From Haloarcula rubra (lineage in GTDB: Archaea > Halobacteriota > Halobacteria > Halobacteriales > Haloarculaceae), in NCBI RefSeq assembly GCF_019599465.1, contig NZ_RKLR01000001.1, forward strand, positions 744,001 to 808,000: a stretch of 64,000 nt of DNA, read 5' to 3'. A model generated the notes under the pieces. The model made no database searches and had not been told where the DNA came from. It worked only from the letters and a program-made list of their open reading frames with translations. The translations under genes and the position numbers were made by a program. This document shows positions 1 to 64,000 of the stretch, one piece after another (position 1 is the first letter of the stretch; the number at the start of each line of letters is the position of its first letter).

Positions 1-378
1 AGCGCGACCGGGATGTTGCTGGTGTTGGCGTTCGACGTGGCCTTCGCCGGGCTGCTGGTCCCGCTCGTGTTCGGCATCTACAAGCCCGACGTGGCGACGG
101 CACCCGCCGCACTGGCGGGGATGCTCTCCGGGTCGCTCACGCGGCTGTTCTTCTTCGCCACCATCCCGACGACGTACGCCATCCCGAACAACCTGCTGTA
201 CTTCGAGAACAGCCTCGTGCCGGCCGGGTGGGACGGACTGGTGACGTTCATCGCGCCGCTGGTCGGCCTGACCGTCTTCCTCACCGTCGCGTTCCTGACG
301 AAGGACGACTACCCGACCCACACCGTCACGGGACAGCAACAGCGGGCCATCGTCGCCGGCGGCGAAGAGGATGACTGA
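1..378 (+). CDS. Sodium:solute symporter (SSS-like), C-terminal fragment
   Basis: The window opens inside this gene: the frame is open from base 1 and ends at a TGA, so only about the last 125 residues are present. Three hydrophobic segments are visible, followed by a short polar tail ending in EEDD. This looks like the final helices of SSS-family permeases, which use the sodium gradient to import an organic acid, amino acid or sugar. The substrate cannot be read from this piece. The stop overlaps the start of a 33-residue membrane protein, suggesting that the two are translated together. Family assignment is moderate because the diagnostic N-terminal helices lie outside the window. Confidence 0.7.
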   Translation, partial: SATGMLLVLAFDVAFAGLLVPLVFGIYKPDVATAPAALAGMLSGSLTRLFFFATIPTTYAIPNNLLYFENSLVPAGWDGLVTFIAPLVGLTVFLTVAFLTKDDYPTHTVTGQQQRAIVAGGEEDD

Positions 379-472
379 CCACTCACCAGCCGACCGGTTC
401 TTCCTGTTCGGCCTCGGCCTCGTGGTCGTCCTCCTCGGCGTGACCCTCGCCGTCGTCGTCACGATGGGGTAG
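371..472 (+). CDS. 33-residue single-pass membrane protein
   Basis: A tiny gene whose ATG overlaps the end of the symporter gene by 8 bases. The product has a polar N-terminus (MTDHSPADR) and then one hydrophobic helix of about 23 residues rich in Val and Leu, ending MG at the stop. The overlap implies translational coupling, so it is probably a small accessory or stabilising subunit of the transporter, as seen for other small partners of SSS permeases. That role is inference. No motif gives a function. Confidence 0.6.
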   Translation: MTDHSPADRFFLFGLGLVVVLLGVTLAVVVTMG

Positions 473-519
473 CGAACGTTCGTCCGCAGATTTCGAAGAT
501 TGTCACGTATTGTGCCTAC

Positions 520-527
520 CATAAATC
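520..527 (+). promoter_or_regulatory. TATA box of the AbrB-PhoU gene
   Basis: CATAAATC lies in an AT-rich stretch after the symporter operon. Transcription would begin near 548-552, leaving a leader of about 80 bases before the preferred ATG at 631. The leader contains a 17-codon ATG reading frame (560-613). Confidence 0.45.
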
Positions 528-630
528 GGAATAAGTTGCAGTTTCGACAGTGTATACAGATGGAAGTGAACGAGCTCGAAGCTCACGTTCTCGGCGGGTG
601 TACCGGGCTGTGACTCCCGACGCCGTCCGG

Positions 631-1653
631 ATGAAGCGGAAGGTCCAGCAACTCGGCTCCTCGACGTTGGCTGTGACCGTCCCCGCAGAGTGGGCCCGGC
701 ACCACGACATCGAGAAAGGCGACGAGATAATCGTCCAGCGCGACGAGAACGGTGGCTCGTTGCTGTTGGTCCCCGAAGAGCCCTCCATCGAGGACGTGGA
801 AGCGACCATCGACGCGGACGCGCTGACCGGCGACGCGCTCGAACGGGCTATCGTCACCCAGTACGTCCTCGGCCGCCAGCTCATCCGTGTCGAGGCGACG
901 ACGCCGCTCGGCCTCGAACACCGCAACGCCGTGCTCGCGGCCGAACGGCGGCTGATGGGGCTGGGCATCGTCGAACAGGCCGAGACGGCCGTCACCGTCC
1001 GCTGTTCGGTCGCGCCCGGTGACTTCGACCTGCCGACGTTACTCGGCCGACTCAGCCGAACCGAGGCGGCGATACGGAGCGACGCCGTGACCGCGCTACT
1101 GGACGGGGACCCCGAGGCCGCCGAGCAAGTCAGCGCCCGAAAGGGGCAGGTCGAGAAGCTGTTCTACCTGTTCCTGCGACTGGTCTTCGCCACTTACCGG
1201 AATCCGCGACTCAATCAGGCGGTCGGGCTGGAGACCGGGTTCCCCCTCATCGGCTACCGCTCGGTCGCACAGGACGTCGTCCTGATGGCCGACGTGGCCG
1301 TCGAGATAGCGACGCTCGCTGCCGAGGGCGACGGCACGGTGCCGGACGCGACGACGGCCGAGGTGGTGACAGACCTCGCTGAAGCGCTGGACGACGCCGC
1401 AAGCGCGACCAGAGCGGCCGTCACGACGCCGGACTACGGCGAGACCGAGACGGCCCGCGAGGCGTTCGACCGGGTCGACGAGTGCGTCGACGCGGCGAAC
1501 GACCACCTCGCCGTCGAGCGTCCGGAACCACTGCTCGTCCTCCAGCGAGCGGTCACGCTCCTCGAACGGAGTGCGAGACACGCCCGCGACAGTCTCTCGG
1601 TCGCGACCCACCTCGCGTTCCGCGAGGACCCGGACCTCGTCACGAGCGAGTGA
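631..1653 (+). CDS. AbrB/SpoVT-type and PhoU-domain regulator
   Basis: 340 residues. Residues 1-45 form a swapped-hairpin AbrB-like DNA-binding domain (start MKRKVQQLGSSTLAVTVP, then EKGDEI). The rest is helical and matches the tandem PhoU fold used in regulating phosphate uptake. Haloarchaea carry several such fusions, thought to link phosphate status to transcription. The frame is open upstream to a GTG at 550, but the 27 extra residues are Arg/Ser-rich and precede the conserved AbrB start, so ATG 631 is preferred. It stands alone, between the symporter and the agmatinase-family gene. No phosphate transporter is nearby, so its target is unknown. Confidence 0.8.
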   Translation: MKRKVQQLGSSTLAVTVPAEWARHHDIEKGDEIIVQRDENGGSLLLVPEEPSIEDVEATIDADALTGDALERAIVTQYVLGRQLIRVEATTPLGLEHRNAVLAAERRLMGLGIVEQAETAVTVRCSVAPGDFDLPTLLGRLSRTEAAIRSDAVTALLDGDPEAAEQVSARKGQVEKLFYLFLRLVFATYRNPRLNQAVGLETGFPLIGYRSVAQDVVLMADVAVEIATLAAEGDGTVPDATTAEVVTDLAEALDDAASATRAAVTTPDYGETETAREAFDRVDECVDAANDHLAVERPEPLLVLQRAVTLLERSARHARDSLSVATHLAFREDPDLVTSE

Positions 1654-1886
1654 CACGCCCTCGTCTCTCCGCCGCTCGACCGGTCAGCGGTGCCGCCGCC
1701 CGACCACTCGCCCCGCGCAGTCCTAGAACACCTAGAGGAGGCTCGAACCGTACATGCCTACACATGGTCACCGGAGGGGGTATTACACATCCGAAGGAAC
1801 GCTTTTCAGTACGATACGTCCATCCAGTAGTGTCGCAATCATCGGCCGAAGTGTGCCGAAAACGCGGCCGAAACACTACGATCACC

Positions 1887-2996
1887 ATGTCCGAAGAACG
1901 CAACGGCGAAGACATCTACGGCGACAAGCACAAAGAGGCGAACGAACCCATCTTCAGCGGCATCCCGACGTTCCTCAAACTCCCCGAGGCCGACCGGGAC
2001 GAACTCGACGAGGAGGACGTCGACGTCGGCATCCTCGGCGCACCGCTGGACACGGCGACGACCATCCGCCCGGGGACCCGCTACGGGCCCCGCGCCGTGC
2101 GGGCCGCCTCGACGGTGCCCTCCCCACCGTACGAGCACTTCAACATCGAGACGGGCGTGGACCCGTTCGACACGTTCAGCGTGGCCGACACCGGCGACGC
2201 CGCCGTGTCGCCGGGGGACACCCGCCAGAGCCAGTTGAACATCGAGGACGCCGTCTACGAGATAAGCGAGCAGGCGACGCCCATCGTCATCGGGGGCGAC
2301 CACTCCATCTCCTACCCGGACATCAAGGGCTGGGCCGAGGCCAACGGCTACGAGGACATCGGCCTCATCCACTTCGACTGCCACGCCGACACCGGCGAGG
2401 ACGGCCTCACCGGGTTCAAGTACGACCACGGCGCGTGGGTCAAGCGCGTCTACGACGAGGGCATCATGGCCGGCGAGAACTACACGCTCATCGGCCCCCG
2501 CGGGTTCTGGCCCGGCCCCGACACGTACGAGGACATGCGCGACGCCGGCATGAAGTGGTACACCGCGATGGAAGTCGGCGGGATGGACCTCGACAAAATC
2601 GTCGAAGACGCCGTCGAGCGAGCGACCGACGGGACCGACGCCGTCTGGGTCTCCTTCGACGTCGACGTGATGGAGCCGGCCTACTGTCCGGGCACCGGCG
2701 AACCCGAACCCGGCGGCCTCATCCCCCGCGAGGCCATCTACATGGTCCGGGAAGTCGTCAAGGCGCTGGACCCCGACGACTTCGGGTTCGACGTGGTCGA
2801 AGTCGCGCCGCAGTACGACGTGAGCGACACCTCCTCGTACAACGGCGGTATCACCAGCGGGTTCGCCAACCGCCTCATCATCGAGGTGATGGGAAGCATG
2901 GCCCTCGCAGAGAAGGGACTGGAGTCCGGCGACCCAATCAAGCCCGAGGAACCGCTCGGGCCGACCGAGACGACCGAGACGCCCGCTGACGACTGA
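1887..2996 (+). CDS. speB: Agmatinase/ureohydrolase family enzyme
   Basis: 369 residues of the arginase-agmatinase superfamily, dinuclear Mn (or Ni) enzymes that hydrolyse guanidino groups to urea. The metal ligands are all visible: H139 in GGDHS, D164/H166/D168 in the DCHAD segment, and D258/D260 in SFDVDV. At 369 residues it is longer than a typical agmatinase (about 300), mainly through an N-terminal stretch of about 45 residues before VGILGAPLD. That extension and the GIPTF segment also occur in relatives that act on other guanidines, so guanidinobutyrase or guanidine hydrolase activity is possible. The frame extends upstream, but ATG 1887 is the first sensible start. It is monocistronic, followed by a structured intergenic region. 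Confidence 0.85.
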   Translation: MSEERNGEDIYGDKHKEANEPIFSGIPTFLKLPEADRDELDEEDVDVGILGAPLDTATTIRPGTRYGPRAVRAASTVPSPPYEHFNIETGVDPFDTFSVADTGDAAVSPGDTRQSQLNIEDAVYEISEQATPIVIGGDHSISYPDIKGWAEANGYEDIGLIHFDCHADTGEDGLTGFKYDHGAWVKRVYDEGIMAGENYTLIGPRGFWPGPDTYEDMRDAGMKWYTAMEVGGMDLDKIVEDAVERATDGTDAVWVSFDVDVMEPAYCPGTGEPEPGGLIPREAIYMVREVVKALDPDDFGFDVVEVAPQYDVSDTSSYNGGITSGFANRLIIEVMGSMALAEKGLESGDPIKPEEPLGPTETTETPADD

Positions 2997-3109
2997 GCGA
3001 GTGCGGTTTTCCTACGGGTCCGCCGCGGCCCGCTCTCTTGCCCACGCCGCGGCGGCCCACCTATTCCCGTTCCGACCCGCCAGCGACGGTAGCCGTCGGC
3101 GTCGATGGA

Positions 3110-3331
3110 GTCGGTCGGTTACAGACCCGGAAGACGCCGTACTGTAGCCGAGTAACCGACCGACACGGGTGGGACTGAAAGGGGCTGACCGCTCGGCGTT
3201 CGAGATCGTTCGAAAGGCGCAAAGCGCCTTTCGTGATGACGAGAGAGCTTTGCTCTCTCGAACCACGACGCAAGCACGCGAACGGAGTGAGCGCGCAGCG
3301 AGTCACAGTAGCCGAGCGGTCGGGGGCTTTC
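3110..3331 (+). other. Highly folded intergenic element, candidate structured RNA
   Basis: The gap 2997-3451 has no convincing gene but nested perfect inverted repeats. First stem: GTCGGTCGGTTAC at 3110-3122 pairs with 3152-3164. Then comes GGGACTGAAAGGGG (3171-3184). GACCGCTCGGC at 3187-3197 pairs with 3311-3321 and encloses two tight hairpins: CGAAAGGCGC-AAA-GCGCCTTTCG (3211-3233) and CGAGAGAGC-TTT-GCTCTCTCG (3240-3260). GAAAG at 3177-3181 can also pair with CTTTC at 3327-3331. This is far more pairing than chance. It could be a small RNA, a processed leader or a non-mobile repeat. The strand is not proven; + is assumed because the next gene is on +. The remaining bases 3332-3451 hold only the promoter of the next gene (TTATC at 3423). 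Confidence 0.45.
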
Positions 3332-3451
3332 TGCCTGTTCACAGCGTGGCCCGAACGATTCAGGAGATAGGCGACGCCACTCACGGCTAGCACGCCACTC
3401 GCTAGCGCGGGCATCAGGACCCTTATCACTCGACAGCCTCCTATCCCGCAT

Positions 3452-5329
3452 ATGGAAATCGTACCGGACACGAGCGTGGTCATCGACGGCCGCGTGTCCG
3501 ACCAGATAGCAGCCGACGCCGCGCCCGACGGTGACGTGGACGGCATGGGCTTTGCCGGCGCGACGGTCGTCGTCCCCGAGGCCGTCGTCGGCGAACTCGA
3601 AGCACAGGCCAACGACGGCCGGGACACCGGCTGGGAGGGGCTAGAGGAGCTCCAGCGACTGGTCGACCTCGCCGAAGAGGGGACCATCGACGTGGAGTAC
3701 GTCGGCCGGCGGCCCGACGCCGTCGAGAAGCGCGACGCGGGCGAGGGCGAGATAGACGCGCTCATCCGCGACGTGGCACAGAACCGCGAGGCGACGCTGG
3801 TGACGAGCGACGACGTGCAGGCCGAGGTGGCCAGCGCCAAAGGGCTGGACGTCGAGTTCATCGAACCACGCGGCCGTAGCGTCGACCGCCTCCAGATAGA
3901 GAACTTCTTCGACGAGGGGACGATGAGCGTCCACCTCAAGGTCGGCGTCCAGCCGTTCGCGAAGAAGGGCTCTATCGGCGACATGCACTACCAGCCCATC
4001 CGCGACGACCTCGCCACCGAGGCGGAGTTGCGCGAGTACGCCGACGACATCGAGGACGCCGCCCGGGCCTCCCCCGAGGGGTTCCTCGAACTCGACGAAC
4101 CCGGCATGAGCATCGTCCAGTTCCGCGACCTGCGCATCGCCATCGCGCGCCCGCCGTTCTCGGACGCGATGGAGATTACCGCGGTCCGGCCCATCGTCAA
4201 GACGGACCTCGACGACTACGAACACGCCGACGAACTCCGCGACCGCTTCACCGAACACCAGCGCGGCGTCCTCATCTCGGGGTCGCCCGGCGCCGGGAAG
4301 TCCACCTTCGCACAGGCGGTCGGCGAGTTCCTCGTCGACGCCGACTACTCCGTCAAGACGATGGAGAAACCGCGGGACCTGCAGGTCGGCCCGAACATCA
4401 CCCAGTACACCGCACTGGGCGGGTCTATGGAGAAGACGGCCGACTCCCTGCTCATGGTCCGCCCGGACTACACCATCTACGACGAGGTCCGGAAGACCGA
4501 CGACTTCGAGGTGTTCGCCGACATGCGACTGGCCGGCGTCGGGATGGTCGGCGTCGTCCACGCGACGCGGGCCGTCGACGCCCTCCAGCGGCTCATCGGT
4601 CGCGTCGAACTCGGCCTCATCCCGCAGATAGTCGACACCGTCGTCTACATCGAGGCGGGCGAGGTCCACACCGTCTACGACGTGACGACCGAGGTGAAGG
4701 TCCCGCAGGGCCTGATGGAAGAGGACCTCGCGCGCCCGGTCATCGTCGTCCGGGACTTCGAGACCGGCCAGCCCGAGTACGAGATATACACGTTCAACCG
4801 GCAGGTCGTCACCGTCCCGCTGAACGAGGACGACGACGGACAGGACTCGGGCGTCGACCGCCTCGCGAAACAGGAGGTCGAACGTGAGATTCGCTCCATC
4901 GCGCGGGGCCACGTGGACGTCGAACTGCGCGGGCCGAACAACGCCGTCGTCTGGGTCGAAGACGACGACATCCCGCAGGTCATCGGCAAGGGCGGCGGCC
5001 GCATCACCGACGTGGAGAACCGACTGGGCATCGACATCGACGTGCGGACCTTAGAGGAGAAGCCCACGGGCCCCTCCGGCGGCCCCCAGACCGACAGCGG
5101 CGGCCAGCAGGGCGAAATCGTCCAACCGGAGGTCACCTCCCGACACGTGATGGTGCCCCTCGACGGCCACGCCGGCGACACCGTCGAGGTGCAGGCCGAC
5201 GGCGAGTACCTCTTCACCGCCACCGTCTCCCGCGGCGGCGAGATTCAGGTCTCGCGCGGGTCGGGCATCGCCGAAGAACTGGAGCGAGCCATCGACCGCG
5301 GGAAGACCATCACGGTCGTCCCGTCGTAA
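3452..5329 (+). CDS. PIN domain-ATPase-KH protein (PINA family)
   Basis: 625 residues in three parts. Residues 1-135 are a PIN nuclease-like domain with acidic residues D6, D12, E48 and D120. A PilT/VirB11-type ATPase follows, with Walker A GSPGAGKST at 277-285 and a degenerate Walker B in YTIYDEVRKTDD. Near residue 511 a KH-like motif, VIGKGGGRI, suggests nucleic-acid binding, followed by a small beta-rich C-terminal domain. Crenarchaeal PINA is a hexameric ATPase linked to Holliday junction processing with Hjc; a similar DNA-repair role here is inferred from family. It is a single gene with a TATA-like TTATC 29 bases before the ATG. Confidence 0.88.
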   Translation: MEIVPDTSVVIDGRVSDQIAADAAPDGDVDGMGFAGATVVVPEAVVGELEAQANDGRDTGWEGLEELQRLVDLAEEGTIDVEYVGRRPDAVEKRDAGEGEIDALIRDVAQNREATLVTSDDVQAEVASAKGLDVEFIEPRGRSVDRLQIENFFDEGTMSVHLKVGVQPFAKKGSIGDMHYQPIRDDLATEAELREYADDIEDAARASPEGFLELDEPGMSIVQFRDLRIAIARPPFSDAMEITAVRPIVKTDLDDYEHADELRDRFTEHQRGVLISGSPGAGKSTFAQAVGEFLVDADYSVKTMEKPRDLQVGPNITQYTALGGSMEKTADSLLMVRPDYTIYDEVRKTDDFEVFADMRLAGVGMVGVVHATRAVDALQRLIGRVELGLIPQIVDTVVYIEAGEVHTVYDVTTEVKVPQGLMEEDLARPVIVVRDFETGQPEYEIYTFNRQVVTVPLNEDDDGQDSGVDRLAKQEVEREIRSIARGHVDVELRGPNNAVVWVEDDDIPQVIGKGGGRITDVENRLGIDIDVRTLEEKPTGPSGGPQTDSGGQQGEIVQPEVTSRHVMVPLDGHAGDTVEVQADGEYLFTATVSRGGEIQVSRGSGIAEELERAIDRGKTITVVPS

Positions 5330-5357
5330 CGTCGACCGACCGCGTCGCCGCTCTACA

Positions 5358-5363
5358 TTTATA
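5358..5363 (+). promoter_or_regulatory. TATA box of the SAMP3-like gene
   Basis: TTTATA lies in an otherwise GC-rich gap, about 28 bases before the ATG at 5388. The spacing is typical of a leaderless haloarchaeal mRNA. Confidence 0.6.
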
Positions 5364-5387
5364 CGCCCGTATCCCTAGCACCCGAAC

Positions 5388-5663
5388 ATGGAAATCGAGT
5401 TGCGCTTCTTCGCGAACTTCCGCGCGACCGTCGGGCAGAAGATACTCCACCGGGAGTTCGACGACGGCGCTCGGGCGGGCGACGTCCTCCGGGAACTGAG
5501 CGATGAGTACCCCGAGATGGACCTCTTCGAGTCGGAGGGGACGCTCCGGCAGTACCTGACCATCCTGCGGAACGGGCAGGACATCGAGCATCTGGACGGC
5601 CTCGAGACGACCGTCGAGGACGGCGACGAACTCAGCGTCTTCCCGCCCGTCGCCGGCGGCTAA
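5388..5663 (+). CDS. samp3: Ubiquitin-like small archaeal modifier, SAMP3/MoaD-like
   Basis: 91 residues with a beta-grasp fold pattern and the C-terminal FPPVAGG tail. The terminal Gly-Gly is adenylated by an E1-like enzyme (UbaA) and is used either as a sulphur carrier for molybdopterin synthesis or for isopeptide conjugation to proteins. The start MEIELRFFANFRATVGQK and the tail resemble Haloferax SAMP3, whose conjugation to MoaE controls molybdopterin synthase. The assignment to SAMP3 rather than SAMP1 rests on recalled similarity. The stop overlaps the stop of the convergent next gene by two bases. Its position near AOR and Mo/W cofactor genes fits a cofactor role. Confidence 0.85.
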   Translation: MEIELRFFANFRATVGQKILHREFDDGARAGDVLRELSDEYPEMDLFESEGTLRQYLTILRNGQDIEHLDGLETTVEDGDELSVFPPVAGG

Positions 5664-6055
5664 CAGCAGAAGATGAACGGGTAGAGGAGGCCGATTCGGT
5701 CCTCGCCGTCGAGTTCGGTGTCCAGTCCGTCGAGATGTTCGTTGAACTGACCGTCGACGGTCACGCGGGCGTAACACCGCGTCTGGTCGCCCTCGGGGTT
5801 CTTCTTCCACGTCCCGGGCAGTGACTCCAGTTCCGGTGCCCACCCCTCGGTCGCGGCGTCGGACTCCGTCTCGGCGATGAGGAGGTCGGCCACGTCGTAG
5901 CGGTCACAGAACGCTTCGAGGAATGCCCGAAGCGTGGTGCCCTCGAAGGTAAACCTCATGTGTGGTTCGCCGACGGCGTCTCTGACGTGACCCGTACACC
6001 GGACCTCGACGGTCGTCTGTGCTCGCTGGGCCGTCTCGTGGGTCGTCCCGCTCAT
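5660..6055 (-). CDS. Beta-grasp (MoaD/ThiS-like) protein ending in Cys-Cys
   Basis: 131 residues. The pattern of strands (TTVEVRCTGHVRDAVGEP, then TLRAFLEAFCDRY) and the closing segment NEHLDGLDTELDGEDRIGLLYPF resemble MoaD/SAMP proteins. In particular EHLDGL and DRIGLLYPF mirror EHLDGL and DELSVFPP of the facing samp3 gene. However, the chain ends in FIFCC instead of Gly-Gly, so E1 activation by the usual route is not possible. A middle insertion of about 30 residues contains WKKNPEGDQ. ATG 6055 is chosen over an upstream start (6100) because homology-like sequence begins after it. It may be a sulphur or metal carrier, or a regulator, of SAMP/MoaD chemistry; this is inference. Confidence 0.7.
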   Translation of the reverse strand: MSGTTHETAQRAQTTVEVRCTGHVRDAVGEPHMRFTFEGTTLRAFLEAFCDRYDVADLLIAETESDAATEGWAPELESLPGTWKKNPEGDQTRCYARVTVDGQFNEHLDGLDTELDGEDRIGLLYPFIFCC

Positions 6056-6146
6056 GGGTTCGTCTAGCGTGAGCGACACCAAAACGGTGCGGGCGAACAC
6101 GTTCGGGTGGGACCGAATTTAATGCCGACCGGCACGAGACACCGGT

Positions 6147-6515
6147 ATGGAAGACATCGAACTGGGGATTCCGGCGGGTATCGTCGACTCCTTGCCAGCC
6201 GACGGCGAGGACGCCAAACAGGACATCCAGCGGGCCGTCGCCGGGTGGGAAGGCGACATCAACGCGGCGCTCGACAGCGAGGACCCCGCGAGCGCCGTCG
6301 TCGACCTCATCGAGTACTTCGAGGACCGGTGGGAGGCCTACGACGAGTACGTCATCGAGTTGCGGGCGTGGGGCCAGTCGCCCATCTACGCGATGGTGTG
6401 GCGCGACCTCACGGCCTCGGTCATCCAGCAGATATACGACCACGCCGACCTCGCAGACCGCATCAGCCGCGAGCGGAACGCCCGCATCGTCGACGACGGC
6501 ATCCGATCCGGATGA
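6147..6515 (+). CDS. Conserved hypothetical protein, 122 aa
   Basis: A helical, acidic, soluble protein (MEDIELGIPAGIVDSLP...) with a Trp/Tyr-rich centre (YFEDRWEAYDEYVIELRAW) and a basic-acidic end. No known motif, signal or membrane segment is visible. It starts about 92 bases from the divergent beta-grasp gene and is followed by the DUF1952-like gene on the same strand, with a promoter-like AAGTTTTGCC between them. I do not recognise the family. Confidence 0.6.
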   Translation: MEDIELGIPAGIVDSLPADGEDAKQDIQRAVAGWEGDINAALDSEDPASAVVDLIEYFEDRWEAYDEYVIELRAWGQSPIYAMVWRDLTASVIQQIYDHADLADRISRERNARIVDDGIRSG

Positions 6516-6568
6516 CCGCGCACACACGCCCCACGAAGTTTTGCCGTGGAGGTGCCTAACGACGCCCA

Positions 6569-6823
6569 ATGCGACGAGAACGGAGCTTCCGGGGTATCTC
6601 GATGCGACTGGCCCGCCACTATCTGGAGGGACTCGGCGGCGAGGAACGCGACGAGACCACCGTCGTCGCCGACGACTGGAGGGCCGAGCTGTCGGCCGAG
6701 AAGGTCGGTATCGGGCCGACCATCGAACTGACCGAGATTACCGTCGTCTTCGAGGGCGACGAGGAGACGCTGGACCCGCTGATAGAGCAGTTCGCCCAGA
6801 AGGCGATGCGGGCCGGCGGGTAG
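6569..6823 (+). CDS. Small protein resembling the MoaD-related C-terminal domain, ends AGG
   Basis: 84 residues. The segment GPTIELTEITVVFEGDEETLDPLIEQFAQKAMRAGG resembles the small domain that follows MoaD in MoaD-related bacterial proteins (DUF1952-type), here as a separate polypeptide. The last residues are Ala-Gly-Gly, so a free C-terminal diglycine is present as in SAMPs. ATG 6569 fits a leaderless mRNA with an AT-rich box about 28 bases upstream; ATG 6602 is the alternative. It is two bases upstream of the next gene and so probably co-transcribed with it. Family assignment is tentative, from memory of the motif. Confidence 0.6.
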   Translation: MRRERSFRGISMRLARHYLEGLGGEERDETTVVADDWRAELSAEKVGIGPTIELTEITVVFEGDEETLDPLIEQFAQKAMRAGG

Positions 6824-6825
6824 CG

Positions 6826-7188
6826 ATGAGCGACCACCCCATCGAGGCGCAACTCGTCCTCCTCGCGGGGACCCACGCGAGCGTCCCGCTGGACCGTCTC
6901 CCCGGCTTACTGGAGGGAGCCCAGCGATACGTCGCGGACCATCGCACGGAGTACGAGCGGCGCTACGAGCGTATCGAGGGGGCCAGAGACGCCGACTACT
7001 TCTGCGTCGAGACGGGGTACTGGGCGTCGGTCGGCGAAGAACTCGGGTACGGCCGACGGGAGTGGGAAGCGGTGCGGCGCGCCCACGAAGCGCAGTTCGA
7101 GCGGGACGGCCGGCGACTCGACCGGGAGGGGGAGTTCGAGTCCACGCTCGAACTCCGCGAAGTCGTGGCCGTCGACGCTACACGCTGA
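6826..7188 (+). CDS. Hypothetical protein, 120 aa
   Basis: It begins 2 bases after the stop of the AGG-ending small gene, so the two form an operon. The product is soluble, acidic and helix-rich with many Arg/Glu (EYERRYERIEGARDADYF, GYGRREWEAVRRAHEAQFERDGRRLD). Its single Cys is in YFCVETGYW. No family is recognised. The 3' end overlaps the convergent gene at 7178-7540 by 11 bases. Confidence 0.6.
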   Translation: MSDHPIEAQLVLLAGTHASVPLDRLPGLLEGAQRYVADHRTEYERRYERIEGARDADYFCVETGYWASVGEELGYGRREWEAVRRAHEAQFERDGRRLDREGEFESTLELREVVAVDATR

Positions 7189-7540
7189 GCGTGTCCAGCA
7201 CCTTCTCGGAGAAGTCGGTCTGCGAGAGGTCGCCGTTGTGGAGGCGGTCGAACCACTCCGCGTCGACGTACCAGTAGCCGCGGACCTCACCCTCCAGGTC
7301 GTGGACGGTGGCCTCCACGTCCGCCCCCGACCAGTCGTCGGCGTGGAGGTCACGCAGGACGTTGATGACCCGGCCGATCTCCGAGTGGGGGACCGACCCC
7401 TGCTCGGCCGCGATGGACTCGTAGGTGACCGCGTAGGTGTTCTCGTCCTCGCGCTCTTCGAACGCCTGTACGTAGACGCCGTGGCTCGTCAATCGGGACT
7501 CCACCTGAAACTCGAAGTCGTCGAACTCGTCTTTGTGCAT
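7178..7540 (-). CDS. Hypothetical protein, 120 aa, downstream of AOR
   Basis: An acidic soluble protein (MHKDEFDDFEFQVESRLTSHG...) with a patterned middle, YAVTYESIAAEQGSVPHSEIGRVI, and aromatic residues near the end (YWYVDAEWFDRLH). It lies 74 bases downstream of the AOR gene on the same strand and may be co-transcribed with it. A role tied to the oxidoreductase is only a positional guess. No catalytic motif is seen. Confidence 0.6.
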   Translation of the reverse strand: MHKDEFDDFEFQVESRLTSHGVYVQAFEEREDENTYAVTYESIAAEQGSVPHSEIGRVINVLRDLHADDWSGADVEATVHDLEGEVRGYWYVDAEWFDRLHNGDLSQTDFSEKVLDTLSV

Positions 7541-7614
7541 CAGTACTCACCACCTCTGCGGTCCACTCCGTTCACCGCGTCGGTTCGAGGAAGTCCCCGC
7601 CGGTCGCTCCCTCG

Positions 7615-9558
7615 CTAGTCGTCGCTCGGTGCCGCCGCGCCGCCGGAACTGACGCCGGTACCCGGTCCGATGTCGATACCCAGTTCGTCCAGTTTCTCGT
7701 CTGGGACGACGCCGTCCTCCCAGTCCCGGACCTCGTAGTACTCGTCTTTGAGTTTGTCCAGTTCGGCGAGTTCACCCTCCGAACCACCCTGTGCGGGGAT
7801 GGCGTTCTCGTCGCCCTCGACGAAACGTCCCGGCAGGTCGTCGTCGCTCCCGTCGAAGCCCACGAGGTTGTTGTAGTAGCGCTCGAGGTTGTAGATGCGC
7901 TCGCCGGCCTCCATCAGGTCCTCCTCGCTGACGTCCAGTCCGGTCATGCCGTTGTACTGGAGGACGTACTCCTCGATGCCCTCCGCGAAGGCGTTGAACT
8001 TGCAGATGTCGAAGGAGTCGCTGATGGCGTGGAGGTCCTGGAAGGTGGCACACAGTTCGCCCTTCCCCTCCCACTCGCGCGGGTCGACCTTCTCCGGGAC
8101 GCCGAGAATCTCGGCGGCCGGGGTGTAGCCGCGCAGGTGGCAGGCCCCGCGGTTCGAGGTGGCGTAGCCGATGGCCATCCCCTTCATACAGCGGGGGTCG
8201 TATGCCGCCATCGTCTGGCCCTTCACGGCCAGCGAGTTCTCGGCAGCGTCGAACTCCTCGGCGAGGTGGCTCGGGCCCTCGGCGAGGTGGTCCGCGAGTT
8301 CGCCGTCGCGGTGGGCGATGGCGTCGATCATGTCGATCATCGTGTCGGCGTCGCCCCAGTCGAGGCCGTCGCCGAGGTCGTCGAGTTTGCCCTGTTCGGT
8401 CATCTCCATGGTCATCGCCATGGTGTTACCCACGTCGATGGTGTCGACGCCGACGTCGTTACACCGCTCGAGCATCAGGGCCACCTTGTCGCGTTCGACG
8501 TGGCCGGAGTTCGGGCCCAGCGCCCACGCGGACTCGTACTCGTAGGACTCCGTGCGGACGTTCATCTCCTCGCCCTTGTGCATCGCCTGCACCTCGACTT
8601 CCTTCTTGCAGGCGACCGGACAGGAGTGACAGGTGGGTTCGTCGACGAGGATGTTCTCGCGGACGTTCTCGCCGGATATCTCCTCGGAGTCGATGATGCG
8701 CTCGCCGTCGCCCTCCGACTCGGACATCGACCGGGTCGAGGAGTACTTCGCGTTCTTCGTCGGCAGGCCGTCTATCTCCTCGGTGAGGTTCATCAGGACG
8801 TTGGTGCCGTACAGCGAGAGGCCGCCCTCGTTCGGCCCCGTGATGTCGGACTCCTGGATGACCTGCATCGCCTGTTTGTGGCCCTCCTGGAACGTCTCCT
8901 TGTCCTTCGGTTTCGGCATCCGCGTCGGTGACTTGACGACGACGGCTTTCAGGTTCTTGTTGCCCATCACCGCGCCGGTGCCGCCCCGGCCCGACGCCCG
9001 GTCGTCCTCGTTGACGATGCAGGCGTACTTCACCTCGTTCTCGCCGGCGGGCCCGATGGCCATCGCCGAGAGGTTCTTGCCGTAGGCGCCCTCCACCTCG
9101 TCCTCTATCTCCTCCAACGTGTCGTGGATGCCCCAGCCCCACATGTGCGAGGCGTCACGCAGTTCGACTTCCCCGTCCTCGACGACGGCGTAGACGGGGT
9201 GGTCGGCCTGTCCCTCGAACAGGAGGCCGTCGAACCCGGCCCACTTCAGGCGCGCGCCGGACCAGCCACCGTGGTGGGAGTCGGTCACCTGCCCCTGGAT
9301 GGGTGACTTCGTACAGATGGCGATACGACCGCTCATCGTGGTCTGGGTCCCCGTTAGCGGGCCGTTCATGAACGCCAGCAGGTTGTCCGGGCCGAGTGGG
9401 TCGACGTCCGGCCCCTGGTCGAAGACGTACTTCACGCCGAGGCCGCGCGCGCCGATGTACTTCTTCGCGTCCTCCTCGTCGATACCTTCGTAGGCGATAT
9501 CTCCCTCGCCGAGGTCGATTCTTGCTACGTGGTCCTGAAAGCCGCCGAGGTCAGTCAT
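7615..9558 (-). CDS. aor: Tungsten-type aldehyde:ferredoxin oxidoreductase
   Basis: 647 residues, about the usual AOR length (600-650). AOR enzymes oxidise aldehydes to acids with ferredoxin as acceptor, using a tungsto-bispterin and a [4Fe-4S] cluster. The cluster ligands are intact: C310, C313 and C317 (CHSCPVAC) and C519 (SFDICKF). Pterin-binding signatures are present, including ARGLGVKYVFD near the start, GRGGTGAVMGNKNLKAVV at 190-208 and YATSNRGACHLRGYTP at 465-480. The Gly/Ala/Ser-rich tail is dispensable-looking. ATG 9558 is chosen because the upstream in-frame start adds a Cys-rich stretch unlike the family. The wtp transporter lies immediately upstream on the same strand, which supports tungsten use. 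Confidence 0.93.
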   Translation of the reverse strand: MTDLGGFQDHVARIDLGEGDIAYEGIDEEDAKKYIGARGLGVKYVFDQGPDVDPLGPDNLLAFMNGPLTGTQTTMSGRIAICTKSPIQGQVTDSHHGGWSGARLKWAGFDGLLFEGQADHPVYAVVEDGEVELRDASHMWGWGIHDTLEEIEDEVEGAYGKNLSAMAIGPAGENEVKYACIVNEDDRASGRGGTGAVMGNKNLKAVVVKSPTRMPKPKDKETFQEGHKQAMQVIQESDITGPNEGGLSLYGTNVLMNLTEEIDGLPTKNAKYSSTRSMSESEGDGERIIDSEEISGENVRENILVDEPTCHSCPVACKKEVEVQAMHKGEEMNVRTESYEYESAWALGPNSGHVERDKVALMLERCNDVGVDTIDVGNTMAMTMEMTEQGKLDDLGDGLDWGDADTMIDMIDAIAHRDGELADHLAEGPSHLAEEFDAAENSLAVKGQTMAAYDPRCMKGMAIGYATSNRGACHLRGYTPAAEILGVPEKVDPREWEGKGELCATFQDLHAISDSFDICKFNAFAEGIEEYVLQYNGMTGLDVSEEDLMEAGERIYNLERYYNNLVGFDGSDDDLPGRFVEGDENAIPAQGGSEGELAELDKLKDEYYEVRDWEDGVVPDEKLDELGIDIGPGTGVSSGGAAAPSDD

Positions 9559-9616
9559 GAATGTCTGTGTACAACAGGGGAGCGAGTTCACTTAACGATT
9601 CGTGCTAGTTTCACGT

Positions 9617-9630
9617 TTAGTTGCAACTAA
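9617..9630. promoter_or_regulatory. 14-base palindrome upstream of AOR
   Basis: TTAGTTGCAACTAA is a perfect palindrome centred about 65 bases before the AOR start, between the wtpC stop and the AOR ATG. It is followed by AACCGGTT (9642-9649). The position and AT-rich arms suggest a dimeric repressor or activator site; the nearby ModE-like protein is one candidate binder. No binding evidence is available. Confidence 0.45.
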
Positions 9631-9669
9631 CGTCCCGTTTCAACCGGTTTGAACGGTCGTGTCTACGCG

Positions 9670-10650
9670 TTACTCCTCGGTAGTCCCCGGCGAACAGGGG
9701 TGGACGCGGCCGGGGTCGACGGACACCCAGACGTCGGCCCCGACGGCCGGCGGGTCGTCGGCGAAGGCGTCGACGGTCCGCCCGTCCAGCGACAGGACGA
9801 CGCGGTTGGTGGCGTCCTCGCGGACGACGCGTTCGACGGTCGCCTCGAAGTCGCCGCTCGCCCCGTCGAGTCGGACGGCCTCCGGCCGGAACGCGACGTA
9901 CTCGTCGGTGGCCCCGTCGACGGCGTCGCGGAGCGAGGGGACGGCCGACAGCGGGACCGCGTTCGCGCCGGTGAACTCGGCGACGACCGGCGAGGACGGC
10001 CGCTCGAACACCGTCTCGGGCGTCCCGGTCTGAACCACCTGCCCGTCCCGCATCACGGCGATACGGTCGGCGATGGCGCGGGCGGTCGTCCGGTTGTGCG
10101 TGACGTAGACGGCGGTCACGTCCGCGAGCACGTCGGCCAAATCGTCACGGAGAGACTGGCGAGTCGGCACGTCGAGCGCCGCGAGCGGTTCGTCGAGTAG
10201 CATGACCGACGGTCGAACGGCGAGCGCTCGGGCCAGCGCCACGCGCTGTTTCTCGCCGCCCGAGAGCGTCGGCGGGTAGCGGTCGGCGAGGTGGTCGACG
10301 CCGAGTTCCGCGAGCAGCGTCTCGGCGTCCCGCGTCTCGTCGTGGTACTTCGTGCCGTACTCGACGTTCTCGGTGACCGAGAGGTGCGGGAACAGCGCGT
10401 AGTCCTGGAAGACGAACCCGAAGTCACGGTCTTCCGGTGGGACGGTGTCGAGTCGCCGGCCGTCGGACTCGACGAACCCGTCGTGGTCGTGAAAGCCCGC
10501 GATGGTCTCCAGCAGGAGGGTCTTCCCGCTGCCGCTGGGACCGAGAATCACGAGGGTCTCGCCCGCGTCGACGTCGACGCCGGCGTGGACGGTGAAGGCG
10601 TCGGCCCCGTCGGCGGTGAACGTGGCGCTCACGTCCGCTCGCAGGTCCAT
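9670..10650 (-). CDS. wtpC: Tungstate/molybdate ABC transporter ATP-binding protein
   Basis: 326 residues. Walker A GPSGSGKT is at 37-44, followed by the Q-loop (FVFQDYALFPH), signature LSGGEKQR, Walker B VMLLDEPLAALD and the switch His (THNRTTA). The last 100 residues form a TOBE-like oxyanion-sensing domain (AFRPEAVRLDG). ATG 10650 overlaps the permease stop by one base (TGATG), so the two genes are translationally coupled. The long open frame upstream of this ATG is only the shadow of the permease. It powers import of tungstate or molybdate with the two following entries. Confidence 0.9.
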   Translation of the reverse strand: MDLRADVSATFTADGADAFTVHAGVDVDAGETLVILGPSGSGKTLLLETIAGFHDHDGFVESDGRRLDTVPPEDRDFGFVFQDYALFPHLSVTENVEYGTKYHDETRDAETLLAELGVDHLADRYPPTLSGGEKQRVALARALAVRPSVMLLDEPLAALDVPTRQSLRDDLADVLADVTAVYVTHNRTTARAIADRIAVMRDGQVVQTGTPETVFERPSSPVVAEFTGANAVPLSAVPSLRDAVDGATDEYVAFRPEAVRLDGASGDFEATVERVVREDATNRVVLSLDGRTVDAFADDPPAVGADVWVSVDPGRVHPCSPGTTEE

Positions 10651-11636
10651 CAGGGCATCCCCCCGGTGACGCTGTCGTCGTCGGTCAGATAGCGCACGAC
10701 GAGGAAGATGAGCGCCGAGACGCCCAGCAGGAGGAAGGCGACGGCGCCGCTCTCGCCGAGGCCGCCCTGCAGGTAAGTGTTGTAGACGAACACCGGCGCG
10801 TGCTGGGCGGTCACTCGCTCGCCGGCGGGGGCGTAGAAGAACTGCACGGAGTAGGCGACGACGGCGACGGCGCCGAACTCCGAGACGGCCCGCGCCCACG
10901 CGAGGACGCCGCCGGTAATCATGCCCCGGACCGCGAGCGGTGCGGTGACCCGGCGGAACGTCTCCCACTGGTTCGCGCCGTGGACGCGCGAGGCGTACGA
11001 CAGTCTGTCGTCGATGGTCTCGAACGACTCTCTGGTGGTGTTGACGGCGTAGGGCGCGGCGACGAACGTCATCGCCAGCACCATCCCGACCATCGACCCG
11101 AGGACCGAAATCTGTGGGAAGGCCCCGCCCTGCCCGAAGCCGAAGAGGATGATGATGCCCGCGACGGAGTGGGGGACGACCAGCGGGAGGTCGACCAGAC
11201 TCTCGACGAACTGCTGGCCGGGGAACCCCTCGGCGAGCAGGTGCGCCAGCGGCACGCCCAGCAGGAGGCTCACCAGTGCCGCCAGCAGCGGTCCGTAGAC
11301 GCCCAGATACAGCACTCGGTGGACGCCCGGGTCGAGCGCCTTCTCGGCGACCAGCGAGGGGGACTGCCGGGCGACGAACATGAACAGCGGGAGGCCCAGC
11401 GCGACCACGAGGAGACTGCCGACGGTGGCCGTCGCCACGGTGAACGGGGACCCGTCGAGGACGTAGGCCGTGACGGCGACGCTCCCGACCATGAAGTACG
11501 CGTACCACGTCGGCCGGCCGTAGGAGTACGCGGCGGCGAACGCGGCCACCTGCACGGCGATGAACGTCGCGACGAGAGACCGGCGGCTGACCGCCTCGCG
11601 TCCGAACAGCGTGTCGGTGTCAGTTCCTGTCGCCAT
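10650..11636 (-). CDS. wtpB: Tungstate/molybdate ABC transporter permease
   Basis: 328 residues with about seven or more hydrophobic helices. The cytoplasmic EAA-type coupling loop is recognisable at about residues 218-250 (ANQWETFRRVTAPLAVRGMITG). The region GVPLAHLLAE with VVPHSVAGIIILFGFG is typical of molybdate/tungstate/sulphate permeases. It sits between the substrate-binding lipoprotein (48-base gap) and the ATPase (one-base overlap) in the order binding protein-permease-ATPase. Confidence 0.9.
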   Translation of the reverse strand: MATGTDTDTLFGREAVSRRSLVATFIAVQVAAFAAAYSYGRPTWYAYFMVGSVAVTAYVLDGSPFTVATATVGSLLVVALGLPLFMFVARQSPSLVAEKALDPGVHRVLYLGVYGPLLAALVSLLLGVPLAHLLAEGFPGQQFVESLVDLPLVVPHSVAGIIILFGFGQGGAFPQISVLGSMVGMVLAMTFVAAPYAVNTTRESFETIDDRLSYASRVHGANQWETFRRVTAPLAVRGMITGGVLAWARAVSEFGAVAVVAYSVQFFYAPAGERVTAQHAPVFVYNTYLQGGLGESGAVAFLLLGVSALIFLVVRYLTDDDSVTGGMP

Positions 11637-11684
11637 ATGTCGTGGATGGGTGACTGCTGGCCGGTCCCGTCGGCGTGACGGACA

Positions 11685-12776
11685 CTATAGCTCCAGTGGG
11701 CCGAGTGCGCTCTGGGCGCTGGCGACCTCCATCACGCGGTCGGGGACTGCGTCCTCTCCGCTCTCTGGGACGACGATAGGGTCGACCGGCACGAGACCCA
11801 TGTCTTCGAGGACGGTCCGGCCGGGGTCGGTCGCGAAGTACTCGACCCACTGGGCACCGCGCCCGGGCGCCTCCGCGACGCCCGGGACGGTGATACCGTA
11901 GGCGATGGGCGCGCCAGTGAACGTCCCGCTCCCCGTCTCGACCTCGGCCTTCGCGTAGTGCTGGGCGTAGTCGCTGGATGCCTGCGAGAGGTCGACCTCC
12001 GGTTGGAGGTCGATGAACGGCTTGCCCGACGTGCTGGAGATGGACTGGTAGTACATCACGTAGTCCAGTTCGCCGCTCTCCAGTTGGCCCTCCAGATTCG
12101 TCTCGGTCCCCGTCGGCACCACCGAGTTGTCCCGGAGCGCCTGATAGGTCGACTCGTCGTACAGTCGCTCGCCGTCGAAGGACTCTTTCCCGAGTTGCTG
12201 GGTCATCACCGCACGGTACCCGCCGGGGTCGACCGCTGGGTCCGAGTGGCCGATGGTGACGTCGTCGCGTGTCAGCACCTCCCACCAGTTGTCCTTGGAG
12301 ATGTCGCCGGCGCCCGGCGAGTCCTCGCGGTACTGTATCGACATGGAGTTGGTGGTGAAGATGGCGTACCAGTTCCCGTAGTCCGGCAGGATGCGGTTGC
12401 GGATGAGCCGGAAGTCCGAGACGCCCAGCACGTCGGCCCGCCGGCCCTGCTGGGTTATCTTCTGCGTCGAGGCGACCGACCCCTTCGCCTCGCGGTTCAC
12501 GTCGACGCCGAACTCCTCCTCGAACTGGGGTTCCGCCTCGCCGAACGGCGGGGCGAGCGACCCGGCGTGGAAGATGGTCATCGAGTCGGCCATCCCGCCG
12601 CCGGACGTGGTGGTCGTCGTGCCGCCGTCCCCGCCACCGCTCTCGCCGTCGGTGCCACCGCTCCCGTCGCTCCCGCCGCCGTCGCCGCCGTCCCCGCTAC
12701 ACCCTGCGAGGCCGAGGGCAACTGTCGCGCCGACGCTCCCGAGGAACGCGCGTCTACTGCGTCGCTGTTTCGACAT
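11685..12776 (-). CDS. wtpA: Tungstate/molybdate-binding lipoprotein
   Basis: 363 residues. A twin-arginine start (RRSRRAFLG) and lipobox ending at C26 (GLAGC) are followed by a Gly/Ser/Thr-rich linker to about residue 65. The mature domain begins TIFHAGSLAPPF and continues REAKGSVASTQKITQQGRRADVLGVSDF, the signature of the WtpA/ModA-like archaeal family that captures tungstate and molybdate outside the cell. WtpA of Pyrococcus binds tungstate with very high affinity; preference here is inferred from the neighbouring tungsten AOR. It is the first gene of the wtpABC operon. Confidence 0.92.
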   Translation of the reverse strand: MSKQRRSRRAFLGSVGATVALGLAGCSGDGGDGGGSDGSGGTDGESGGGDGGTTTTTSGGGMADSMTIFHAGSLAPPFGEAEPQFEEEFGVDVNREAKGSVASTQKITQQGRRADVLGVSDFRLIRNRILPDYGNWYAIFTTNSMSIQYREDSPGAGDISKDNWWEVLTRDDVTIGHSDPAVDPGGYRAVMTQQLGKESFDGERLYDESTYQALRDNSVVPTGTETNLEGQLESGELDYVMYYQSISSTSGKPFIDLQPEVDLSQASSDYAQHYAKAEVETGSGTFTGAPIAYGITVPGVAEAPGRGAQWVEYFATDPGRTVLEDMGLVPVDPIVVPESGEDAVPDRVMEVASAQSALGPLEL

Positions 12777-12841
12777 GGATACATCGCCATTGTTACCAAT
12801 CGTTCATAATGGTTTTCCCTGATGGCGTGACAATGCTCTGT
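12777..12841. promoter_or_regulatory. Shared divergent promoter of wtpA and the ModE-like gene
   Basis: Only 65 bases separate the two starts. One AT-rich block, TTCATAATGG (12803-12812), can serve as TATA for both directions: it is about 30 bases from each ATG. It is flanked symmetrically by CATTGT (12788-12793) and ACAATG (12830-12835), an inverted pair centred on the TATA block. This layout suggests one regulator controlling both directions, probably the ModE-like protein itself. Confidence 0.5.
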
Positions 12842-13549
12842 ATGGACGCCAGCGTCGACGCGCAGTTGCAGGCCGACGGCGTCGCCTTCACGTCGGCCGA
12901 CGCCGAGTTGCTCCGGGCCGTCCGGGACACGGGGTCGGTCGCCGGGGCGAGCGAGGCACTCGGTCGCTCTAGAGCGCGGGCGCTCGGCCGCATCGAGACG
13001 CTCGAGGAGGCCTACGGCCCACTCGTCGAGCGACGGCGCGGCGGCGCGACCGGCGGCGGGAGCGACCTGACCGAGACGGCCGCGTCGCTGCTCTCGCGGT
13101 TGGCCCGCCTGCAAGCGGCGCTCGCCGGGACGGCCAGCGTCGACGAGTGCGTGATTCCGGGTCGGGTGACCGAACGGGACGGCGAACTCGGCGTCGTCGC
13201 CACCGACGCCGGCGACCTGCGGGCCCGACTGGTGGCGCGGAACGGCGGCGACGTGCCGGAGGTAGACGCGCCGGTACAGGTCAGCGTCCGGTCGGACGCG
13301 GTGACGTTACACGCGCCCACCGACGCCCCCGCCGCCGAGAGTACCAGCGCGCGAAACCGGTTCGAGGGGACCGTCGTCGACGTCGACGCGGGCGAGACCG
13401 TCGTCTGTGCGACCATCGACGTCGGGACGCCCGACTCGCTGTCGGCACTGCTCACACACGAGAGCCTCGACCGACTCGACCTCCGCCCGGGGAGTCGCGT
13501 CGTGGTCTCGTTCAAGGCGACCGCCACCCGGGCGATAGCGACCGACTGA
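12842..13549 (+). CDS. ModE-like molybdate/tungstate-responsive regulator with two TOBE domains
   Basis: 235 residues. Residues 8-95 are a LysR/ModE-type winged helix (SADAELLRAVRDTGSVAGASEALGRS...). Two TOBE/Mop oxyanion-binding modules follow, at about 103-168 and 174-232, the second starting ARNRFEGTVVDVDAG. This is the ModE layout: DNA binding changes when molybdate or tungstate fills the TOBE sites. ATG 12842 is preferred; ATGs at 12809 and 12833 are possible but leave less room for the promoter. It is divergent from wtpA and coupled by a TGATG overlap to a MOT1-type permease, so it likely regulates both transporters. Confidence 0.85.
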   Translation: MDASVDAQLQADGVAFTSADAELLRAVRDTGSVAGASEALGRSRARALGRIETLEEAYGPLVERRRGGATGGGSDLTETAASLLSRLARLQAALAGTASVDECVIPGRVTERDGELGVVATDAGDLRARLVARNGGDVPEVDAPVQVSVRSDAVTLHAPTDAPAAESTSARNRFEGTVVDVDAGETVVCATIDVGTPDSLSALLTHESLDRLDLRPGSRVVVSFKATATRAIATD

Positions 13550-14640
13550 TGGCCATCTCCTTCGACTACGGCGAGGACGCCCGGTTCGACGTGGCGTGGC
13601 ACGAGGTCACAGGCGCCGTGGGCGATTCGGCGACGGTCCTGCCCGTCGTCGTCGCCGTCGCGGTGCTGACCGACCTCTCCCTGCCCGTGATGCTGCTCTG
13701 GTTCGGCGCCATGCAGGTGGTCTGGGGGTTGTACTACGGCGTCCCCGTCTCCGTCGAACCGATGAAAGCGCTGGCGGCGCTTGTCGTCGCCGGCGCCGTC
13801 TCGACGGGCGAACTCGTCGTCGCGGGCCTGATGCTCGGCGTCGTCCTGCTGGGTCTCGGGTGGACGCGAACGCTCGAAACCGTCGAGCGGTACGTGGGGA
13901 CCGTGGTCGTCCGTGGGGTTCAGTTCGGTGTCGCCCTCGTCCTGTTCGAGACGGGCGTCGGGCTGGCGGCGGGGGACCTCCAACTGGCCGCCCTCGGGGT
14001 CGGCGTCGCCGTCGCGGCCACCGTCGTCGGCTACCGGTCGGTGAGCGCGCTCGCCGTCTTCCTCGTCGGCGGCGTCCTCGCGCTGGCGGCCACCGGGATT
14101 CCGACGCCCGCGCTCCCGTCGCCGGACGCGATGCTCGTCCTCCCGACGGCGGACCTGACGGTCCGGAGCGTCGAGGCGGCGGTGGCGCAACTGGCGATGA
14201 CCGTCGGCAACGCGGCGCTGGCGACGTCGGTGTTGCTCGGGGACTACTTCGACGGCGACGTCTCGGCCGACCAGCTATCTGCGAGCATGGGCGCGATGAA
14301 CCTGCTGGCGGTGCCGCTGGGCGCGTTCCCGATGTGTCACGGCAGCGGCGGCGTCGCCGGGAAGTACGCCTTCGGCGCACGGACGCCGGGGGCGAACGTC
14401 GTCCTCGGCGTCGGCTACGCGCTCGTCGCGGTGCTCGCAGTGGGACTGGTCGCCGCCTACCCGACCAGCGTCCTCGGCGTGATTCTGGCGCTCGTCGCGG
14501 TGCAACTCGGCCGGACGGGGCTCGGCGAGGCCGAGTCGACACTCCCGGTGGTCGCTATCGGCGCCCTCGGCGTCCTGACCAACCTCGGCGTCGCCTTCGT
14601 CGTCGGCGTCGTCGGCTACCACGTGTTCGGCGACCGCTGA
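13549..14640 (+). CDS. MOT1-type molybdate permease (SulP relative)
   Basis: 363 residues with about ten hydrophobic helices. Two MOT1 signatures are visible: VPVSVEPMKALAA near residue 65 and FPMCHGSGGVAGKYAFGARTPG near residue 262. MOT1 proteins take up molybdate with high affinity without ATP. Its ATG overlaps the regulator's stop by one base. The window thus has two oxyanion systems, an ABC importer and this permease, flanking one regulator, which hints at separate handling of tungsten and molybdenum. Confidence 0.88.
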   Translation: MAISFDYGEDARFDVAWHEVTGAVGDSATVLPVVVAVAVLTDLSLPVMLLWFGAMQVVWGLYYGVPVSVEPMKALAALVVAGAVSTGELVVAGLMLGVVLLGLGWTRTLETVERYVGTVVVRGVQFGVALVLFETGVGLAAGDLQLAALGVGVAVAATVVGYRSVSALAVFLVGGVLALAATGIPTPALPSPDAMLVLPTADLTVRSVEAAVAQLAMTVGNAALATSVLLGDYFDGDVSADQLSASMGAMNLLAVPLGAFPMCHGSGGVAGKYAFGARTPGANVVLGVGYALVAVLAVGLVAAYPTSVLGVILALVAVQLGRTGLGEAESTLPVVAIGALGVLTNLGVAFVVGVVGYHVFGDR

Positions 14641-14646
14641 GGGCCG

Positions 14647-14829
14647 CTACGCGAGGAACTCGACCCCCAGTGCGAGCAAGAACACCAGTGCGACGAGCAT
14701 CGCCGACACTTCGAGCCACCGCGAGCCGCTCTCTTCCGTGTCCGATACCACTTTCGCGAGCGCCCCCAAACCGACGACGGCCACGCCGACGGCGAGGACG
14801 AGGTATATCGCGTCGAGTATTCCCGCCAT
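14647..14829 (-). CDS. Small two-helix membrane protein, 60 aa
   Basis: The sequence MAGILDAIYLVLAVGVAVVGLGALAKV is followed by a polar loop (SDTEESGSRW) and a second helix ending EFLA. It is convergent with the MOT1 gene, 6 bases apart. No function is recognisable. Start 14829 is preferred over an in-frame ATG five codons upstream that adds only MYRQR. Confidence 0.55.
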   Translation of the reverse strand: MAGILDAIYLVLAVGVAVVGLGALAKVVSDTEESGSRWLEVSAMLVALVFLLALGVEFLA

Positions 14830-14991
14830 ACGTTGACGGTACACACACTAGTGGTAACAAACTTTCCCCGTCCGAGGCCCGCGGCCGGTCACGCGATGGC
14901 ATCCGCACGTCGAGCGAGGGGCCAGCGCGGTGGGGTCGTGTGCTATCAGCCTGCACAACAGTCATACCGCAGTACGTCGTACGGTCCGGAC

Positions 14992-15390
14992 ATGCGGCTG
15001 GAACTTCGGGTTTGCAAGCACTGTTTCGAGGGGGAACACGGCAACGAGCAGAAGACGGCGGTCACACAGGACATGGTCGCCTGTGCCCGGCAGGTTCGGG
15101 AGTACAAGGACCTCGTCGGCCTCGACGGCGTCTACGTCACGATGGTCGAGGAGGGCGACCCCGGCGGCGCCGAGGCGCTGAACGTCATCGTCGCCAGCAT
15201 CGAGGGCGACCAGGTAGCGCTGTCGGACACGCAACTCGTGATGGAGGACGGCGACGGGAACATGCTGGTCTACCCCGAACCGAAGGACATCCTGCAGGTG
15301 CTGACGCGGAATCTGAATCAGATACAGGAACAGACGCGCCAGGACGTCGGCGTCGAACTCTCGCCGGAAGGGAAGGCTATCGTCTCTTAA
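14992..15390 (+). CDS. Conserved hypothetical protein with N-terminal CxxC
   Basis: 132 residues starting MRLELRVCKHCFEGEHGNEQ. The CKHC pair near the start could bind a metal, but there is no second pair; one more Cys follows in MVACARQ. The rest alternates strands and helices (LNVIVASIEGDQVALSDTQLVMEDGDG). The frame is open 53 codons further upstream, but that part is Arg-rich and non-conserved in look. It lies between the MOT1 permease and the convergent formate dehydrogenase operon, 13 bases from its last gene. The function is unknown. Confidence 0.6.
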   Translation: MRLELRVCKHCFEGEHGNEQKTAVTQDMVACARQVREYKDLVGLDGVYVTMVEEGDPGGAEALNVIVASIEGDQVALSDTQLVMEDGDGNMLVYPEPKDILQVLTRNLNQIQEQTRQDVGVELSPEGKAIVS

Positions 15391-15403
15391 AAAGGAACGC
15401 GGC

Positions 15404-16420
15404 TCAGTCGTCCGATGGCTCCTCGCGTCCGCCGTCGGTGGCGGCGGGCCCTTCGCGTTCTTCCTCCATCTGGCGCTCCCAGCGGATGCGCAGGACGTTG
15501 CCGTACATCGACAGCACGAGTCCCACGCCCAGCACGAGGATACCGACGTTGATACCGATGGTCAGCAGGATGCTCGTCGGCCCGCCGCCGATGGCGAGTT
15601 CACGGGGCACCGGGTACCCCTCGTCGAAGATGCTCCCGATGAGCACCGAGACGATACCGATGACCGTCAGCGCGCCGAATATCGAGGACATCGTCCGCCA
15701 CGAGGGCGAGAGCGACAACCGCTCGATGCCGGTGGTGTCCGGTTCCTCGTCCTCGTCACTGTGGTACTCGGGCACCATGCTCCGGGGGATGAACGCCTTC
15801 GTCTCGACGGGGTAGAACGCGGGGTGGAACCCGTGTTCGAAGACGTGGAACATGACCCCCATCAGCATGATGACGCCGAGCAGGCCGTGGAACGTGACGA
15901 ACGCCATCGCGGCGGCCTTCGTCTGGAACATCGCCGCCAGCCCCGTCTTGCTCCAGATGAGCAGGCCGGAGATGGCCAGCAGCGTCAGTTCGATGGAGAA
16001 GATGAACACGACACCCTTGCCGATGTACGAGAGGAGCGGCACCTCGTCGGCCTTGTAGCCGGCGAACTGCCGGGCGTTCGGGTGCCGTTCGTCGGCCCGT
16101 CCCAGCATGAACTGGACGTCCTGGACGAACGCGTCGAAGTCGTCTTTCCCCGGCAGTATCTCGCTGAAGTTGCCCCGGCCGGTCGGCGAGATTATCTGGA
16201 GGACTATCCAGAACACGATGAGCGCGATGAGGCCGATGCCGGTGATGCGGTGGATAGCCGTGACGCCGCTGGCACCGCCCATCACCGCGAGCAGCCACCA
16301 CAGTTCGTCGTTGAACATGATGGCGTAGCCGGTGAAGAACAGCAGGAACACGTCTAAGCCCAGCAGCGAGTGGAACAGCGTCGTCACCCGCGTGAACTTC
16401 CCGTGGTCTAAGTTGCTCAT
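15404..16420 (-). CDS. Formate dehydrogenase cytochrome b (gamma) subunit
   Basis: 338 residues. The N-terminal half has four main hydrophobic helices with His residues suited to bind haem b (FHSLLG, IHRITGIG, FHGLLGV, FHVFEHGFH), as in FdnI/FdoI-type subunits. It would accept electrons from the iron-sulphur subunit and pass them to quinone in the membrane. A polar linker (YHSDEDEEPDT) follows, with two extra C-terminal helices, so it is longer than the roughly 220-residue bacterial FdnI. The start overlaps the end of the 126-residue gene by 4 bases. It is the last gene of the operon. Confidence 0.82.
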   Translation of the reverse strand: MSNLDHGKFTRVTTLFHSLLGLDVFLLFFTGYAIMFNDELWWLLAVMGGASGVTAIHRITGIGLIALIVFWIVLQIISPTGRGNFSEILPGKDDFDAFVQDVQFMLGRADERHPNARQFAGYKADEVPLLSYIGKGVVFIFSIELTLLAISGLLIWSKTGLAAMFQTKAAAMAFVTFHGLLGVIMLMGVMFHVFEHGFHPAFYPVETKAFIPRSMVPEYHSDEDEEPDTTGIERLSLSPSWRTMSSIFGALTVIGIVSVLIGSIFDEGYPVPRELAIGGGPTSILLTIGINVGILVLGVGLVLSMYGNVLRIRWERQMEEEREGPAATDGGREEPSDD

Positions 16421-16797
16421 CGTTGCTCACCCCCGTCCGCGGCGACGGCCTCGCCGCGCTCCTCGCCCGGCTGGCGCATCCGGTCGGCGAGGCGCCGGAA
16501 CGCCGCCCAGTGGAGGAACACCATCACGAGGATGAACGCCCCCATCAGCACGTCGGCCGCGTGGACGAGCGCGATGAGGAAGTCGAGCGACGGGATGGTG
16601 TTGCCGAACACCCAGTCCGCCCCGATGCCGCCGCCCTCGACGGTCGGGCTGACGCGGTACAGCGACTCGTAGAAGATGTCGAACCCCTGCGCCCACCAGA
16701 CCGACAGCCCCGCGACGAGGATGCCGACGACGGCGCTGATGGCGACGTGGGACCGGGCGTAGCCAGACACCTCCGGTGTCTCCTGTCGCCCGCTCAT
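16417..16797 (-). CDS. Two-helix membrane protein of the formate dehydrogenase operon
   Basis: 126 residues. A hydrophobic helix at about 17-37 (VAISAVVGILVAGLSVWWA) and another at about 74-97 are separated by an exoplasmic loop containing YRVSPTVEGGGIGADW. It overlaps the iron-sulphur subunit gene by 4 bases upstream and the cytochrome b gene by 4 downstream, so it is tightly coupled into the complex. It may be an extra membrane subunit supporting the cytochrome. No bacterial counterpart is recognised. Confidence 0.7.
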   Translation of the reverse strand: MSGRQETPEVSGYARSHVAISAVVGILVAGLSVWWAQGFDIFYESLYRVSPTVEGGGIGADWVFGNTIPSLDFLIALVHAADVLMGAFILVMVFLHWAAFRRLADRMRQPGEERGEAVAADGGEQR

Positions 16798-17456
16798 TGG
16801 AACTCACCCGACTCCTCGCCGAAGATGATGTTCATCGCCTGGTCGTTGAAGAACACCCCGCTGTCGCGGTGTTCCAGTTCGTCGGCTATCTCGCTCGGCG
16901 TCCCGACGAGGATGGCGTCGGTCGAACACTCCTCGGCACAGGCCGGTCCCTTGCCGACGTCCTGCCGCTCCTCACACATCGTACACTTGTCCATCGTGTT
17001 GCCGCCGCCGACGAGGTTCGCGGCGCCGGTCCCCTGGTCGGGGAACTGCGGGGCGCCGAACGGACACGCCGAGAGGCAGTACTGACAGCCGATACAGAGG
17101 TCGTCCCGGACGCGGACGAAGCCGTTGTCCTTCTTGATGAGGGAGTCGGTCGGACAGACCGAGACACACGGCGCGTTCTCGCAGTGGTAACACTGCATCG
17201 GGATGGCCGTCTCACCGGGGTTCTCGCCCTGCTCCATCGCCCGGCCGCTACTGGCGTTGAATCCGGGCGCACCCTCCTGTCCTTCGAGCATCGTCGCGAT
17301 GCTGATACGTTGTTCGTCACGCGGGACGTCCCACGTCCGTTTACACGAGACGACACAGCCACCACAGTCGATACACGCTTCGACGTCCGGGAAGATACGG
17401 GCGTCTTCGCCCGTGCTCATGACGCCGTCGCGCATCACTTCGTTTCCTGTTGACAT
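16794..17456 (-). CDS. Formate dehydrogenase iron-sulphur (beta) subunit
   Basis: 220 residues with four ferredoxin-type cysteine groups that would hold four [4Fe-4S] clusters: CIDCGGCVVSC near residue 28, CYHCENAPCVSVC near 89, CIGCQYCLSAC near 120, and the group CTMC...CAEEC near 160-178. It is the HybA/FdnH-like electron wire between catalytic subunit and cytochrome b. The gene follows the catalytic subunit by 11 bases. A second Met at residue 13 is an alternative start. Confidence 0.9.
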   Translation of the reverse strand: MSTGNEVMRDGVMSTGEDARIFPDVEACIDCGGCVVSCKRTWDVPRDEQRISIATMLEGQEGAPGFNASSGRAMEQGENPGETAIPMQCYHCENAPCVSVCPTDSLIKKDNGFVRVRDDLCIGCQYCLSACPFGAPQFPDQGTGAANLVGGGNTMDKCTMCEERQDVGKGPACAEECSTDAILVGTPSEIADELEHRDSGVFFNDQAMNIIFGEESGEFQ

Positions 17457-17467
17457 ATCATTTCACC

Positions 17468-20400
17468 TCATTGCACCGTCGAGTTGTCACGGACGTCGAA
17501 GTCTTTCTGGAGGCCGATGTCGTCGCGGTCCTGCGGGAACTCGATGTCCACGTCCATGTTGAGTTCGTTCAGCAGGCTCTCGGTCGCCGGTCTGACCGCG
17601 ACCATCGACACCTTCGTCTCCTGCATCTGGGTCTCGACGTCGTACCCCCGAGACGTGATGGCGTTGACGGAGTCCCCGATAGCGTAGGGGACGGTCCCGT
17701 CTGGGTACTTGTCCTCCAGACTGTTGCCCTTGAAGACACCGGCCCAGTGGAACGGGAGGAACACCTCCCGGTCGTTTGGCCGGTTCGTGACCCGGGCCTT
17801 CACCAGGATGGACCCCTTGTCCGTCGAGGAGATGACGACGAGGTCGCCCCCGTCGACGCCGAGGTCCTCCGCCATGTTCGGGGAGAGCTCCGCGTACATG
17901 TGCGGTTGCAGGTCGGCCGTGTGGATGTTCGACCGCGTCTCGGAGCCACCACCCTGATGTTCGACCTGTCGGCCGGTGGTCATGATGGTGTCCAGGTCCG
18001 GCCCGTCGCTCTGGTTGTGGATGATGTCCATCGCCTGTTGCTGTTCCTGCGCGTTGTTCTGGTCGAGGCGGTAGAAGTTCCGCTGCTGACCGTTCGCTGG
18101 CCACTCCTCGACCAGTTCGGGGAACGGACTCTCGATGGGTTCCCGGTGGACCGGTACCTTGTCGAGGAAGTTCCAGACGACGCCGCGCGCACGGCCACGA
18201 CCGGTCGGCGCGTCGACCTGCCGGAAGTCGTACTGCTCGTAGAACGACGCGTCGATGTCCTGGGTCTCCTGGACGTACTGGGCGAACTCCTCGCTCTGGA
18301 CGCCCGACCAGTCGAACGCGGGGTTGTCGATGTCCAGAGCCGGTTCGTCGGGGCCACTACCGTAGCCCAGCGGGTCGTTCAGGTGTAACGCGGCGGTGTA
18401 CACCGACCCGTTCTTCGCCAGCGCGTGCTGTTGCGGGATGGTCAGTTCGTCGGCCTGCGTCTGCTGGTCCGGGTCGAGCAGGCTCTCCGGGAACGTCGTC
18501 TTCCACCCGGGGTACTCCGGCACGCCGTGGAGACGCCCGTCGGACGCCGTGTCCCTGTTGCTGGCCCACTGGGGGTTGTACGGTGCACGGGTCAGGTCGA
18601 GCGCGTCGGCCTGACTGTCGTAGCGGTCGCCGACGGCGTCGAGTGTCGCCTCGAACGGGTACTCGTCGTCGGTCGGCATCGCGTCCCACTCGTCGGGTGT
18701 CGGCGCCTGGACGCCCCATCTGGTCCGGAAGTCCTGTCCCCCGTTGTTGGGGTTCAGGTCGTCGTTCCAGATGATGGGCGTGCCCGGATGCCCCTCGCCC
18801 CAGCAGGGCCACGGGAGCATCCAGTACTCGCCCTCGACCGGCGTCCCCTTCGCCCCCTGCAGGTCCTCGCTGGAGAAGGCGTAGTCGTACTCCAGATGTT
18901 GCTGGAGGCGTTCGGGGTCCTGCCGGTAGCCGATGGTCATCGTGCCGAGGTTGAACTCCCGGATGACGGCCTCGTAGGTCGCCTTCCCGTTGTACAGTTC
19001 CTCGCCCTCGCCCCAGTCGAAGTGCTCGCCGAAGCCCAGCGCCCCGGCCAGTTCCTGCATTATCTGCAGGTCCGGCTTGGAGTTGTGGGCGGGCGGCCGG
19101 ACCGGTTCGGACCACTGGGTCGCCCGGTGCGTGTTGGTCAGCGAGCGGTAGTGCTCGTACTGACTGGAGGCCGGCAACAGGAGGATGGGTGGGCCCTCCT
19201 CGAAATTCGGGAGGACGCTCGCCACCGACGGGAACACGTCGCAGACGACCAGCAAGTCGAGGTTCTCCATCCCCTCTTTCATCTGCTCCATCTCGCTGAT
19301 GGAGTTCGCGGAGTGCCCCCAGAAGAACGCTATCTTCACCTGGTCTGGCTGGTAGATAGGCGTGTCCTGATACCGCATGTCCTGGGGCAGTGCGGCCTCG
19401 AACCACCGGGCGACCGTCAGCCCGTTCTGGAACATCATCGAGTTGTCCGCCGGGAACGAGGTGTCGATGTCCTCGTTGCCCTCCGCGACGGCGCTCTGCC
19501 GGACGTAGAGGTCCTCCGGCATCATCTCGAACTTGTCGTACATCTTGCGGAACGAGGTGGACCCGCTGGTGTAGGGGTTCTTGTCCCAGACGTCGGCCCA
19601 CCACGACCAGCCACCGGGGCTCAAGCCGTAGTAGCCCGGCAGGATGTGGCTGGCGACGGCGAGGTCTGTCGCCCCCTGCACGTTGGCGTGGCCACGCATG
19701 ACCTGCAGGCCGCCACCGCTCCGGGCCGCCGACCCGGAGGCCAGACTCGCCGCCGCGTACGAGCGGATGTTCTGGGTCCCGTTGTTGTGCTGGGTCCCGC
19801 CCATCGCCCACTCTATCTGGACGTTCGGGCGGGCCTCGTTTATCATGTCGCTGATGCGCTGGATGTCGTCCGTGTCGACCCACGTTATCTCGGAGACCGT
19901 CTCGAGGTCGTACTGGTCGAGTTCGGCGTCGACGTCCTCCCAGCCCTGCACCCGGTCGGTCAGCATGTTCTGCCCGCTGTCGTCGGCGTCCGGGTCCATC
20001 GCGAGGCCGTGGCGGTCACGGAGGTCCTTGATGACCCCCATCATCAGCGCCACGTCGGTCCCCGGCCGGAACCGGACGAACTCGTCGGCGTGGGCCGCGG
20101 TCTTGGTGAACCGCGGGTCGAGGACGAGGATGTCCCCGCCTCGCTTCTGGCCTTCGAGGATGTGCTGCATCGCGATGGGGTGGGCCTCGGCCGGGTTCTG
20201 CCCGACGATGATGTCGAGGTCGAAGTTCCGGTAGTCGTTGACCGTGTTGGTCATCGCCCCGTAACCCCACGTGTTCGCGAGGCCGGCGACCGTCGTCGAG
20301 TGGCAGATACGCGCCTGGTGGTCGACGTTGTTCGTGCCCATGAACGCCGCCAGTTTCCTGATGGCGTAGGACTCCTCGTTGGAGTGGTGGGCACTGCCGA

Positions 20401-20896
20401 GCAACATCACGCTCTCTCTGCTGTGTTCCGCGTCGACGTCTACGGCGTCGCTCGGCGAGACGTCGGAGTCCGGCCAGAGCGCCCGGATGTCGGTGGCGAG
20501 GCGGTCGTACGCCTCGTTCCACCCTATCTTGCGCCACTCGCCGTCCTCCTGAATCATCGGGTGTTTCAGGCGCTTCTCGGAGTGTTCGGTCTCGTAGATG
20601 CCGGCGCCCTTCGAGCAGAGCGACCCGGCGTTTATCGGGTGTTCTTCCCACGGTTCCATGCCGACGAACGAGTCGCCTTCACGCTCCCCGTGGAACCCGC
20701 ACCCGACCGAACAGTAGTTGCAGATGGTCTTCGAGAACTCCGTCCCGGTGTCGGCACCCTCCGGCTCGTCGTCTGTACTCTGAAGCGCCTGTCCGGCGCC
20801 ACTCACCCCGAGTGCGACCGTTCCGGCGAGTGCACTCGCCTTCATGAACGACCGCCTGTCGAGGTCTAACGAAACTGGTTCTTGCTGTGTACTCAT
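17468..20896 (-). CDS. Formate dehydrogenase catalytic subunit, Tat-exported, Cys ligand
   Basis: 1142 residues of the DMSO-reductase superfamily. A twin-arginine signal (LDRRSFMKA) at 13-21 points to export. The [4Fe-4S] ligands are C59, C62, C66 and C94, with K96 after them. The segment HQARICHSTTVAGL places C198-H199 where FdnG has Sec-His, so the Mo or W ligand is Cys; NPAEAHPIA and DPRFTKTA further support formate dehydrogenase. It would oxidise formate outside the membrane and feed electrons through the beta and gamma subunits. It is longer than FdnG (about 1015), with insertions in the middle. Formate activity is inferred; other oxidoreductases of this branch are possible. Confidence 0.88.
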   Translation of the reverse strand: MSTQQEPVSLDLDRRSFMKASALAGTVALGVSGAGQALQSTDDEPEGADTGTEFSKTICNYCSVGCGFHGEREGDSFVGMEPWEEHPINAGSLCSKGAGIYETEHSEKRLKHPMIQEDGEWRKIGWNEAYDRLATDIRALWPDSDVSPSDAVDVDAEHSRESVMLLGSAHHSNEESYAIRKLAAFMGTNNVDHQARICHSTTVAGLANTWGYGAMTNTVNDYRNFDLDIIVGQNPAEAHPIAMQHILEGQKRGGDILVLDPRFTKTAAHADEFVRFRPGTDVALMMGVIKDLRDRHGLAMDPDADDSGQNMLTDRVQGWEDVDAELDQYDLETVSEITWVDTDDIQRISDMINEARPNVQIEWAMGGTQHNNGTQNIRSYAAASLASGSAARSGGGLQVMRGHANVQGATDLAVASHILPGYYGLSPGGWSWWADVWDKNPYTSGSTSFRKMYDKFEMMPEDLYVRQSAVAEGNEDIDTSFPADNSMMFQNGLTVARWFEAALPQDMRYQDTPIYQPDQVKIAFFWGHSANSISEMEQMKEGMENLDLLVVCDVFPSVASVLPNFEEGPPILLLPASSQYEHYRSLTNTHRATQWSEPVRPPAHNSKPDLQIMQELAGALGFGEHFDWGEGEELYNGKATYEAVIREFNLGTMTIGYRQDPERLQQHLEYDYAFSSEDLQGAKGTPVEGEYWMLPWPCWGEGHPGTPIIWNDDLNPNNGGQDFRTRWGVQAPTPDEWDAMPTDDEYPFEATLDAVGDRYDSQADALDLTRAPYNPQWASNRDTASDGRLHGVPEYPGWKTTFPESLLDPDQQTQADELTIPQQHALAKNGSVYTAALHLNDPLGYGSGPDEPALDIDNPAFDWSGVQSEEFAQYVQETQDIDASFYEQYDFRQVDAPTGRGRARGVVWNFLDKVPVHREPIESPFPELVEEWPANGQQRNFYRLDQNNAQEQQQAMDIIHNQSDGPDLDTIMTTGRQVEHQGGGSETRSNIHTADLQPHMYAELSPNMAEDLGVDGGDLVVISSTDKGSILVKARVTNRPNDREVFLPFHWAGVFKGNSLEDKYPDGTVPYAIGDSVNAITSRGYDVETQMQETKVSMVAVRPATESLLNELNMDVDIEFPQDRDDIGLQKDFDVRDNSTVQ

Positions 20897-20917
20897 GTTG
20901 GAATCTCCCCCGCGTGT

Positions 20918-20979
20918 CTATCGCCGCTGTACGACGCCATCGAAGCTATACACATTGTCATGCCCTACCTTGGCGATAG
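20918..20979 (-). promoter_or_regulatory. Inverted repeat around the fdh leader
   Basis: CTATCGCC (20918-20925) and GGCGATAG (20972-20979) are perfect inverse copies 46 bases apart. The fdh transcript on the minus strand probably begins near 20968-20972, so the repeat spans the leader and its start. It could form an RNA stem only if transcription starts slightly upstream; otherwise it is a split operator. No leader longer than 20 bases is seen for most genes in this window, so this leader is unusual. Confidence 0.4.
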
Positions 20980-20991
20980 TTGCCTGCACTG

Positions 20992-21000
20992 TATAATAAA
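20992..21000 (-). promoter_or_regulatory. Promoter of the formate dehydrogenase operon
   Basis: TATAATAAA on the + strand reads TTTATTATA on the minus strand, a strong TATA box about 96-104 bases before the fdh ATG. The surrounding 20980-21060 stretch is the most AT-rich in this part of the window and also holds ATTTTTT/AAAAAAT arms (21033-21039, 21049-21055). Confidence 0.55.
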
Positions 21001-21139
21001 ACATCGTGAACATTTCATATCGTTTTCCCGGCATTTTTTGGGGAGCCTAAAAAATTCGGGAGTAGCCCGGTCTTTACGGCCGGTTAAGTGGTGAAATCAC
21101 CCGCAAGCCATATGAGTGTGCCACGGTTCCTCACGGTTA

Positions 21140-23278
21140 ATGAACACAGGTGCCTTCGTGTGTTCGTGTGGGGGCTCGTGCGACATCGACCTCGAGGCAG
21201 TCCGGGAGGGCGTCTCGGACGTCGACGTGGTCGCGAGTTCCGAGTTGCTCTGTCAGGACGGCCGCGGCGCGATGTCGAAAGTCATCGACGGCTACGACCT
21301 CGACCAACTCATCGTGACGACGCCCGAACCGTCGTGTCAGGACCGGATTCGGTCGCTGGCCGACGACCACGGCCTCCACCCGGACGCGACACAGTTCGTG
21401 GACCACCGAGAGACCAACGCGTGGGTCCACGGCGAGGACGAAGCGACGGAGAAGACCGCCCGACTCATCAACGCCAAGCAGGCGGGCCTCCAGTACGAGG
21501 CCATCAGTCGAACCGTCTCGAAGGACGCGGGCAACCGCGTGGCCGTCGTCGGCGACCCCGACGCCGCCGCCTCGCTCTCCGAGGCGGCCGACGTGACGCT
21601 CGTCGCCGACGGCCGGGAGTTCGCCGACGTGGAGGGACTCGGCGACGTGACCGTCGAACGCGGCCGCGTCGTCGGCGTCGACGGCTCGTTCGGCGAGTTC
21701 GAACTCACGCTCGAAGCCCGGGTGACCGAGGACTGCATCGACTGCATGGCCTGTGTCCACGAGGGCCCCGACGGGATGGTCACCGAGTATCCAGTAGATA
21801 TCCATCCGGACGCCCCCGAGGGCGAGTGGACGGACTGCTGTCCCACCGACGCCATCGACCTCGACGGGGTGACGCGCACTGTCGAGTTCGACCAGATTAT
21901 CTACCCCGGCGGCCGCGACGACGCGCGCGGCGGGCGACTCGGCTACTACACCGGCCCGGTCGACGCCGGCACTATCGCCGCCGTCGAGTCCCAACTCGGC
22001 GGCATCGAGAAACCGCAGTTCCTCGACCTCGACATGGACGTCTGTGCGGCCGGCGAGTCGAGTCAGGAGGGCTGTACGGCCTGCGTCGACGCCTGCCCGC
22101 ACGGAGCGGTGGATCGACCCACCATCGACTCGGTGGAGTTCGACATGACCGCGTGTCAGGACTGCGGGGCGTGTACGAGTTCGTGTCCCACCGGCGCGAC
22201 GATGCTCCGGGAACCCTCCAACGAGCGCATCGCGCGCGAGGTGGAGGCGCTACTCGAGGGCGACGAGGACGACGGCGGCCTGCTCTCCCGGGGCACGACA
22301 CCGGCCATCGACACGCAGGTCGTCGCGTTCGTCTGTTCGGAGTACGCGGCCGAACGTCTCCGCGCGCACGGACGCCGCGCCGTCGAGGACGACGACCTCG
22401 ACTACCCGCCCATCCTCCCGGTCCGGGTCAACTGTACCGACACCGTCGGCGAGGCCCACGTCATGCACGCGCTGGCGGCGGGGGCCGACGGCGTCGCAAT
22501 CGTCGGGTGTGGTGGCTCGTGTCTCCACTCTGGGCCGGACCCGAAACAGGACCTCGTCGACCGACTCAACCGGGCGACGCAGGACCTCGGCCTCGGCGAG
22601 CGAGTCGGCTTCTTCGCGCCCGAGGCCGGCACCCCCGAATCGTTCGTCGAGGCCATCTCCGGGTTCGTCGAGTTCGGGCTCGAGGAGACGCCGGTTCCCG
22701 CGGGCGACTACGAGGCGACCGGCCGCATCGACGCCGACTGGGAGGCCGAACGGGCCAACCCATCCTTCGACAGTCACGGCTGGACCCTAGAGAGCGTCCG
22801 GACCATCGTAGAGCACGTCGACCCCGACCGGGAGGTGATTCGCGGCCTGAAGGACTTCGGCCTGATGGACGTCAACGACGCCTGTACGCTGACGCCGACG
22901 TGTACGAACCTCTGCCCGACCGACGCCATCCGGCGGACCGGCGAGGGCGAGTTGCAGTTCAACCACGAGCGGTGTGTCAACTGCGGCCTCTGTGAGGAGG
23001 GGTGTCCGGAGACGGCCATCACGATGGAGACGGGGCTGGACCTCGGTCTCCTCCCGGAGAACCGCGACGGCGAGTCGTGGCAGACCGTCCACGAGGACGA
23101 GATGATGGAGTGTGTCCGCTGTGGCAAGGCGTTCACGAGCGTCGCCTCCGCGGAGAAGATAGAGGAGGAGGTCGGCGACGTCGTGGCCGGACTGGCACCC
23201 GAGTCCGAACACAGCGTCTTCGAGTACTGTGGCGACTGTCGGAGCCATCTGCTGTTCGACCAGGGGGGTCGACGATGA
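21140..23278 (+). CDS. HdrA/MvhD-like multi-cluster iron-sulphur protein
   Basis: 712 residues. It begins with the HdrA-type N-terminal motif CSCGGSC (C8, C10, C14). The middle contains several ferredoxin groups (CTACVDACPHG, CQDCGACTSSCPTG). An MvhD/FrhD-like domain follows (VRVNCTDTVGEAHVMHALAAGADGVAIVGCGG), then another ferredoxin pair (CTNLCPTDA, CVNCGLCEEGCPE) and a C-terminal CVRCG...CGDC. The HdrA FAD-binding Gly motif is not seen: the equivalent place reads RVAVVGDPDAAASL. It probably shuttles electrons between ferredoxin-level donors and another enzyme, likely the divergent formate dehydrogenase. ATG 21140 is chosen; GTG 21116 is possible. Confidence 0.8.
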   Translation: MNTGAFVCSCGGSCDIDLEAVREGVSDVDVVASSELLCQDGRGAMSKVIDGYDLDQLIVTTPEPSCQDRIRSLADDHGLHPDATQFVDHRETNAWVHGEDEATEKTARLINAKQAGLQYEAISRTVSKDAGNRVAVVGDPDAAASLSEAADVTLVADGREFADVEGLGDVTVERGRVVGVDGSFGEFELTLEARVTEDCIDCMACVHEGPDGMVTEYPVDIHPDAPEGEWTDCCPTDAIDLDGVTRTVEFDQIIYPGGRDDARGGRLGYYTGPVDAGTIAAVESQLGGIEKPQFLDLDMDVCAAGESSQEGCTACVDACPHGAVDRPTIDSVEFDMTACQDCGACTSSCPTGATMLREPSNERIAREVEALLEGDEDDGGLLSRGTTPAIDTQVVAFVCSEYAAERLRAHGRRAVEDDDLDYPPILPVRVNCTDTVGEAHVMHALAAGADGVAIVGCGGSCLHSGPDPKQDLVDRLNRATQDLGLGERVGFFAPEAGTPESFVEAISGFVEFGLEETPVPAGDYEATGRIDADWEAERANPSFDSHGWTLESVRTIVEHVDPDREVIRGLKDFGLMDVNDACTLTPTCTNLCPTDAIRRTGEGELQFNHERCVNCGLCEEGCPETAITMETGLDLGLLPENRDGESWQTVHEDEMMECVRCGKAFTSVASAEKIEEEVGDVVAGLAPESEHSVFEYCGDCRSHLLFDQGGRR

Positions 23279-23901
23279 ACGAGACGGCGGTCTACGAGGC
23301 CCGTATCGAACTGATAGACTTCGTCATCGAGGTGTTCTGGGACACGCCCGGCGAGGCGTTCGTCGAGCGACTCCTCGGCGGCGAGGTGCAACTGCCCGAC
23401 GAGTCGGTCAACGCCCCGATGGACGAGGGGTTCGAGGTGCTCGAAGATTGGCTGGACGAACAGGCGGGGCGGGACCCGGTGGTCGTCCAGAAGGAACTGG
23501 AGCGAGAGTACACCGACCTCCTCGTGGGACCGCGCCCGCCGGTGTTGCCCCACGAGACCCACTACCGGGACGACACCGAGTTCATCGGCGAGGGTCTCGC
23601 GGAGGTGGAAGCCAGTTACGGTGCCGCCGGGTGGTCCTCGCCGGAGGAGTACCCGGAGGAGGACGACTTCGTCGCCGTCGAGATGGCGTTCCTCCGCTAC
23701 CTCGTCGACGCACAGCGGTCCGGCCGAGAGGAGACCGTCGGCTTCGAGCGCGTCTTTCTGGACGAACACCTGACCGTCTGGGTAGACGACTTCGTCGAGG
23801 AGATGCGGGAGGAGGCCGACGGCGGCCTGTTCCTCGCGGCGGCGCTGGTCTGTCAGGGGTTGGTCGAGTTCGAGAACGACATCGTCGGCCAGCTGGGGTA
23901 G
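23275..23901 (+). CDS. TorD/DmsD-family molybdoenzyme chaperone
   Basis: 208 residues, all helical and acidic, matching TorD-family size. Features include LEREYTDLLVGPRPPVLPHETHY, the segment where TorD proteins carry YxxLFxGP...P-x-E/S, and EMAFLRYLVDAQ in the place of the conserved E-x-D/A-H/F-L helix. Such chaperones bind the Tat signal of a molybdoenzyme and hold it for cofactor insertion before export. Its ATG overlaps the stop of the HdrA-like gene (ATGA). The likely client is the divergent twin-arginine formate dehydrogenase subunit. Confidence 0.8.
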   Translation: MNETAVYEARIELIDFVIEVFWDTPGEAFVERLLGGEVQLPDESVNAPMDEGFEVLEDWLDEQAGRDPVVVQKELEREYTDLLVGPRPPVLPHETHYRDDTEFIGEGLAEVEASYGAAGWSSPEEYPEEDDFVAVEMAFLRYLVDAQRSGREETVGFERVFLDEHLTVWVDDFVEEMREEADGGLFLAAALVCQGLVEFENDIVGQLG

Positions 23902-23902
23902 G

Positions 23903-24136
23903 CTAGCGGGACCCGACGACGAGGCCGACGCCGGCCACGAAGGCGACGGCCAACAGGACCTTCACCGTCGGGACGAGCAAGGCGAGCGTCTGTTCCATCA
24001 GGAAGAGCGAGCGCCACGTCCCGACCGTCTCGGCGTAGATAGCGACGGCGCCCGCGCCGCCCACCACGAGACAGAGCAAGGAGACGGCGGCGACTGCGAC
24101 CACTCCGAACGGGTTCGTCCGCACCCGCTCACGCAT
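23903..24136 (-). CDS. Small two-helix membrane protein, 77 aa
   Basis: Basic N-terminus (MRERVRTNPFG) and two hydrophobic helices at about 11-34 and 50-74. It is the third gene of a minus-strand trio of membrane proteins and overlaps the preceding gene by 8 bases. Its stop lies one base from the convergent TorD gene stop. No function is recognised. Confidence 0.6.
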   Translation of the reverse strand: MRERVRTNPFGVVAVAAVSLLCLVVGGAGAVAIYAETVGTWRSLFLMEQTLALLVPTVKVLLAVAFVAGVGLVVGSR

Positions 24137-24404
24137 CGGGAATCACCCGCCGGCCGACGACGAGGACGACGAACAGCGGTATCAGTACGACCAGCAAGCG
24201 ACTGACGAACAGACCGATGTAACTGATAGTCGATTCGAGGTGGATGGCCCAATGCCACGACCCTTTTATCTCCGCGAGGAGGCCGACGGTCCCGACGACG
24301 AGCAACGACAGCGCCAGCAGGGCCACCAACACGTACACGGTGGTTCGGACGTACCCGAGGAGCGTCGCGGCGTCGAACTGCCGCTCTGACTGTTCAGTCG
24401 CCAC
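24129..24404 (-). CDS. Small two-helix membrane protein, 91 aa
   Basis: Polar N-terminus (ATEQSERQFDAATLLGY), then a helix at about 20-44, a loop with KGSWHWAIHLEST and a second helix at about 62-84. The start is GTG at 24404, overlapping the end of the 52-residue gene by 11 bases; there is no ATG option nearby. It is the middle gene of a three-gene membrane operon. The function is unknown. Confidence 0.6.
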   Translation of the reverse strand: MATEQSERQFDAATLLGYVRTTVYVLVALLALSLLVVGTVGLLAEIKGSWHWAIHLESTISYIGLFVSRLLVVLIPLFVVLVVGRRVIPDA

Positions 24405-24552
24405 GGTCCACCTCCGAGCTATAGTGTTCCTGATAGATGTCGTAGCCGATGACGAGGACGACGAGCACCCCTATCGCGAGGAAGACGGCACCGGTATCGG
24501 GGGCTAGCGGAAGGTCTAACCCCGTCCGGGAGTGTATGGGTGAGAGTCCCAT
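24394..24552 (-). CDS. 52-residue single-pass membrane protein
   Basis: Starts MGLSPIHSRTGLDLPLAPDTG, then one helix (AVFLAIGVLVVLVIGY) and a polar tail ending in VDRGD. It is the first gene of the trio; the next gene begins inside its last codons. Its ATG is part of a perfect hairpin (24532-24556). The short periplasm-like leader plus single helix recalls small subunits of respiratory complexes, but there is no motif to prove it. Confidence 0.55.
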   Translation of the reverse strand: MGLSPIHSRTGLDLPLAPDTGAVFLAIGVLVVLVIGYDIYQEHYSSEVDRGD

Positions 24553-24556
24553 ACAC
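24532..24556. promoter_or_regulatory. Hairpin covering the start codon of the membrane trio
   Basis: GTGTATGGG (24532-24540) and CCCATACAC (24548-24556) are exact inverse repeats separated by 7 bases. The minus-strand ATG (24550-24552) lies in the arm. In DNA it could be an operator at the transcription start; in RNA it would sequester the start codon. Confidence 0.45.
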
Positions 24557-24642
24557 ACTAGCTACGGCACGAGCGCCAAAACGGTTGCGAACTTATTGGG
24601 GCGGCAAGGCTTTTGTTCGACAGGCCCCTTCCTCGGGGTGAC

Positions 24643-25863
24643 ATGCCATCCCGTCGGGCCCTCCTCTATCGACTCGCGACGTTGACCGGCGCGGCCGGTC
24701 TCAGCGGCTGCTCGAACTTCCTCGCCCGACGCGCGGAGTCGCCGACCGCGGACCTCCCGCCGAACCCCCACGCGGGGGACCTCCCGCAGCGCCAGTTCGC
24801 GTGGAACGACGGTCTCAGGACCGACAGCGACGGAAATTCGCTGTCGCCCGAACACTTCCGGTTGCTCCTGCTGAACCTCGACACCGACCCCAGCGAGGAG
24901 GCGGCCCGCACCGTCGAACTGGCGATGCGGACCCTCGAAGACGCCTTCGAGTTCCGGAGCGACGGCCTCCTCCACATGCTCGGGTGGGGGACGGCCTACT
25001 TCGAACGGCTCGGCCGGCTCGGCGACTCGCCCATCCGCCACCCGACGGTCGTCTCCCGGACGGACGACCCGGAACTGCTCTCGTACGACGCCATCCTCGT
25101 CCTCGCCAGCGACGTCCCCTCGCAACTGGAGGCCGCCGAGTCGGCGATGTTCGGCACGCGGTCCAGTCTCGGCGGCGTCACCGTCGAACAGCGACTGGGC
25201 GACGCCTTCACCCTCGCCGACCGGCGCACGGGCTTCCTCGGCGAAGGACTCCCCGCACAGCACGCCAACGCGGAGGGCGTCCCGAACGACATCCCCGACG
25301 ACGCGCCGAACTTCACGGGCTTCTTCTCCGGGCGTACGGGCACGCAGGCCTCCGAGGAGCGCGTCACTATCTCCGACGGCCGCTACGCCGGCGGGACGAC
25401 GATGCACCTCTCGCACCTGCGGGAGTCGCTGGACAACTGGTGGGCGATGCCCGAAGCCGACCGCGTGACACAGATGTTCTCCAGCGAGTTCTCGCCCGAG
25501 GACGTCGCCGGAAACGGTCCGATCGACTTCGCCGACGCCGTCACGGAACACGCACAGGAGACGGGGCGCGTCGGCCACTGGGAGAAGGTCGCCCGGGCGC
25601 GCAAGGACGACGAACCGCTCCTGTTGCGCCGGGACTTCAACAGCGTCGACGGCGGCCACGCCGCGGTGCAGTTCCTCTCGGTCCAGCGGACGCTGGACGA
25701 CTTCGTGGAGACACGCGACGCTATGAACGGCTGGTGGTTACAGGACGAACACCCCGACATTCAGGACGAACGGCACAACGGCATCCTGGAGTTCATCGAG
25801 GTGCTGTCGCGGGCGAACTTCTACGTCCCGCCGCGTGACCGGCGGGCGTTCCCCGACGCCTGA
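24643..25863 (+). CDS. Exported lipoprotein resembling Dyp-type peroxidases
   Basis: 406 residues. A twin-arginine-like start (MPSRRALLYRL) leads to a lipobox ending at C23 (LSGC). The body has GFLGEGLP near residue 200 and HAAVQFLSVQRTLDDFVETRDAMN near 340, reminiscent of the haem-side segments of dye-decolourising peroxidases (dimeric alpha-beta barrel). The canonical GxxDG is not intact (G-F-L-G-E-G), so peroxidase activity is uncertain. It belongs to a haloarchaeal family I recognise only loosely. The TATA-like ACTTATT box is about 50 bases upstream. It lies between the membrane trio and a convergent 47-residue gene. Confidence 0.65.
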   Translation: MPSRRALLYRLATLTGAAGLSGCSNFLARRAESPTADLPPNPHAGDLPQRQFAWNDGLRTDSDGNSLSPEHFRLLLLNLDTDPSEEAARTVELAMRTLEDAFEFRSDGLLHMLGWGTAYFERLGRLGDSPIRHPTVVSRTDDPELLSYDAILVLASDVPSQLEAAESAMFGTRSSLGGVTVEQRLGDAFTLADRRTGFLGEGLPAQHANAEGVPNDIPDDAPNFTGFFSGRTGTQASEERVTISDGRYAGGTTMHLSHLRESLDNWWAMPEADRVTQMFSSEFSPEDVAGNGPIDFADAVTEHAQETGRVGHWEKVARARKDDEPLLLRRDFNSVDGGHAAVQFLSVQRTLDDFVETRDAMNGWWLQDEHPDIQDERHNGILEFIEVLSRANFYVPPRDRRAFPDA

Positions 25864-26007
25864 CTACTCCTCGTCGGTCAGGGAGACGTCGCCGTCTACC
25901 TCACCGTGGTTGGTGTCTATCGGCCAGACGCCGTGGTCCCAGACCTCGTATCCCTTGAACGTATCTGTGGCACCCTTCGGGCGCCATTCGTTGTCCTCGT
26001 GCGCCAT
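25864..26007 (-). CDS. 47-residue acidic hypothetical protein
   Basis: MAHEDNEWRPKGATDTFKGYEVWDHGVWPIDTNH in two halves, then an acidic end (VDGDVSLTDEE). It is rich in Trp, Gly and His, with no membrane segment or Cys. It is convergent with the Dyp-like gene, abutting its stop. The upstream gap of 46 bases to the 114-residue gene allows it to be the last gene of the minus-strand run that begins with the AOR paralogue. GATATA sits directly before the ATG. Confidence 0.6.
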   Translation of the reverse strand: MAHEDNEWRPKGATDTFKGYEVWDHGVWPIDTNHGEVDGDVSLTDEE

Positions 26008-26053
26008 GGTATATCACAGCGTTGTACGTGGAGGGAGTTAACCTTTCCCCGCG

Positions 26054-26398
26054 TCACTCGGTCGGCGGCGCGTTCGGCGGGCGTTCCTCGGACGACGCCT
26101 CCTCGAGGAAGGCGTTGGCGTAGAGGTCGACGTGCATCTTCAGCACGTCGCTCTCGTCTATGTCCCGGCCGTCGGCCTGCCGTTCGAGGAACGCGGCCAA
26201 CTCGTCGGTCGGCTCGTAGCTCACCGTCCGCCCCTCGACGTCGAACTCGACCTCGTGAGACTGTGAGACGAGGTGTTCTATCTCCAGCAGCGACTGCTCG
26301 ACTTTGGTCTCCAGCGCCTCGTCGGTGTCCTGCATCATCTTCTCGCCCCAGCGTTCCGCGGCCTCGTAGAGGCGGTCGCTCACCTCGAAGGTGTACAT
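26054..26398 (-). CDS. Hypothetical protein, 114 aa
   Basis: Helical protein starting MYTFEVSDRLYEAAERWGEKMMQDTDEALETKVEQ, with a central strand pair (EVEFDVEGRTVSYEP) and an acidic tail ending PPNAPPTE. It overlaps the zinc-ribbon gene by one base. There is no known family. Regular heptad-like spacing in the first half could support self-association. It is part of the run of small genes after the AOR paralogue. Confidence 0.6.
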   Translation of the reverse strand: MYTFEVSDRLYEAAERWGEKMMQDTDEALETKVEQSLLEIEHLVSQSHEVEFDVEGRTVSYEPTDELAAFLERQADGRDIDESDVLKMHVDLYANAFLEEASSEERPPNAPPTE

Positions 26399-26544
26399 CA
26401 GAACGACACCCCCTCGTCCGCGGTAAACTCGGGCGTCCAGCGCGTCGTCTCCTCACACACCGGACAGTGCTCGCGACGGGGCTGTTCGTCGAGCGTCGAG
26501 AGGTCGATGAGCTGTCCACAGCCCTCGCAACTGTAGTAGGTCAT
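26398..26544 (-). CDS. 48-residue zinc-ribbon protein
   Basis: Two CxxC pairs, C6/C9 (CEGC) and C27/C30 (CPVC), make a classic zinc ribbon. The rest is polar (LIDLSTLDEQPRREH, RWTPEFTADEG). The start overlaps the end of the membrane-protein gene by 4 bases (ATGA) and its end overlaps the next gene by one base. It is likely a protein- or nucleic-acid-contacting adaptor. The partner is unknown. Confidence 0.65.
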   Translation of the reverse strand: MTYYSCEGCGQLIDLSTLDEQPRREHCPVCEETTRWTPEFTADEGVSF

Positions 26545-26810
26545 CGCTCCGACGGCGGCCACGCTTCCGGCCCCGGACTCGTCTCGGACACCTCGGAGTA
26601 CAGCACCACCAGCACGCCGAGCAGGACGGCCAGTACGGCGACGCCGGCGATGCCGCCGACGGCGGTCTGACCGACGAAATCGCCCGTGTTGATAGCGGCC
26701 CAATCGAACGTCCCCATCACGTTCAGCATCGACAGGAGCAGCCACACGAAAGCGCCCAGTACGACGAACGTGAGTATCTTCGACTGTCGGAGTGCAGTTC
26801 TGAGTGTCAT
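26541..26810 (-). CDS. Two-helix membrane protein, 89 aa
   Basis: Basic N-terminus (MTLRTALRQSK), helix at about 13-34, an exoplasmic loop (GTFDWAAINTGDFVGQT), helix at about 50-73 and a polar end. ATG 26810 is preferred over an in-frame start 13 codons upstream. The preceding gene ends 51 bases away; that gap has a T6 tract (minus strand) that could be either a terminator for the AOR paralogue pair or a TATA for this gene. Confidence 0.6.
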   Translation of the reverse strand: MTLRTALRQSKILTFVVLGAFVWLLLSMLNVMGTFDWAAINTGDFVGQTAVGGIAGVAVLAVLLGVLVVLYSEVSETSPGPEAWPPSER

Positions 26811-26861
26811 GTGTCGCCCTCTACGTACTACCATGCGGCACGTTACCAAAAAAGTACACCG

Positions 26862-27632
26862 TCATTCGGGGTCGTCGGTGACGTCCCAGTCGGCCTTCTC
26901 GGCCGCCGTCGACAGCGGCACGAACTCCCAGTCGGCCTCGTCGGCTATCGCCTCCTCGTCGTCGAGGCCGACGACGACCATCCGCTCGGCGTAGAACATC
27001 GAGTGTTCGTCGATGTCCGCGAGTCGCTCGCCGGGCGACTGGCCCGATCCGCTGAAGAAGTCCACGTCGACGCCGTGGTCGCGCTGGAACTTGCTGATGA
27101 CGAACGTCTCGACGTCGCCGACGATGCCGAGCCAGTCGGTCCACGTCTTCGCGTCCCGGATGGCCAGTTGCGGGTCCGCGAGTCGCTGGGCCGCCGCGTA
27201 GGTCAGCGCCATCGTCATGTCGTCGATGCCGCCGCCGTGCGGACCGCTCGCGGCCTGTTCGTCCGCCGCGTCCGGGTGTTCGGGCGCGTCGTCCGGCGTG
27301 CCGGCGTCGGCGGCGGCCCCGCCACCCGCGCCGCCGCTCTCGACCGGGATGCCCGCCGGCCGGTCCTTGTTCTCGCGCGGGACGTGCGGGACCGGGCCGG
27401 CGCTCGCGTCCGCGGTGTCGGTGTCACCGTCCGCCCCGTCGGCCGTCGCCCCGGCCCCGTCCGCGGCGCTCTCGCCGGCGTCCGGCGTCACGGCCGAGGG
27501 CGTCTCGACCGGTCCCGCGTCGGGTTCCTCGCTCGGGTCGCCCTCGCCGCGCCAGAACCAGTCGCCGCGGTTCGGGCCGTCCTCGTCGTGCGATTCCACG
27601 TCCAGTTCGTCTAGGTCTATCTCGTCTGTCAT
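26862..27632 (-). CDS. Acidic partner protein coupled to the AOR paralogue
   Basis: 256 residues. Residues 1-140 are low-complexity and acidic (MTDEIDLDELDVESHDEDG, then Ala/Asp/Gly/Pro runs). The last 110 residues look folded: GGIDDMTMALTYAAAQRLADP, DWLGIVGDVETFVISKFQRDHG and HSMFYAERMVVVGLDDEEA. No cofactor motif or Cys is present in it. Its ATG overlaps the stop of the AOR-like gene (ATGA), so the two proteins are likely made together in fixed ratio. I do not recognise a function; a dedicated subunit or chaperone for the AOR paralogue is the simplest reading. Confidence 0.7.
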   Translation of the reverse strand: MTDEIDLDELDVESHDEDGPNRGDWFWRGEGDPSEEPDAGPVETPSAVTPDAGESAADGAGATADGADGDTDTADASAGPVPHVPRENKDRPAGIPVESGGAGGGAAADAGTPDDAPEHPDAADEQAASGPHGGGIDDMTMALTYAAAQRLADPQLAIRDAKTWTDWLGIVGDVETFVISKFQRDHGVDVDFFSGSGQSPGERLADIDEHSMFYAERMVVVGLDDEEAIADEADWEFVPLSTAAEKADWDVTDDPE

Positions 27633-29401
27633 GGCTCTGAGAGCGGTGTCTCGGCGAGCGGCGTCTCGTCGTCGACGGCTTCGTCCAGTCCGAGGCGGGC
27701 GACCGTCGCACGGGCGGGCCGGCCGTCGGCCCCCCAGCCCCGGCGGCGGTAGTAGGCGTCGAGCATCGCCTCGAACCGTGCTGGCTCGACGGCCGCCCCG
27801 GCGTTCGGTCCCGATTCGAGCGGGTCGCGCAGGACGGCGGGCAGTTCGTCGTCGGCCCGCGAGACCCCCTCGCGGACGTTGAACAGGCGCGTGAGGTTCC
27901 AGACCCGTTCGCCGACGGTCCGCAGGTCGCCCTCGACGTCGAGGCCGACGGCGTCGACCCACTCCGCGCCCAAATCGTCGAACACGTCGCCGACGAAGTC
28001 GTCCACGACGAGACACCACAGCACCGAGCGCTGGTCCTGTTCGCGGACGACGGCGGCGGCCGCTCGCTCGGGCGACCAGTCCTCGTCGAACGCCTCGCGC
28101 TCGACGGTCCGGGCGCGCCGGTGGCAGGCCCCCCGGTCGCTCGTCGCGTAGGCCAGCGCCATGCTCTGAGCGCCCCGAGGGTCGTAGCCCGGCAGTTCCA
28201 TCGCCTTGACCGTCGGGACGAGGCCGGTCCCGCCGTAGCGCTCGGCGGCCGCGTCGACCCCGCCCGCGAGTGCGTCCCCGAGGTCGGTCTCCCGGGCCGC
28301 GATGTCTCGGAGGAGCGTGCGGGCGCCGTCGGGGTCGCCGAAGGCGAGGTCACGGTCGACGTGGCCGGCGTCGGCGGCCTTGATGGCCCACGCGACGGCG
28401 CTCCCGGCGCTGATGAGGTCCATCCCGAGGCGGTCGCAGGTCTGGCCCAGCGCCGCGACGGCGTCGAAGTCGTCGATGCCGAGCGCGGCCCCCAGACTCA
28501 TCGCCGACGCGCCGCGGGGGACGTGGTCGCCCTCGTCGGTCTCCACGCGGAAGCCGCCGGGGTTCTCCTCGTCGTCGTACTCCCGGCCCGCCGCCAGCGC
28601 CTCGACGGCGCTGATGCCCACGGCGTCGGCCCCCTCGAACTGGCCGTCGGTCCAGCCACGCGTCGAGAGCGCTCCGACCTCGTTGGCGAAGTCGACGCTC
28701 TCGACGGTCCCGCTGGACTCGAGCCAGCGGCCCGTCGCCGTCTCGCGGTACGCCTCCGCGTAGGACTCCCGCAAGGCCGACAGCCCTTCGGGGGGGTCGC
28801 CGCGCGCGACGACGGCTTTCAGCCGCTTCGATCCCATCACCGCGCCGGCACCGCCCCGACCAGCGTGGTGGTCGCCGGCGTCCGAGGCGATGGAGGCGTA
28901 GGCGACCCGCTGTTCGCCCGCCGGGCCGATGCAGGCCACCGCCGCGTCCGGGAACGCCGCCGCCGTCTCGACGGTGTCCTCGCCCCACGTCTGAGCGGGT
29001 TCGACCGTCGCAGTCCCGTCTTCGACGACGATTCGGACCGGGGCGTCGGCCCGACCGGTGACCAACAGGCCGACGTTCTCGCCCAGTGCCCCGGCGAGGG
29101 CGTCGGGGAACTCGCCGCCGGCGTACGAGTCGAGGAACCCGCCGGTCAGCGGCGACTTCGTGACCGCCGCGTAGCGGGACTCGCCGGGCAGGTACCCCGA
29201 GAGCGGGCCGAGCATGAACAGGAGCGCGTTGCCCGGCCCGAGCGGGTCCGTCCCGGCCGTCAGTTCGTCGTAGAGGTATCTGGCCCCCAGTCCCTTCCCG
29301 CCGACGTACTTTCGCCGCCACTCGTCGGGCACCCGGACGCTCTCGGCGGCCCCGGCCGAGAGGTCGACTCGAAGGATGCGTCCGGGCGTTTCGAGTGTCA
29401 T
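27629..29401 (-). CDS. AOR-family paralogue lacking most iron-sulphur ligands
   Basis: 590 residues of the aldehyde oxidoreductase family. Pterin-side motifs are kept: VGGKGLGARYLYDEL near 33-47, SYAGGEF at 92-98, GRGGAGAVMGSKRLKAVV at 181-198 and YATSDRGACHRRA at 418-430. But the CxxCxxxC that holds the [4Fe-4S] cluster is absent: the matching segment (about 270-293) reads REYDDEENPGG-type acidic sequence. The only cysteines are C157, C322, C426 and C463. C463 (VLWCLVV) sits where the fourth ligand would be. It could carry a tungstopterin without a cluster, or be non-catalytic. A 12-base palindrome ATGATATATCAT overlaps the start. It is followed by the acidic partner with a 4-base overlap. 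Confidence 0.88.
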   Translation of the reverse strand: MTLETPGRILRVDLSAGAAESVRVPDEWRRKYVGGKGLGARYLYDELTAGTDPLGPGNALLFMLGPLSGYLPGESRYAAVTKSPLTGGFLDSYAGGEFPDALAGALGENVGLLVTGRADAPVRIVVEDGTATVEPAQTWGEDTVETAAAFPDAAVACIGPAGEQRVAYASIASDAGDHHAGRGGAGAVMGSKRLKAVVARGDPPEGLSALRESYAEAYRETATGRWLESSGTVESVDFANEVGALSTRGWTDGQFEGADAVGISAVEALAAGREYDDEENPGGFRVETDEGDHVPRGASAMSLGAALGIDDFDAVAALGQTCDRLGMDLISAGSAVAWAIKAADAGHVDRDLAFGDPDGARTLLRDIAARETDLGDALAGGVDAAAERYGGTGLVPTVKAMELPGYDPRGAQSMALAYATSDRGACHRRARTVEREAFDEDWSPERAAAAVVREQDQRSVLWCLVVDDFVGDVFDDLGAEWVDAVGLDVEGDLRTVGERVWNLTRLFNVREGVSRADDELPAVLRDPLESGPNAGAAVEPARFEAMLDAYYRRRGWGADGRPARATVARLGLDEAVDDETPLAETPLSEP

Positions 29402-29515
29402 GATATATCATACGACGGTGGGTGGACAAAAACGTTGTTCCGACGCCCGCCGGTGGTTCCCGCCCACCGTTCGCCCCCGCGTACGGGAGACAGCGGTGAC
29501 GCCGGTAACCGACGC

Positions 29516-30235
29516 CTAGACGACGTCGACCAGCGGGTCGGGCGCGCGCATCTCCGCGAGGACCACCCGTGGTACGTCCGCCCGGTCGTGAATCGCCCGG
29601 GCAATCTCGCGCGCGGTGGCCGCCAGTTCGTCGTCGTCGACCATGTTCACGAGCGGAATCACCGTCGCGCCGTCGGGCACGCCCTTCCGGCCGCCCCGGT
29701 CGCTCGCGAGCACCGTCGCCACGTCCGCCGCGCGGATGGTGTCGCCCGGTTCGAGGCCCGTCAGGTCGGCAACCCGGTCGACCCGGTGGACGCGCTCGTC
29801 GGTCAGTGGCTGACCGACGACGTGGGCGCTCGCGATGGGGACCACGGTGTCGGCCGTCGACGGAATCTGGGGCTCGCGGTCGCTCGGGGCCTTGAACCGG
29901 CGCATCCGCGCCCCGTCGGCCTTCACGAGCACCGGCACGCCACAGTCGGCCAGCGCCGCCACCGTCTCGCGGTCGTAGCCCAGATACCGGTCCTCGCGCT
30001 CCCGTTCGGGGACGACGCCGACGGGCCACTCGTCGGTAGCCGCGACGGCCGCGACGGGGTCGTCCGTCACCGCGACCCGCGCGACCCAGTCGTCGAAGAT
30101 GGGGATGCGGACGGTGGCGGTGACGACGGCGCGGTCCAGTCGGGCGGCCAGCGCCGCCATCGTCGTCTTCTTCCCGCCCGCACCGACGAAACAGGTCGTT
30201 CCCTCGTGGGCAGCCAGCGCGCCGACGATGTCCAT
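29516..30235 (-). CDS. YqeC-like molybdenum cofactor accessory protein
   Basis: 239 residues. A nucleotide-binding-like loop, FVGAGGKKTT, is at 16-25, followed by VVTATVRIPIFDDW, VLVKADGARMRRFKAP and EPQIPSTADTVVPI, the hallmark sequence blocks of YqeC. In bacteria YqeC is linked to selenium-dependent molybdenum hydroxylases; the exact reaction is not established. Here it lies between the AOR paralogue and moaA, and no selenocysteine enzyme is visible, so it may serve a tungsten- or sulphur-based cofactor variant. It is divergent from moaA, with 110 bases between the starts. Confidence 0.8.
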   Translation of the reverse strand: MDIVGALAAHEGTTCFVGAGGKKTTMAALAARLDRAVVTATVRIPIFDDWVARVAVTDDPVAAVAATDEWPVGVVPEREREDRYLGYDRETVAALADCGVPVLVKADGARMRRFKAPSDREPQIPSTADTVVPIASAHVVGQPLTDERVHRVDRVADLTGLEPGDTIRAADVATVLASDRGGRKGVPDGATVIPLVNMVDDDELAATAREIARAIHDRADVPRVVLAEMRAPDPLVDVV

Positions 30236-30310
30236 GCCCTAGCAGGTGCGGCCGTGGCTGAAAACGCTTCTCCCGATTGCCGTCACTAGGTCGGGCCTAC
30301 AAAACGACCC

Positions 30311-30336
30311 TTTAAATCCGCGGAGTGTGAACACTC
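30311..30336 (+). promoter_or_regulatory. moaA promoter with an operator-like inverted repeat
   Basis: TTTAAAT (30311-30317) is a clear TATA box 29-35 bases before the ATG at 30346. Immediately downstream, GAGTGT-GA-ACACTC (30323-30336) is a perfect 6+6 inverted repeat between TATA and the start, the classic place for a repressor. Confidence 0.55.
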
Positions 30337-30345
30337 GACAAGCAA

Positions 30346-31410
30346 ATGCTCGAAGACGAGTTCGGGCGCGAAGTGTCGGGGGTCCGCGTCTCGTTGACAG
30401 ACCGGTGTAACTTCGACTGCGTCTACTGTCACAACGAGGGCCTCGGCGACACGCGCGGCCCGATGGACCCACAGGACGACGAACTGTCGACTGACGCCAT
30501 CGTCCGGTTCCTGGAGGTGGCCCGTGAGTTCGACGTGGAGGCCGTGAAGTTCACGGGCGGGGAACCGATGCTCCGAGACGACCTGGAGGAGATAGTCCGG
30601 CGCGCGCCCGACGAGATGGAAGTGTCGATGACGACCAACGGCACCTTCCTGCCGGGGCGTGCCGAGGGCCTCGTGGATGCGGGCCTCGAACGCGTCAACG
30701 TCTCACAGGACGCCCTCGACAGGGACGCGTTCGCCGAACTGACACAGAGTGGCGCCTACGAGCGGGTGCTCGAAGGCGTCGAGGCGGCACTGGACGCCGG
30801 CCTCGCGCCGGTGAAACTCAACATGGTCGTGTTCGAACCGACGGCGGGGTACGTCCCGGGGATGGTCGACCACGTCGCCGAGAACGACGGCCTCCAGCTC
30901 CAGCTCATCGAGTACATGCCGGAACTGGCGGGCCACCCCGAGTGGGCCATCGACATCCAGCGCGTCCACGACTGGCTCGAAGACCGGGCCGACCACGTGG
31001 AGACCCGCGAGATGCACGACCGCCGGCGCTACTTCGTCAGCAGCGAGGCAGACGAGGACGCGACGGTCGAAGCGACCGGCGCCGCACGCGCCGCCACCGA
31101 CGGCAGCGGCCTCGGGATGGTCGAGATCGTCGACCCCGTCGGCAATGCGGAGTTCTGTGCGAACTGCCACCGGGTCCGGCTCACCCACGACGGCTATCTC
31201 AAGGGCTGTCTGAACCGGAACGACGACCTCGTCGCCATCGGCGAGACGAAGGCGTCGATGCGCGAGGCCTTCGAGAAGACCGTCGCCGAGCGGGTCCCCT
31301 ACTACGGCGAGTACATGGTCGAGGACGGCGAGGGCGGCTGGGAACTCAACGAGGACTACCTCGACAGCGAGGGCGACCGCGCCCCCTACGAGTACGCCGA
31401 CGACGAGTGA
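30346..31410 (+). CDS. moaA: GTP 3',8-cyclase (molybdenum cofactor biosynthesis)
   Basis: 354 residues, a radical SAM enzyme for the first step of molybdopterin synthesis from GTP. The SAM cluster is C21-x3-C25-x2-C28 (CNFDCVYC), with FTGGEP for SAM binding. The C-terminal cluster ligands are in [18 protein letters not shown]. The terminal part after residue 315 is acidic and ends in YADDE rather than the Gly-Gly often seen at the MoaA tail, as far as this sequence shows. It is convergent with the moeA pair, with one base between the stops. Confidence 0.93.
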
Positions 31411-31411
31411 G

Positions 31412-33253
31412 TCACAGCCCCTCGATAGCGCGCTCGAACGCGAGGACGCTCTCCTTCTCCGTCCGGTCGGCGTTGGCGAGGACCCGGACCTGCTGGGCCC
31501 CCAGTGAGACGTAGTCGAGTCCGAGTTTCTCCGCGGTCGACCGGAGTCCCAGCCCCGCGTCCGCCTGCCCGGCGGCGACCTTCCGGGCCGGGCTCTCGTG
31601 GGCCTTCGTCGTCAGTTCGTAGCCGTCGATGGCCTCGGCGACCGTCACACGGTCTGTGCCGCGCTCCTCGGCGAGGGCCGCGAGTGCGTCGTCGAGACTC
31701 CGCCGCAGGCCCGACGCCGTATCGCGGTTGACGAAGCGCCACTCGCCGTCGATCAGTGCGGCGAGCGAGTCTACGTCGGCGTCGGGCGCGACGACCAGCC
31801 CCCAGTCGCGCTCCCAGTCGCCGATGTTGACGGCCGCCTTCGGCGGTTCGGCCGGGCCGGCCGCGACGGCGATGTCCGGCGTCCCCTCGCCCAGTCGCCG
31901 AAGTCCCTCCGTCGTCCCGACCGGCAGGTAGCGCGGCCGGTCGACGTCGTCCAGCAGTCCGGCGAGGGTGGGGTCGTCCTCGCCGACGCCGAGCAGGGTC
32001 GGCGGGCGCACGTCCGACGAGAACAGGTCCACCTCGACCGTCTCGCCCGCGCCGAGGTAGTCCGTGTCGGCGGGGACGGTGACGGTGCCGTCGGCGTCGA
32101 CGAGGCTGGTGGTCGCGCCGCTCCCCTTGTCGACGGGGTAGACGAGCAGGTTCCCGTCGCCGTCCGCGACGAGGCCGACGGGGAGCAGGCGGTGGCGACC
32201 CTCGCTGTACCGTTCGGTGACGGCCATCTCGCCCGTGACCGTCGCCGTCGCGGGTGCCTCGCGGCCCGCGGCATCGCGAATCACCGGCGCGACGAACACG
32301 CGGAAGATGGTCAGCGCCGAGATGGGATAGCCCGGAAGGCCGACGTAGGCCGACTCGCCGACGGTGCCGACGAGCATCGGCTTGCCGGGTTTGACCGCCA
32401 CGCCGTGCAAGAGCAGTTCGCCGCGGTCCTCGATGACCCGGTAGATGACGTCGACGGCGCTCGCACTGGTCGACCCGGAGGAGAGCACGAGGTCGCACTC
32501 GTCGGCGGCCTCGTGGAGCAACCGCTCCATCTCCTCGTAGTCGTCGCCGGCGTGGGGGTACAGCACGGGGTCGCCGCCGGCCTCCTCGACGGCCGCGGCG
32601 AGCGTGTAGCTGTTGACGTCGTATATCTCGCCGGCCGCGCTGTTCAGCGACTCGCCCGGCCGGACCAGTTCGTCGCCCGTCGAGACGATGCCGACGGTGG
32701 GCGTCCCGCGGACCGGCACCCTATCGACGCCCAGCGCCGAGAGCAGGGCGATTTCGCGGGGCGTGATTCGCGTGCCGGGGCCGAGTGCCCGCGCGCCGGC
32801 GGCGATGTCCGCGCCCGCCAGCATCACGTTGTCGCCCGGCGCGACGGCGGTCCGAATCTCGACGCCGTCCGCGACCTCCGTGGTGCGTTCGACCATCACC
32901 ACGGCGTCGGCCCCGTCGGGCATCACCGCGCCGGTCGAGATCTCGGCGACGGTCCCCTCGTCGACGGTCACGTCGGGTTCCTCGCCGGCGTGGACCTCGC
33001 CGACGAGGGGCATCGTCACCGGGTCGGCCTCGTCCGCGCCGAAGGTGTCGGCCGCCCGGACCGCGTAGCCGTCCATGCTCGCCCGGTCGAACCCCGGCAC
33101 GTCCAGTTCGGCGTCGACTCGCTCCGCGAGGACGCGGTCACGGGCCTCGGCGAGTGGCACCCGTTCGGGGTCGGGCGTCAGGTCGAGGCCCGCCAGCGTC
33201 TCGTGGGCCTCCTCGGGCGGCGCGAGGTCGCGGAACTCCCGTCGGTCGCTCAT
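31412..33253 (-). CDS. moeA: MoeA fused to a periplasmic-binding-protein-like domain
   Basis: 613 residues. Residues 1-405 are MoeA, which inserts the metal into adenylylated molybdopterin: DRASMDGYAVRA near 55, GAVMPDGADAVVMVERT near 108, LSSGSTSASAVDV and KPGKPMLVG follow. The last 200 residues (LGVGEDDPTLAGLL..., VAAGPAEPPKAAVN, KVAAGQADAGLGLRSTAEKLGLDYVSL) resemble a solute-binding (PBP-like/LysR effector) domain, a known archaeal MoeA fusion that may sense or deliver oxyanion. ATG 33253 overlaps the stop of the upstream moeA (ATGA). It ends one base from the moaA stop. Confidence 0.9.
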   Translation of the reverse strand: MSDRREFRDLAPPEEAHETLAGLDLTPDPERVPLAEARDRVLAERVDAELDVPGFDRASMDGYAVRAADTFGADEADPVTMPLVGEVHAGEEPDVTVDEGTVAEISTGAVMPDGADAVVMVERTTEVADGVEIRTAVAPGDNVMLAGADIAAGARALGPGTRITPREIALLSALGVDRVPVRGTPTVGIVSTGDELVRPGESLNSAAGEIYDVNSYTLAAAVEEAGGDPVLYPHAGDDYEEMERLLHEAADECDLVLSSGSTSASAVDVIYRVIEDRGELLLHGVAVKPGKPMLVGTVGESAYVGLPGYPISALTIFRVFVAPVIRDAAGREAPATATVTGEMAVTERYSEGRHRLLPVGLVADGDGNLLVYPVDKGSGATTSLVDADGTVTVPADTDYLGAGETVEVDLFSSDVRPPTLLGVGEDDPTLAGLLDDVDRPRYLPVGTTEGLRRLGEGTPDIAVAAGPAEPPKAAVNIGDWERDWGLVVAPDADVDSLAALIDGEWRFVNRDTASGLRRSLDDALAALAEERGTDRVTVAEAIDGYELTTKAHESPARKVAAGQADAGLGLRSTAEKLGLDYVSLGAQQVRVLANADRTEKESVLAFERAIEGL

Positions 33254-34467
33254 CGCGAGGCCTCCCAATCCTCGACGGCGACCGTCTCACCGGCGTCGTA
33301 CCCCTCGCGGCGCTCGGGGACGACGACCCAGCCATCCGCGAGCGCGACGCTAGAGAGGACCCCCGAACCGCTCGCACGCGTCGGCGTCGCCGTGACGACC
33401 TCGTCGTCCTCGCCCAACTGGACGCGCACGTACGTCCGGGTGCCCGGGTCGCTGACCACCTTGCGCGTCAACCGCGCGTCGGTCGTCGGCGGACCCGTCG
33501 TCGGGAGGTGGCCCGCCCGTTCGAGCGTCGGCCGGAGGAACTGGACGGCGTTGACGATGCAGGCGACGGGATAGCCCGGCAGCATGAGGACCGGCGTGTC
33601 TGCGACGCGGCCCAGCGCGACCGGGTGACCGGGTTTCAGCGCGACGCCGTGGACCAGCACCTCGCCCAACTCGTCGACCACCTCGGGGATGAGGTCACGT
33701 TCGCCCACCGAGGACCCACCGGTGGTCACTACCACGTCGTGGTCGAGATCGCCCTCGACGGCCGCTCTGAGTGCGTCCTCGTCGTCGGTGACCACGTCGC
33801 GATAGGTGGCCTCGCCGCCCCAGCGCTCGACGTACTGCGTGACCGTCTGGCCGTTCGTCTCGACGACTTCGCCGGGAGCGGGGTCGTCCTGAACGAGTTC
33901 CTCGCCGGTCGGAATCACGCTCACGCGTGGGCGTTCGTACACCTCGACGGCGTCCAGTCCGACGGACTTCAGCAGGCCGAGGTCCGAAGGTCTGAGTCGG
34001 TGGCCGGCCTCGTACAGCGTCTGGCCGTCCTCGACGTCCTCGCCGACGGGGGCGACGTTCTCGCCGCCGGCCACCGCGTCGAAGACGGTCAGTGACTCGC
34101 CCTGCCGGTCGGTGTCCTCGACCATCACCACGGCGTCGGCGCCGGCCGGCAGTTCGCTCCCGGTGTGAACCCGGCTGGCGGTGCCTGGCCCCACGCGCTC
34201 GGCGACGCGCAACTGTTCGGGGGAGCGGTCGCTGGCGCCGAAGGTGTCCTCGGCCCGGACCGCGTAGCCGTCCATCGCCGCCCGCCGATAGTGCGGGACC
34301 GGGCGTGCGGCCCCTACGTCCGTCGCGAGGACGCGTTCGTCGGCGTCCCTGAGCGGGACGCGCTCGGTTCTGTCGTGTGGCGTCACGGCCGAAAGCAGCG
34401 TCTCCCGGGCCGACTCGACTCGTGTGCGCTGTTTGAACCCCTCCGTCCGTCGGGCCTCGTCACTCAT
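33250..34467 (-). CDS. moeA: MoeA, molybdopterin molybdenumtransferase (single-domain paralogue)
   Basis: 405 residues with the standard MoeA layout: RRAAMDGYAVRAEDTFG near 63, GSELPAGADAVVMVEDT near 105, TTGGSSVGERD near 250, KPGHPVALG and LPGYPVACIVN, and a C-terminal beta domain. It lacks the PBP extension of its partner gene. Two MoeA proteins in tandem suggest division of labour between molybdenum and tungsten, known in other archaea; which is which cannot be read. An upstream in-frame start (34605) adds Thr/Arg-rich sequence and is rejected. Confidence 0.9.
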   Translation of the reverse strand: MSDEARRTEGFKQRTRVESARETLLSAVTPHDRTERVPLRDADERVLATDVGAARPVPHYRRAAMDGYAVRAEDTFGASDRSPEQLRVAERVGPGTASRVHTGSELPAGADAVVMVEDTDRQGESLTVFDAVAGGENVAPVGEDVEDGQTLYEAGHRLRPSDLGLLKSVGLDAVEVYERPRVSVIPTGEELVQDDPAPGEVVETNGQTVTQYVERWGGEATYRDVVTDDEDALRAAVEGDLDHDVVVTTGGSSVGERDLIPEVVDELGEVLVHGVALKPGHPVALGRVADTPVLMLPGYPVACIVNAVQFLRPTLERAGHLPTTGPPTTDARLTRKVVSDPGTRTYVRVQLGEDDEVVTATPTRASGSGVLSSVALADGWVVVPERREGYDAGETVAVEDWEASR

Positions 34468-34673
34468 GTCCGTCGCTAGGCCGGTGGCGACCAAAAACCT
34501 CCGCGTGGATAGACGGCGACTCCGCCCGGCGTCGGGCCGACTACCGGGTGCCCCACCGACGTCGGGCGTAGTGGTGGCCGCCACACCAGGTGTAGAACCA
34601 CACACTGCCAGTTCTATCTTCTAGAAGTTCCGTCATACTTCATCACGTCGGAAAGTTTGCGAGTGTCTAGTAG

Positions 34674-34687
34674 TGTATAAGGTTATT
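34674..34687 (+). promoter_or_regulatory. Promoter of the zinc-ribbon microprotein pair
   Basis: GTATAAGGTTATTA is the strongest TATA-like block in the 271-base gap 34468-34738, about 52-65 bases before the ATG at 34739. The gap also holds TTCTAGAA (34616-34624), an 8-base palindrome, but no credible gene. Confidence 0.4.
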
Positions 34688-34738
34688 ACGGGACGTATGC
34701 CCACAGGACTTTAGTGCGAGTTCGTGCTCCGTGTTGAC

Positions 34739-34900
34739 ATGGCAATAGACGACGCCCGCTCAGCCACGACCCGTCACGTCACTGCCGACGCGCGGTTCGG
34801 TGCCGACGACAGGTACTGCCGACACTGTCGGGAGATAGCGCTGGTGTTCGACCCGAGCGCGGGCCGGCCGCGCTGTCGGACCTGCGGTGAACTCGCGTGA
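34739..34900 (+). CDS. 53-residue zinc-finger microprotein
   Basis: Starts MAIDDARSATTRHVTADARF and carries two CxxC pairs, C27/C30 (CRHC) and C46/C49 (CRTC), spaced for one zinc ribbon. Small CxxC proteins are very common in haloarchaea and some regulate biofilm, motility or stress, but this one is not identified. It is followed after 7 bases by a second zinc microprotein, so the two likely share one mRNA. Confidence 0.6.
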   Translation: MAIDDARSATTRHVTADARFGADDRYCRHCREIALVFDPSAGRPRCRTCGELA

Positions 34901-34907
34901 CCGGGCG

Positions 34908-35045
34908 ATGAGTATCCGACAACAACTGAGAGAGCGGTTCGAACCGCGGCCGACCTACGAGTGTGGGCTGTGTGGCCTCACCTTCGACGACGAGCGTCAG
35001 AACTGTCCGGCCTGTGGATACGGGGTGAGAGAAGCCAGTCGGTGA
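34908..35045 (+). CDS. 45-residue zinc-ribbon microprotein
   Basis: MSIRQQLRERFEPRPTYE then C19-GL-C22 and C33-PA-C36 with a basic tail (REASR): a rubredoxin/zinc-ribbon-like pair with 10 residues between. It is the second gene of the microprotein pair. Its stop is one base from the convergent winged-helix gene. The role is unknown. Confidence 0.6.
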   Translation: MSIRQQLRERFEPRPTYECGLCGLTFDDERQNCPACGYGVREASR

Positions 35046-35046
35046 G

Positions 35047-35313
35047 TCAGTCCGAGACGGCGGCGTCGGCCTGTTCGGCCGGCTGTTCCGTTATCTCGTA
35101 GAGGTTCTGTCGGGCGTCGGCGAAGTAGACGTCCTCCTCGATGACGCCGACCTCGTCGAGCCGTTCGAGAGCGTAGCGGACCGTTCGCGCGGAGAGCATC
35201 GACTCCTCCACGATGCCTTTCTGGGTGAGCGGCCCGTCGTATTCCAGCACCTTGTAGACGAGCTTCGCGCTCGGTGGAAGGTCTGCGATGGCCTCCCCAT
35301 CGGATTCCGTCAT
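35047..35313 (-). CDS. Winged helix-turn-helix regulator, 88 aa
   Basis: The segment LPPSAKLVYKVLEYDGPLTQKGIVEESMLSARTVRYALERLDEVGVI is a textbook winged helix (MarR/TrmB-like DNA-binding part): the recognition helix lies at SARTVRYALERL, followed by the wing EEDVYFADARQNLYEIT. There is no effector domain, so it may act with a partner or as a dimer. ATG 35313 is chosen over an upstream in-frame start adding basic residues. It is single-gene and convergent with the microprotein pair. Confidence 0.78.
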   Translation of the reverse strand: MTESDGEAIADLPPSAKLVYKVLEYDGPLTQKGIVEESMLSARTVRYALERLDEVGVIEEDVYFADARQNLYEITEQPAEQADAAVSD

Positions 35314-35471
35314 TACCTGCACCGAGTGGCGCCGGATGCATAAAGATTGAGGAGTCAGTTCGCCAGACCGGCGCTCACGGCGGAACTGTCGACTCGGTCG
35401 GCGCGGCTTCACCGGGACCGAGCGGTACTGGAACCGCGCCCCTTTTGGTGGAGGGTAGTCCAGTAGTGGGT

Positions 35472-35768
35472 ATGGCTACGGATACGGCGGACGGCATGAG
35501 CTCCCACATGCGGGGACTCACCGTCACGACCATCACGGCCGTCGCGGGCATCGCGGCGGCGTTCGTCTCGAACGCTGTCGCGGCAAGCGCGACGGACGTC
35601 ACCGGCGTCCTCGTCGTGGCGGCCGCCGTCCTCGCACAGTTCCCGGTTCTCCGGGTCATCGGCATCGGTCCGGACGACCTCTCGACGAAGGACGTCCTCT
35701 ACATCGCGTTCATGACCTTCGCGCTCTGGTTCGTCTCGTGGGGCATCCTGCTGACGGCCGGGGTGTAA
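35472..35768 (+). CDS. EMC6-like membrane protein
   Basis: 98 residues. A short polar N-terminus (MATDTADGMSSHMRG) precedes three helices at about 16-36, 42-62 and 75-96, the layout of archaeal EMC6-like proteins related to a subunit of the ER membrane insertion complex. It ends 2 bases before the Rli1 start, so it is probably co-transcribed with it, linking membrane insertion with ribosome recycling. The assignment rests on layout and gene context. Confidence 0.65.
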   Translation: MATDTADGMSSHMRGLTVTTITAVAGIAAAFVSNAVAASATDVTGVLVVAAAVLAQFPVLRVIGIGPDDLSTKDVLYIAFMTFALWFVSWGILLTAGV

Positions 35769-35770
35769 CG

Positions 35771-37609
35771 ATGGCGGAGGACAGCATCGCGGTCGTCGAC
35801 CTCGACAGGTGCCAGCCCGACCGCTGTAACTACGAGTGTATGAACTACTGCCCGCCGAACCGGAGCGGGAAGGAGTGCATCGTCAAGCGCGGCGAGGCCT
35901 ACGAGGACGACGAGGAGTTCGAGGGCAAACCCGACCAGGTCCGCATCTCCGAGGAGATATGTCTGGGTGAGTCCTGCGGTATCTGCGTCAACAAGTGCCC
36001 GTTCGACGCCATCGAGATCATCAACCTCCCGCAGGAACTGACCGACGAGCCGGTCCACCGCTACGGCGAGAACGCCTTCGCGCTGTACGGCCTGCCGGCG
36101 CCACAGGAGGGGCAGGTCACCGGGATTCTCGGCCCGAACGGTATCGGGAAGACCACCGCCGTCCGAATCCTCGCCGACGAGATGGCCCCGAACCTCGGGC
36201 AGTACGGCCAAGAGCCCAGTTGGGAGGAGATTCTCGACGAGTACCGCGGGACCGCCCTGCAGGACTACCTCGAAGACATGCGCGACGGCGACGTCGACGT
36301 CGCCCGGAAACCCCAGTACGTCGACCGCATCCCCGACCAGTTCGACGGGAAGGCCCGCGAACTGCTCGAACAGACCGACGAGCGCGGCGAACTGGACTAC
36401 CTCATCGACCGGACCGGTATCCGCCCGGTCGTCGACAACCACATCGACGACCTCTCGGGCGGCGAACTCCAGCGCGTGGCGCTCGTGGCGACGCTCGCCC
36501 GGGACGCCGACTTCTACTTCCTCGACGAGATTACGCCGTATCTGGACATCGGCCAGCGGATGACCGCCGCGCGCCTCATCCGGGAACTCGCAGAGGAGGG
36601 CGACCGGTCGATGCTCGTGGTCGAACACGACCTCGCCATCCTCGACCTGTTGGCGGACAACATCAACGTCGCCTACGGGTCGCCCGGCGCGTTCGGTATC
36701 ATCACCTCGCCGAAGTCCACGAAGAACGGCATCAACGAGTACCTCTCCGGGTATCTGGAGAACGAGAACATGCGCATCCGGCAGACCGAAATCGAGTTCG
36801 AGGAACACGCTCCACGGACCGCCTCGACCGGCGACGTGGTCATCGAGTACCCGGACCTCCAGAAGAGCTACGGCGAGGACGAGTTCTCGCTGGACGTCGA
36901 AGCCGGCACCATCCGCGAGAGCGAAGTGCTGGGCGTCGTCGGCCCGAACGGCATCGGGAAGTCGACGTTCGCGAAGATGCTCGCGGGCCGACTCGAACCC
37001 TCCGAGGGGTCGGTCGATACCGGACTCGACATCGCCTACAAGCCCCAGTACATCGATATCGACCAGCCGATGCGCGTCGACGCGTTCCTCGCCTCCATCA
37101 CGGACGACTTCGGCACCTCCTACTGGAACACCGAAATCGCCCAGCCGCTCCAACTGGACGCGGTGATGGAGCAGCAACTCACGGACCTCTCGGGCGGGGA
37201 GCGCCAGCGCGTCGCCATCGCGGCGTGTCTCTCGAAGGACGCCGACCTCTACCTGCTGGACGAACCGTCGGCCCACCTCGACGTCGAACAGCGGGTGCTG
37301 GCCACCTCCGCGATTCGGCGCTACGCCGAGAACCACGACGCGACGGCGATGGTCATCGACCACGACATCTACATGATAGACCTACTCGCCGACCGCTTGC
37401 TCGTCTTCGACGGCGAACCCGCGAAGAGCGGGCACGCCGCACCCCCACAGGGGATGCGCGAGGGGATGAACGAGTTCCTCTCGAACCTCGACATCACGTT
37501 CCGCCGCGACGAACGGACCTCGCGGCCACGCATCAACAAACCGGGGTCCCAGCTCGACCGCAAGCAGAAGAACGCGGGCGAGTACTACTACTCGCCGACG
37601 CAGAACTGA
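35771..37609 (+). CDS. Ribosome recycling ATPase Rli1/ABCE1
   Basis: 612 residues, the expected size. An N-terminal iron-sulphur domain (CNYECMNYCPPNRSGKEC and CGICVNKCPFDA) is followed by two ABC domains, each with Walker A GPNGIGKT/S, signature LSGGELQR or LSGGERQR, and Walker B (FYFLDEITPYLD, LYLLDEPSAHLD). It splits ribosomes after termination. Active in the cytoplasm and essential in archaea. ATG 35771 follows EMC6-like by 2 bases. Confidence 0.96.
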   Translation: MAEDSIAVVDLDRCQPDRCNYECMNYCPPNRSGKECIVKRGEAYEDDEEFEGKPDQVRISEEICLGESCGICVNKCPFDAIEIINLPQELTDEPVHRYGENAFALYGLPAPQEGQVTGILGPNGIGKTTAVRILADEMAPNLGQYGQEPSWEEILDEYRGTALQDYLEDMRDGDVDVARKPQYVDRIPDQFDGKARELLEQTDERGELDYLIDRTGIRPVVDNHIDDLSGGELQRVALVATLARDADFYFLDEITPYLDIGQRMTAARLIRELAEEGDRSMLVVEHDLAILDLLADNINVAYGSPGAFGIITSPKSTKNGINEYLSGYLENENMRIRQTEIEFEEHAPRTASTGDVVIEYPDLQKSYGEDEFSLDVEAGTIRESEVLGVVGPNGIGKSTFAKMLAGRLEPSEGSVDTGLDIAYKPQYIDIDQPMRVDAFLASITDDFGTSYWNTEIAQPLQLDAVMEQQLTDLSGGERQRVAIAACLSKDADLYLLDEPSAHLDVEQRVLATSAIRRYAENHDATAMVIDHDIYMIDLLADRLLVFDGEPAKSGHAAPPQGMREGMNEFLSNLDITFRRDERTSRPRINKPGSQLDRKQKNAGEYYYSPTQN

Positions 37610-37696
37610 GGCTGCGCGGCGTTTTCCGCGACTCGGAGACCGGGAGAGCGGCCGCTACCGTCGGTTCGAAAACGGAGAACACACGCTCCCGCGGCG

Positions 37697-37912
37697 TCAG
37701 GCCGCGGGGTCGGAGGTATCGCCGGTCTCGGAGCCGGCGACGGCGTCGTCGAGCCCGTCCGCGACCTCCTCGGGGTCGAACTCCTCTTCGGGCCGGAGCT
37801 CTCGGTCGGGGGAGTCGCCGGCCTGCTGTTCGGTGACCGATTCATCGCCGGTGACCGAGACGAAGATGTCACCTAGCTCCGCAACTCGGTCGCTGGACTG
37901 ACTCTTGCTCAT
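37697..37912 (-). CDS. Small acidic hypothetical protein, 71 aa
   Basis: Begins MSKSQSSDRVAELGDIFVSVTGDESVTEQQ, then an acidic Pro/Glu stretch (RPEEEFDPEEVADGLDDAV) and a Ser/Thr/Asp tail. There is no Cys or membrane helix. It is probably partly disordered. ATG 37912 is preferred to an upstream in-frame start. It is isolated, convergent with Rli1, and has an inverted repeat 41-54 bases upstream. Confidence 0.55.
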   Translation of the reverse strand: MSKSQSSDRVAELGDIFVSVTGDESVTEQQAGDSPDRELRPEEEFDPEEVADGLDDAVAGSETGDTSDPAA

Positions 37913-37952
37913 CGCACTTGGGAGGAAGACCCAGAGGGAATTAGGCACTCTA

Positions 37953-37966
37953 CCTAACTCGTTAGG
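37953..37966. promoter_or_regulatory. Inverted repeat upstream of the acidic small gene
   Basis: CCTAAC-TC-GTTAGG is a perfect 6+6 inverted repeat at 37953-37966. A second one, TGCGGT-T-ACCGCA (37980-37992), lies just after the amzA stop and could act as its terminator stem. Confidence 0.4.
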
Positions 37967-37993
37967 ACCGTCGCAGTCCTGCGGTTACCGCAA

Positions 37994-38515
37994 TCAGAGG
38001 ACGTCCCGCTGGCAGGAGCCACAGAGCGACGCCTCCTTGACGTCGACCTGCCGGACCGTCGGCGAGAAGTTCATGACACAGCGCTTGTTGTCGCAGTGTT
38101 CCAGTCCGAGGGTGTGACCGATTTCGTGGACGACCTCTTTGCGGACGCGGGCGGAGAATATCTCGCCGGCCGAGCGGTTCGAGAACCCACCGTCCGAGGA
38201 CGTCTGCAGGCGATACGTGGAGATGACGCTCCCCGACCCGCCGAGGTAGGCGAGTCCGAACACGTAGTTGCGGCGGCGGTAGAAGAGGTCTTTGGGCGTG
38301 ATGGCGATGTTCTTGCTTCCCGACCCGACGCGGCGAGCGAGGTCGATGAACTCCTCGGCGCGGTACTGGTCGCGGTCGCCATCGTACGCACCGGCGGGCA
38401 CCGACTGTGGCTCGTGCATAGAGACCTCGCAGTCGTAGGTGGCCCGGAGGCCGTCGGAGGCCTCGCGCTTGACCTGGGCGGAGACCTCGCCCACCGGAAC
38501 GATGTCGACGTGCAT
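37994..38515 (-). CDS. amzA: Archaemetzincin metalloprotease
   Basis: 173 residues. The catalytic zinc motif HEIGHTLGLEH (H130, E131, H134, H140) continues into Cys-x4-Cys (C141, C146), and CGSC (C165, C168) follows: this four-Cys second zinc site plus the HExxHxxGxxH motif define archaemetzincins. The protease is soluble and cytoplasmic with no signal peptide; its substrates are unknown. The start overlaps nothing; the promoter (GTTTAAGC on the minus strand) lies in the gap shared with the divergent UPF0146 gene. Confidence 0.92.
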   Translation of the reverse strand: MHVDIVPVGEVSAQVKREASDGLRATYDCEVSMHEPQSVPAGAYDGDRDQYRAEEFIDLARRVGSGSKNIAITPKDLFYRRRNYVFGLAYLGGSGSVISTYRLQTSSDGGFSNRSAGEIFSARVRKEVVHEIGHTLGLEHCDNKRCVMNFSPTVRQVDVKEASLCGSCQRDVL

Positions 38516-38554
38516 GCGAACCCATATGGGATGGCACCGCTTAAACATCCCGCC

Positions 38555-38953
38555 ATGGACGATGCCGACAGCGCTCTCGTCGACCGGTTGGCCGCCGCCG
38601 AGACCGTCGTCGAAGTCGGCGTCGGCAACCACCCTGACGTGGCCGCCGGACTGGTCGAGCGCGGCGTCGACGTGACGGCGACCGACGTTCGACCGCGGCG
38701 GGTCCCCGACGGCGTCACCTTCGTCGTCGACGACGTGACCGACCCCGAACGCTCGGTGTACGAGGGGGCCGACGTCGTCTTCGCGCGGAACCTGCCACCG
38801 GAACTCCACCGGCCGCTCCGAGCGGTAGCGCGCCGGGTCGGCGCCGCCTGCTGGTTCACCACGCTCGGCGGCGACCAGCCGACCGTGCCGGTCGGCCGGG
38901 AGCAACTGCCGGGCGGGGAGACGCTGTACCGGGTGAGCGAGGGACCCGGATAG
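38555..38953 (+). CDS. UPF0146-family protein
   Basis: 132 residues. [34 protein letters not shown] is the signature of the UPF0146 family, a Rossmann-like fold resembling small methyltransferases but of unknown activity. The middle [22 protein letters not shown] is also typical. ATG 38555 suits a leaderless mRNA behind CATATG (38523-38528); ATG 38531 in the same frame is an alternative giving 8 more residues. It is divergent from amzA. Confidence 0.78.
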
Positions 38954-38988
38954 CAAGCGGCTTGAACGAGGCCCGCCACCGACCCGAC

Positions 38989-39855
38989 ATGCAAGTCGAC
39001 GCGGTGGTCCTCGACATCGACGGCGTCCTCGTGGACGTGGCCGACTCCTACCGACGGGCGGTCGTCGAGTCCGTCGAGCGCGTGTACGGTGACACCATCG
39101 AGAAGGCCGGCATCCAGCAGTTCAAGGACGCCGGCGGGTTCAACAACGACTGGGAAGTGACCGACGCGGCGGCGCTGTTCGTCCTCTCGGCCCGCGAAGC
39201 CGACGTGGCAGACCTCGCGGCCTTCACCGACGCCATCGCCGAGCGTGGCGGTGGCATCGGCGCGGCCGAAGCCGTGGTCCGCGACCTACTGGACGAGGCG
39301 GCCGCCGAGCGAGTCCTCGACGCGTGGGACCCCGACGAACTCCGGGACGTGTTCCAGACGCTGTACCTCGGGAGCGACCTGTACCGCGACCTGGAGGGCG
39401 GCGACCCGCCGTTCGACGCGCCGGGGTACATCAACGACGAACCGGTGCTGGTCGCCCCCGAGACGCTCGCGACTCTGCGAGAGCGCTACGCCGTCGGCGT
39501 CGTCACCGGCCGTCCCGCGGCGGAGGCCGACATCGCGATGGAGCGGGTCGGGCTGGACATCCCCGACGAACACCGCTTCACGATGGACGACTGGGCGGAG
39601 GGGAAACCGCACCCGCACGCCCTCGTGACGCTGGCCGAGCGCTTCGACGCCGAGCGCGTGGCGTTCGCCGGCGACACGCTGGACGACGTGCAGACGGCGG
39701 TCAACGCCGACGAGGCGGACGACGACCGGGTCTACTACGGCGTCGGCGTCCTGACGGGCGGCCTGACTGGCGAGACCGGTCGCCGGAAGTACGCCAACGC
39801 CGGTGCGAGCGCGGTCGTCGAGACGGTCGACGACCTCCCGGACCTGCTCGGGTAG
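38989..39855 (+). CDS. HAD-family phosphatase (TIGR01548-like)
   Basis: 288 residues. Motif [15 protein letters not shown], motif II ([14 protein letters not shown]), motif III Lys in [10 protein letters not shown] and motif [12 protein letters not shown] place it in the HAD-IA group related to TIGR01548 proteins sometimes linked with histidine synthesis. It probably hydrolyses a small phosphate ester. The substrate is unknown and no his gene is adjacent. It begins 35 bases after UPF0146. Confidence 0.82.
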
Positions 39856-39906
39856 CGGACCACAGAGAACGGCAGGGATTTCAACGCCGGGTCGGAACGG
39901 GTCGGC

Positions 39907-40296
39907 ATGGGACGACGCGGGATGGTCGGGTGGTCGCTGCTGGTGAGCGTCTGGGCCGGCCTCGTCGGCGGCGCGGCGGTGTTCGAACCCGGTCTCCAGT
40001 ACGTCCAGCTGTACGCCATCGGCTTCGCGGTGGTCGCGTTCCCGGCGGCGTACTGGACGATTTCGACCCACGAACAGCTCTTCCGGAACGCTCACAGACC
40101 CGGCCGTGTCGCGGTGTTCATCCTCACCATCTTCGTCGTCACGGTCGTGTTGGCGACGGTGTTCGCGTTGCTGCTGGGCACCACCAGTCCACTCGCTATC
40201 GTCGCGCAGTTGGTGGCCTACGTCGTCGGCCTCGCGGCGGCGCTGTACACGGCCTACGGCGGCGGCGTCGACTATCTCTGGGACGAGTACACGTAG
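39907..40296 (+). CDS. Four-helix membrane protein, 129 aa
   Basis: Hydrophobic helices at about 7-27, 34-52, 68-90 and 95-115, short loops (THEQLFRNAHRPGR) and an acidic end (DYLWDEYT). No known family is recognised. It lies between the HAD phosphatase and the F420 reductase on the same strand. Confidence 0.65.
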   Translation: MGRRGMVGWSLLVSVWAGLVGGAAVFEPGLQYVQLYAIGFAVVAFPAAYWTISTHEQLFRNAHRPGRVAVFILTIFVVTVVLATVFALLLGTTSPLAIVAQLVAYVVGLAAALYTAYGGGVDYLWDEYT

Positions 40297-40350
40297 GCAA
40301 GTCCCACCGGTCGCACAACGCTTATTCGCAGGTCGCCCTACCGCGTAGAT

Positions 40351-41016
40351 ATGGATATCGCGCTACTCGGCGGGACCGGCGACATCGGCGAGGGCCTCGC
40401 CCTCCGCTGGGCGTACGACACGAACCACACGGTCATCGTCGGGTCACGTGAGGCCGAGAGAGCCGAGACCAAGGCCGAGGAGTACGAGACCGAACTGGAC
40501 AGCCGTGGACAGGACGTCGCGATCGAGGGACTGGGCAACGAGGACGCGGCCGCCCGCGCGGACGTGGTCGTCACGGCCGTCCCGGCGTACCACCTCACGG
40601 ACACCGTCGAGGCCGTCGCTGACGTCCTCGGCGACGCCATCCTCGTCGCGCCGGCCGTCGGGATGAAGCGGGACGAAGACGGCTTCCACTACAACCGCCC
40701 CGGCGTCGGCAGCGTCACGCAACTGGCCGCGAAGGCCGCCCCCGAGGAGACGCCCGTCGTCGGCGCGTTCCACAACCTCGCCGCCGGCCGACTGGCGAAC
40801 CTCGACGCTGACCTCGACTGGGACACGGTCGTCGTCGGCGACGACACGGACGCGAAAGACACCGTCTGTGAACTCGCGGAGGGCATCGTCGGCCTGCGTG
40901 CCCTAGACGGCGGCCCCCTCTCGAACGCCGCGGAGGTCGAGGCGGTGACGCCGCTGCTCATCAACGTCGCCCGCCACAACGACGGCCTGCACGACCTCGG
41001 CGTGCGGTTCCAGTAG
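40351..41016 (+). CDS. npdG: F420H2:NADP oxidoreductase
   Basis: 221 residues. The N-terminal LGGTGDIGEGLALRWA is the NADP-binding loop, with the specificity stretch VGSREAERAETKAEEY following the second strand. VVGAFHNLAAGRLAN and DGGPLSNAAEVEAVTPLLINVAR match archaeal Npd/Fno enzymes that exchange hydride between coenzyme F420 and NADP. It is cytoplasmic. The ATG is 28 bases after a CTTATTC TATA-like box. Confidence 0.9.
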   Translation: MDIALLGGTGDIGEGLALRWAYDTNHTVIVGSREAERAETKAEEYETELDSRGQDVAIEGLGNEDAAARADVVVTAVPAYHLTDTVEAVADVLGDAILVAPAVGMKRDEDGFHYNRPGVGSVTQLAAKAAPEETPVVGAFHNLAAGRLANLDADLDWDTVVVGDDTDAKDTVCELAEGIVGLRALDGGPLSNAAEVEAVTPLLINVARHNDGLHDLGVRFQ

Positions 41017-41062
41017 CGACCGGCGAAGAGAGACTTTTCACCCCGCAGTCCTACTCCCCGAT

Positions 41063-41752
41063 GTGGCCTCCCCATTCGAGATACTCGGTGTCGACCCGGA
41101 CGCGGACGAGGCCGACATCGTCGACGCGTACCGGGAGCGAGTCAAGGAGACCCATCCCGACCAGGGCGGGTCGGCCGAGGCGTTTCAGGCCGTCCAGGAC
41201 GCCTACGAGCGCATCGAGAACGGCTACGAACCCGGCGACGAGCCACGGCACCCGCCGACCGGGCCAGCGCCCGGCCCCACCGCCACCGAGGCGGACCCCG
41301 AACCGGACCCCGATCCGCCCGAACCCGAGGGCGTCGAGGTCCAGTACCTCAACTACGAGATAATCGCGGACGAGGGGTGGGCACTGGACGACGACGACCT
41401 GTTCGAGAAGGCCGCCGACGGCGGGTTCGACCCCGAGGACTACGGCCGGTTCCACGTCGCGGAGAACGAGTCCCTGCTCGAGGCCGCCGAGAGCGAGGGG
41501 TACGCGTGGCCGTTCGCCTGTCGCGGTGGGGCCTGTACGAACTGCGCCGTCGCCGTCGTCGAGGGGGAGATGCCCTCGCCACAGAGCCACATCCTGCCCC
41601 AGGAACTCCACGACAAGGGGATTCGCCTCTCCTGTATCGTCGCGCCCGAGACGGACGCGAAGATAGTCTACAACGTCAAGCACATCCCCGAGGTCCACGA
41701 CCTGTTGCTCCCGGCGAGTCGGTTCGAGCAGGCGTCGTCCTCGACGGACTGA
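41063..41752 (+). CDS. J-domain / [2Fe-2S] ferredoxin fusion
   Basis: 229 residues. Residues 1-52 are a J-domain with the HPD tripeptide at 31-33. A Pro/Asp/Glu-rich linker follows (about 55-90). Then comes a halophilic plant-type ferredoxin whose cluster ligands are C153, C158, C161 (CRGGACTNC) and C191. The negatively charged insert near 105-125 is typical of halobacterial ferredoxin. It may target a Hsp70 to iron-sulphur or redox proteins. The start is GTG at 41063; the overlapping ATG at 41061 is out of frame. Confidence 0.88.
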   Translation: MASPFEILGVDPDADEADIVDAYRERVKETHPDQGGSAEAFQAVQDAYERIENGYEPGDEPRHPPTGPAPGPTATEADPEPDPDPPEPEGVEVQYLNYEIIADEGWALDDDDLFEKAADGGFDPEDYGRFHVAENESLLEAAESEGYAWPFACRGGACTNCAVAVVEGEMPSPQSHILPQELHDKGIRLSCIVAPETDAKIVYNVKHIPEVHDLLLPASRFEQASSSTD

Positions 41753-41800
41753 GCGGTCGCTGGGGGCGTCGGTTTGCCCGCGAAAAGTGGCGCGCAGTGC

Positions 41801-42067
41801 TCAGGCGCCGGCCTGCGAGAGCGCGTCTTCGAGGTCGTCGGCCTGCGTGACGCCGACGAATCGCTCGACGATGCCGTCGTCGTTCTCGACGATGAGCGTC
41901 GGCAGGGAGCGTACCTGATACTCGTTGGCGACGTCCTGTTCCTCGTCGACGTTTATCTTCTCGAACTCGACGTCAGTCCACTCCTCCTCTAGGTCTTCGA
42001 GGATAGGGTCTTGAGTCTTGCAGGGGCCGCACCAATCGGCGTAGAAGTCCTTGAGCGTGACCGTCAT
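41801..42067 (-). CDS. trxA: Thioredoxin
   Basis: 88 residues with the active site WCGPC at 12-16 and the cis-Pro motif SLPTLIV. It is a compact thioredoxin lacking the first strand pair of bacterial Trx. ATG 42067 is favoured; an upstream in-frame start adds 15 residues without homology. It reduces protein disulphides. It is convergent with the J-domain ferredoxin and divergent from secG. Confidence 0.88.
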   Translation of the reverse strand: MTVTLKDFYADWCGPCKTQDPILEDLEEEWTDVEFEKINVDEEQDVANEYQVRSLPTLIVENDDGIVERFVGVTQADDLEDALSQAGA

Positions 42068-42171
42068 GGTTCTCTTCGATGTAACCTGTGGTGCCAGATA
42101 AGGATTGTCCATGTGGGTGCGCCGGGGGCGAACCCGAAAGGCTTACTCCCGGCGAGTGGACAGTCTGTGGT

Positions 42172-42327
42172 ATGAGCAGCGACAGCGGCGGGCTGATGTC
42201 GAGTGCTGGGCTGGTCCGGTACTTCGACGCAGAAGACCAGAACACCATCCGTATCGACCCGCGAACCATCGTGGCCTTCGGCATCCTGTTCGGCGCCCTC
42301 GTCCTGGTGCTGAACGCGATGGCCTGA
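42172..42327 (+). CDS. secG: Sec61-beta-type preprotein translocase subunit
   Basis: 51 residues. [44 protein letters not shown] is the archaeal Sec61-beta signature: a conserved soluble segment and one C-terminal helix. It forms the third subunit of the SecYE-beta channel. It sits upstream of a DUF5813-like gene and FAU-1-type gene on the same strand. Confidence 0.9.
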
Positions 42328-42366
42328 GTCCGCGACGTTTTCTATCCCCCGCCGACAAGAGCGGGT

Positions 42367-42741
42367 ATGCACTTCACACAGCGCGAACAGCGCGCGCTCC
42401 GGCAGGCCGGCGTCGAACAGACGACCATCGAAGCCGCCTCCGAGGCCGTCGTCGCCGCCACCGACGCGGCCGCCGAGGACCTCGAAGCGTTCTTCGCCGA
42501 CCGCGAGACCGTCCACTCGGACATGGACGTCGCCCATAGCTCTGCGGAGATACAGACACACACCGTCGAGTATCTGGACCTCTTCACGCACGCCGACGAC
42601 ATCCGCGGCTACCTCCGCTTCGACTCGTGGGGTGTCCCCGTCGAAGGGGGGCGAGTGCTGAACGACGACGTGGTCGAACTGACGCTGGGCCCGACCGTCG
42701 ACGCGCGGGTCCGCTTCGCGAGCGAGCGAGACGCGCTATGA
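42367..42741 (+). CDS. Hypothetical protein (DUF5813-like), 124 aa
   Basis: A soluble protein: helical first half (MHFTQREQRALRQAGVEQTTIEAASEAVVAATDAAAEDLEAFF) and a beta-rich second half (IRGYLRFDSWGVPVEGGRVLNDDVVELTLGP). It resembles a haloarchaea-specific family I recall as DUF5813. Its stop overlaps the ATG of the following FAU-1 gene by 4 bases, so both proteins are likely produced together. Confidence 0.6.
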   Translation: MHFTQREQRALRQAGVEQTTIEAASEAVVAATDAAAEDLEAFFADRETVHSDMDVAHSSAEIQTHTVEYLDLFTHADDIRGYLRFDSWGVPVEGGRVLNDDVVELTLGPTVDARVRFASERDAL

Positions 42742-44138
42742 GCGTCCGCATCAGGGGCATCTACACGACGGCGCTGACCCACCTGCTGGACGAGGCGGGC
42801 GTCGACGTGGTGCAGGCGTCGGACCCCATCGAGGACCGCTTCGACGCCGAGTTCGCCGTCGAGCGAGCGGCCGCGACGGTGGCGACGACCGACGACCGGC
42901 AGGGCGTCGGCGTCAGCGGGGACGCCGAGACGGTCGACCGGGTCGTCGACTTGCTCGCCGACCTCGGTCGGGACGCGCTCTGGTGGGCCGACCCGCTCCC
43001 CGAGGGCGCGGTGTACGCCGGCGAAGTGACCGAGACGCTCGGGAGCGGCGCGGTCGTGGACTGCGGCGACGGCGAGGGCTTTCTGCCGTACTCGAACGCC
43101 GAGGACCGGGTCGAGACGGGCGACCGCCTGTGCGTACAGGTCGTCGAGGGGAGCGCCCCGTGGACCGACGGCCGGCCCGTTCTCGACGGGACCGTCGCCG
43201 TCCGCGGCGAGTTGCTGACGCTGGAGCGTGGCGCCTCGAACTCGACGACAGCGGGCGGCCCAGCTATGCTAGACGTCATCGCGGCCGACCCCCGCGAGGG
43301 CTGGGGCGTCTCGTGGGAACGTGCCAGCGACGAGGCGTCGTTCGACGCACTGGCCGACGCGCTCTCGGCGGCCAACGCCCGCGCCGAGGCTATCGACGAC
43401 GCACTCGACGGTGCCGAGGCGGCCGCCGATGTCGCGCCCCACCGCTACTACGACGGCGGCGCGACGACGTGGGTGTGGTTCGGTCGGGAGAGCCGATTCG
43501 CGCTGGACGACCAGCGCCGCGCAGTGACGACGACGATGCAGGGCCACCACCGCGTGAAGGCCGGGTCGAACGCCGCCAGCGCCGCCGTCGACTACGTGGA
43601 AGCGCTGTGTGACGACCCCGGGAGCGGCGGCGAGACGGACTTCCCCTTCGCCGTGACCGCACGGCAGTTCGGCCCCGAGGCGGGCGGGTCGCTCACCCTC
43701 GGCCACGGGAAACCCGACGGCCGACTCATCACGCTGGGCCGGGCCGACGTGCAGTCGGTCGACGCCGACGGGACGGTCACCGTCGAACGGGAGATGACTG
43801 CCGGTGGGGAGTACGACGCGCTGGGCGTCCCGAAGGAGGCCGGCGACGTCGCGGAGACGAAACTGAAGGAGGGGCGCTGGTGGTACCCGACGACCTATCG
43901 GGACAGCGACGGCGAGAAGAAGGGCACCTACGTCAACGTCTGCACGCCCGTCGAGATATTTCCGGACACGGCCCGGTACGTCGACCTCCACGTCGACGTC
44001 GTCAAACACGCCGACGGCACCGTCGAACGCGTCGACGACGACGAACTCGACGCGGCCGTCGCGGCCGGGAACGTCCCGGAGGCACTGGCCGACCGAGCGC
44101 GGAGCGTCGCCGCCGCAGTCGCGAGCGCGCTGTCCTGA
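42738..44138 (+). CDS. FAU-1-type RNA-binding protein (RNase E/G-like)
   Basis: 466 residues. The N-terminal half holds an S1-like RNA-binding segment (GAVYAGEVTETLGSGAVVDCGDG near 96) as in RNase E/G. The C-terminal half carries the FAU-1 domain (GHHRVKAGSNAASAAVDYVEALC, PREGWGVSW, TVEREMTAGGEYDALGVPKE). Pyrococcus FAU-1 binds AU-rich RNA and has ribonuclease activity in rRNA maturation. The ATG overlaps the stop of the previous gene. Confidence 0.85.
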   Translation: MSVRIRGIYTTALTHLLDEAGVDVVQASDPIEDRFDAEFAVERAAATVATTDDRQGVGVSGDAETVDRVVDLLADLGRDALWWADPLPEGAVYAGEVTETLGSGAVVDCGDGEGFLPYSNAEDRVETGDRLCVQVVEGSAPWTDGRPVLDGTVAVRGELLTLERGASNSTTAGGPAMLDVIAADPREGWGVSWERASDEASFDALADALSAANARAEAIDDALDGAEAAADVAPHRYYDGGATTWVWFGRESRFALDDQRRAVTTTMQGHHRVKAGSNAASAAVDYVEALCDDPGSGGETDFPFAVTARQFGPEAGGSLTLGHGKPDGRLITLGRADVQSVDADGTVTVEREMTAGGEYDALGVPKEAGDVAETKLKEGRWWYPTTYRDSDGEKKGTYVNVCTPVEIFPDTARYVDLHVDVVKHADGTVERVDDDELDAAVAAGNVPEALADRARSVAAAVASALS

Positions 44139-44153
44139 GCGCCGCCGGCCGCC

Positions 44154-45536
44154 TCAGCGCCGGAGTCGCCACGCGGCGAGCCCCACCGCCGCGAGCGCCG
44201 CCGCCACGCCGAACCCGTCGCCGGCGGCCCCGACGATGCCCGGCCCGTCGGCCGCCGCGTCCGTCGACTCGGCCGGCGTCGGGAGGCGCGGGTCCGGGAA
44301 GGTGTAGACGCCGGGCGTCACCTCCGACCCGGCGTTGGCGTTCGTGTTGGCCGCGAGGAAACACCCGGCGCCGCGCTGGGCCGTCCAGAAGGAGGTGGTC
44401 TCGGAGTCCCGCCACGCGAACACTTCCTCGGGGACAGCGGGGTCGCGCACGTCGTGGACGGTGACGCCGCCGTTGTACCACGCCGCGTAACAGCGACCGT
44501 CGACGAGTTCGAAGTTGTGCGCCGTCGTCAGCACGCCGCCCGGCGTCGGGTCGCTCGTCGCCGGCGGGCCGATGGTGGCGACGGACTCGGGGGCCGTCTC
44601 GTCGGTGACGTCGAACAGTTCGATACCGCTCGGACCGCCCGACCCGTCCTCGTCGAAGTCCCACGACTCGCTCCCGACGCCCAGCAGTGTCGCGTCCGCG
44701 TTTACCGTGACGAAGTGGTCGTTGCCCGGCGGTTCGCTCCGTTCGACCGACGGGCGCTCGATAGCGGCCAGTTCGCTCGGGTCCCGCCCCCTGACGCGCG
44801 AGACGAGCGAGACGTCGGTCGGGTCCGAGACGTCGAGTATCCACGTCCCCGCGTCCCAGTACGCGAGATAGGCCCGGCCGTCGTGGACCCACACGTCGTG
44901 CAAGGGGCGGACGCCCGCCGGCACGTCCCGCCACGCCTCGTCGGCGTCGAACAGCGACCACGTCCCGGCCTCCCGTCCGGCCTCGGTGTCGACGACCAGT
45001 AACGGACTCCCTTCGCGACTGGTGGCCGTGAGGTAGGCGTAGCGACCGTCGAAGTCGCAGTTGTGGATACGCGTCTCCGTCTCGTAGGCGGCGACGCGTT
45101 CGGGGTACTGGCGGTCGGCCACGTCGAAGACGACGAGGCCGTGAGCGCCCTCCGCGGGGTGGGCCGGGCCGGCGACGAGGAGCCTGTCGCCGACGATTGC
45201 GAGGTCCTGTACCTCCGCCATCGGTCCGTCGGCGCTGTCGGCCAGCAAACCCGTGCGGTGGGTGAGGAGACGGGGGTCCGTGGGGGTGGTGACGTCGACG
45301 ACGGCGACCCCCGTCCCGGTGGCGACGTAGGCCGTGTGGCCGTCCGGGCTGGTGACCAGTTCGTGGGCGCCCGGCAGGTCGACGGTCCCCAGTGGGTCCC
45401 GCCCGGTCGGCGTCCCGGCCGGCGTGCTCCCGGTGTCCCCGCCGGTCGGCGTCGGATGGGCGCTCGCGGCCCCGGTGGCCGCGCCGGCCCCGACGCTGGC
45501 GGCGCCGACGCGCTGGAGGAACGTCCGCCGATGCAT
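44154..45536 (-). CDS. Exported beta-propeller (LVIVD-repeat-like) surface protein
   Basis: 460 residues. A twin-arginine signal (MHRRTFLQRVGAASVG) and a Thr/Gly/Pro-rich stem to about residue 48 precede repeated units such as GVAVVDVTTPTDPRLL, GLVVFDVADRQYPERV, TWILDVSDPTDVSLV and GIELFDVTDETAPESV, the V-V/L-D-V-x-D/x-P pattern of LVIVD propellers. A low-complexity linker and one C-terminal helix with GFG and RLRR resemble PGF-CTERM anchoring. It probably sits on the outer face. The ligand is unknown. Confidence 0.82.
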   Translation of the reverse strand: MHRRTFLQRVGAASVGAGAATGAASAHPTPTGGDTGSTPAGTPTGRDPLGTVDLPGAHELVTSPDGHTAYVATGTGVAVVDVTTPTDPRLLTHRTGLLADSADGPMAEVQDLAIVGDRLLVAGPAHPAEGAHGLVVFDVADRQYPERVAAYETETRIHNCDFDGRYAYLTATSREGSPLLVVDTEAGREAGTWSLFDADEAWRDVPAGVRPLHDVWVHDGRAYLAYWDAGTWILDVSDPTDVSLVSRVRGRDPSELAAIERPSVERSEPPGNDHFVTVNADATLLGVGSESWDFDEDGSGGPSGIELFDVTDETAPESVATIGPPATSDPTPGGVLTTAHNFELVDGRCYAAWYNGGVTVHDVRDPAVPEEVFAWRDSETTSFWTAQRGAGCFLAANTNANAGSEVTPGVYTFPDPRLPTPAESTDAAADGPGIVGAAGDGFGVAAALAAVGLAAWRLRR

Positions 45537-45607
45537 ACCCCGAGTCGGGGCGGGACGGCAAGAAGACTTCCGGTGGTGGTTTTCATCCGGGCGCCCCTAG
45601 CGGTGGT

Positions 45608-46345
45608 ATGCTTTCGCCGGACCTCGACGGACGGACTGCACTCGTGACCGGGAGCGCGAAGGGCGTCGGCCGCGAACTCCTGCTGGCTATCGCCGACCAC
45701 GGCGCCGACGTGGCCGTCCACTACAACACGAGCGGCGACGCCGCCGCCGACGTGGCCGAGTCGGCCCGCGAACGGGGCGCGACGGCGACGACGGTACAGG
45801 GCGACGTGACCGACCCGGACGCCGTCGACGCCATCTTCGAGAACGTCGAGGCCGACCTCGACAGCGTCGACGTCCTCGTCAACAACGTCGGCGCGTTCGC
45901 GCCCTCCTACTGGGAGGACATCGACTACGACACGTGGCGGACGGTGATGACGACGAACTTCGACGCGACCTGTCTGTGTGCGAAGCGCGCGCTCCCGGCG
46001 ATGCGCGAGCAGTCGTGGGGGCGCATCGTCAACGTCGGCTACGCCACCGCCGAGCGAACCTACGTCGACCCCGTGAACTTCCCGTACTACGTCGCGAAGG
46101 CAGGGGTCATCATGTTCACGCGGATGCTCGCCGGCGAGACGCAGGACGACGGCGTCACGGTCAACGCCGTCTCCCCGTACACCGTCGAGAACTCCGACGA
46201 GTTCCCCGACGACCTGCCGCGCGGACGGCCGGCCTCCTTCGAGGACATGCAACAGGCGCTCCTCTTCTTCCTCGACGAGGACTCCGAGTACATCTCCGGC
46301 GAGAACGTCGAAGTCGACGGCGGACTGGTACCCGAGCGGTTGTAG
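45608..46345 (+). CDS. Short-chain dehydrogenase/reductase
   Basis: 245 residues. The NAD(P) loop GSAKGVGREL is near 15-24, NNVG near 93, the catalytic YxxxK appears as YYVAK, and the C-terminal ISGENVEVDGG is typical of FabG-like SDRs. At 13 residues before the catalytic Tyr, where Ser is usual, there is Thr. That may still work. The reaction and substrate are unknown. It is divergent from the propeller protein (71 bases between starts). Confidence 0.85.
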   Translation: MLSPDLDGRTALVTGSAKGVGRELLLAIADHGADVAVHYNTSGDAAADVAESARERGATATTVQGDVTDPDAVDAIFENVEADLDSVDVLVNNVGAFAPSYWEDIDYDTWRTVMTTNFDATCLCAKRALPAMREQSWGRIVNVGYATAERTYVDPVNFPYYVAKAGVIMFTRMLAGETQDDGVTVNAVSPYTVENSDEFPDDLPRGRPASFEDMQQALLFFLDEDSEYISGENVEVDGGLVPERL

Positions 46346-46393
46346 GGCGACCCCGACGCGGGCGGTTCGACCCGCACTGTCGAGTCCGGGGAG

Positions 46394-46639
46394 TTACCGG
46401 CGGGAGAGAACGTAGCCGCCGAGGAGCACCAGGCCGACACCGACGACGATGGGCGCGACGACGAAGAGGGGGTGCCACGGGGCACACCCGTCACACTGTC
46501 CGGCACTCACTCGTGCCGCGACCGTGAGATGTGTGTAACCGCCGTAGCCCGAGAGCGCGAGTCCCAGCAGGACCGACAGGCCCGCTCCGACGTCGCGCAG
46601 CGTCCAGTCGCGTTCGACCGGCGTGTTCGCGTTCGACAT
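46394..46639 (-). CDS. Two-helix membrane protein, 81 aa
   Basis: Polar N-terminus (MSNANTPVERDWTLRDV), helix at about 17-37, an outside loop with two Cys (GQCDGCAPWHP) and a second helix ending LSRR. The CDGC pair on the loop may form a disulphide or bind metal. ATG 46639 is chosen over one 15 codons upstream. It is convergent with the SDR gene across a GC-rich stem (46360-46376). Confidence 0.6.
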   Translation of the reverse strand: MSNANTPVERDWTLRDVGAGLSVLLGLALSGYGGYTHLTVAARVSAGQCDGCAPWHPLFVVAPIVVGVGLVLLGGYVLSRR

Positions 46640-46713
46640 ACGCGGACGTCGGCGCGGCGCGTAAAACGCCTTCTGGACGTTCAAAACGCGGTTTGAACGA
46701 GGGGCACGTCCGC

Positions 46714-47298
46714 TCAGTTGCCCTGAATCGCGTCGATGACCATGGCGGCGGCGACGACGGGTTCCTTCGGGACGTCGCTGGCGTCGTCGATGGTAATCTC
46801 GTAGCGGTCCTTCAGCGAGAACTGGCCGTCGATGTTACCGACGTGGTCGCCGTCCCGGTCGGTAATCTCGTACTTGTGGGGTATCCAGTTGCCGAACGGG
46901 AGGGTGTTCCGGGCCAGCGTCACCAATGCACCGCGGGAGTTGATTTCGGCGAGTTTCTCCTCGGTCTGGGCGTCCCGAATCGTCCACGTGTCCTGCAGGA
47001 TGGAGTAGTCGTTGTCGAGGACGACGACGTCCTCCCCCGTCTGGGAGTCGGTCAGGACGTAGTTGCCGGCGATGTCGACGATGCCACCGGCGTTGACCTC
47101 GAACACCTCGTTCCCGTCGGCGTCGACGAACGGGAACTTCTCCTTCAGTTTGAACATCTTCTGTTTGCCCCGCAGGACGACGTTGCCGGCGGCGTCCATG
47201 GCCTTGTACTTGTTCCGGACGAGGCTCTGTTCGACGGTGTAGGTGTCGTCCGTGAGTTCGATACCCTCTATGTCGTACTTCGACGTCGACTCGCTCAT
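46714..47298 (-). CDS. LURP-one-related (tubby-like) protein
   Basis: 194 residues, almost all beta strands in a repeated pattern: [47 protein letters not shown], then [47 protein letters not shown]. This is the LURP-one/scramblase-like fold, cytoplasmic and of unknown role in archaea. It ends [14 protein letters not shown]. It is divergent from uvrA with a 117-base AT-rich gap containing GAATTATAC (47305-47313), the likely TATA. Confidence 0.8.
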
Positions 47299-47415
47299 AC
47301 ACTCGAATTATACAGCCACGACTTGAAACTTTTCGTAGGGTTTCGTATCAGATGAAAAGGTAGTGAGCGAGCAACCGACAGGGTTTCACCGCCCCCGTCC
47401 TTGGTGAACCCATAG

Positions 47416-50397
47416 ATGAGCAAGGACGTCATCGAGGTCAGGGGTGCCGAAGAACACAACCTCAAGGACGTCGACGTGGAGATTCCCCGCGAGGAACTCA
47501 CCGTCGTCACGGGGCTGTCGGGGTCGGGAAAGTCGTCGCTCGCCTTCGAGACGGTCTACGCCGAGGGCCAGCGACGCTACATCGAGTCGCTGTCGGCCTA
47601 CGCCCGCAACTTCCTCGGCCAGATGGACAAGCCACAGGTCGAGAACGTCGAGGGCCTCTCGCCGGCCATCTCCATCGACCAGAAGAACGCCGCCAACAAC
47701 CCCCGCTCGACGGTGGGCACCGTCACGGAACTCCACGACTACCTCCGTCTGCTGTACGCCCGCGTCGGCGTGCCACACTGCCCGGAGTGTGGCCGCGAGG
47801 TGGGCGAGCAGTCCGCCCAGAACATGGTCTCGCGCCTGCTGGAACTCCCCGAGGGCACACGGGCGAAACTGTGTGCGCCGGTCGTCCGCGACCAGAAGGG
47901 GGCCTTCGAGGACCTGTTCGACGACCTCGTGAGCGAGGGGTACTCCCGCGTGGAGGTCGACGGCGAGGAGTACGACCTCACGCTCGACCGCCCCGAACTC
48001 GACGAGAACTACGACCACACCGTCGACGTGGTGGTCGACCGCGTGAAGATATCGGCGGACGCTCGCTCGCGCATCAACGACTCCGTCGAGACGGCACTCA
48101 CGGAGGCCGACGGGACACTGAAGGTCGTCCTGCCGGACCCGCCGGAAGGCGCGGCCGACGCGCTGGGCGGGTCGACCGCCCGCGCGACCGGCGACCTTGC
48201 CGACGCCGAGGCGGACGAGGAGACCGCCGGCGAGGACCGCCTCGTCGTCGAACTCTCCGAGGACCTCGCGTGCACGCACTGTGGCATCGACATCTCCGAG
48301 GTCGAGACCCGCTCGTTCTCGTTCAACTCTCCCCACGGCGCCTGTCCCGAGTGTGAGGGACTGGGCGAGACGAAGGAGGTCAGCGAGGACCTCGTGATTC
48401 GGGACCCCAGCAAGCCACTCAAACACGTCTTCGAACCGTGGAGCTACGACCGGACGTACTACTCCCGGCAACTGGACAACGTCGCCGACCACTTCGGCGT
48501 CTCGCTGGAGACGCCGTTCGAGGACTTAGACGAGGAGATACAGCGCCAGTTCCTCTACGGGACCGACGGCGTCGTCCACTTCCAGTGGCGCACGAAGAAC
48601 GGCACGCGGGAGAAGACCGAACGCTTCGAGGGGGTCATCCCCAACCTCGAACGCCGCCACGTCGAGACGGACTCCGACCGCGCCCGCGAGCACATCGAGG
48701 AGTTCATGGCGACGACGACGTGTCCCGCCTGTGAGGGGACCCGCTTGAAAGCCGAGTCCCGCGCGGTGCTGGTGGACGGCACGGCCATCACCGAGGTCAA
48801 CCGGATGTCCATCGGCGACGCGCTCGAACACTTCGAGGGGCTGGAGGCGAACCTCTCGGCCCGGGACACGAAGATTGCCGAGGAGATTCTGAAGGAGATT
48901 CGCGCCCGCCTCGGGTTCATGCAGGAGGTCGGACTGGAGTACCTCACGCTGGACCGCGAGGCGTCCACCCTCTCGGGCGGCGAGAGCCAGCGCATCCGCC
49001 TCGCCACGCAAATCGGCTCCGGCCTCGTGGGCGTGCTGTACGTGCTGGACGAACCCTCTATCGGCCTCCACCAGCGGGACAACGACCGCCTGCTGAACAC
49101 GCTGGAGGAACTGCGCGATCTGGGCAACACCCTGCTCGTCGTCGAACACGACACCGAGACGATGCGTCGGGCCGACCAGATAATCGACATGGGACCGGGA
49201 CCGGGCAAGCGCGGCGGCGAAGTCGTCGTCAACGGCCCGCAGGAGGAACTGATGAACACCGAGGCGTCCGTCACCGGCGACTATCTGGCCGGCGACCGTG
49301 TGATTCCGGTGCCCGACGAGCGGCGCGAGGGCGACGGCTACCTCACGGTGAAGGGTGCCCGTCAGCACAACCTCGCGGACCTCGACGTACAGTTCCCGCT
49401 GGGGACGTTCACCGCCATCACCGGCGTCTCCGGGTCCGGGAAGTCGACGCTGATGCACGACGTGCTGTACAAGGGGCTGGTCCGCCGGATGAACGACACC
49501 GACGTCAACCCCGGCGAACACGACGCCATCGAGGGCCTCGACGCGGTAGAGACGGTCCGGCTCATCGACCAGTCGCCCATCGGTCGTACCCCGCGGTCGA
49601 ACCCCGCGACCTACACGAACGTCTTCGACCACATCCGCGAACTGTTCGCCGAGACCAACCTCGCCAAACAGCGCGGCTACGAGAAGGGGCGGTTCTCGTT
49701 CAACGTCAAGGGCGGCCGGTGTGAGGCCTGCGGCGGCCAAGGGACCGTGACCATCGACATGAACTTCCTCTCGGACGTGGAGGTGCCCTGCGAGGAGTGT
49801 GGCGGCGCTCGCTACAACGACGAGACGTTGGACGTGACCTACAAGGGCGCGACCATCGCCGACGTCCTCGACATGAGCGTCGAGGAGGCCTACGACTTCT
49901 TCGAGAGCCACCCCGGCATCCGCCGTCGCCTCCAGCTCCTGAAAGACGTGGGGCTGGACTACATGACACTGGGCCAGCCCTCGACCACGCTGTCCGGCGG
50001 GGAGGCCCAGCGGGTCAAGCTCGCCGAGGAACTGGGCAAGAAAGACTCCGGCGAGACGCTGTACCTGCTGGACGAACCGACGACGGGCCTCCACCCCGAG
50101 GACGAACGGAAACTCATCGACGTCCTCCACCGCCTGACCGACGACGGCAACACCGTGGTCGTCATCGAGCACGAACTGGACCTCGTGAAGAACGCCGACC
50201 ACATCGTCGACCTCGGCCCCGAGGGCGGAGAGAACGGCGGCGAACTCGTCGCCGAGGGGACCCCCGAGTCGGTCGCCCGGACCGAAGGGTCGTTCACCGG
50301 GCAGTACCTCCGTGACCTCCTCCCAGACGTCGAACTGGAGGGGCCGCGTGCCGACCGCGACCCCGCCGAGACGGCAGCGAAGGCCGACGACGACTGA
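47416..50397 (+). CDS. uvrA: Excinuclease ABC subunit A
   Basis: 993 residues, slightly longer than E. coli UvrA (940). Two ABC modules carry Walker A GLSGSGKS (33-40) and GVSGSGKST, signatures LSGGESQR and LSGGEAQR, and zinc fingers CPECGREVG...CTHC, CPACEG and CEACGGQG...CEECGG. An acidic insertion near 240-275 reflects halophily. It starts nucleotide excision repair of UV-damaged DNA with UvrB/C, which are not in this window. Confidence 0.96.
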
Positions 50398-50458
50398 GCG
50401 GCCCGGCTATCTCGTTAGGCGGAACGCATACATGATGGCCGCGTCTGTGTGTGTCTGA

Positions 50459-52387
50459 ATGTCTGACCCTGATACCTCGGAGACGCTCGAAGCGCTCGCC
50501 AGTCTGCCCACACTGGCGCATCCGACCGCGTCTCCCGACGGCGAGTCCGTCGCCTTCTACTACGACGGTACCGGCCGCAACGAACTGCACGTCCTCGACC
50601 CCGACAGCGGCGAGTCCGAGCGGTGGAGCGACGGCGAGGTCCCACGGAACGCCCGCTGGCACGTCGAGTGGAGCGCCGACGGCGAGCGCGTGTTCTTCCA
50701 TCTGGACGACGCCGGCGACGAACAGAACGACGTGTACGCCGTCGACCGCGACGGGACCGTCGAACCGGTCGTCGAGATGGACGGACAGGTCGTCCTCCAC
50801 GACGTCGGCGAGGACGGCGAGACGCTGCTGGTCGGGTCGACCCGCGACGGGCAGATGAACCTCTACGCTCACGACCTCTCGAGCGGGGAGACGGCGAAAC
50901 TGACCGACTACGAGCGGGCGGTCTGGACGGGCCTGCTCTCGCCCGACGGGGACCGACTCGCCTACACCACCAACGAGGCCGACGACTTCGAGAACATGGA
51001 CGTGTATCTGGCCGACGCCGACGGCTCGAACCCCCGGAACCTCGGCGTCGGCGAGACGGGCGCGGAGGCGGCACCCGTCGACTGGGGCCCGGACGGCGAC
51101 CGCCTGCTGGTCTCGGACAACAGCGCCGACCTGACGCGGAGCGGCGTCTACGACCTCGAAACCGACGAGGTTGCGTGGTTCGGTGGCGAGTTCGAGGAGG
51201 AGCCACACGGCTTCACGCCCGACGGCGAGCGCTTCCTCGTGACGCGGACCCGCGACGCCGCGAAGATGCCCGTCGTCTACGACGTCGAGTCGGGCGAGGC
51301 CCGCGAACTCGACCTCCCCGAGGGCGTCGCCACGTTCGCCGGCGACTCGACGCTGGCCGACGACCGGGTCCTGCTGACCCACACGACGCCGACGCGCCGC
51401 CCGGACCTGCTGGCCTACGACCTCGCGACCGACGAGTACGAGACGCTCCACGAGGCCGAGTACGGTCCGTTCTCGCCCGAGGACTTCGCCGACGCCGAGT
51501 ACTTCACCGTCACCTCGGACGGCGTCCCCGAGACACGGCAGGCCGCCGTCGAGCACGACCCTTACGAGACGCTCGACATCGGCGCGCTCCTGTACGATTC
51601 GGGCGAGCGACCGTCGCCGCTAATCGTCAACCCCCACGGCGGCCCGCGGGCGATGGACACGAAGTCCTTCGGCCTCTACACCCAGTTCCTCGTCCAGCGG
51701 GGGTTCTCGGTGTTGCAGGTGAACTACCGGGGATCGACCGGCCGCGGCCGCGAGTTCGTCCAGCGACTGTACGACGACTGGGGCGGGGCCGAACAGGGCG
51801 ACGTGGCGACGGCCGCCGAACACGTCCTCGACACCCGCGAGTGGGTCGACGAGGACAGCGTGGCCGTCTTCGGCGGGTCCTACGGCGGCTACTCGGCGTA
51901 CTGGCAGATGCTCCAGTACCCCGACCTCTACGACGCCGGCGTGGCGTGGATAGGGCTGACCGACCTCGAAGACCAGTACGAGAACACGATGCCCCACTAT
52001 CGCACGGAACTGATGGAGAAGAACCTCGGGACGCCCGAGGAGAACCCCGACCTCTATCACGAACGCTCGCCCATCGAGTACGTCGAGAACCTCTCGGCGC
52101 CGCTGTTCGTGCTCCACGGGGTCAACGACCGCCGTGTCCCCGTCTCGCAGGCCCGCCTGTTCCGGGCGGCGCTGGACGACTTCGGCTACACCGAGGGGCC
52201 GGAGAGCGCGGGGTCGAAGAGCCCGCGAGGAGACGGCGACGCCGTCGGCGGCGACTACGAGTACGAGGAACTCGGCGAGGAGGGCCACGCCTCCTCGGAC
52301 ATCGACCAGAAGATTCGGCTGTTCCGGTTGCTCGACGACTTCCTCGACCGGCGCATCGGCACCGAGGCCGTCGCCGCCGACGACTGA
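50459..52387 (+). CDS. S9-family serine peptidase (acylaminoacyl peptidase-like)
   Basis: 642 residues. The N-terminal 350 residues form a beta-propeller with repeated PDG/DGDR elements (ASPDGESVAFYYDG, LSPDGDRLAYTTN, DWGPDGDRLLV). The C-terminal alpha/beta hydrolase has the nucleophile in FGGSYGGYSAYW, the acid in HGVNDRRVP and the His in EEGHASS. It cuts short peptides in the cytoplasm; there is no signal peptide. It follows uvrA by 61 bases but probably has its own promoter. Confidence 0.9.
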   Translation: MSDPDTSETLEALASLPTLAHPTASPDGESVAFYYDGTGRNELHVLDPDSGESERWSDGEVPRNARWHVEWSADGERVFFHLDDAGDEQNDVYAVDRDGTVEPVVEMDGQVVLHDVGEDGETLLVGSTRDGQMNLYAHDLSSGETAKLTDYERAVWTGLLSPDGDRLAYTTNEADDFENMDVYLADADGSNPRNLGVGETGAEAAPVDWGPDGDRLLVSDNSADLTRSGVYDLETDEVAWFGGEFEEEPHGFTPDGERFLVTRTRDAAKMPVVYDVESGEARELDLPEGVATFAGDSTLADDRVLLTHTTPTRRPDLLAYDLATDEYETLHEAEYGPFSPEDFADAEYFTVTSDGVPETRQAAVEHDPYETLDIGALLYDSGERPSPLIVNPHGGPRAMDTKSFGLYTQFLVQRGFSVLQVNYRGSTGRGREFVQRLYDDWGGAEQGDVATAAEHVLDTREWVDEDSVAVFGGSYGGYSAYWQMLQYPDLYDAGVAWIGLTDLEDQYENTMPHYRTELMEKNLGTPEENPDLYHERSPIEYVENLSAPLFVLHGVNDRRVPVSQARLFRAALDDFGYTEGPESAGSKSPRGDGDAVGGDYEYEELGEEGHASSDIDQKIRLFRLLDDFLDRRIGTEAVAADD

Positions 52388-52432
52388 GCGGACAGCACTT
52401 ATTACGGTCCATAGCGACGGTTTCGAGTACTG

Positions 52433-54493
52433 ATGGTGTGGTCGGGTGCGGGGGACGGCCAGTGTCGCTTCCAGTGTGAGCCGGCGGCACAGCACGAGTC
52501 GATAGCCGACAGCGAGACGTGGCGCTGTCCACACGGCGCGATGGCCGACGCCGACCACTGCCCGTTCCACCGCCCACCCGCCGAGACGCCCGAGGACGTC
52601 GACGTGTCGGCGGCGTTCCTAGACGCCGTGGAGTCGGGCGCGGACGGCGACCGGACGGCGCACCGTCGGTCGAAGCAGTTCCTCGGGGCGGACATCGCGA
52701 CGCTGGACCTCTCGATGGCGGTGGTCGACGCCACCGACAACTACCCGATAGACCTCCGGGGCGCCAGCATCGACCGGCTGGACGGGACCGACAGCGAGGT
52801 CGGCCAGCGACTGGACCTCCGAGGGGCGACCGTCGGCGAGTTGCGACTCGACGGCGCCTACCACGAACTCGACGCCCGCGGCGCGACCGTCGAGTCGGGC
52901 GCGTTCGCCGGCGTTCGCGTCGACGGCGTGGACTGCCGGGACGCCACCTTCGAGACCGTCGACTTCGACCGAGCGAGCGTGGGGGAGGCGGCGTTCGACG
53001 ACGCCACCGTCGGCGACGGCTCTTTCCACCACACCGAGTTCGGGATGGCCGACTTCGACGACGCGACGTTCGAGACGGGCGACTTCTACCACGCGAGTTT
53101 CGACGAGGGCGACTTCCGCGGGGCCTCGTTCGGGACGGCGCGATTCTACGGCACGACGTTCGGCGGGGGTTACTTCAACGAGACGAGCTACGAGGAGGCG
53201 GTGTTCGAGCGCATCGAGGCCGAGCGGTTCTACCTGCCCGACGCGACGCTCGCCGGCGGCACCTTCGCCGACGCGGCGGTGTCGATGAAACTCGTCCTGA
53301 AGAACTCGACGTTCGTCGGTACCGACTTCACCGGACTGGACGCCGAGCGGGTCGACCTCACGGGGAGCACGCTCGTCCGTCCGACCGTCGACGACGCGAC
53401 GGTCGCGGACCTCCAGCTAGACGGCGCGACGCTGGCGAGTCCGCGACTCACCGACTGTACGGTCGACCGCGTGACCGCCGCGGACGTGCGCTGTCTCGGC
53501 GTCGTGACCGTCGAGGACTGCACCGTCGACACCGTCGACCTGTCGCCGACGGCCGCCGGCCCCGACGGGGTCGCGCTCGTGTCGCTGTCCGGGAGTGCGG
53601 TCGGCGGCGGGACGCTGGGCCAACCCGCCGACGGCACGGTCGTCTACGACCTCGAACAGACCACGCTGGGGACGGTGAAGTTCACCGGCGGCGGGTCGGG
53701 CGGCCCGCTGGACCGACTGGCGTTCCACCGGACGCGCTTCGACGGGTTCGACGTGCGCGACGACGACGACGTGGACCTGGAGGCCGCCGACTACCGCCTC
53801 CACGAACTCGCGGACGGCCTCGCCGACCCGCTTCGGACGACGCTCGCGTACCCGCACGCACTCGAAACGATGGTGGGTGCGGCCGGCGACGACGAGACGG
53901 CCGCCGCACTGCTGGAGCGAGCGGCGACCCGGGCGGCCGACCAGTCGCTCCCGGACGACGCCCGCGAGCGCTCCGACCGCTTGGCGGAGGCCACCGAGGG
54001 GACCATCCCGGCCGCCGACGGCGAGGTGACCTACCTCCGGGCGAAGAACGGCGCCAACGATATCGCGGACAACACCGCCGCCTCCGCCTTCTTCGTCTCG
54101 CAGTTGGCCTATCGCCGCCGGACCCACGCCGGCCGCGTCGTCGACGGGAGCGCGCCGCTCCGGGGCCGCGTGCGGAGCCTCGGGCGCTGGGGCCTGAACG
54201 CCTTCCTGTTCCTGACGACGGGGTACGGCGAGCGCCCCTCCTACACTCTCGGGGCGTCGGTGGCACTCGTCGTCGGCTACGCCGCCCTCTACCTCGCGCT
54301 CGCGCCGCGCCTGTTCGCCGACGTGGAGCAGTACCTCCAGTTGAGCCTCGGGTCGTTCATCGCCTTCTTCCTCGGCGGCGTCGGGGCCGTCGACGACGCG
54401 ACGGTCAACGTCATCGCGCAGTCGGAGGCGTTCCTCGGGGCCTTCTTCATCGCGCTGTACGTGTTCGCGCTGACCCGCTCGGTCAGCCGGTGA
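52433..54493 (+). CDS. Pentapeptide-repeat protein with C-terminal pore-like membrane domain
   Basis: 686 residues. The N-terminus has a zinc-type Cys/His group (CRFQC..., CPHG..., CPFH). Residues about 85-430 are pentapeptide-like repeats (A-x-F/L-x-x: RGASIDRLDG, DATFETVDFDRASVGEAAFDDATVGDG...), a right-handed beta-helix. After a helical linker, about 590-686 hold two helices around LSLGSFIAFFLGGVGAVDD, resembling the pore-loop region of two-helix ion channels. The cytoplasmic beta-helix may gate or localise the channel. The whole layout is unusual for haloarchaea. Confidence 0.75.
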   Translation: MVWSGAGDGQCRFQCEPAAQHESIADSETWRCPHGAMADADHCPFHRPPAETPEDVDVSAAFLDAVESGADGDRTAHRRSKQFLGADIATLDLSMAVVDATDNYPIDLRGASIDRLDGTDSEVGQRLDLRGATVGELRLDGAYHELDARGATVESGAFAGVRVDGVDCRDATFETVDFDRASVGEAAFDDATVGDGSFHHTEFGMADFDDATFETGDFYHASFDEGDFRGASFGTARFYGTTFGGGYFNETSYEEAVFERIEAERFYLPDATLAGGTFADAAVSMKLVLKNSTFVGTDFTGLDAERVDLTGSTLVRPTVDDATVADLQLDGATLASPRLTDCTVDRVTAADVRCLGVVTVEDCTVDTVDLSPTAAGPDGVALVSLSGSAVGGGTLGQPADGTVVYDLEQTTLGTVKFTGGGSGGPLDRLAFHRTRFDGFDVRDDDDVDLEAADYRLHELADGLADPLRTTLAYPHALETMVGAAGDDETAAALLERAATRAADQSLPDDARERSDRLAEATEGTIPAADGEVTYLRAKNGANDIADNTAASAFFVSQLAYRRRTHAGRVVDGSAPLRGRVRSLGRWGLNAFLFLTTGYGERPSYTLGASVALVVGYAALYLALAPRLFADVEQYLQLSLGSFIAFFLGGVGAVDDATVNVIAQSEAFLGAFFIALYVFALTRSVSR

Positions 54494-54532
54494 GCGCGCA
54501 ATCTTTCTCCCGGTCGCCGACGTAGGGACGGT

Positions 54533-55489
54533 ATGGACACATGTTACGCCGCCCTCTCAGACCGCCTGCTCGTCGGGTCGGGCGAGTGGACCGAGCGACT
54601 GCGCGACCACACGCTCGAATGTGTCGCCGCCGCCGAGCGAGCGCCCGACCGGGCGTTCGTCGGCACGGTCGATTCGGGCCTCCAGCGGACGACGGACGGC
54701 GGGGTGACGTGGGAGTGCGTGCTGGACGCGGGCGACCGCGTCACGAGCGTCACCGTCAGTCCACACGACGAAGACGTGGTGTGGGCGGGCACGGAACCGA
54801 GCGCCGTCTATCGGTCGACGGACGGCGGTGACAACTGGAGCCAGCGGGACGGACTCACGGACCTCGACTCGGCCTCGCGGTGGTCGTTCCCGCCGCGTCC
54901 CCACACCCACCACGTCCGATGGCTGGCCGTCGCCCCGGACGACCCTGAACGAGTGTACGTCGCCGTCGAGGCCGGCGCGTTCGTCCGGAGCGAGGACGGC
55001 GGCGAGACGTGGGTCGACCATCCCACCGGCGGCCGGCGGGACAACCACACGCTGGCCGTCCACCCCGACACCCCGACGAGAGTGTACACGGCCGCCGGCG
55101 ACGGCTACGCCCAGTCGGAGGACTACGGCGAGACGTGGCAGTACCCGCAGAACGGCCTCGACCACCGCTACGTCTGGGGGCTGGCGGTCCACCCCGACGA
55201 CCCCGACGCCGTCGTCGTCTCGGCCGCCAGCGGTCCCCGGTCGGCCCACTCGACGACCGGCGAGAGCTACGTCTACCGCTGGACCGGCGACGGGTGGGCC
55301 ACGGCGATGGACGGCCTGCCGGCAGCCGACGGCCTCTCGCGGGCGGTGCTGGCTCCGGACCCCGACGGCGCGATATGCGCGGTGACGAACCACGGTCTGT
55401 TCCGGTCGGCCGAGGGATGGACGTGGGAGCGGGTCGGGTCGTGGGAGGAGACGTACGACCAGGTCCCACGCGGCCTCGCCGTCGTCTAG
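54533..55489 (+). CDS. BNR/YCF48-like propeller protein, cytoplasmic
   Basis: 318 residues. Repeated Asp-box-type elements (QRTTDGGVTWECV, YRSTDGGDNWSQRD, RSEDGGETWVDH, QSEDYGETWQYP) define a BNR-repeat propeller. DPERVYVAVEAG and HPDTPTRVYTA are inter-blade segments. No signal peptide is seen (MDTCYAALSDRLLVG). Function is unknown; relatives act as assembly factors or sensors. The end overlaps the convergent membrane gene by 4 bases. Confidence 0.78.
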   Translation: MDTCYAALSDRLLVGSGEWTERLRDHTLECVAAAERAPDRAFVGTVDSGLQRTTDGGVTWECVLDAGDRVTSVTVSPHDEDVVWAGTEPSAVYRSTDGGDNWSQRDGLTDLDSASRWSFPPRPHTHHVRWLAVAPDDPERVYVAVEAGAFVRSEDGGETWVDHPTGGRRDNHTLAVHPDTPTRVYTAAGDGYAQSEDYGETWQYPQNGLDHRYVWGLAVHPDDPDAVVVSAASGPRSAHSTTGESYVYRWTGDGWATAMDGLPAADGLSRAVLAPDPDGAICAVTNHGLFRSAEGWTWERVGSWEETYDQVPRGLAVV

Positions 55490-55872
55490 AGAGCGGTCCC
55501 GAGAGCGACGACGAGCGCCGTCGACACGAGGGTCAGGACGGCCGCGACGCCGAGAATCTTCGCGGCGCGCTTCCGGTCGGTGGCGACGGCCTCGCGTTCG
55601 GCCACCGACCCGCTGGACCCGCCGGACCCCGAGAGGTCGTACCGGGCCAGCGCCCCGAAGGCGACGCAGAACTGGAAGTAGTCCTGTAGGACGCCGACCC
55701 ACCCACCGAACAGGAACGGCGCGGTGGCCCACAGTGCGCCGGTCGGGAGCACGGAGAGGGCGACGGCGAGGACGATAGCGACCGCCAGGCCGAACGACCC
55801 GATACCCGCCTGCCGACGCGCGCGACGCTGTGTCGACCCGATGTTGCAGACACCCGGCTGATACTCTGCCAT
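55486..55872 (-). CDS. Three-helix membrane protein, 128 aa
   Basis: Basic N-terminal part (STQRRARRQAG), helices at about 24-42, 47-68 and 105-126, with a Gly/Ser-rich cytoplasmic loop (GSGGSSGSVAEREAVATDRKRAAK). No family is recognised. It is divergent from the acidic exported protein, with the phased decamer array between them. Confidence 0.6.
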   Translation of the reverse strand: MAEYQPGVCNIGSTQRRARRQAGIGSFGLAVAIVLAVALSVLPTGALWATAPFLFGGWVGVLQDYFQFCVAFGALARYDLSGSGGSSGSVAEREAVATDRKRAAKILGVAAVLTLVSTALVVALGTAL

Positions 55873-55920
55873 GGCCGTGAGCTAGAGTGCCGCGGTCAAA
55901 GGCGTAACGCCGCCGTGAAC

Positions 55921-55950
55921 GGTCTAAACCGGCTTAAACTGGGTTAAATC
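55921..55950. promoter_or_regulatory. Three helically phased decamers
   Basis: GGTCTAAACC-GGCTTAAACT-GGGTTAAATC are three imperfect copies of a decamer repeating at exactly 10 bases, so all TAAA cores face one side of the helix. They precede the TATA box of the exported acidic protein (GGTTTATCC, 55969-55977). A perfect GGCGT-A-ACGCC palindrome (55901-55911) lies next to them. Confidence 0.5.
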
Positions 55951-56004
55951 CGACCCAACGACCGGCCCGGTTTATCCTCGAACGGTCCCGACCCCTCGCT
56001 TGCA

Positions 56005-56580
56005 ATGTCGCTCACGAAACCGCTGACGCTCGCACTCGTCGCACTGCTGGTCGCCGGCGGTGGCGTCGCCGCCGCCACCGGTGCCACACAGACAGCCACG
56101 GACGCGTCGACGGCGTCCGTCACGGACGTGGATGTGGACGCGTCGCTGGGCAACGAGACGACGACGGTCACCGTCACCGACGACGGTGAGGGCGTCGAGA
56201 ACGCCACCGTGACCGTCGAAGGCGAGGAGGAAGTCACCGTCCACACGGACGGGAACGGCACGGCGACCGTCGACCGGTCGGCACTGTCCGAGGACGGCGA
56301 ATCCCTCGAAGCGGTCGAACTGTCCGTCGAGGCCGGTGACGCCGAGGGCGAACTGGAGTACACGGTCGAAGACGGGTCGCTGACCCTCCAAGAGGAAGAG
56401 TACGAGTACGACATCGACGAGGAATCGGACGAAGAGTCCGAAGACGACGACGCGGAGGAAGACGACGCAGAGGACGAAGAAGACGACGACGCAGAGGACG
56501 AAGAGGCTGGCGAAGAACCCGAAGACGACGACGCTGAAGACGACACCGAGGACGAAGCGGACGACGACAGCGACGACTGA
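56005..56580 (+). CDS. Exported, extremely acidic protein
   Basis: 191 residues. A Sec-type signal (MSLTKPLTLALVALLVAGGGVAAATGA) leads to a beta-sandwich-like part (TTTVTVTDDGEGVENATVTVEGEEEVTVHTDGNGTATV...), as in adhesion or carboxypeptidase-like folds. The last 60-70 residues are almost only Asp and Glu with a few Ser, Ala and Tyr. No C-terminal anchor exists, so it would be released. The acidic tail could bind divalent cations or the S-layer; that is inference. Confidence 0.72.
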   Translation: MSLTKPLTLALVALLVAGGGVAAATGATQTATDASTASVTDVDVDASLGNETTTVTVTDDGEGVENATVTVEGEEEVTVHTDGNGTATVDRSALSEDGESLEAVELSVEAGDAEGELEYTVEDGSLTLQEEEYEYDIDEESDEESEDDDAEEDDAEDEEDDDAEDEEAGEEPEDDDAEDDTEDEADDDSDD

Positions 56581-56656
56581 CGCCTGCCTCTCCACGCTCG
56601 GTTCCGGCCGTTCGGAATCGAGAAAGTACTTGTCTCGCGACGCCGAGACGACAGGT

Positions 56657-57739
56657 ATGCACGATGTCGTCGTCGTCGGTGTCGGCCCCGCTGGCGCCCG
56701 CTACGCCCGGCGGGCCGCCCAGCAAGGGTACGACGTACTCGCCTTCGAACAGGGGACGGTGGGCGAACCACTGGCCTGTTCGGGCCACGTCAGCACCGAC
56801 GTGTGGGCCTACACCGACGACGCCCGCGACGAACTGCTGCAGAACGAGGTGTCCGGTGCCCGGTTCCATACCGACGGGCCGGGCAGCGACGCCCACCCCT
56901 TCTACAAGGACGAGGTCATCTCGAACGTCATCGACCGGGTGGGGCTGGACCGCCACCTCGCCGAGTTGGCCCGCGAGGACGGGGCGGACGTCCGCGAGGA
57001 ACACACCGTCGTCGACGTCGAGGAAGACAGAGACGGCGTCACCGTCGAGGTGAGAGGCCCCGACGGCGTCGAGACCCACCGCGCGAAGATGGTCGCCGGG
57101 TGTGACGGCCCCAAGAGCCGCGTCCGGCGAGAACTCGGCCTGCCGGAACCCGACGAACTCCTCCACGGCGTCCTCGGGTTCGACGAGGCGGCCGACCACG
57201 GCGACTTCGTCGACGTCCACCTCACCGTCCCGCGCTTCTTCGCGTGGCGCATCCCGCGCGGCGAGGCCGGCGTCGAGTACGGCCTCGCGGTGCCGCCGGG
57301 CGACGACGCCCGCGGGCGCTTCGAGGCGTTTACCGAGGAGTACGACGCGGACGTGACACGCCGCTGTTCGGGTCTCATCCCCATCGGCCCGCCGAAGCGC
57401 GTGACTGGCCGGCGGTCGTTCCTCGTCGGCGACGCCGCCGCCCAGACCAAGCCGTTCACCGGCGGGGGCATCCTCTACGGCATGACCGCCGCCGACCACG
57501 CGGCCCGCGAAATCGACCCCGAGGACCCGGCGACGCTGGGCGACTACGAGCGTGCGTGGCGCGAGGACCTGCGTCGGGATATCCGTCTGGGCCACGCCGT
57601 TCGCGCGGGCTACTCGGTGCCGAAGGTGGTGCAGAAGGCCGGCATGAAAGCGTTCGAGGGCGAAATCGGCGTCCACATGGACCGTCCCTCGACGCTGTTC
57701 TCCCGCGAGCAACTGAAAGCGCTGCTCTCGCGGTCCTGA
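56657..57739 (+). CDS. Geranylgeranyl-reductase-family flavoprotein
   Basis: 360 residues. The FAD-binding GVGPAGARYARRAA is at 8-21, CDGPKSRVRREL near 148, and the second FAD site FLVGDAAAQTKPFTGGGILYGM near 254. CSGHVSTD near 47 matches archaeal digeranylgeranylglycerophospholipid reductases that saturate membrane lipid chains. ATG 56657 is chosen over an upstream in-frame start. It could alternatively act on another isoprenoid. Confidence 0.85.
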   Translation: MHDVVVVGVGPAGARYARRAAQQGYDVLAFEQGTVGEPLACSGHVSTDVWAYTDDARDELLQNEVSGARFHTDGPGSDAHPFYKDEVISNVIDRVGLDRHLAELAREDGADVREEHTVVDVEEDRDGVTVEVRGPDGVETHRAKMVAGCDGPKSRVRRELGLPEPDELLHGVLGFDEAADHGDFVDVHLTVPRFFAWRIPRGEAGVEYGLAVPPGDDARGRFEAFTEEYDADVTRRCSGLIPIGPPKRVTGRRSFLVGDAAAQTKPFTGGGILYGMTAADHAAREIDPEDPATLGDYERAWREDLRRDIRLGHAVRAGYSVPKVVQKAGMKAFEGEIGVHMDRPSTLFSREQLKALLSRS

Positions 57740-57740
57740 C

Positions 57741-57983
57741 CTACGCCAGCGACCGGTGGAGACCCAGCCACACTCGCTTGTAGCCGAGCATATATAGCCC
57801 GGCGTACAGCAAGACGGCGCCCATCCACAGTTCCCAGAGGCCGAACACCGACTGTCCGGCCAGCAGGTTCGAGAGTCCGGCACTCTCGGTGAGTACGCCG
57901 ACGACGGTCAGGACGCCCGCGAGCAGCGCCGAGACGAGCAGTCCGAGCAGTTCCGCGAGCGATTCGGAGACGAGTCCGTTCAT
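57741..57983 (-). CDS. Two-helix membrane protein, 80 aa
   Basis: MNGLVSESLAELLGLLVSALLAGVLTVVGVLTES is followed by a loop (AGLSNLLAGQSV) and a second helix (LWMGAVLLYAGLYML), ending in a basic tail (GYKRVWLGLHRSLA). It abuts the geranylgeranyl-reductase stop by one base. The function is unknown. Confidence 0.58.
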   Translation of the reverse strand: MNGLVSESLAELLGLLVSALLAGVLTVVGVLTESAGLSNLLAGQSVFGLWELWMGAVLLYAGLYMLGYKRVWLGLHRSLA

Positions 57984-58066
57984 CAGCGAGTCGTATGCTG
58001 ATGTGAATTATAACCCTTTTCCTGCGAAGCGCAAGCGCTTAGTCGGCCCACGGCGACCCGGTGAGT

Positions 58067-58294
58067 ATGACGCAGTACCGCGACATGGACCACGGACTGT
58101 TGGCGAAACGCGGGTTCCTCCTCGGTGTCGGCCTGTTCGCGATCGGCGCACTCGGCGAAATCCTCGGCCACACGCTCCTCGGGCCGTTCCCGGCGTGGAG
58201 TAACGTGCTGTTGACCGACATGGTAGCGCTCGGCATCCTGCTCGGTCTGTTCTCGCCGCTCGTGTTCGGCATCGTCCTGCCACTCGTCGAGTGA
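58067..58294 (+). CDS. Two-helix membrane protein, 75 aa
   Basis: Starts MTQYRDMDHGLLAKRGFLLGVGLFAIGALGEI, with helices at about 15-32 and 45-70 and a loop containing FPAWSN. GTG 58061 two codons upstream is an alternative start. The gap before it has two hairpins: ATCAGC...GCTGAT (57982-58002) and AAGCGC-AA-GCGCTT (58027-58040), plus TTATAACCC as TATA. No family is known. Confidence 0.58.
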   Translation: MTQYRDMDHGLLAKRGFLLGVGLFAIGALGEILGHTLLGPFPAWSNVLLTDMVALGILLGLFSPLVFGIVLPLVE

Positions 58295-58346
58295 GCGCGG
58301 TGATTCGGTCGAAGCTATTTACGACTGCCGAGCGACAGCCCTTCGC

Positions 58347-58742
58347 ATGAAGGCCTCGCGTTTCACCGTCGCCTCGGCCGTCGTCGCACTGCTCGGCTGT
58401 CTGGTCGCGTTCGTCGGCCCGTTGGCGCTCGGGGCCAACCCGGGCGTCAGGGGGAGTGTGACGCTCTCGGCCGTCGTCGGTGCCGTCTTCGCCGGGAAGA
58501 ACTTCCAGACCGTTCGGGAACGAGGGCGGCCCCGCTTCGCGGCAGCGGTGATGGCGACGATACTGGGTCTGTGGCTCATCCTCGCCCCACTCCAGTACCA
58601 GACCGTCGGCGCGCCGCTGACGGCCGTGACCCAGTTCGGCGGGATGTGTCTCGCCGCGTTCTCGGCGTACACGGCGCTCGTTGCCGTCGAGTACTACCTC
58701 GGTGAACCGGAGTTCGCCGAGGACGACGTGGGCTACTCGTAA
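58347..58742 (+). CDS. Four-helix membrane protein, 131 aa
   Basis: Helices at about 7-27, 35-50, 64-83 and 90-114, with the SPW-like sequence order. Polar ends are MKASRFT and EPEFAEDDVGYS. It has no known activity. It overlaps the convergent YgfZ-like gene by 10 bases. Confidence 0.6.
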   Translation: MKASRFTVASAVVALLGCLVAFVGPLALGANPGVRGSVTLSAVVGAVFAGKNFQTVRERGRPRFAAAVMATILGLWLILAPLQYQTVGAPLTAVTQFGGMCLAAFSAYTALVAVEYYLGEPEFAEDDVGYS

Positions 58743-59818
58743 CTGGGGAGTCTCGCGGACGTTGCCGACCCGTCGACGAACGGTAGGTCGGTGCGTTCGG
58801 CGTCGACTTCTTCTCCGTCTGCTCGGACTGTCAGGGCGCCGTCCGGCAGGTCCCAGTCGACGGCCGCCATCGCGATGGCGGCCTCGCGCATCGGACTGTC
58901 GACGGCGCGGGTGACCTCGCCGACGTGTTCGTCGCCGGCGAAGACGGCGGCCCCCGACTCGGGGAGCGCAGCAACGGAGAGGCCGACCAGTCGGGTCGGC
59001 GGGTGGCCGCGGTTCTCGATGCGCGAGACGACTTCCTGTCCGACGTAACACCCCTTGTCGAAGTCCAGCGCGTTGCGCAGGCCGAGTTCGTTCGGGACGT
59101 GGCCCTCGATTTCGGTGTCGAACAGCGGCGACCCCGCTTCGAGGGTGAGCGTCTCCCACGTCCGGTAGCCGAAGGGGACGGCGTTCAGTCCGCGGTTGAC
59201 GAGCGTGTCGAACACCGGTTCGGCGTCCTCGGCCGCACACACCACGTCGTAGCTCTCCTCGCCGGCGAGGTTGTCCGTACGAATGACCGAGACGCCGGCG
59301 TCGCCCAGTTCGCCGCGATTGAACGAGAGCGGCGTCTCCGGAGACGAGGCCTGATGGAGGACGCTGGCTATCTTCTCGGTGGCCTTCGGGCCGTGGACGC
59401 CGAAGGTGGCGAAGTCGTCGGTCGCCACGCGGATGTCCACGTCCTGGATGAACGTCTTCTCCTGCCACTCCTCCGCCAGCGGTTCGGCCCGCTGCGGGGG
59501 GGTAAAGACGAGCAGTCGCTCGCCGGCGTTGTAGACGTACATGTCCGTCTCGACGCGGCCCTGCGGGTCGAGCAAGAGGGCGTAACAGCCCCGTCCGTCC
59601 TGTTCGGGGACGCGGTTCGAGACGGCGTTGTCGACGTAGTCGACCCGGTCCTCCCCGGTGACGACGAGGACGCCGTAGCCGAACTCACAGACGCCGACGA
59701 CGTTCCGGACCGCGCGGTGGGTCCGTTCGGGCCGGCCGTAGTTGTCGACGACGCGGCGCCCGCCCACCTCACGGAAGGTGGCCTCGTGGGCCTCATGAAC
59801 CTCCTCGAGGACAGTCAT
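58733..59818 (-). CDS. YgfZ/GcvT-like folate-binding protein
   Basis: 361 residues. The key motif KGCYVGQE lies at 255-262, with C257 the family-defining residue. The fold is that of the glycine-cleavage T-protein, but the glycine-handling residues are not obvious, so YgfZ-like iron-sulphur maturation or tRNA-linked work is favoured. DRVDYVDNAVSNRVPEQDGRGCYALLLDPQGRVETDMYVY is the conserved N-terminal half. Cytoplasmic. Confidence 0.85.
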   Translation of the reverse strand: MTVLEEVHEAHEATFREVGGRRVVDNYGRPERTHRAVRNVVGVCEFGYGVLVVTGEDRVDYVDNAVSNRVPEQDGRGCYALLLDPQGRVETDMYVYNAGERLLVFTPPQRAEPLAEEWQEKTFIQDVDIRVATDDFATFGVHGPKATEKIASVLHQASSPETPLSFNRGELGDAGVSVIRTDNLAGEESYDVVCAAEDAEPVFDTLVNRGLNAVPFGYRTWETLTLEAGSPLFDTEIEGHVPNELGLRNALDFDKGCYVGQEVVSRIENRGHPPTRLVGLSVAALPESGAAVFAGDEHVGEVTRAVDSPMREAAIAMAAVDWDLPDGALTVRADGEEVDAERTDLPFVDGSATSARLPSYE

Positions 59819-59856
59819 TGCTCACGGATGGGAGCCTCGCGCCCAAAAGGGTCCCG

Positions 59857-61110
59857 TTACCGCCGTCGGAGCGCGAGCACCGCGAAGAGTGCGAGGGCGA
59901 CGACGACGGTCACGGGAGTGAACCCGGGCCCGCTCTCGCCGATAGGCAACACGCCGTCGGTCGGCGTCTCGGTGTCCGTCGGCGGTTCGGTCGTCGCCGT
60001 GGTCGTCGTCTCGGCGGGTGTGTCCGTCGCGTCCGGGTCGATACCCTGAACGGTGGCCGTCGCCGAGAGGTCGCCCTTGGTCGCGGTGAAGGTCACGTTC
60101 CCACCGCTGTCGACCGGCACGGTCGCGACGCCGGACGCGTCGGTCGTGCCGACCTCCGCGCCGCCCTGCGTGACGGTCGCGTTCGCCACCGGGTCGCCGT
60201 ACTCGTCGGTCGCTTCGATGCGGACCGTCTCGCCGACGACGACGCGTTCGTTGGCGGGCACGAGGTCGATTCGCGGCGTCCGCTGGATGGCCACGTCGAC
60301 GGCCGTGTCCGACTCTCTGACCCGGAGCGGCTGGCTACTGGTCCCGTAGCCCGCCTTGGTCACTTCGAGCGTGTAGTCGCTGTTGACCGGGACGCTGATG
60401 GTCGCCTCGCCGTCCGAGAGGGTCTGGACGGTGCCGACCGACGGGACGGTGACGGAGGCGTTCCGAATCGGTCGGGGGTCCTCGAAGTGGTCGTCGGTGA
60501 CCGTGACGGTGACCAGCGCCGACCCCTCTTCGAGCGTCGTCGTCGCCTCGGTCTCGCCGGTGACCGCTATCCGCGTCGAGTTGCGGAAGAAGCCGTCTTT
60601 CGTCGTGACGACGCGGTACTCGCCCGCTTCGACCAGCGGCGTCTCGACGACGCCGTCGGCGTTCGTGCGCTGGTCCGTGACGAACTGGCCCGACCGGTAG
60701 AGCTGGACGCGGGCGTTCTCGACCCGAGCGCCCTCGGTGTCACGCACGGTCAACGTCGCGCTGGCGCTCTGCGAGACGGGCACCTCGACCGACCGGGTGG
60801 TCGCGTCGGCGACGAGGTACGGGGAGTTGCGGATGTACTCGTCGTCGTCCAGGTGAATCCGCACGTCGGCGCCCTCGGGGACGTCCAGCAGGACCTGTCC
60901 GTTGGCCCGCGTCGTCTCGTTGACCGGGCCGCCCGCCCCGTCGTCCCACGTGGCGTAGACGTCGACGTCGCTCAGCGCGTCACCGTTCTGGTCGACGATG
61001 GTGACCGTCAACGTCACTCGGTCTTCCTGTGCGGCCCCGACACCGGACACGGCGGCTGTACCGGTGAGCACGACGACGCAGAGCGTGACGAACAACCGAA
61101 GAGAAGCCAT
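59857..61110 (-). CDS. Cell-surface protein with repeated carboxypeptidase-regulatory-like domains
   Basis: 417 residues. A Sec signal (MASLRLFVTLCVVVLTGTAAVSG) is followed by at least three beta-sandwich units of the CarboxypepD-regulatory type (VTIVDQNGDALSDVDVYATW, LTVRDTEGARVENARVQLY, IRIEATDEYGDPVANATVTQ-like) and a Thr/Pro/Glu stalk. The tail GPGFTPVTVVVALALFAVLALRRR in two parts is a clear PGF-CTERM anchor, processed by an archaeosortase. No enzyme motif is present; it is structural or adhesive. Confidence 0.85.
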   Translation of the reverse strand: MASLRLFVTLCVVVLTGTAAVSGVGAAQEDRVTLTVTIVDQNGDALSDVDVYATWDDGAGGPVNETTRANGQVLLDVPEGADVRIHLDDDEYIRNSPYLVADATTRSVEVPVSQSASATLTVRDTEGARVENARVQLYRSGQFVTDQRTNADGVVETPLVEAGEYRVVTTKDGFFRNSTRIAVTGETEATTTLEEGSALVTVTVTDDHFEDPRPIRNASVTVPSVGTVQTLSDGEATISVPVNSDYTLEVTKAGYGTSSQPLRVRESDTAVDVAIQRTPRIDLVPANERVVVGETVRIEATDEYGDPVANATVTQGGAEVGTTDASGVATVPVDSGGNVTFTATKGDLSATATVQGIDPDATDTPAETTTTATTEPPTDTETPTDGVLPIGESGPGFTPVTVVVALALFAVLALRRR

Positions 61111-61178
61111 GTGGGAATGGTAACGTGGACCGACCTTAACAGTATGGTCGGCTTATCCGGGTCGCTCTCGCCCTGACG

Positions 61179-62123
61179 TCACCGGCCACGGTCGGACTGT
61201 GACGCGACGAGGCGCTCGACCTCGGCGGGTTCGAGCGGCGTCACCGGCCCGGGCATCGTCCGGGTCAGCGCCGCCGCGGCCGTCCCGTAGGCGAGTGCCT
61301 CGTCGGTCGGCGCCCCGTCAGCGAGTCGCTGGAGGACGGCCCCGACCAGCGCGGCGTGTTGCCCGGAGGTGTCGACGGCGGTCGTCTCGAAGGCGTCCTG
61401 TTCGTGGACGACGTTGTCGTGGAAGGCGACGACGCCGTGTTCGCTCCGCGTGAGGATGACCCGCGGGAAGTCGTACTCGGCCGCGATGGTGTGGACGAGT
61501 TCCCGCGGCCGGCCCGTCTTGTCGAAGACGGCCTTCGCCTGCTCCTCGCTCGCGAACAGCAGGTCCACCGCGCCGAACAGGTCCGAGAGGGTGTCGCGGG
61601 CCGTTTCGGCGCTCCAGAGCCCCGGGTGGAAGTCGAGGTCCAGCGCCCGCATCCCCGGCGCGGCACGGAGGAGCGCCCCGGCCGTCTCCGCGGCCGTCTC
61701 CGAGAGGGCCGCCGTCGACCCGGCCGTGAACACGACGTCGGCGTTCTGGACCCGCCCCATCGGTATCTCACCGGGCGTGAGCGTCGCCATCGCGGTGTCG
61801 CCGCGGTCCTGCAGGAGTCGGTCCTGCCGCGGGGCGGCGGCGTCCTCGTAGAAGGTCAGGCCCTGCCGGCCGTCGTCGGCGTCGGCCCACACCACGTCCG
61901 TCTCCAGGCCGTGCTCGTGGAGTTCGGCGACGACGCGGCGGCCCAGCGGTGTGTCCGGCAGTTTCGAGAGCCAGACGGCGTCGCTGCCGAGTCTGCTCGC
62001 CGTCGCCGCGACGGTGCTCGCGGTGCCGTCGGCCCGCATCCGTACCTCGCGGGCCGTCTCGAAGCGCTGTCCGTCCGGCGGCGCGAATCGGAGGGCCGTC
62101 TCGCCGAAAGTAACCAGTGACAT
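61179..62123 (-). CDS. PfkB-family sugar-kinase-like protein with degenerate active site
   Basis: 314 residues. Overall sequence (LVTFGETALRFAPPDGQRFETA, SKLPDTPLGRRVVAEL, VILTRSEHGVVAFHD) matches haloarchaeal KDG kinases. Yet the catalytic G-A-G-D motif reads G-Q-H-A at 254-257 (DTSGQHAAL), so the catalytic Asp is replaced by Ala, and the usual Asn near residue 37 (…ESNVA) is Ser/Thr (TASTVA). It may be non-catalytic or use another base. It ends just after the PGF-CTERM gene promoter region. Confidence 0.82.
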   Translation of the reverse strand: MSLVTFGETALRFAPPDGQRFETAREVRMRADGTASTVAATASRLGSDAVWLSKLPDTPLGRRVVAELHEHGLETDVVWADADDGRQGLTFYEDAAAPRQDRLLQDRGDTAMATLTPGEIPMGRVQNADVVFTAGSTAALSETAAETAGALLRAAPGMRALDLDFHPGLWSAETARDTLSDLFGAVDLLFASEEQAKAVFDKTGRPRELVHTIAAEYDFPRVILTRSEHGVVAFHDNVVHEQDAFETTAVDTSGQHAALVGAVLQRLADGAPTDEALAYGTAAAALTRTMPGPVTPLEPAEVERLVASQSDRGR

Positions 62124-62203
62124 ACTCCGCGTATCGGGAGACTACGGCTTAGTTCAACCGGCCGGGTCGGCGTACGATTCGGACCGTGCCGGGCCACCGG
62201 CGG

Positions 62204-63331
62204 TCAGTCGACCGGGCCGTCGACGCTGACGACGGCCGACACCATCGCACGAGTCCCCTCGGCGACGTGCGGGAGCGGGTCCGTGAGCTGGAGGTTCGAC
62301 TTGGTCGACCGCGAGAGCAGGTCCACAGCGACCGCCGGAGCGCTCCGCGGACGTTTCATGGCGTGCAGGAGGTCCCCGGAGAGCGGCCAGTGGTACCGGG
62401 CCGGCGTGAACTCGAAGGACGGTACCCGTCCCTCCGAGAGGTACTCCAGCAGCGCGCGCGGGAAGTTCATCCCCGAGGCGACCCCCAGCCCCATCGACCC
62501 CCAGAACTTCGGGTTACACTCGAGCAGTCGGGGGTTTCCGTCGGCGTCGTTCTTGAACTCTAGCATCACGACGCCGCTCCAGTCGAGTGCCGACAGCAGG
62601 GGGTCGGCGTACGCGTACAGTTCCGGGTCCGAGAGAGACTCGGCACAGACGCTCTTGCCACCCGACGGCGGCGACTCGCGGATACGCCGGTGGGCGTAGT
62701 GGCCGCGACACTCCCCGTCGACGTAGAGACCGAAGAAGCCTCGGCCCCGGCCGCTCAGGTAGGCCTGATAGACGGGGTCGGAGTCGTGGGTCTCCATGTA
62801 GGTCCGGTACGTGGACCGGAGTTCCGCCGGGGACCCGACGTACCGGAGGAAACGCGGCTCCGTCTCGCTCCCGGTCTTGAACACGCCCGACGGGCCGACA
62901 GTCTCGACAGCGCGTGCGACGTCCGACAACGACCGGATACGGACCGACGTGGGCGTCGGGATGTCGAACTCGCCGGCCAGCGAGTGCAGGTCGTGCTTGT
63001 CGATGGCCCGACGGAACGACGGTTTCGGCGGGAGAATCGGGTCGAGCGGGGCGGGAATCGCCTCTCGGTGTTCCGAGACGATCTCCGTCGTGCGACCGCT
63101 GACCGGCAGGACGTAGTCGTAGCCGTACTCCTCGACGACGCCGGCGAGTTGGGCCGCGTAGTCGTCGGCGTCGTCGGCCTCGATGCGGTGGTCCCGCGCG
63201 GTGTGCCGGGAGGCGGCGGTCAGCGAGAACGGAAACTGTGCGACCACGCCGACCTCGTCGGCGACGGACTGGATGGCCCTGACCACCGTCAGCGACTTCT
63301 TCTCGAAGCCGTCGGTGACCAACACGTCCAT
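62204..63331 (-). CDS. ATP-grasp family ligase
   Basis: 375 residues. VLVTDGFEKKSLTVVRAIQ begins a pre-ATP-grasp domain. SVRIRSLSDVARAVETVGPSGVFKTGSE holds the likely ATP Lys, and MLEFKNDADGNPRLLECNPKFWGSM is the Mg-binding E/N pair of carboxylate-amine ligases. It probably joins an amino or similar group to a carboxylate in surface glycan or peptide synthesis, given the divergent glycosyltransferase. ATG 63331 is used because the upstream start adds a non-conserved stretch. Confidence 0.82.
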   Translation of the reverse strand: MDVLVTDGFEKKSLTVVRAIQSVADEVGVVAQFPFSLTAASRHTARDHRIEADDADDYAAQLAGVVEEYGYDYVLPVSGRTTEIVSEHREAIPAPLDPILPPKPSFRRAIDKHDLHSLAGEFDIPTPTSVRIRSLSDVARAVETVGPSGVFKTGSETEPRFLRYVGSPAELRSTYRTYMETHDSDPVYQAYLSGRGRGFFGLYVDGECRGHYAHRRIRESPPSGGKSVCAESLSDPELYAYADPLLSALDWSGVVMLEFKNDADGNPRLLECNPKFWGSMGLGVASGMNFPRALLEYLSEGRVPSFEFTPARYHWPLSGDLLHAMKRPRSAPAVAVDLLSRSTKSNLQLTDPLPHVAEGTRAMVSAVVSVDGPVD

Positions 63332-63562
63332 ACGACTATACCTCTCACAATAGCCTGATTGTAATTGCAAACTTACGTCGGGTAACCGGTTTCGGACCGC
63401 TCTGCAGACGCGACTGGCGCGTCGACCGCCGGACTCGGGCCGGACACCGCACCGGTTCGCACGCCGGCGGTGGCGAACCTGCCCAATAAGGTCACTACTA
63501 CCGCGAGACGGCCGACAATCGGGACACCATTACTTTGCGCCGCCGACGGGAGGACGCCACCG

Positions 63563-64000
63563 ATGCGGGTCCTCCACCTCGTGACGCACCGCTCGTCGTT
63601 CTTCGACCGCCGCGTCGAGTGTCTCCGCGAGCGAGGACACGTCTGCGACGTCGTGCCCGTTCCGGGCCGTGACAGCGACGACCGGGCCGAGCGCAAGGCG
63701 GCGCGCCGTTCCGTCCACCACTATCTCCGGTTCTACGGTCGGGTGCTCTCTGCGGCCCGGGACGACTACGACATCGTCCACGCCCACTACGGCCTCACGG
63801 CGCCGTTCGCGCTGGCCCAGCCCCGTCGACCCGTCGTCCTCACCCTCTGGGGGTCGGACCTCATGGGCGAGTTCGGGTGGCTCAGCGAGCGCTGTGCCCG
63901 ACTGGTCGACGAGACGGTCGTCATGAGCGACGAGATGGCGGCCGGCCTCGACGGCGACGCGACGGTCGTCCCACACGGCGTGGACCTCGACCTGTTCCGG
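63563..64000 (+). CDS. Glycosyltransferase family 4-like, N-terminal fragment
   Basis: The window ends after 146 codons without a stop. The translation begins MRVLHLVTHRSSFFDRRVECL and includes DYDIVHAHYGLTAPFALA and the GT-B motif VVPHGVDLDLFR at the edge, typical of GT4 N-terminal domains that accept the sugar acceptor. The TTTG/CATTACTTTG box (63530-63537) may be its promoter. The 231-base gap 63332-63562 before it holds only promoters; ACAAT...ATTGT arms (63347-63363) flank the ATP-grasp promoter. Confidence 0.78.
   Translation, partial: MRVLHLVTHRSSFFDRRVECLRERGHVCDVVPVPGRDSDDRAERKAARRSVHHYLRFYGRVLSAARDDYDIVHAHYGLTAPFALAQPRRPVVLTLWGSDLMGEFGWLSERCARLVDETVVMSDEMAAGLDGDATVVPHGVDLDLFR

Follow-up and report, generated by a model that had tools for sequence, protein, structure and literature searches.

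What is the nest of perfect hairpins that lies between two genes of Haloarcula rubra? An earlier note on the window, as we call the whole 64,000-nucleotide stretch of DNA analysed here, proposed a non-coding RNA or a repeat at positions 3110-3331. That observation is confirmed, and there is more here than it describes. Genome BLAST, 15-mer scans and class-wide spread prove the repeat part of the proposal. On balance, we lean towards reading the feature as one arm of a non-autonomous, structured haloarchaeal repeat, similar to REPINs and SMRs, that is maintained as a folded single strand and recognised in trans.

A folded repeat copy between two genes

The repeat copy at 3171-3331 is intergenic and flanked by two plus-strand genes. 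We take the genes on either side of 3110-3331, from sequence recognition, to encode an agmatinase/SpeB-type protein and a PIN-domain ATPase. None of 200 dinucleotide shuffles folds as well as the 241-base region, on either strand (z = -4.8 and -5.9). By direct sequence check, we observed a 10-bp hairpin, CGAAAGGCGC-AAA-GCGCCTTTCG, at 3211-3233 and a 9-bp hairpin, CGAGAGAGC-TTT-GCTCTCTCG, at 3240-3260, both as first described. The 11-bp enclosing stem (3187-3197 with 3311-3321) was also confirmed and reaches 3185 and 3323 through one T-G pair. The GGGACTGAAAGGGG stretch was found where it had been placed, and the coding reading of 3169-3390, previously dismissed as a non-gene, was rejected because the frame runs through the folded structure. 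A separate 13-base stem fared less well: the inverted repeat itself (3110-3122 with 3152-3164, spanning 3110-3164) was recovered independently, but it is not conserved, is absent from the same-site copy L182 and, from this comparison, probably lies outside the structure.

Comparison with other copies divides the plus-strand arm into parts. The conserved head GGGACTGAAAGGGGC (3171-3185) contains GAAAG at 3177-3181, the 5' side of the closing helix P0, whose partner CTTTC lies at 3327-3331. The hypervariable helix P1 has its 5' side at 3185-3197 and its 3' side at 3311-3323, the latter placed by family covariation and by the covariance-model match to 3171-3331. A conserved internal loop, defined by comparison of 135 arms, is formed by GACGCAA (3267-3273) and GCAGCGA (3295-3301) and encloses helix P3 with a variable apical part (3274-3294). 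The arm closes with the conserved tail GGGGCTTTC (3323-3331), recognised by comparing copies, and is followed by the right outer end TGCCTGTT at 3332-3339 (usually TGGCTGTT in this genus), assigned by outer-end matching in two-armed copies. Upstream of the head, positions 3139-3170 correspond to the element centre, which terminates in a conserved GGGT and has the same position and sequence type (GTAGCCGGTTGATCAA...GGGT) in two-armed copies. By-eye comparison with L182 (GGAACCAGAAAACGCC), L049, L042 and two-armed copies places a degenerate left end at 3121-3138, a putative boundary, and identifies it as a collapsed left arm (cf. ACAGCCAGAAAGCCCC). Read in this way, the window copy is the right arm only, the left arm apparently having been lost.

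Stems vary and remain paired

The head GGGTGGGACTGAAAGGGGC and tail GGGGCTTTC are common to the copies, and the intervening stem varies yet stays complementary. Each arm has the conserved ends GGGACTGAAAGGGG...GGGGCTTTC and a P1 stem of ~12 bp that is copy-specific and paired. An initial collection of 144 arms yielded 107 distinct 10-nt stems, in which 9.3 of 10 positions pair, compared to 5.5 after partner shuffling. P1 occurs as 161 distinct stems among 259 arms, and 11 of its 12 pairs have changed on both sides.

The earlier note had named compensatory stem changes as a test, and the result was decisive. For the 22 pairs of P1-P3 over 56 arms, 93.5% of cells are paired, compared to 67.8 ± 0.9 when shuffled. 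Double-changed cells number 319 (106 ± 10 shuffled), and the covariation score is 0.633 (0.179 ± 0.012 shuffled). Sliding the partner by 1-3 columns lowers this score to ≤0.097, a control in which the structure is somewhat favoured, having been derived from the same sequences, although the effect size is far larger. P3 is paired in 97.3% of cells across the family, and P0 has compensatory variants (GAAAG/CTTTC, CAAAG/CTTTG and GGAAG/CTTCC, the last in L066 and L363). When 135 arms were anchored on two motifs, P2 and P3 fell into a single register flanking an internal loop of 7 x 7 nucleotides (GAYGYAA over RCAGCGA). Tandem mismatches lie on its P2 side: G-A in 135/135 and A-G in 125/135. The stems vary and nearly always pair; thus it is the folded single strand that is preserved, not its sequence.

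The family spans the Halobacteria

Such stretches had been said to recur in haloarchaeal genomes, and they do. The exact 15-mer GGGACTGAAAGGGGC is present in 154 of 292 Halobacteria genomes, at 0 to 74 copies per genome; the reversed 15-mer gave one chance match in one of these genomes. The exact 15-mer misses Halorubrum-like genomes, which carry a variant head, so their zero counts are artefactual. A scan of named genomes returned matches almost exclusively from haloarchaea, among them many named species. The genome of the window itself contains 11 places by BLAST with the region, 6 exact 15-mers, and 13 matches with ≤2 mismatches compared to 5 for the reversed control.

Within a phylum sample, a covariance model trained on 56 copies, the search proposed at the outset, was positive in 30 of 33 Halobacteria and in none of the 164 other genomes; a per-genome figure of 19 in the corresponding table means at least 19. 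In the window's own genome, the model detects 9 arms, among them 3171-3331 (56.6 bits, E 1.5e-10). This score is only 56.6 bits because of a module inserted in the arm, and no further credible arm was detected by the model within the 64-kb window.

Twenty-three haloarchaeal plasmids carry the element, nearly always at unannotated, gene-free spots. We rejected a viral origin, as neither IMG/VR viral contigs nor INPHARED phages gave a match. Patchy copy number, carriage on plasmids, intergenic location and absence from phages and viral contigs all support the mobile-element reading. Rfam yielded no family match in the region, at the gathering threshold or at E up to 1, and the covariance models of the IS605 omegaRNAs RF02656 and RF02657 had no match there. 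A known RNA family was rejected, the only Rfam matches being weak, miRNA-like and attributable to chance. The 15-mer was in none of the papers searched, which held analogues only; subscription papers and supplements lay outside this search. As far as searched, the family is undescribed, and a prior description, for example among SMRs, is possible.

Genomic context and the search for a partner

Of 105 element places, 94 are intergenic, and their mix of gap types (convergent, divergent and tandem) equals the background, with genes called by a simple codon-bias script for this test and for that of direction. The intergenic position and the strong fold would suit a cis-acting element of transcription termination or mRNA stability, with a role like that of REP/BIME. 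Convergent gaps, however, are not enriched (19 of 94 element places compared to 51 of 258 background gaps), which led us to reject a terminator role, and we regard a cis-acting element as highly improbable.

No partner enzyme was found: presence of Y1_Tnp/RAYT (PF01797) does not track copy number. PF01797 is missing from the high-copy genomes G089, G165, G199, G232, G147 and G026 and present in many zero-copy genomes, and several genomes without it have 11-65 exact heads. A RAYT/Y1 transposase was rejected as partner since no correlation appeared between 24 high-copy and 24 zero-copy genomes, some of the latter later proving to hold variant-head copies; the lack of PF01797 in several high-copy genomes is unaffected by this.

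Arms are arranged in pairs around a centre

Many copies are head-to-head pairs of arms around a centre, with a head-to-head spacing of 50-61 nt in most. As deduced from these copies, the full element is composed of outer end, arm, centre, arm and outer end, the outer ends being complementary. In two-armed copies, the left outer end matches the right one at 6.31 of 8 positions compared to 5.03 when shuffled (maximum 5.88 in 1000 shuffles), a difference to which genus effects contribute. Simple arms with P0 and P1 are mostly ~100-127 bp long, and the entire element in the Halorubrum-like genome G009 measures ~345 bp.

Several variants and neighbours were observed. A second type of arm loop, CCCCTATC-hairpin-GATATGTCGCTGAGCGACC, occurs with the same ends and P1 in L020, L024, L033, L041 and L043. 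A third arm, with ends CCTCCCCAGCCG/CGGCTGGGGAGG, lies inside the centre in L115 (2560-2900), L151 (830-1600), L081 (2300-2800) and L365-L384. We rejected a cargo gene between the arms, since wide centres contain either this third arm (CCTCCCCAGCCG...CGGCTGGGGAGG) or ordinary genes. L361, L377, L380 and L381 have tandem units of ~72 bp on the right side of the tail; each unit contains a TATA-like CATTTATAAG and a repeated GGCTGGGGCTTTGGAGGTGTTC. L348 and L353 (G000 C37, ~10.6 and 14.2 kb), two arm copies separated by 3.6 kb, have a longer repeat (GGGCGCGGGCGGTGCGGAGAGCGCCCGC...) in front of them. In two genomes (L185, upstream of the ATPase gene, and L364), GTGCGATCG hairpins are bordered by a short palindromic repeat, CTATAGTAGC...GTTACTATAG, possibly a MITE. 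The motif ACTGAAAG presumably resembles CRISPR 3' handles.

Copies differ at orthologous sites

L182, the copy of the nearest relative (ATPase 98% identical), is the same element with its module at the SpeB-ATPase site. In a 92% relative, the element is present with a different stem and lacks the module, and a third relative has both genes and no element. At the htpX site, 30 congeners display two-armed, left-only, right-only, fully collapsed, remnant and empty forms. Fully collapsed cores are rare among the DNA examined. The sister copies L226 and L228 at the htpX site are distinguished by one arm, whose cut falls exactly at the base of the hairpin; no target duplication accompanies this difference, which may be a deletion. 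The stems at the htpX site differ, and mismatched intermediates occur (L227). None of three loci examined for a clean empty site with a target duplication showed one, and every orthologous difference could be explained as loss of an old element.

In the Halorubrum-like genomes G009 and G027, which have many copies each, those compared share one species-specific stem, and two arms at unrelated loci of G009 are identical to each other. Within the window's genus, nearly all copies within a genome have their own stem, and amplification there is therefore not recent.

Such observations also bear on a passive origin. Palindrome correction by template switching is established, and the repeat could be palindromic DNA without recognition or function: template switching during replication would maintain its self-complementarity, and gene conversion in the polyploid haloarchaea would homogenise its copies. 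Arm loss at the hairpin base (L226 compared to L228) and the mismatched stem intermediates of L227 agree with this. It leaves unexplained the near-invariant unpaired loop nucleotides, the ends conserved exactly across the class and the asymmetry of the head strand described below, and we consider it improbable.

The double hairpins are an inserted module

The two tight hairpins had been presented as enclosed by the stem. Their location holds; as parts of the element they do not, since they belong to a separate mobile module inserted at 3206-3265, which is missing from the orthologous copy L186. A 96% identical 67-bp copy of the module lies at G000:C12:18092-18157, an unrelated position inside another repeat copy. 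Near-identity of this 60-bp module at two unrelated positions indicates that it moves or is copied.

The 60-bp pattern GTCGTTCGA-stem-TCGTGATGACGA-stem-TCGAACCAC, whose stems vary, was seen repeatedly (3206-3265; L002, L006, L007, L010 and L011), both in the arms and in short palindromes belonging to a different repeat (CCTCGGG...CCCAAGG) that resembles IS605/PATE ends. Palindromes of this PATE/IS605-like type host the module; the arm itself is not clearly within them.

The head strand is distinct from its complement

Among non-Watson-Crick cells of P1, read on the head strand, G-T exceeds A-C (60 vs 20), G-A exceeds C-T (28 vs 9) and G-G exceeds C-C (31 vs 7). Loops are A-rich on the same strand (A 3617 vs T 1479), in paired and single arms alike. 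Taken together, the mispair bias and the A-rich loops favour folding of a single strand, the head strand, rather than a cruciform of both strands. The P1 mispair pattern could also be attributed to strand-biased loss of C.

This asymmetry is where the main rival of the mobile-element reading enters, a new class of structured non-coding RNA. The arm would be transcribed from the head strand, adopt the P0-P3 fold and bind a protein at its internal loop, and head-to-head pairs would represent divergent transcripts from the centre. An RNA would account for the P1 bias and the A-rich loops, for the near-invariant internal loop with its tandem G-A/A-G and for the compensatory covariation of the helices. 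Single arms in tandem gaps are also co-directional with genes (40:21, p = 0.02), a weak effect. However, wobble bias is absent from P2/P3 (G-T 42 vs A-C 49), two-armed copies have one arm in each sense around a centre without an obvious TATA box, and copy number varies widely among close relatives. No gene association was seen, and Rfam had no match. We hold an RNA class to be a tentative and rather unlikely explanation.

Relation to known elements

Integron attC sites have conserved ends and a variable stem with preserved pairing, and are recognised as a folded strand. The haloarchaeal element follows the same logic of ends and stem; it has other end motifs and does not sit in cassette arrays. 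We know of no conserved internal loop of this kind in mitochondrial double-hairpin elements. The latter, as outlined in PMC2800124 with reference to Paquin 2000, are likewise dispersed hairpins with an unclear mobility mechanism and a frequency that differs between close species, and those of Allomyces are described there as lacking flanking duplications; they differ in being organellar.

REPINs, the REP doublets of bacteria (PMC3116915, PMC3733652), are closer. As in REPINs, two inverted units, each with a short conserved head next to a hairpin, surround a centre, and the copies are intergenic, numerous and found in single and double forms with a clover-like fold. The haloarchaeal element differs by its copy-variable stem, long multi-helix arms, conserved internal loop and complementary outer ends, and by the lack of co-occurrence with a Y1 (RAYT) transposase. 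SMR-A of Haloquadratum is ~110 bp long, with terminal inverted repeats, tens of copies, no known transposase and no reported target duplication (PMC3119063). The arms share with it the length of ~110 bp, too short for a gene, the prominent inverted terminal repeats, the tens of copies, the lack of a known transposase and the nested hairpins; no target duplication was seen here, but the L226-L228 difference may be a deletion. SMR families have high sequence conservation and are targeted into PATE/IS605 palindromes (PMC3119063), whereas the arms here are stem-variable and class-wide, a distinction drawn from the SMR description. PATEs have IS605-related ends without inverted terminal repeats (PMC3119063), unlike the two-armed elements with their complementary outer ends. 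It is the inserted 60-bp module that resembles the PATE, IS605 TnpB-end and omegaRNA type (PMC3119063, PMC12558985), by the double hairpins in palindromes of L006, L007, L010 and L011.

Discussion

Our preferred reading, a mobile repeat recognised in trans, suggests the following mechanism. The arm would fold from its own head strand into P0, the hypervariable P1, P2, the GA-type internal loop, P3 and an apical hairpin. A trans-acting protein might recognise the folded single strand by reading its invariant ends and internal loop. Such recognition would require only that P1 be paired, so that the stem could drift in sequence through compensatory changes. It would also amplify or homogenise copies, giving one shared stem per species as in Halorubrum-like genomes. 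Arms are lost at the hairpin base, as replication slippage predicts.

A more far-reaching interpretation, which we judge unlikely, is a new class of effector near-universal in Halobacteria, either structured RNA or single-stranded DNA. Up to dozens of copies per genome would have the invariant recognition core in common, and the private stem of each would serve as a variable address or be free because a haloarchaeal protein reads the fold only.

In conclusion, nearly every sampled haloarchaeal genome has a structure with very strong covariation and without an Rfam entry, and the covariance model can be used immediately to annotate Halobacteria. The RNA and mobile-DNA readings are both testable, as laboratory haloarchaea are genetically tractable. 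The finding raises the testable question of what copies and maintains short, pairing-conserved repeats that have no known transposase travelling with them.

Follow-up and report, generated by a model that had tools for sequence, protein, structure and literature searches.

In Halobacteria, the genes for a SAMP3-type ubiquitin-like protein (P1) and for a small TBP-like-fold protein with a Gly-Gly end (P4) were found in exactly those genomes which code for an ortholog of the tungsten enzyme aldehyde ferredoxin oxidoreductase (AOR). P1 and P4 probably make up a dedicated module for the tungsten cofactor of this enzyme, the biochemical steps of which we infer throughout. This reading builds on the observed co-occurrence of SAMP3, P4 and AOR, on the linkage and fusion of P1 and P4, on their conserved tails, and on the homology of P4 to the Thermus DUF1952 domain, which is encoded beside AOR. 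If the reading is true, it gives SAMP3 a job, as a sulfur carrier for the tungsten cofactor.

Gene content and co-occurrence with AOR

The window, i.e. the whole stretch of 64,000 nucleotides of Haloarcula rubra DNA that was analysed, contains the genes listed in Table 1. P1 and P2 are arranged tail to tail with overlapping stop codons, and the AOR frame ends at 7615 on the minus strand, 792 bases (~0.8 kb) from the end of P4, the enzyme being read towards the small genes. The AOR protein matches both AFOR Pfam domains; its start codon is not settled, and the reading frame extends to 9591. The preliminary description had placed three small genes at positions 5388-6823, with tails AGG, Cys-Cys and AGG and at 0.8 kb from AOR. 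All of these reading frames are in place; a fourth small gene, P3, was not part of its count.

Table 1. Genes of the cluster, with positions in the window
Feature	Position	Strand	Description
P1, SAMP3-type MoaD/ubiquitin-like protein	5388..5663	+	91 aa; C-terminus FPPVAGG
P2, divergent beta-grasp protein	5660..6055	-	131 aa; C-terminus YPFIFCC replacing FPPVAGG
P3, protein without family assignment	6147..6515	+	122 aa; between P2 and P4; usual SAMP3/P4 neighbour
P4, DUF1952/TBP-like-fold protein	6569..6823	+	84 aa; C-terminus KAMRAGG
p120, protein without family assignment	6826..7188	+	120 aa; directly 3' of P4
P5, protein without family assignment	7178..7540	-	120 aa; between p120 and AOR
AOR, tungsten aldehyde ferredoxin oxidoreductase	7615..9552	-	645 residues; PF01314 384 bits, PF02730 242 bits
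WtpABC-like tungstate ABC transporter genes	9670..12776	-	adjoin AOR
WtpABC-like ATPase	9670-10647	-	NCBIfam match
WtpABC-like permease	10650-11636	-	NCBIfam match
WtpABC-like substrate-binding protein	11685-12776	-	NCBIfam match

Among the ubiquitin-like modifiers of archaea, SAMP3 is one of the three that serve as models. Judged by its sequence, P1 belongs to the SAMP3/MoaD family of ubiquitin-like sulfur carriers: it matches Pfam ThiS with 57.7 bits (cut-off 22.5) and the NCBIfam models SAMP1 with 95 bits (cut-off 60) and moaD_arch with 74.9 bits (cut-off 49.5). NCBIfam itself thus labels the protein SAMP1, and the assignment to SAMP3 rests on a tree and on the best PDB sequence match, 2m19, which scores 91.2 bits compared to 39 bits for the SAMP1 chains. 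We take 2m19 to be SAMP3 of Haloferax volcanii (HVO_2177); it is the closest solved sequence to P1, and both proteins end in VAGG. In the tree of 93 MoaD-type proteins, 19 SAMP1 proteins are split from SAMP3 with a support of 100/99 and P1 stands among the SAMP3 rows, while SAMP3 as a single group against Deinococcota receives a support of just 61/78. The split backs, for the rows sampled, the bit-score cut by which SAMP3 was called (at least 70 bits, chosen after seeing the scores, among the matches listed).

P4, SAMP3 and the AOR ortholog each occur in 91 of the 116 Halobacteria genomes; the three sets are identical, and the same 25 genomes are without all of them. The ortholog was defined as the top cluster of AOR matches, with at least 982 bits, a cut likewise chosen after seeing the scores and among the matches listed, and the 25 genomes free of SAMP3 and P4 give no AOR-family match whatever at E 1e-30. 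The five genera with mixed content (g21, g23, g26, g32 and g6) agree fully, for which permutation within genera gives a chance of 2.4e-4. MoaE is present as one copy each in 115 of the 116 genomes, including 24 of the 25 which lack AOR, and the pattern of SAMP3, P4 and AOR is therefore not that of molybdopterin as such. The link to tungstopterin and AOR that had been proposed from the window is supported by these identical sets of 91 genomes.

P1 and P4 constitute a conserved unit, of which AOR is a frequent neighbour. In 90 of the 91 genomes SAMP3 and P4 share a strand and are no more than 10 kb apart (in the remaining one P4 is on another contig), and SAMP3 genes adjoin P4 throughout Halobacteria. 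AOR is found within 10 kb of P4 in 62 of the 91 genomes, from 8 families, with opposite strands in 61 of the 62; about 0.6 such genomes would be expected by chance for genomes of 3.5 Mb. The other 29 genomes have the two genes far apart or on different contigs. P2 is found in 77 of the 116 genomes, all 77 of them AOR-positive, after removal of a seventy-eighth (G298, a match of 36% across 60 residues that contains a stop) and of weak second matches in G308, G314 and G318. Only 15 of these 77 genomes have P2 at 2 kb or less from SAMP3; it is usually far from P1, and is thus tied to the cluster through shared genomes rather than position. The suggestion that the trio of P1, P2 and P4 is conserved beside AOR was not borne out: P2 being usually elsewhere, only 15 of the 91 AOR-positive genomes have all four genes within 10 kb, and the trio was rejected as a unit.

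P4 and its relatives in two domains of life

The P4 protein ends in RAGG in 62 of 65 haloarchaeal loci, in RSGG in two and in RAPG in one, such that the terminal Gly-Gly is kept in 64 of 65; these loci are the best matches of genome searches, and close relatives are over-represented among them. The preliminary description had tied its argument to conservation of the Gly-Gly among homologues of the 84-residue protein, and it withstands this check. The RAPG end belongs to a second P4 copy in an incomplete genome (L026); second P4-like matches are also seen in genomes G151, G249, G281 and G314. Across a 42-sequence alignment of Halobacteria and Deinococcota, only Y18, R81 and the last residue, G84, are invariant, and L19, G23 and G83 are nearly so. 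The R-x-G-G motif is hence the most conserved part of the P4/DUF1952 family across two domains of life.

Although Pfam misses it, P4 is related to DUF1952 (PF09189), which forms the C-terminal part of the Thermus thermophilus MoaD-related protein 1v8c (MoaD + DUF1952). The structural model of P4 (pLDDT 93.9) has the order E-H-E-E-E-E-H, with the Gly-Gly directly behind the last helix (H65-82). A beta-grasp fold was not found in this model, and we call the arrangement TBP-like, the name given to it in structural classification and also the term of PMC2948915; the sole significant Foldseek match behind the label is 1v8c itself (E 1.5e-5, probability 1.00; nothing else below 0.001). The alignment from which the model was built held Thermus rows, and homology was therefore tested independently with one profile for Halobacteria and another for Deinococcota, between which hhalign gives a probability of 95 and E 3.8e-8 over 80 of 84 columns, tail to tail. 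Pfam PF09189 gives no match to P4 itself, matches one of 16 family members (E 0.0037) and exceeds its cut-off in none of 60 genomes of the phylum. In the A1 search against the PDB, 1v8c ranked under three unrelated chains at E 0.67, and this search was not used alone. The earlier designation of the 84-residue protein as DUF1952-like is clearly upheld by both profile and fold comparison, even with Pfam silent. The relatives in Deinococcota rule out that P4 is unique to Halobacteria; a further match outside Halobacteria, in G074 (E 0.005, with an internal stop), was left out of the counts.

The two proteins can also be encoded as one. A SAMP3 end was located with the motif FPP[VI][AS]GG in 52 loci, the other 13 of the 65 P4 loci being without one within 1.5 kb flanks. 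The protein stops at VAGG in 32 of the 52, carries other residues behind VAGG in 11, and is fused in frame to P4 in nine, L102 among them, in the order VAGG, linker, RAGG. The Gly-Gly of SAMP3 is accordingly kept in 52 of 52 loci, 20 of them with residues behind it, in a count for which Gly-Gly was part of the search term. Thermus 1v8c shows the same order of MoaD and then DUF1952, with one VAGG inside the chain and a Gly-Gly at its end. The similarity of P4 to the C-terminal domain of 1v8c, in profile and fold, extends to the last residue, at ~22-25% identity; the two parts are fused in Thermus and separate in the window.

The MoaD-DUF1952 gene lies directly 3' of AOR in all 11 named Thermus loci, where the enzyme is ~52% identical to that of the window; in a twelfth locus, from a Thermaceae MAG, AOR is absent from the contig and present elsewhere in the genome. 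Loci L115-L118 of the same scan hold a MoaD-like part only and were left out. Among 111 Deinococcota genomes, DUF1952 is found in 38, the AOR ortholog in 41 (at least 400 bits, set after seeing the scores, with G410 included on split fragments) and both in 36. The two genes are within 2 kb of each other in 25 of these 36, and on different contigs in 10 of the other 11. A DUF1952 match without AOR occurs in G365 and G447; the latter (27.9 bits) was treated as spurious, its frame probably being that of a LacI-type regulator. The AOR ortholog occurs without a PF09189 match in G362, G364, G409, G414 and G417. Of these, G417 has a divergent P4-like gene (L162) ending in LMRAGG, which is missed by the PF09189 model, while the Thermus genomes G409 and G414 (L158 and L159) have lost DUF1952 and kept a MoaD ending a few residues behind VAGG. 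P4 is thus dispensable there, and the two genomes provide a natural test of this dispensability. Split forms also occur in Deinococcota (L152 and L153), in which a VAGG stop is followed by a separate protein ending in LRGGG, and two further proteins (L150 and L151) end in GGA.

Some of these features are already known. The excerpts consulted of PMC2948915 (Makarova and Koonin 2010) describe a haloarchaeal TBP-like-fold family with a GG end, arCOG06308, encoded beside a MoaD-like Ubl and two small proteins, for which Ubl-like activity was suggested, as well as a haloarchaeal beta-grasp family with a CC end, arCOG00539; they also remark on AOR next to MoaD genes. P4 and P2 are equated with these two families by description, yet arCOG06308 is called unique to Halobacteria in those excerpts, whereas P4 has relatives in Deinococcota. 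AOR-linked MoaD genes, such as Thermococcus TK1065, were proposed to serve the tungsten cofactor by Iyer, Burroughs and Aravind (2006; excerpts of PMC1779556). There, as in the window, MoaD adjoins AOR; Thermus is listed, the tungsten row does not include Halobacteria, and the excerpts do not mention a second GG protein. The GG tail, the SAMP neighbourhood and the CC tail (2010) and the AOR-linked MoaD (2006) are therefore prior knowledge; new, as far as searched, are the exact co-occurrence with AOR, the fusions of SAMP3 with P4 and the identity with DUF1952, which spans two domains of life. Within the open-licence literature, no paper naming DUF1952 was found, only PMC2948915 was found for arCOG06308, and no paper was found on a tie between SAMP3 and AOR in haloarchaea, the one paper met being on Thermococcus.

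Possible roles of SAMP3 and P4

In the module that we consider probable, SAMP3 would be a MoaD-type sulfur carrier, the terminal Gly of which is adenylated and thiocarboxylated by the E1-like enzyme of the cell, presumably UbaA. Its sulfur would pass to the single, shared MoaE and from there into the tungstopterin dithiolene. One MoaE would thus be served by two MoaD-type carriers, the rival carrier SAMP1 supplying the molybdenum enzymes and SAMP3 forming the AOR branch. DMSO reductase, a molybdenum enzyme, is reported not to require SAMP3, which fits such a tungsten branch. Where SAMP3 has residues behind its Gly-Gly, or is fused to P4, a protease would have to free the Gly-Gly beforehand. 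P4, as the TBP-like-fold partner made beside SAMP3 or fused to it, may give the pair its specificity, either in the docking of SAMP3/MoaE to apo-AOR or in another tungsten-specific step, and its R-x-Gly-Gly end may be handled by the same Ubl machinery or act as a substrate mimic. The tungstate transporter genes adjoining AOR are consistent with a dedicated module, as is, by analogy, the precedent of Thermococcus, whose Ubls, according to excerpts of PMC11323500, take part in Wco synthesis, one of them as the sole Ubl to activate a given tungstoenzyme. Against it stand the distance of more than 10 kb between P4 and AOR in 29 of the 91 genomes and the loss of DUF1952 in two Thermus genomes with AOR; in the predicted structure, moreover, the Gly-Gly of P4 follows a helix directly, unlike the long flexible tail of ubiquitin.

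Other readings of the same data carry less weight. It is unlikely that SAMP3 is mainly a protein modifier which switches MoaE off or re-routes the output of Mo/W cofactor, with P4 as a second conjugated modifier. The conserved Gly-Gly of P4 would suit this role, as would the need of 20 of the 52 SAMP3 proteins for cleavage behind Gly-Gly, which a JAMM protease would allow, and the attachment of SAMP3 to MoaE in Haloferax is stated in the excerpts consulted of PMC4443979, where SAMP3 is presented as a modifier that takes no direct part in MPT synthesis, on the basis of a molybdenum enzyme and not of AOR. Yet a protein that did nothing but regulate MoaE should be of use in any genome with MoaE, whereas none of the 25 genomes without AOR has SAMP3 and 24 of them do have MoaE, and a sulfur carrier may undergo conjugation as a side reaction when demand is low. 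The gene is here tied to a tungsten enzyme. The preliminary description had cited the modification of MoaE in proposing that the cluster couples modifier-based regulation to tungstopterin supply; the Haloferax result is no evidence for regulation at this cluster, and the phyletic data point to a sulfur-carrier role at least as much. Very unlikely, in our judgement, is that the co-occurrence is due only to the gain and loss of a whole AOR gene island, on which SAMP3 and P4 travel as passengers. A mobile cluster of AOR and MoaD genes was suggested by Iyer and others (PMC1779556, in the excerpts consulted), in keeping with the closeness of P4 to AOR in 62 of 91 genomes; in 29 genomes, however, the two are far apart or on other contigs, yet no genome has one without the other, and the rarely linked P2 likewise occurs in AOR genomes only (77 of 77).

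A further alternative competes only with the part assigned to the P4 tail. The Gly-Gly may not be a Ubl tail at all, and may instead be a short C-terminal cap or a peptide binding in a pocket of MoaE, UbaA or AOR, P4 being a helper in the folding of AOR or in insertion; this is quite possible, if somewhat short of an even chance. The fold of P4 is not that of ubiquitin, its model ends in a helix with Gly-Gly immediately behind, and two Deinococcota proteins end in GGA and one haloarchaeal copy in APG. A mere cap is harder to reconcile with R-x-G-G as the most conserved part of a family spanning two domains of life, and with the product of the partner gene, a sulfur carrier with its own Gly-Gly that is sometimes joined to P4 in one polypeptide. 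That the Gly-Gly of P4 is activated by E1, as the preliminary description had suggested it may be, appears to us rather doubtful. Decidedly unlikely is the fuller version, in which P4/DUF1952, with a fold that is TBP-like and not that of ubiquitin, would be another Gly-Gly carrier, activated by the E1 of SAMP3; the fused forms of Thermus and several haloarchaea would then hold two activatable Gly-Gly ends released in turn, and the pair could deliver both sulfurs of one tungstopterin dithiolene.

With SAMP3 and AOR coinciding exactly across 116 genomes, a sulfur-carrier role of SAMP3 for the tungsten cofactor becomes directly and cheaply testable. A Gly-Gly partner of another fold, common to archaea and Thermus, would also be a candidate for what connects a Ubl with its particular tungstoenzyme, a link sought in PMC11323500, according to its excerpts.

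Other genes of the cluster

P2 has the sequence of a beta-grasp, ThiS/MoaD-like protein: 21 of 22 family members match ThiS at E 0.1 or better (best 1.9e-7), with P2 itself under the cut-off. Its fold model, with a pLDDT of 65, is too weak for structural claims. Cys20, in the motif CTGHVR, and the penultimate Cys130 are invariant in the 22 aligned sequences. The final position is held mostly by C, otherwise by L or V, and in a larger set also by F, in L039. The Cys-Cys end noted earlier therefore holds for P2 and, in its penultimate position, for the family, and not in the last residue. No family member has a terminal Gly-Gly (the ends are FCC, YCC, FCL, YCV or YCF), and P2 thus cannot work as a normal sulfur carrier; that it bears sulfur or a metal on its Cys residues is only a guess.

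The best NCBIfam matches of the permease and the substrate-binding protein are WtpB (188 bits) and WtpA (233 bits), and WtpC is the second-ranked match of the ATPase; all are under the curated cut-offs. Genes for uptake (WtpABC-like), for the enzyme (AOR) and for the sulfur carrier adjoin one another in the window. P3 and P5 could not be placed in known Pfam families: P3 has no match, and P5 has a sub-threshold match to DUF7686 only. P120 matches no family in Pfam or NCBIfam. P5 is kept beside AOR within the genus, P3 beside SAMP3/P4 in many loci and p120 adjacent to P4 in most of the loci shown; P3 and p120 are perhaps the "two small uncharacterized proteins" mentioned in the excerpts of PMC2948915.
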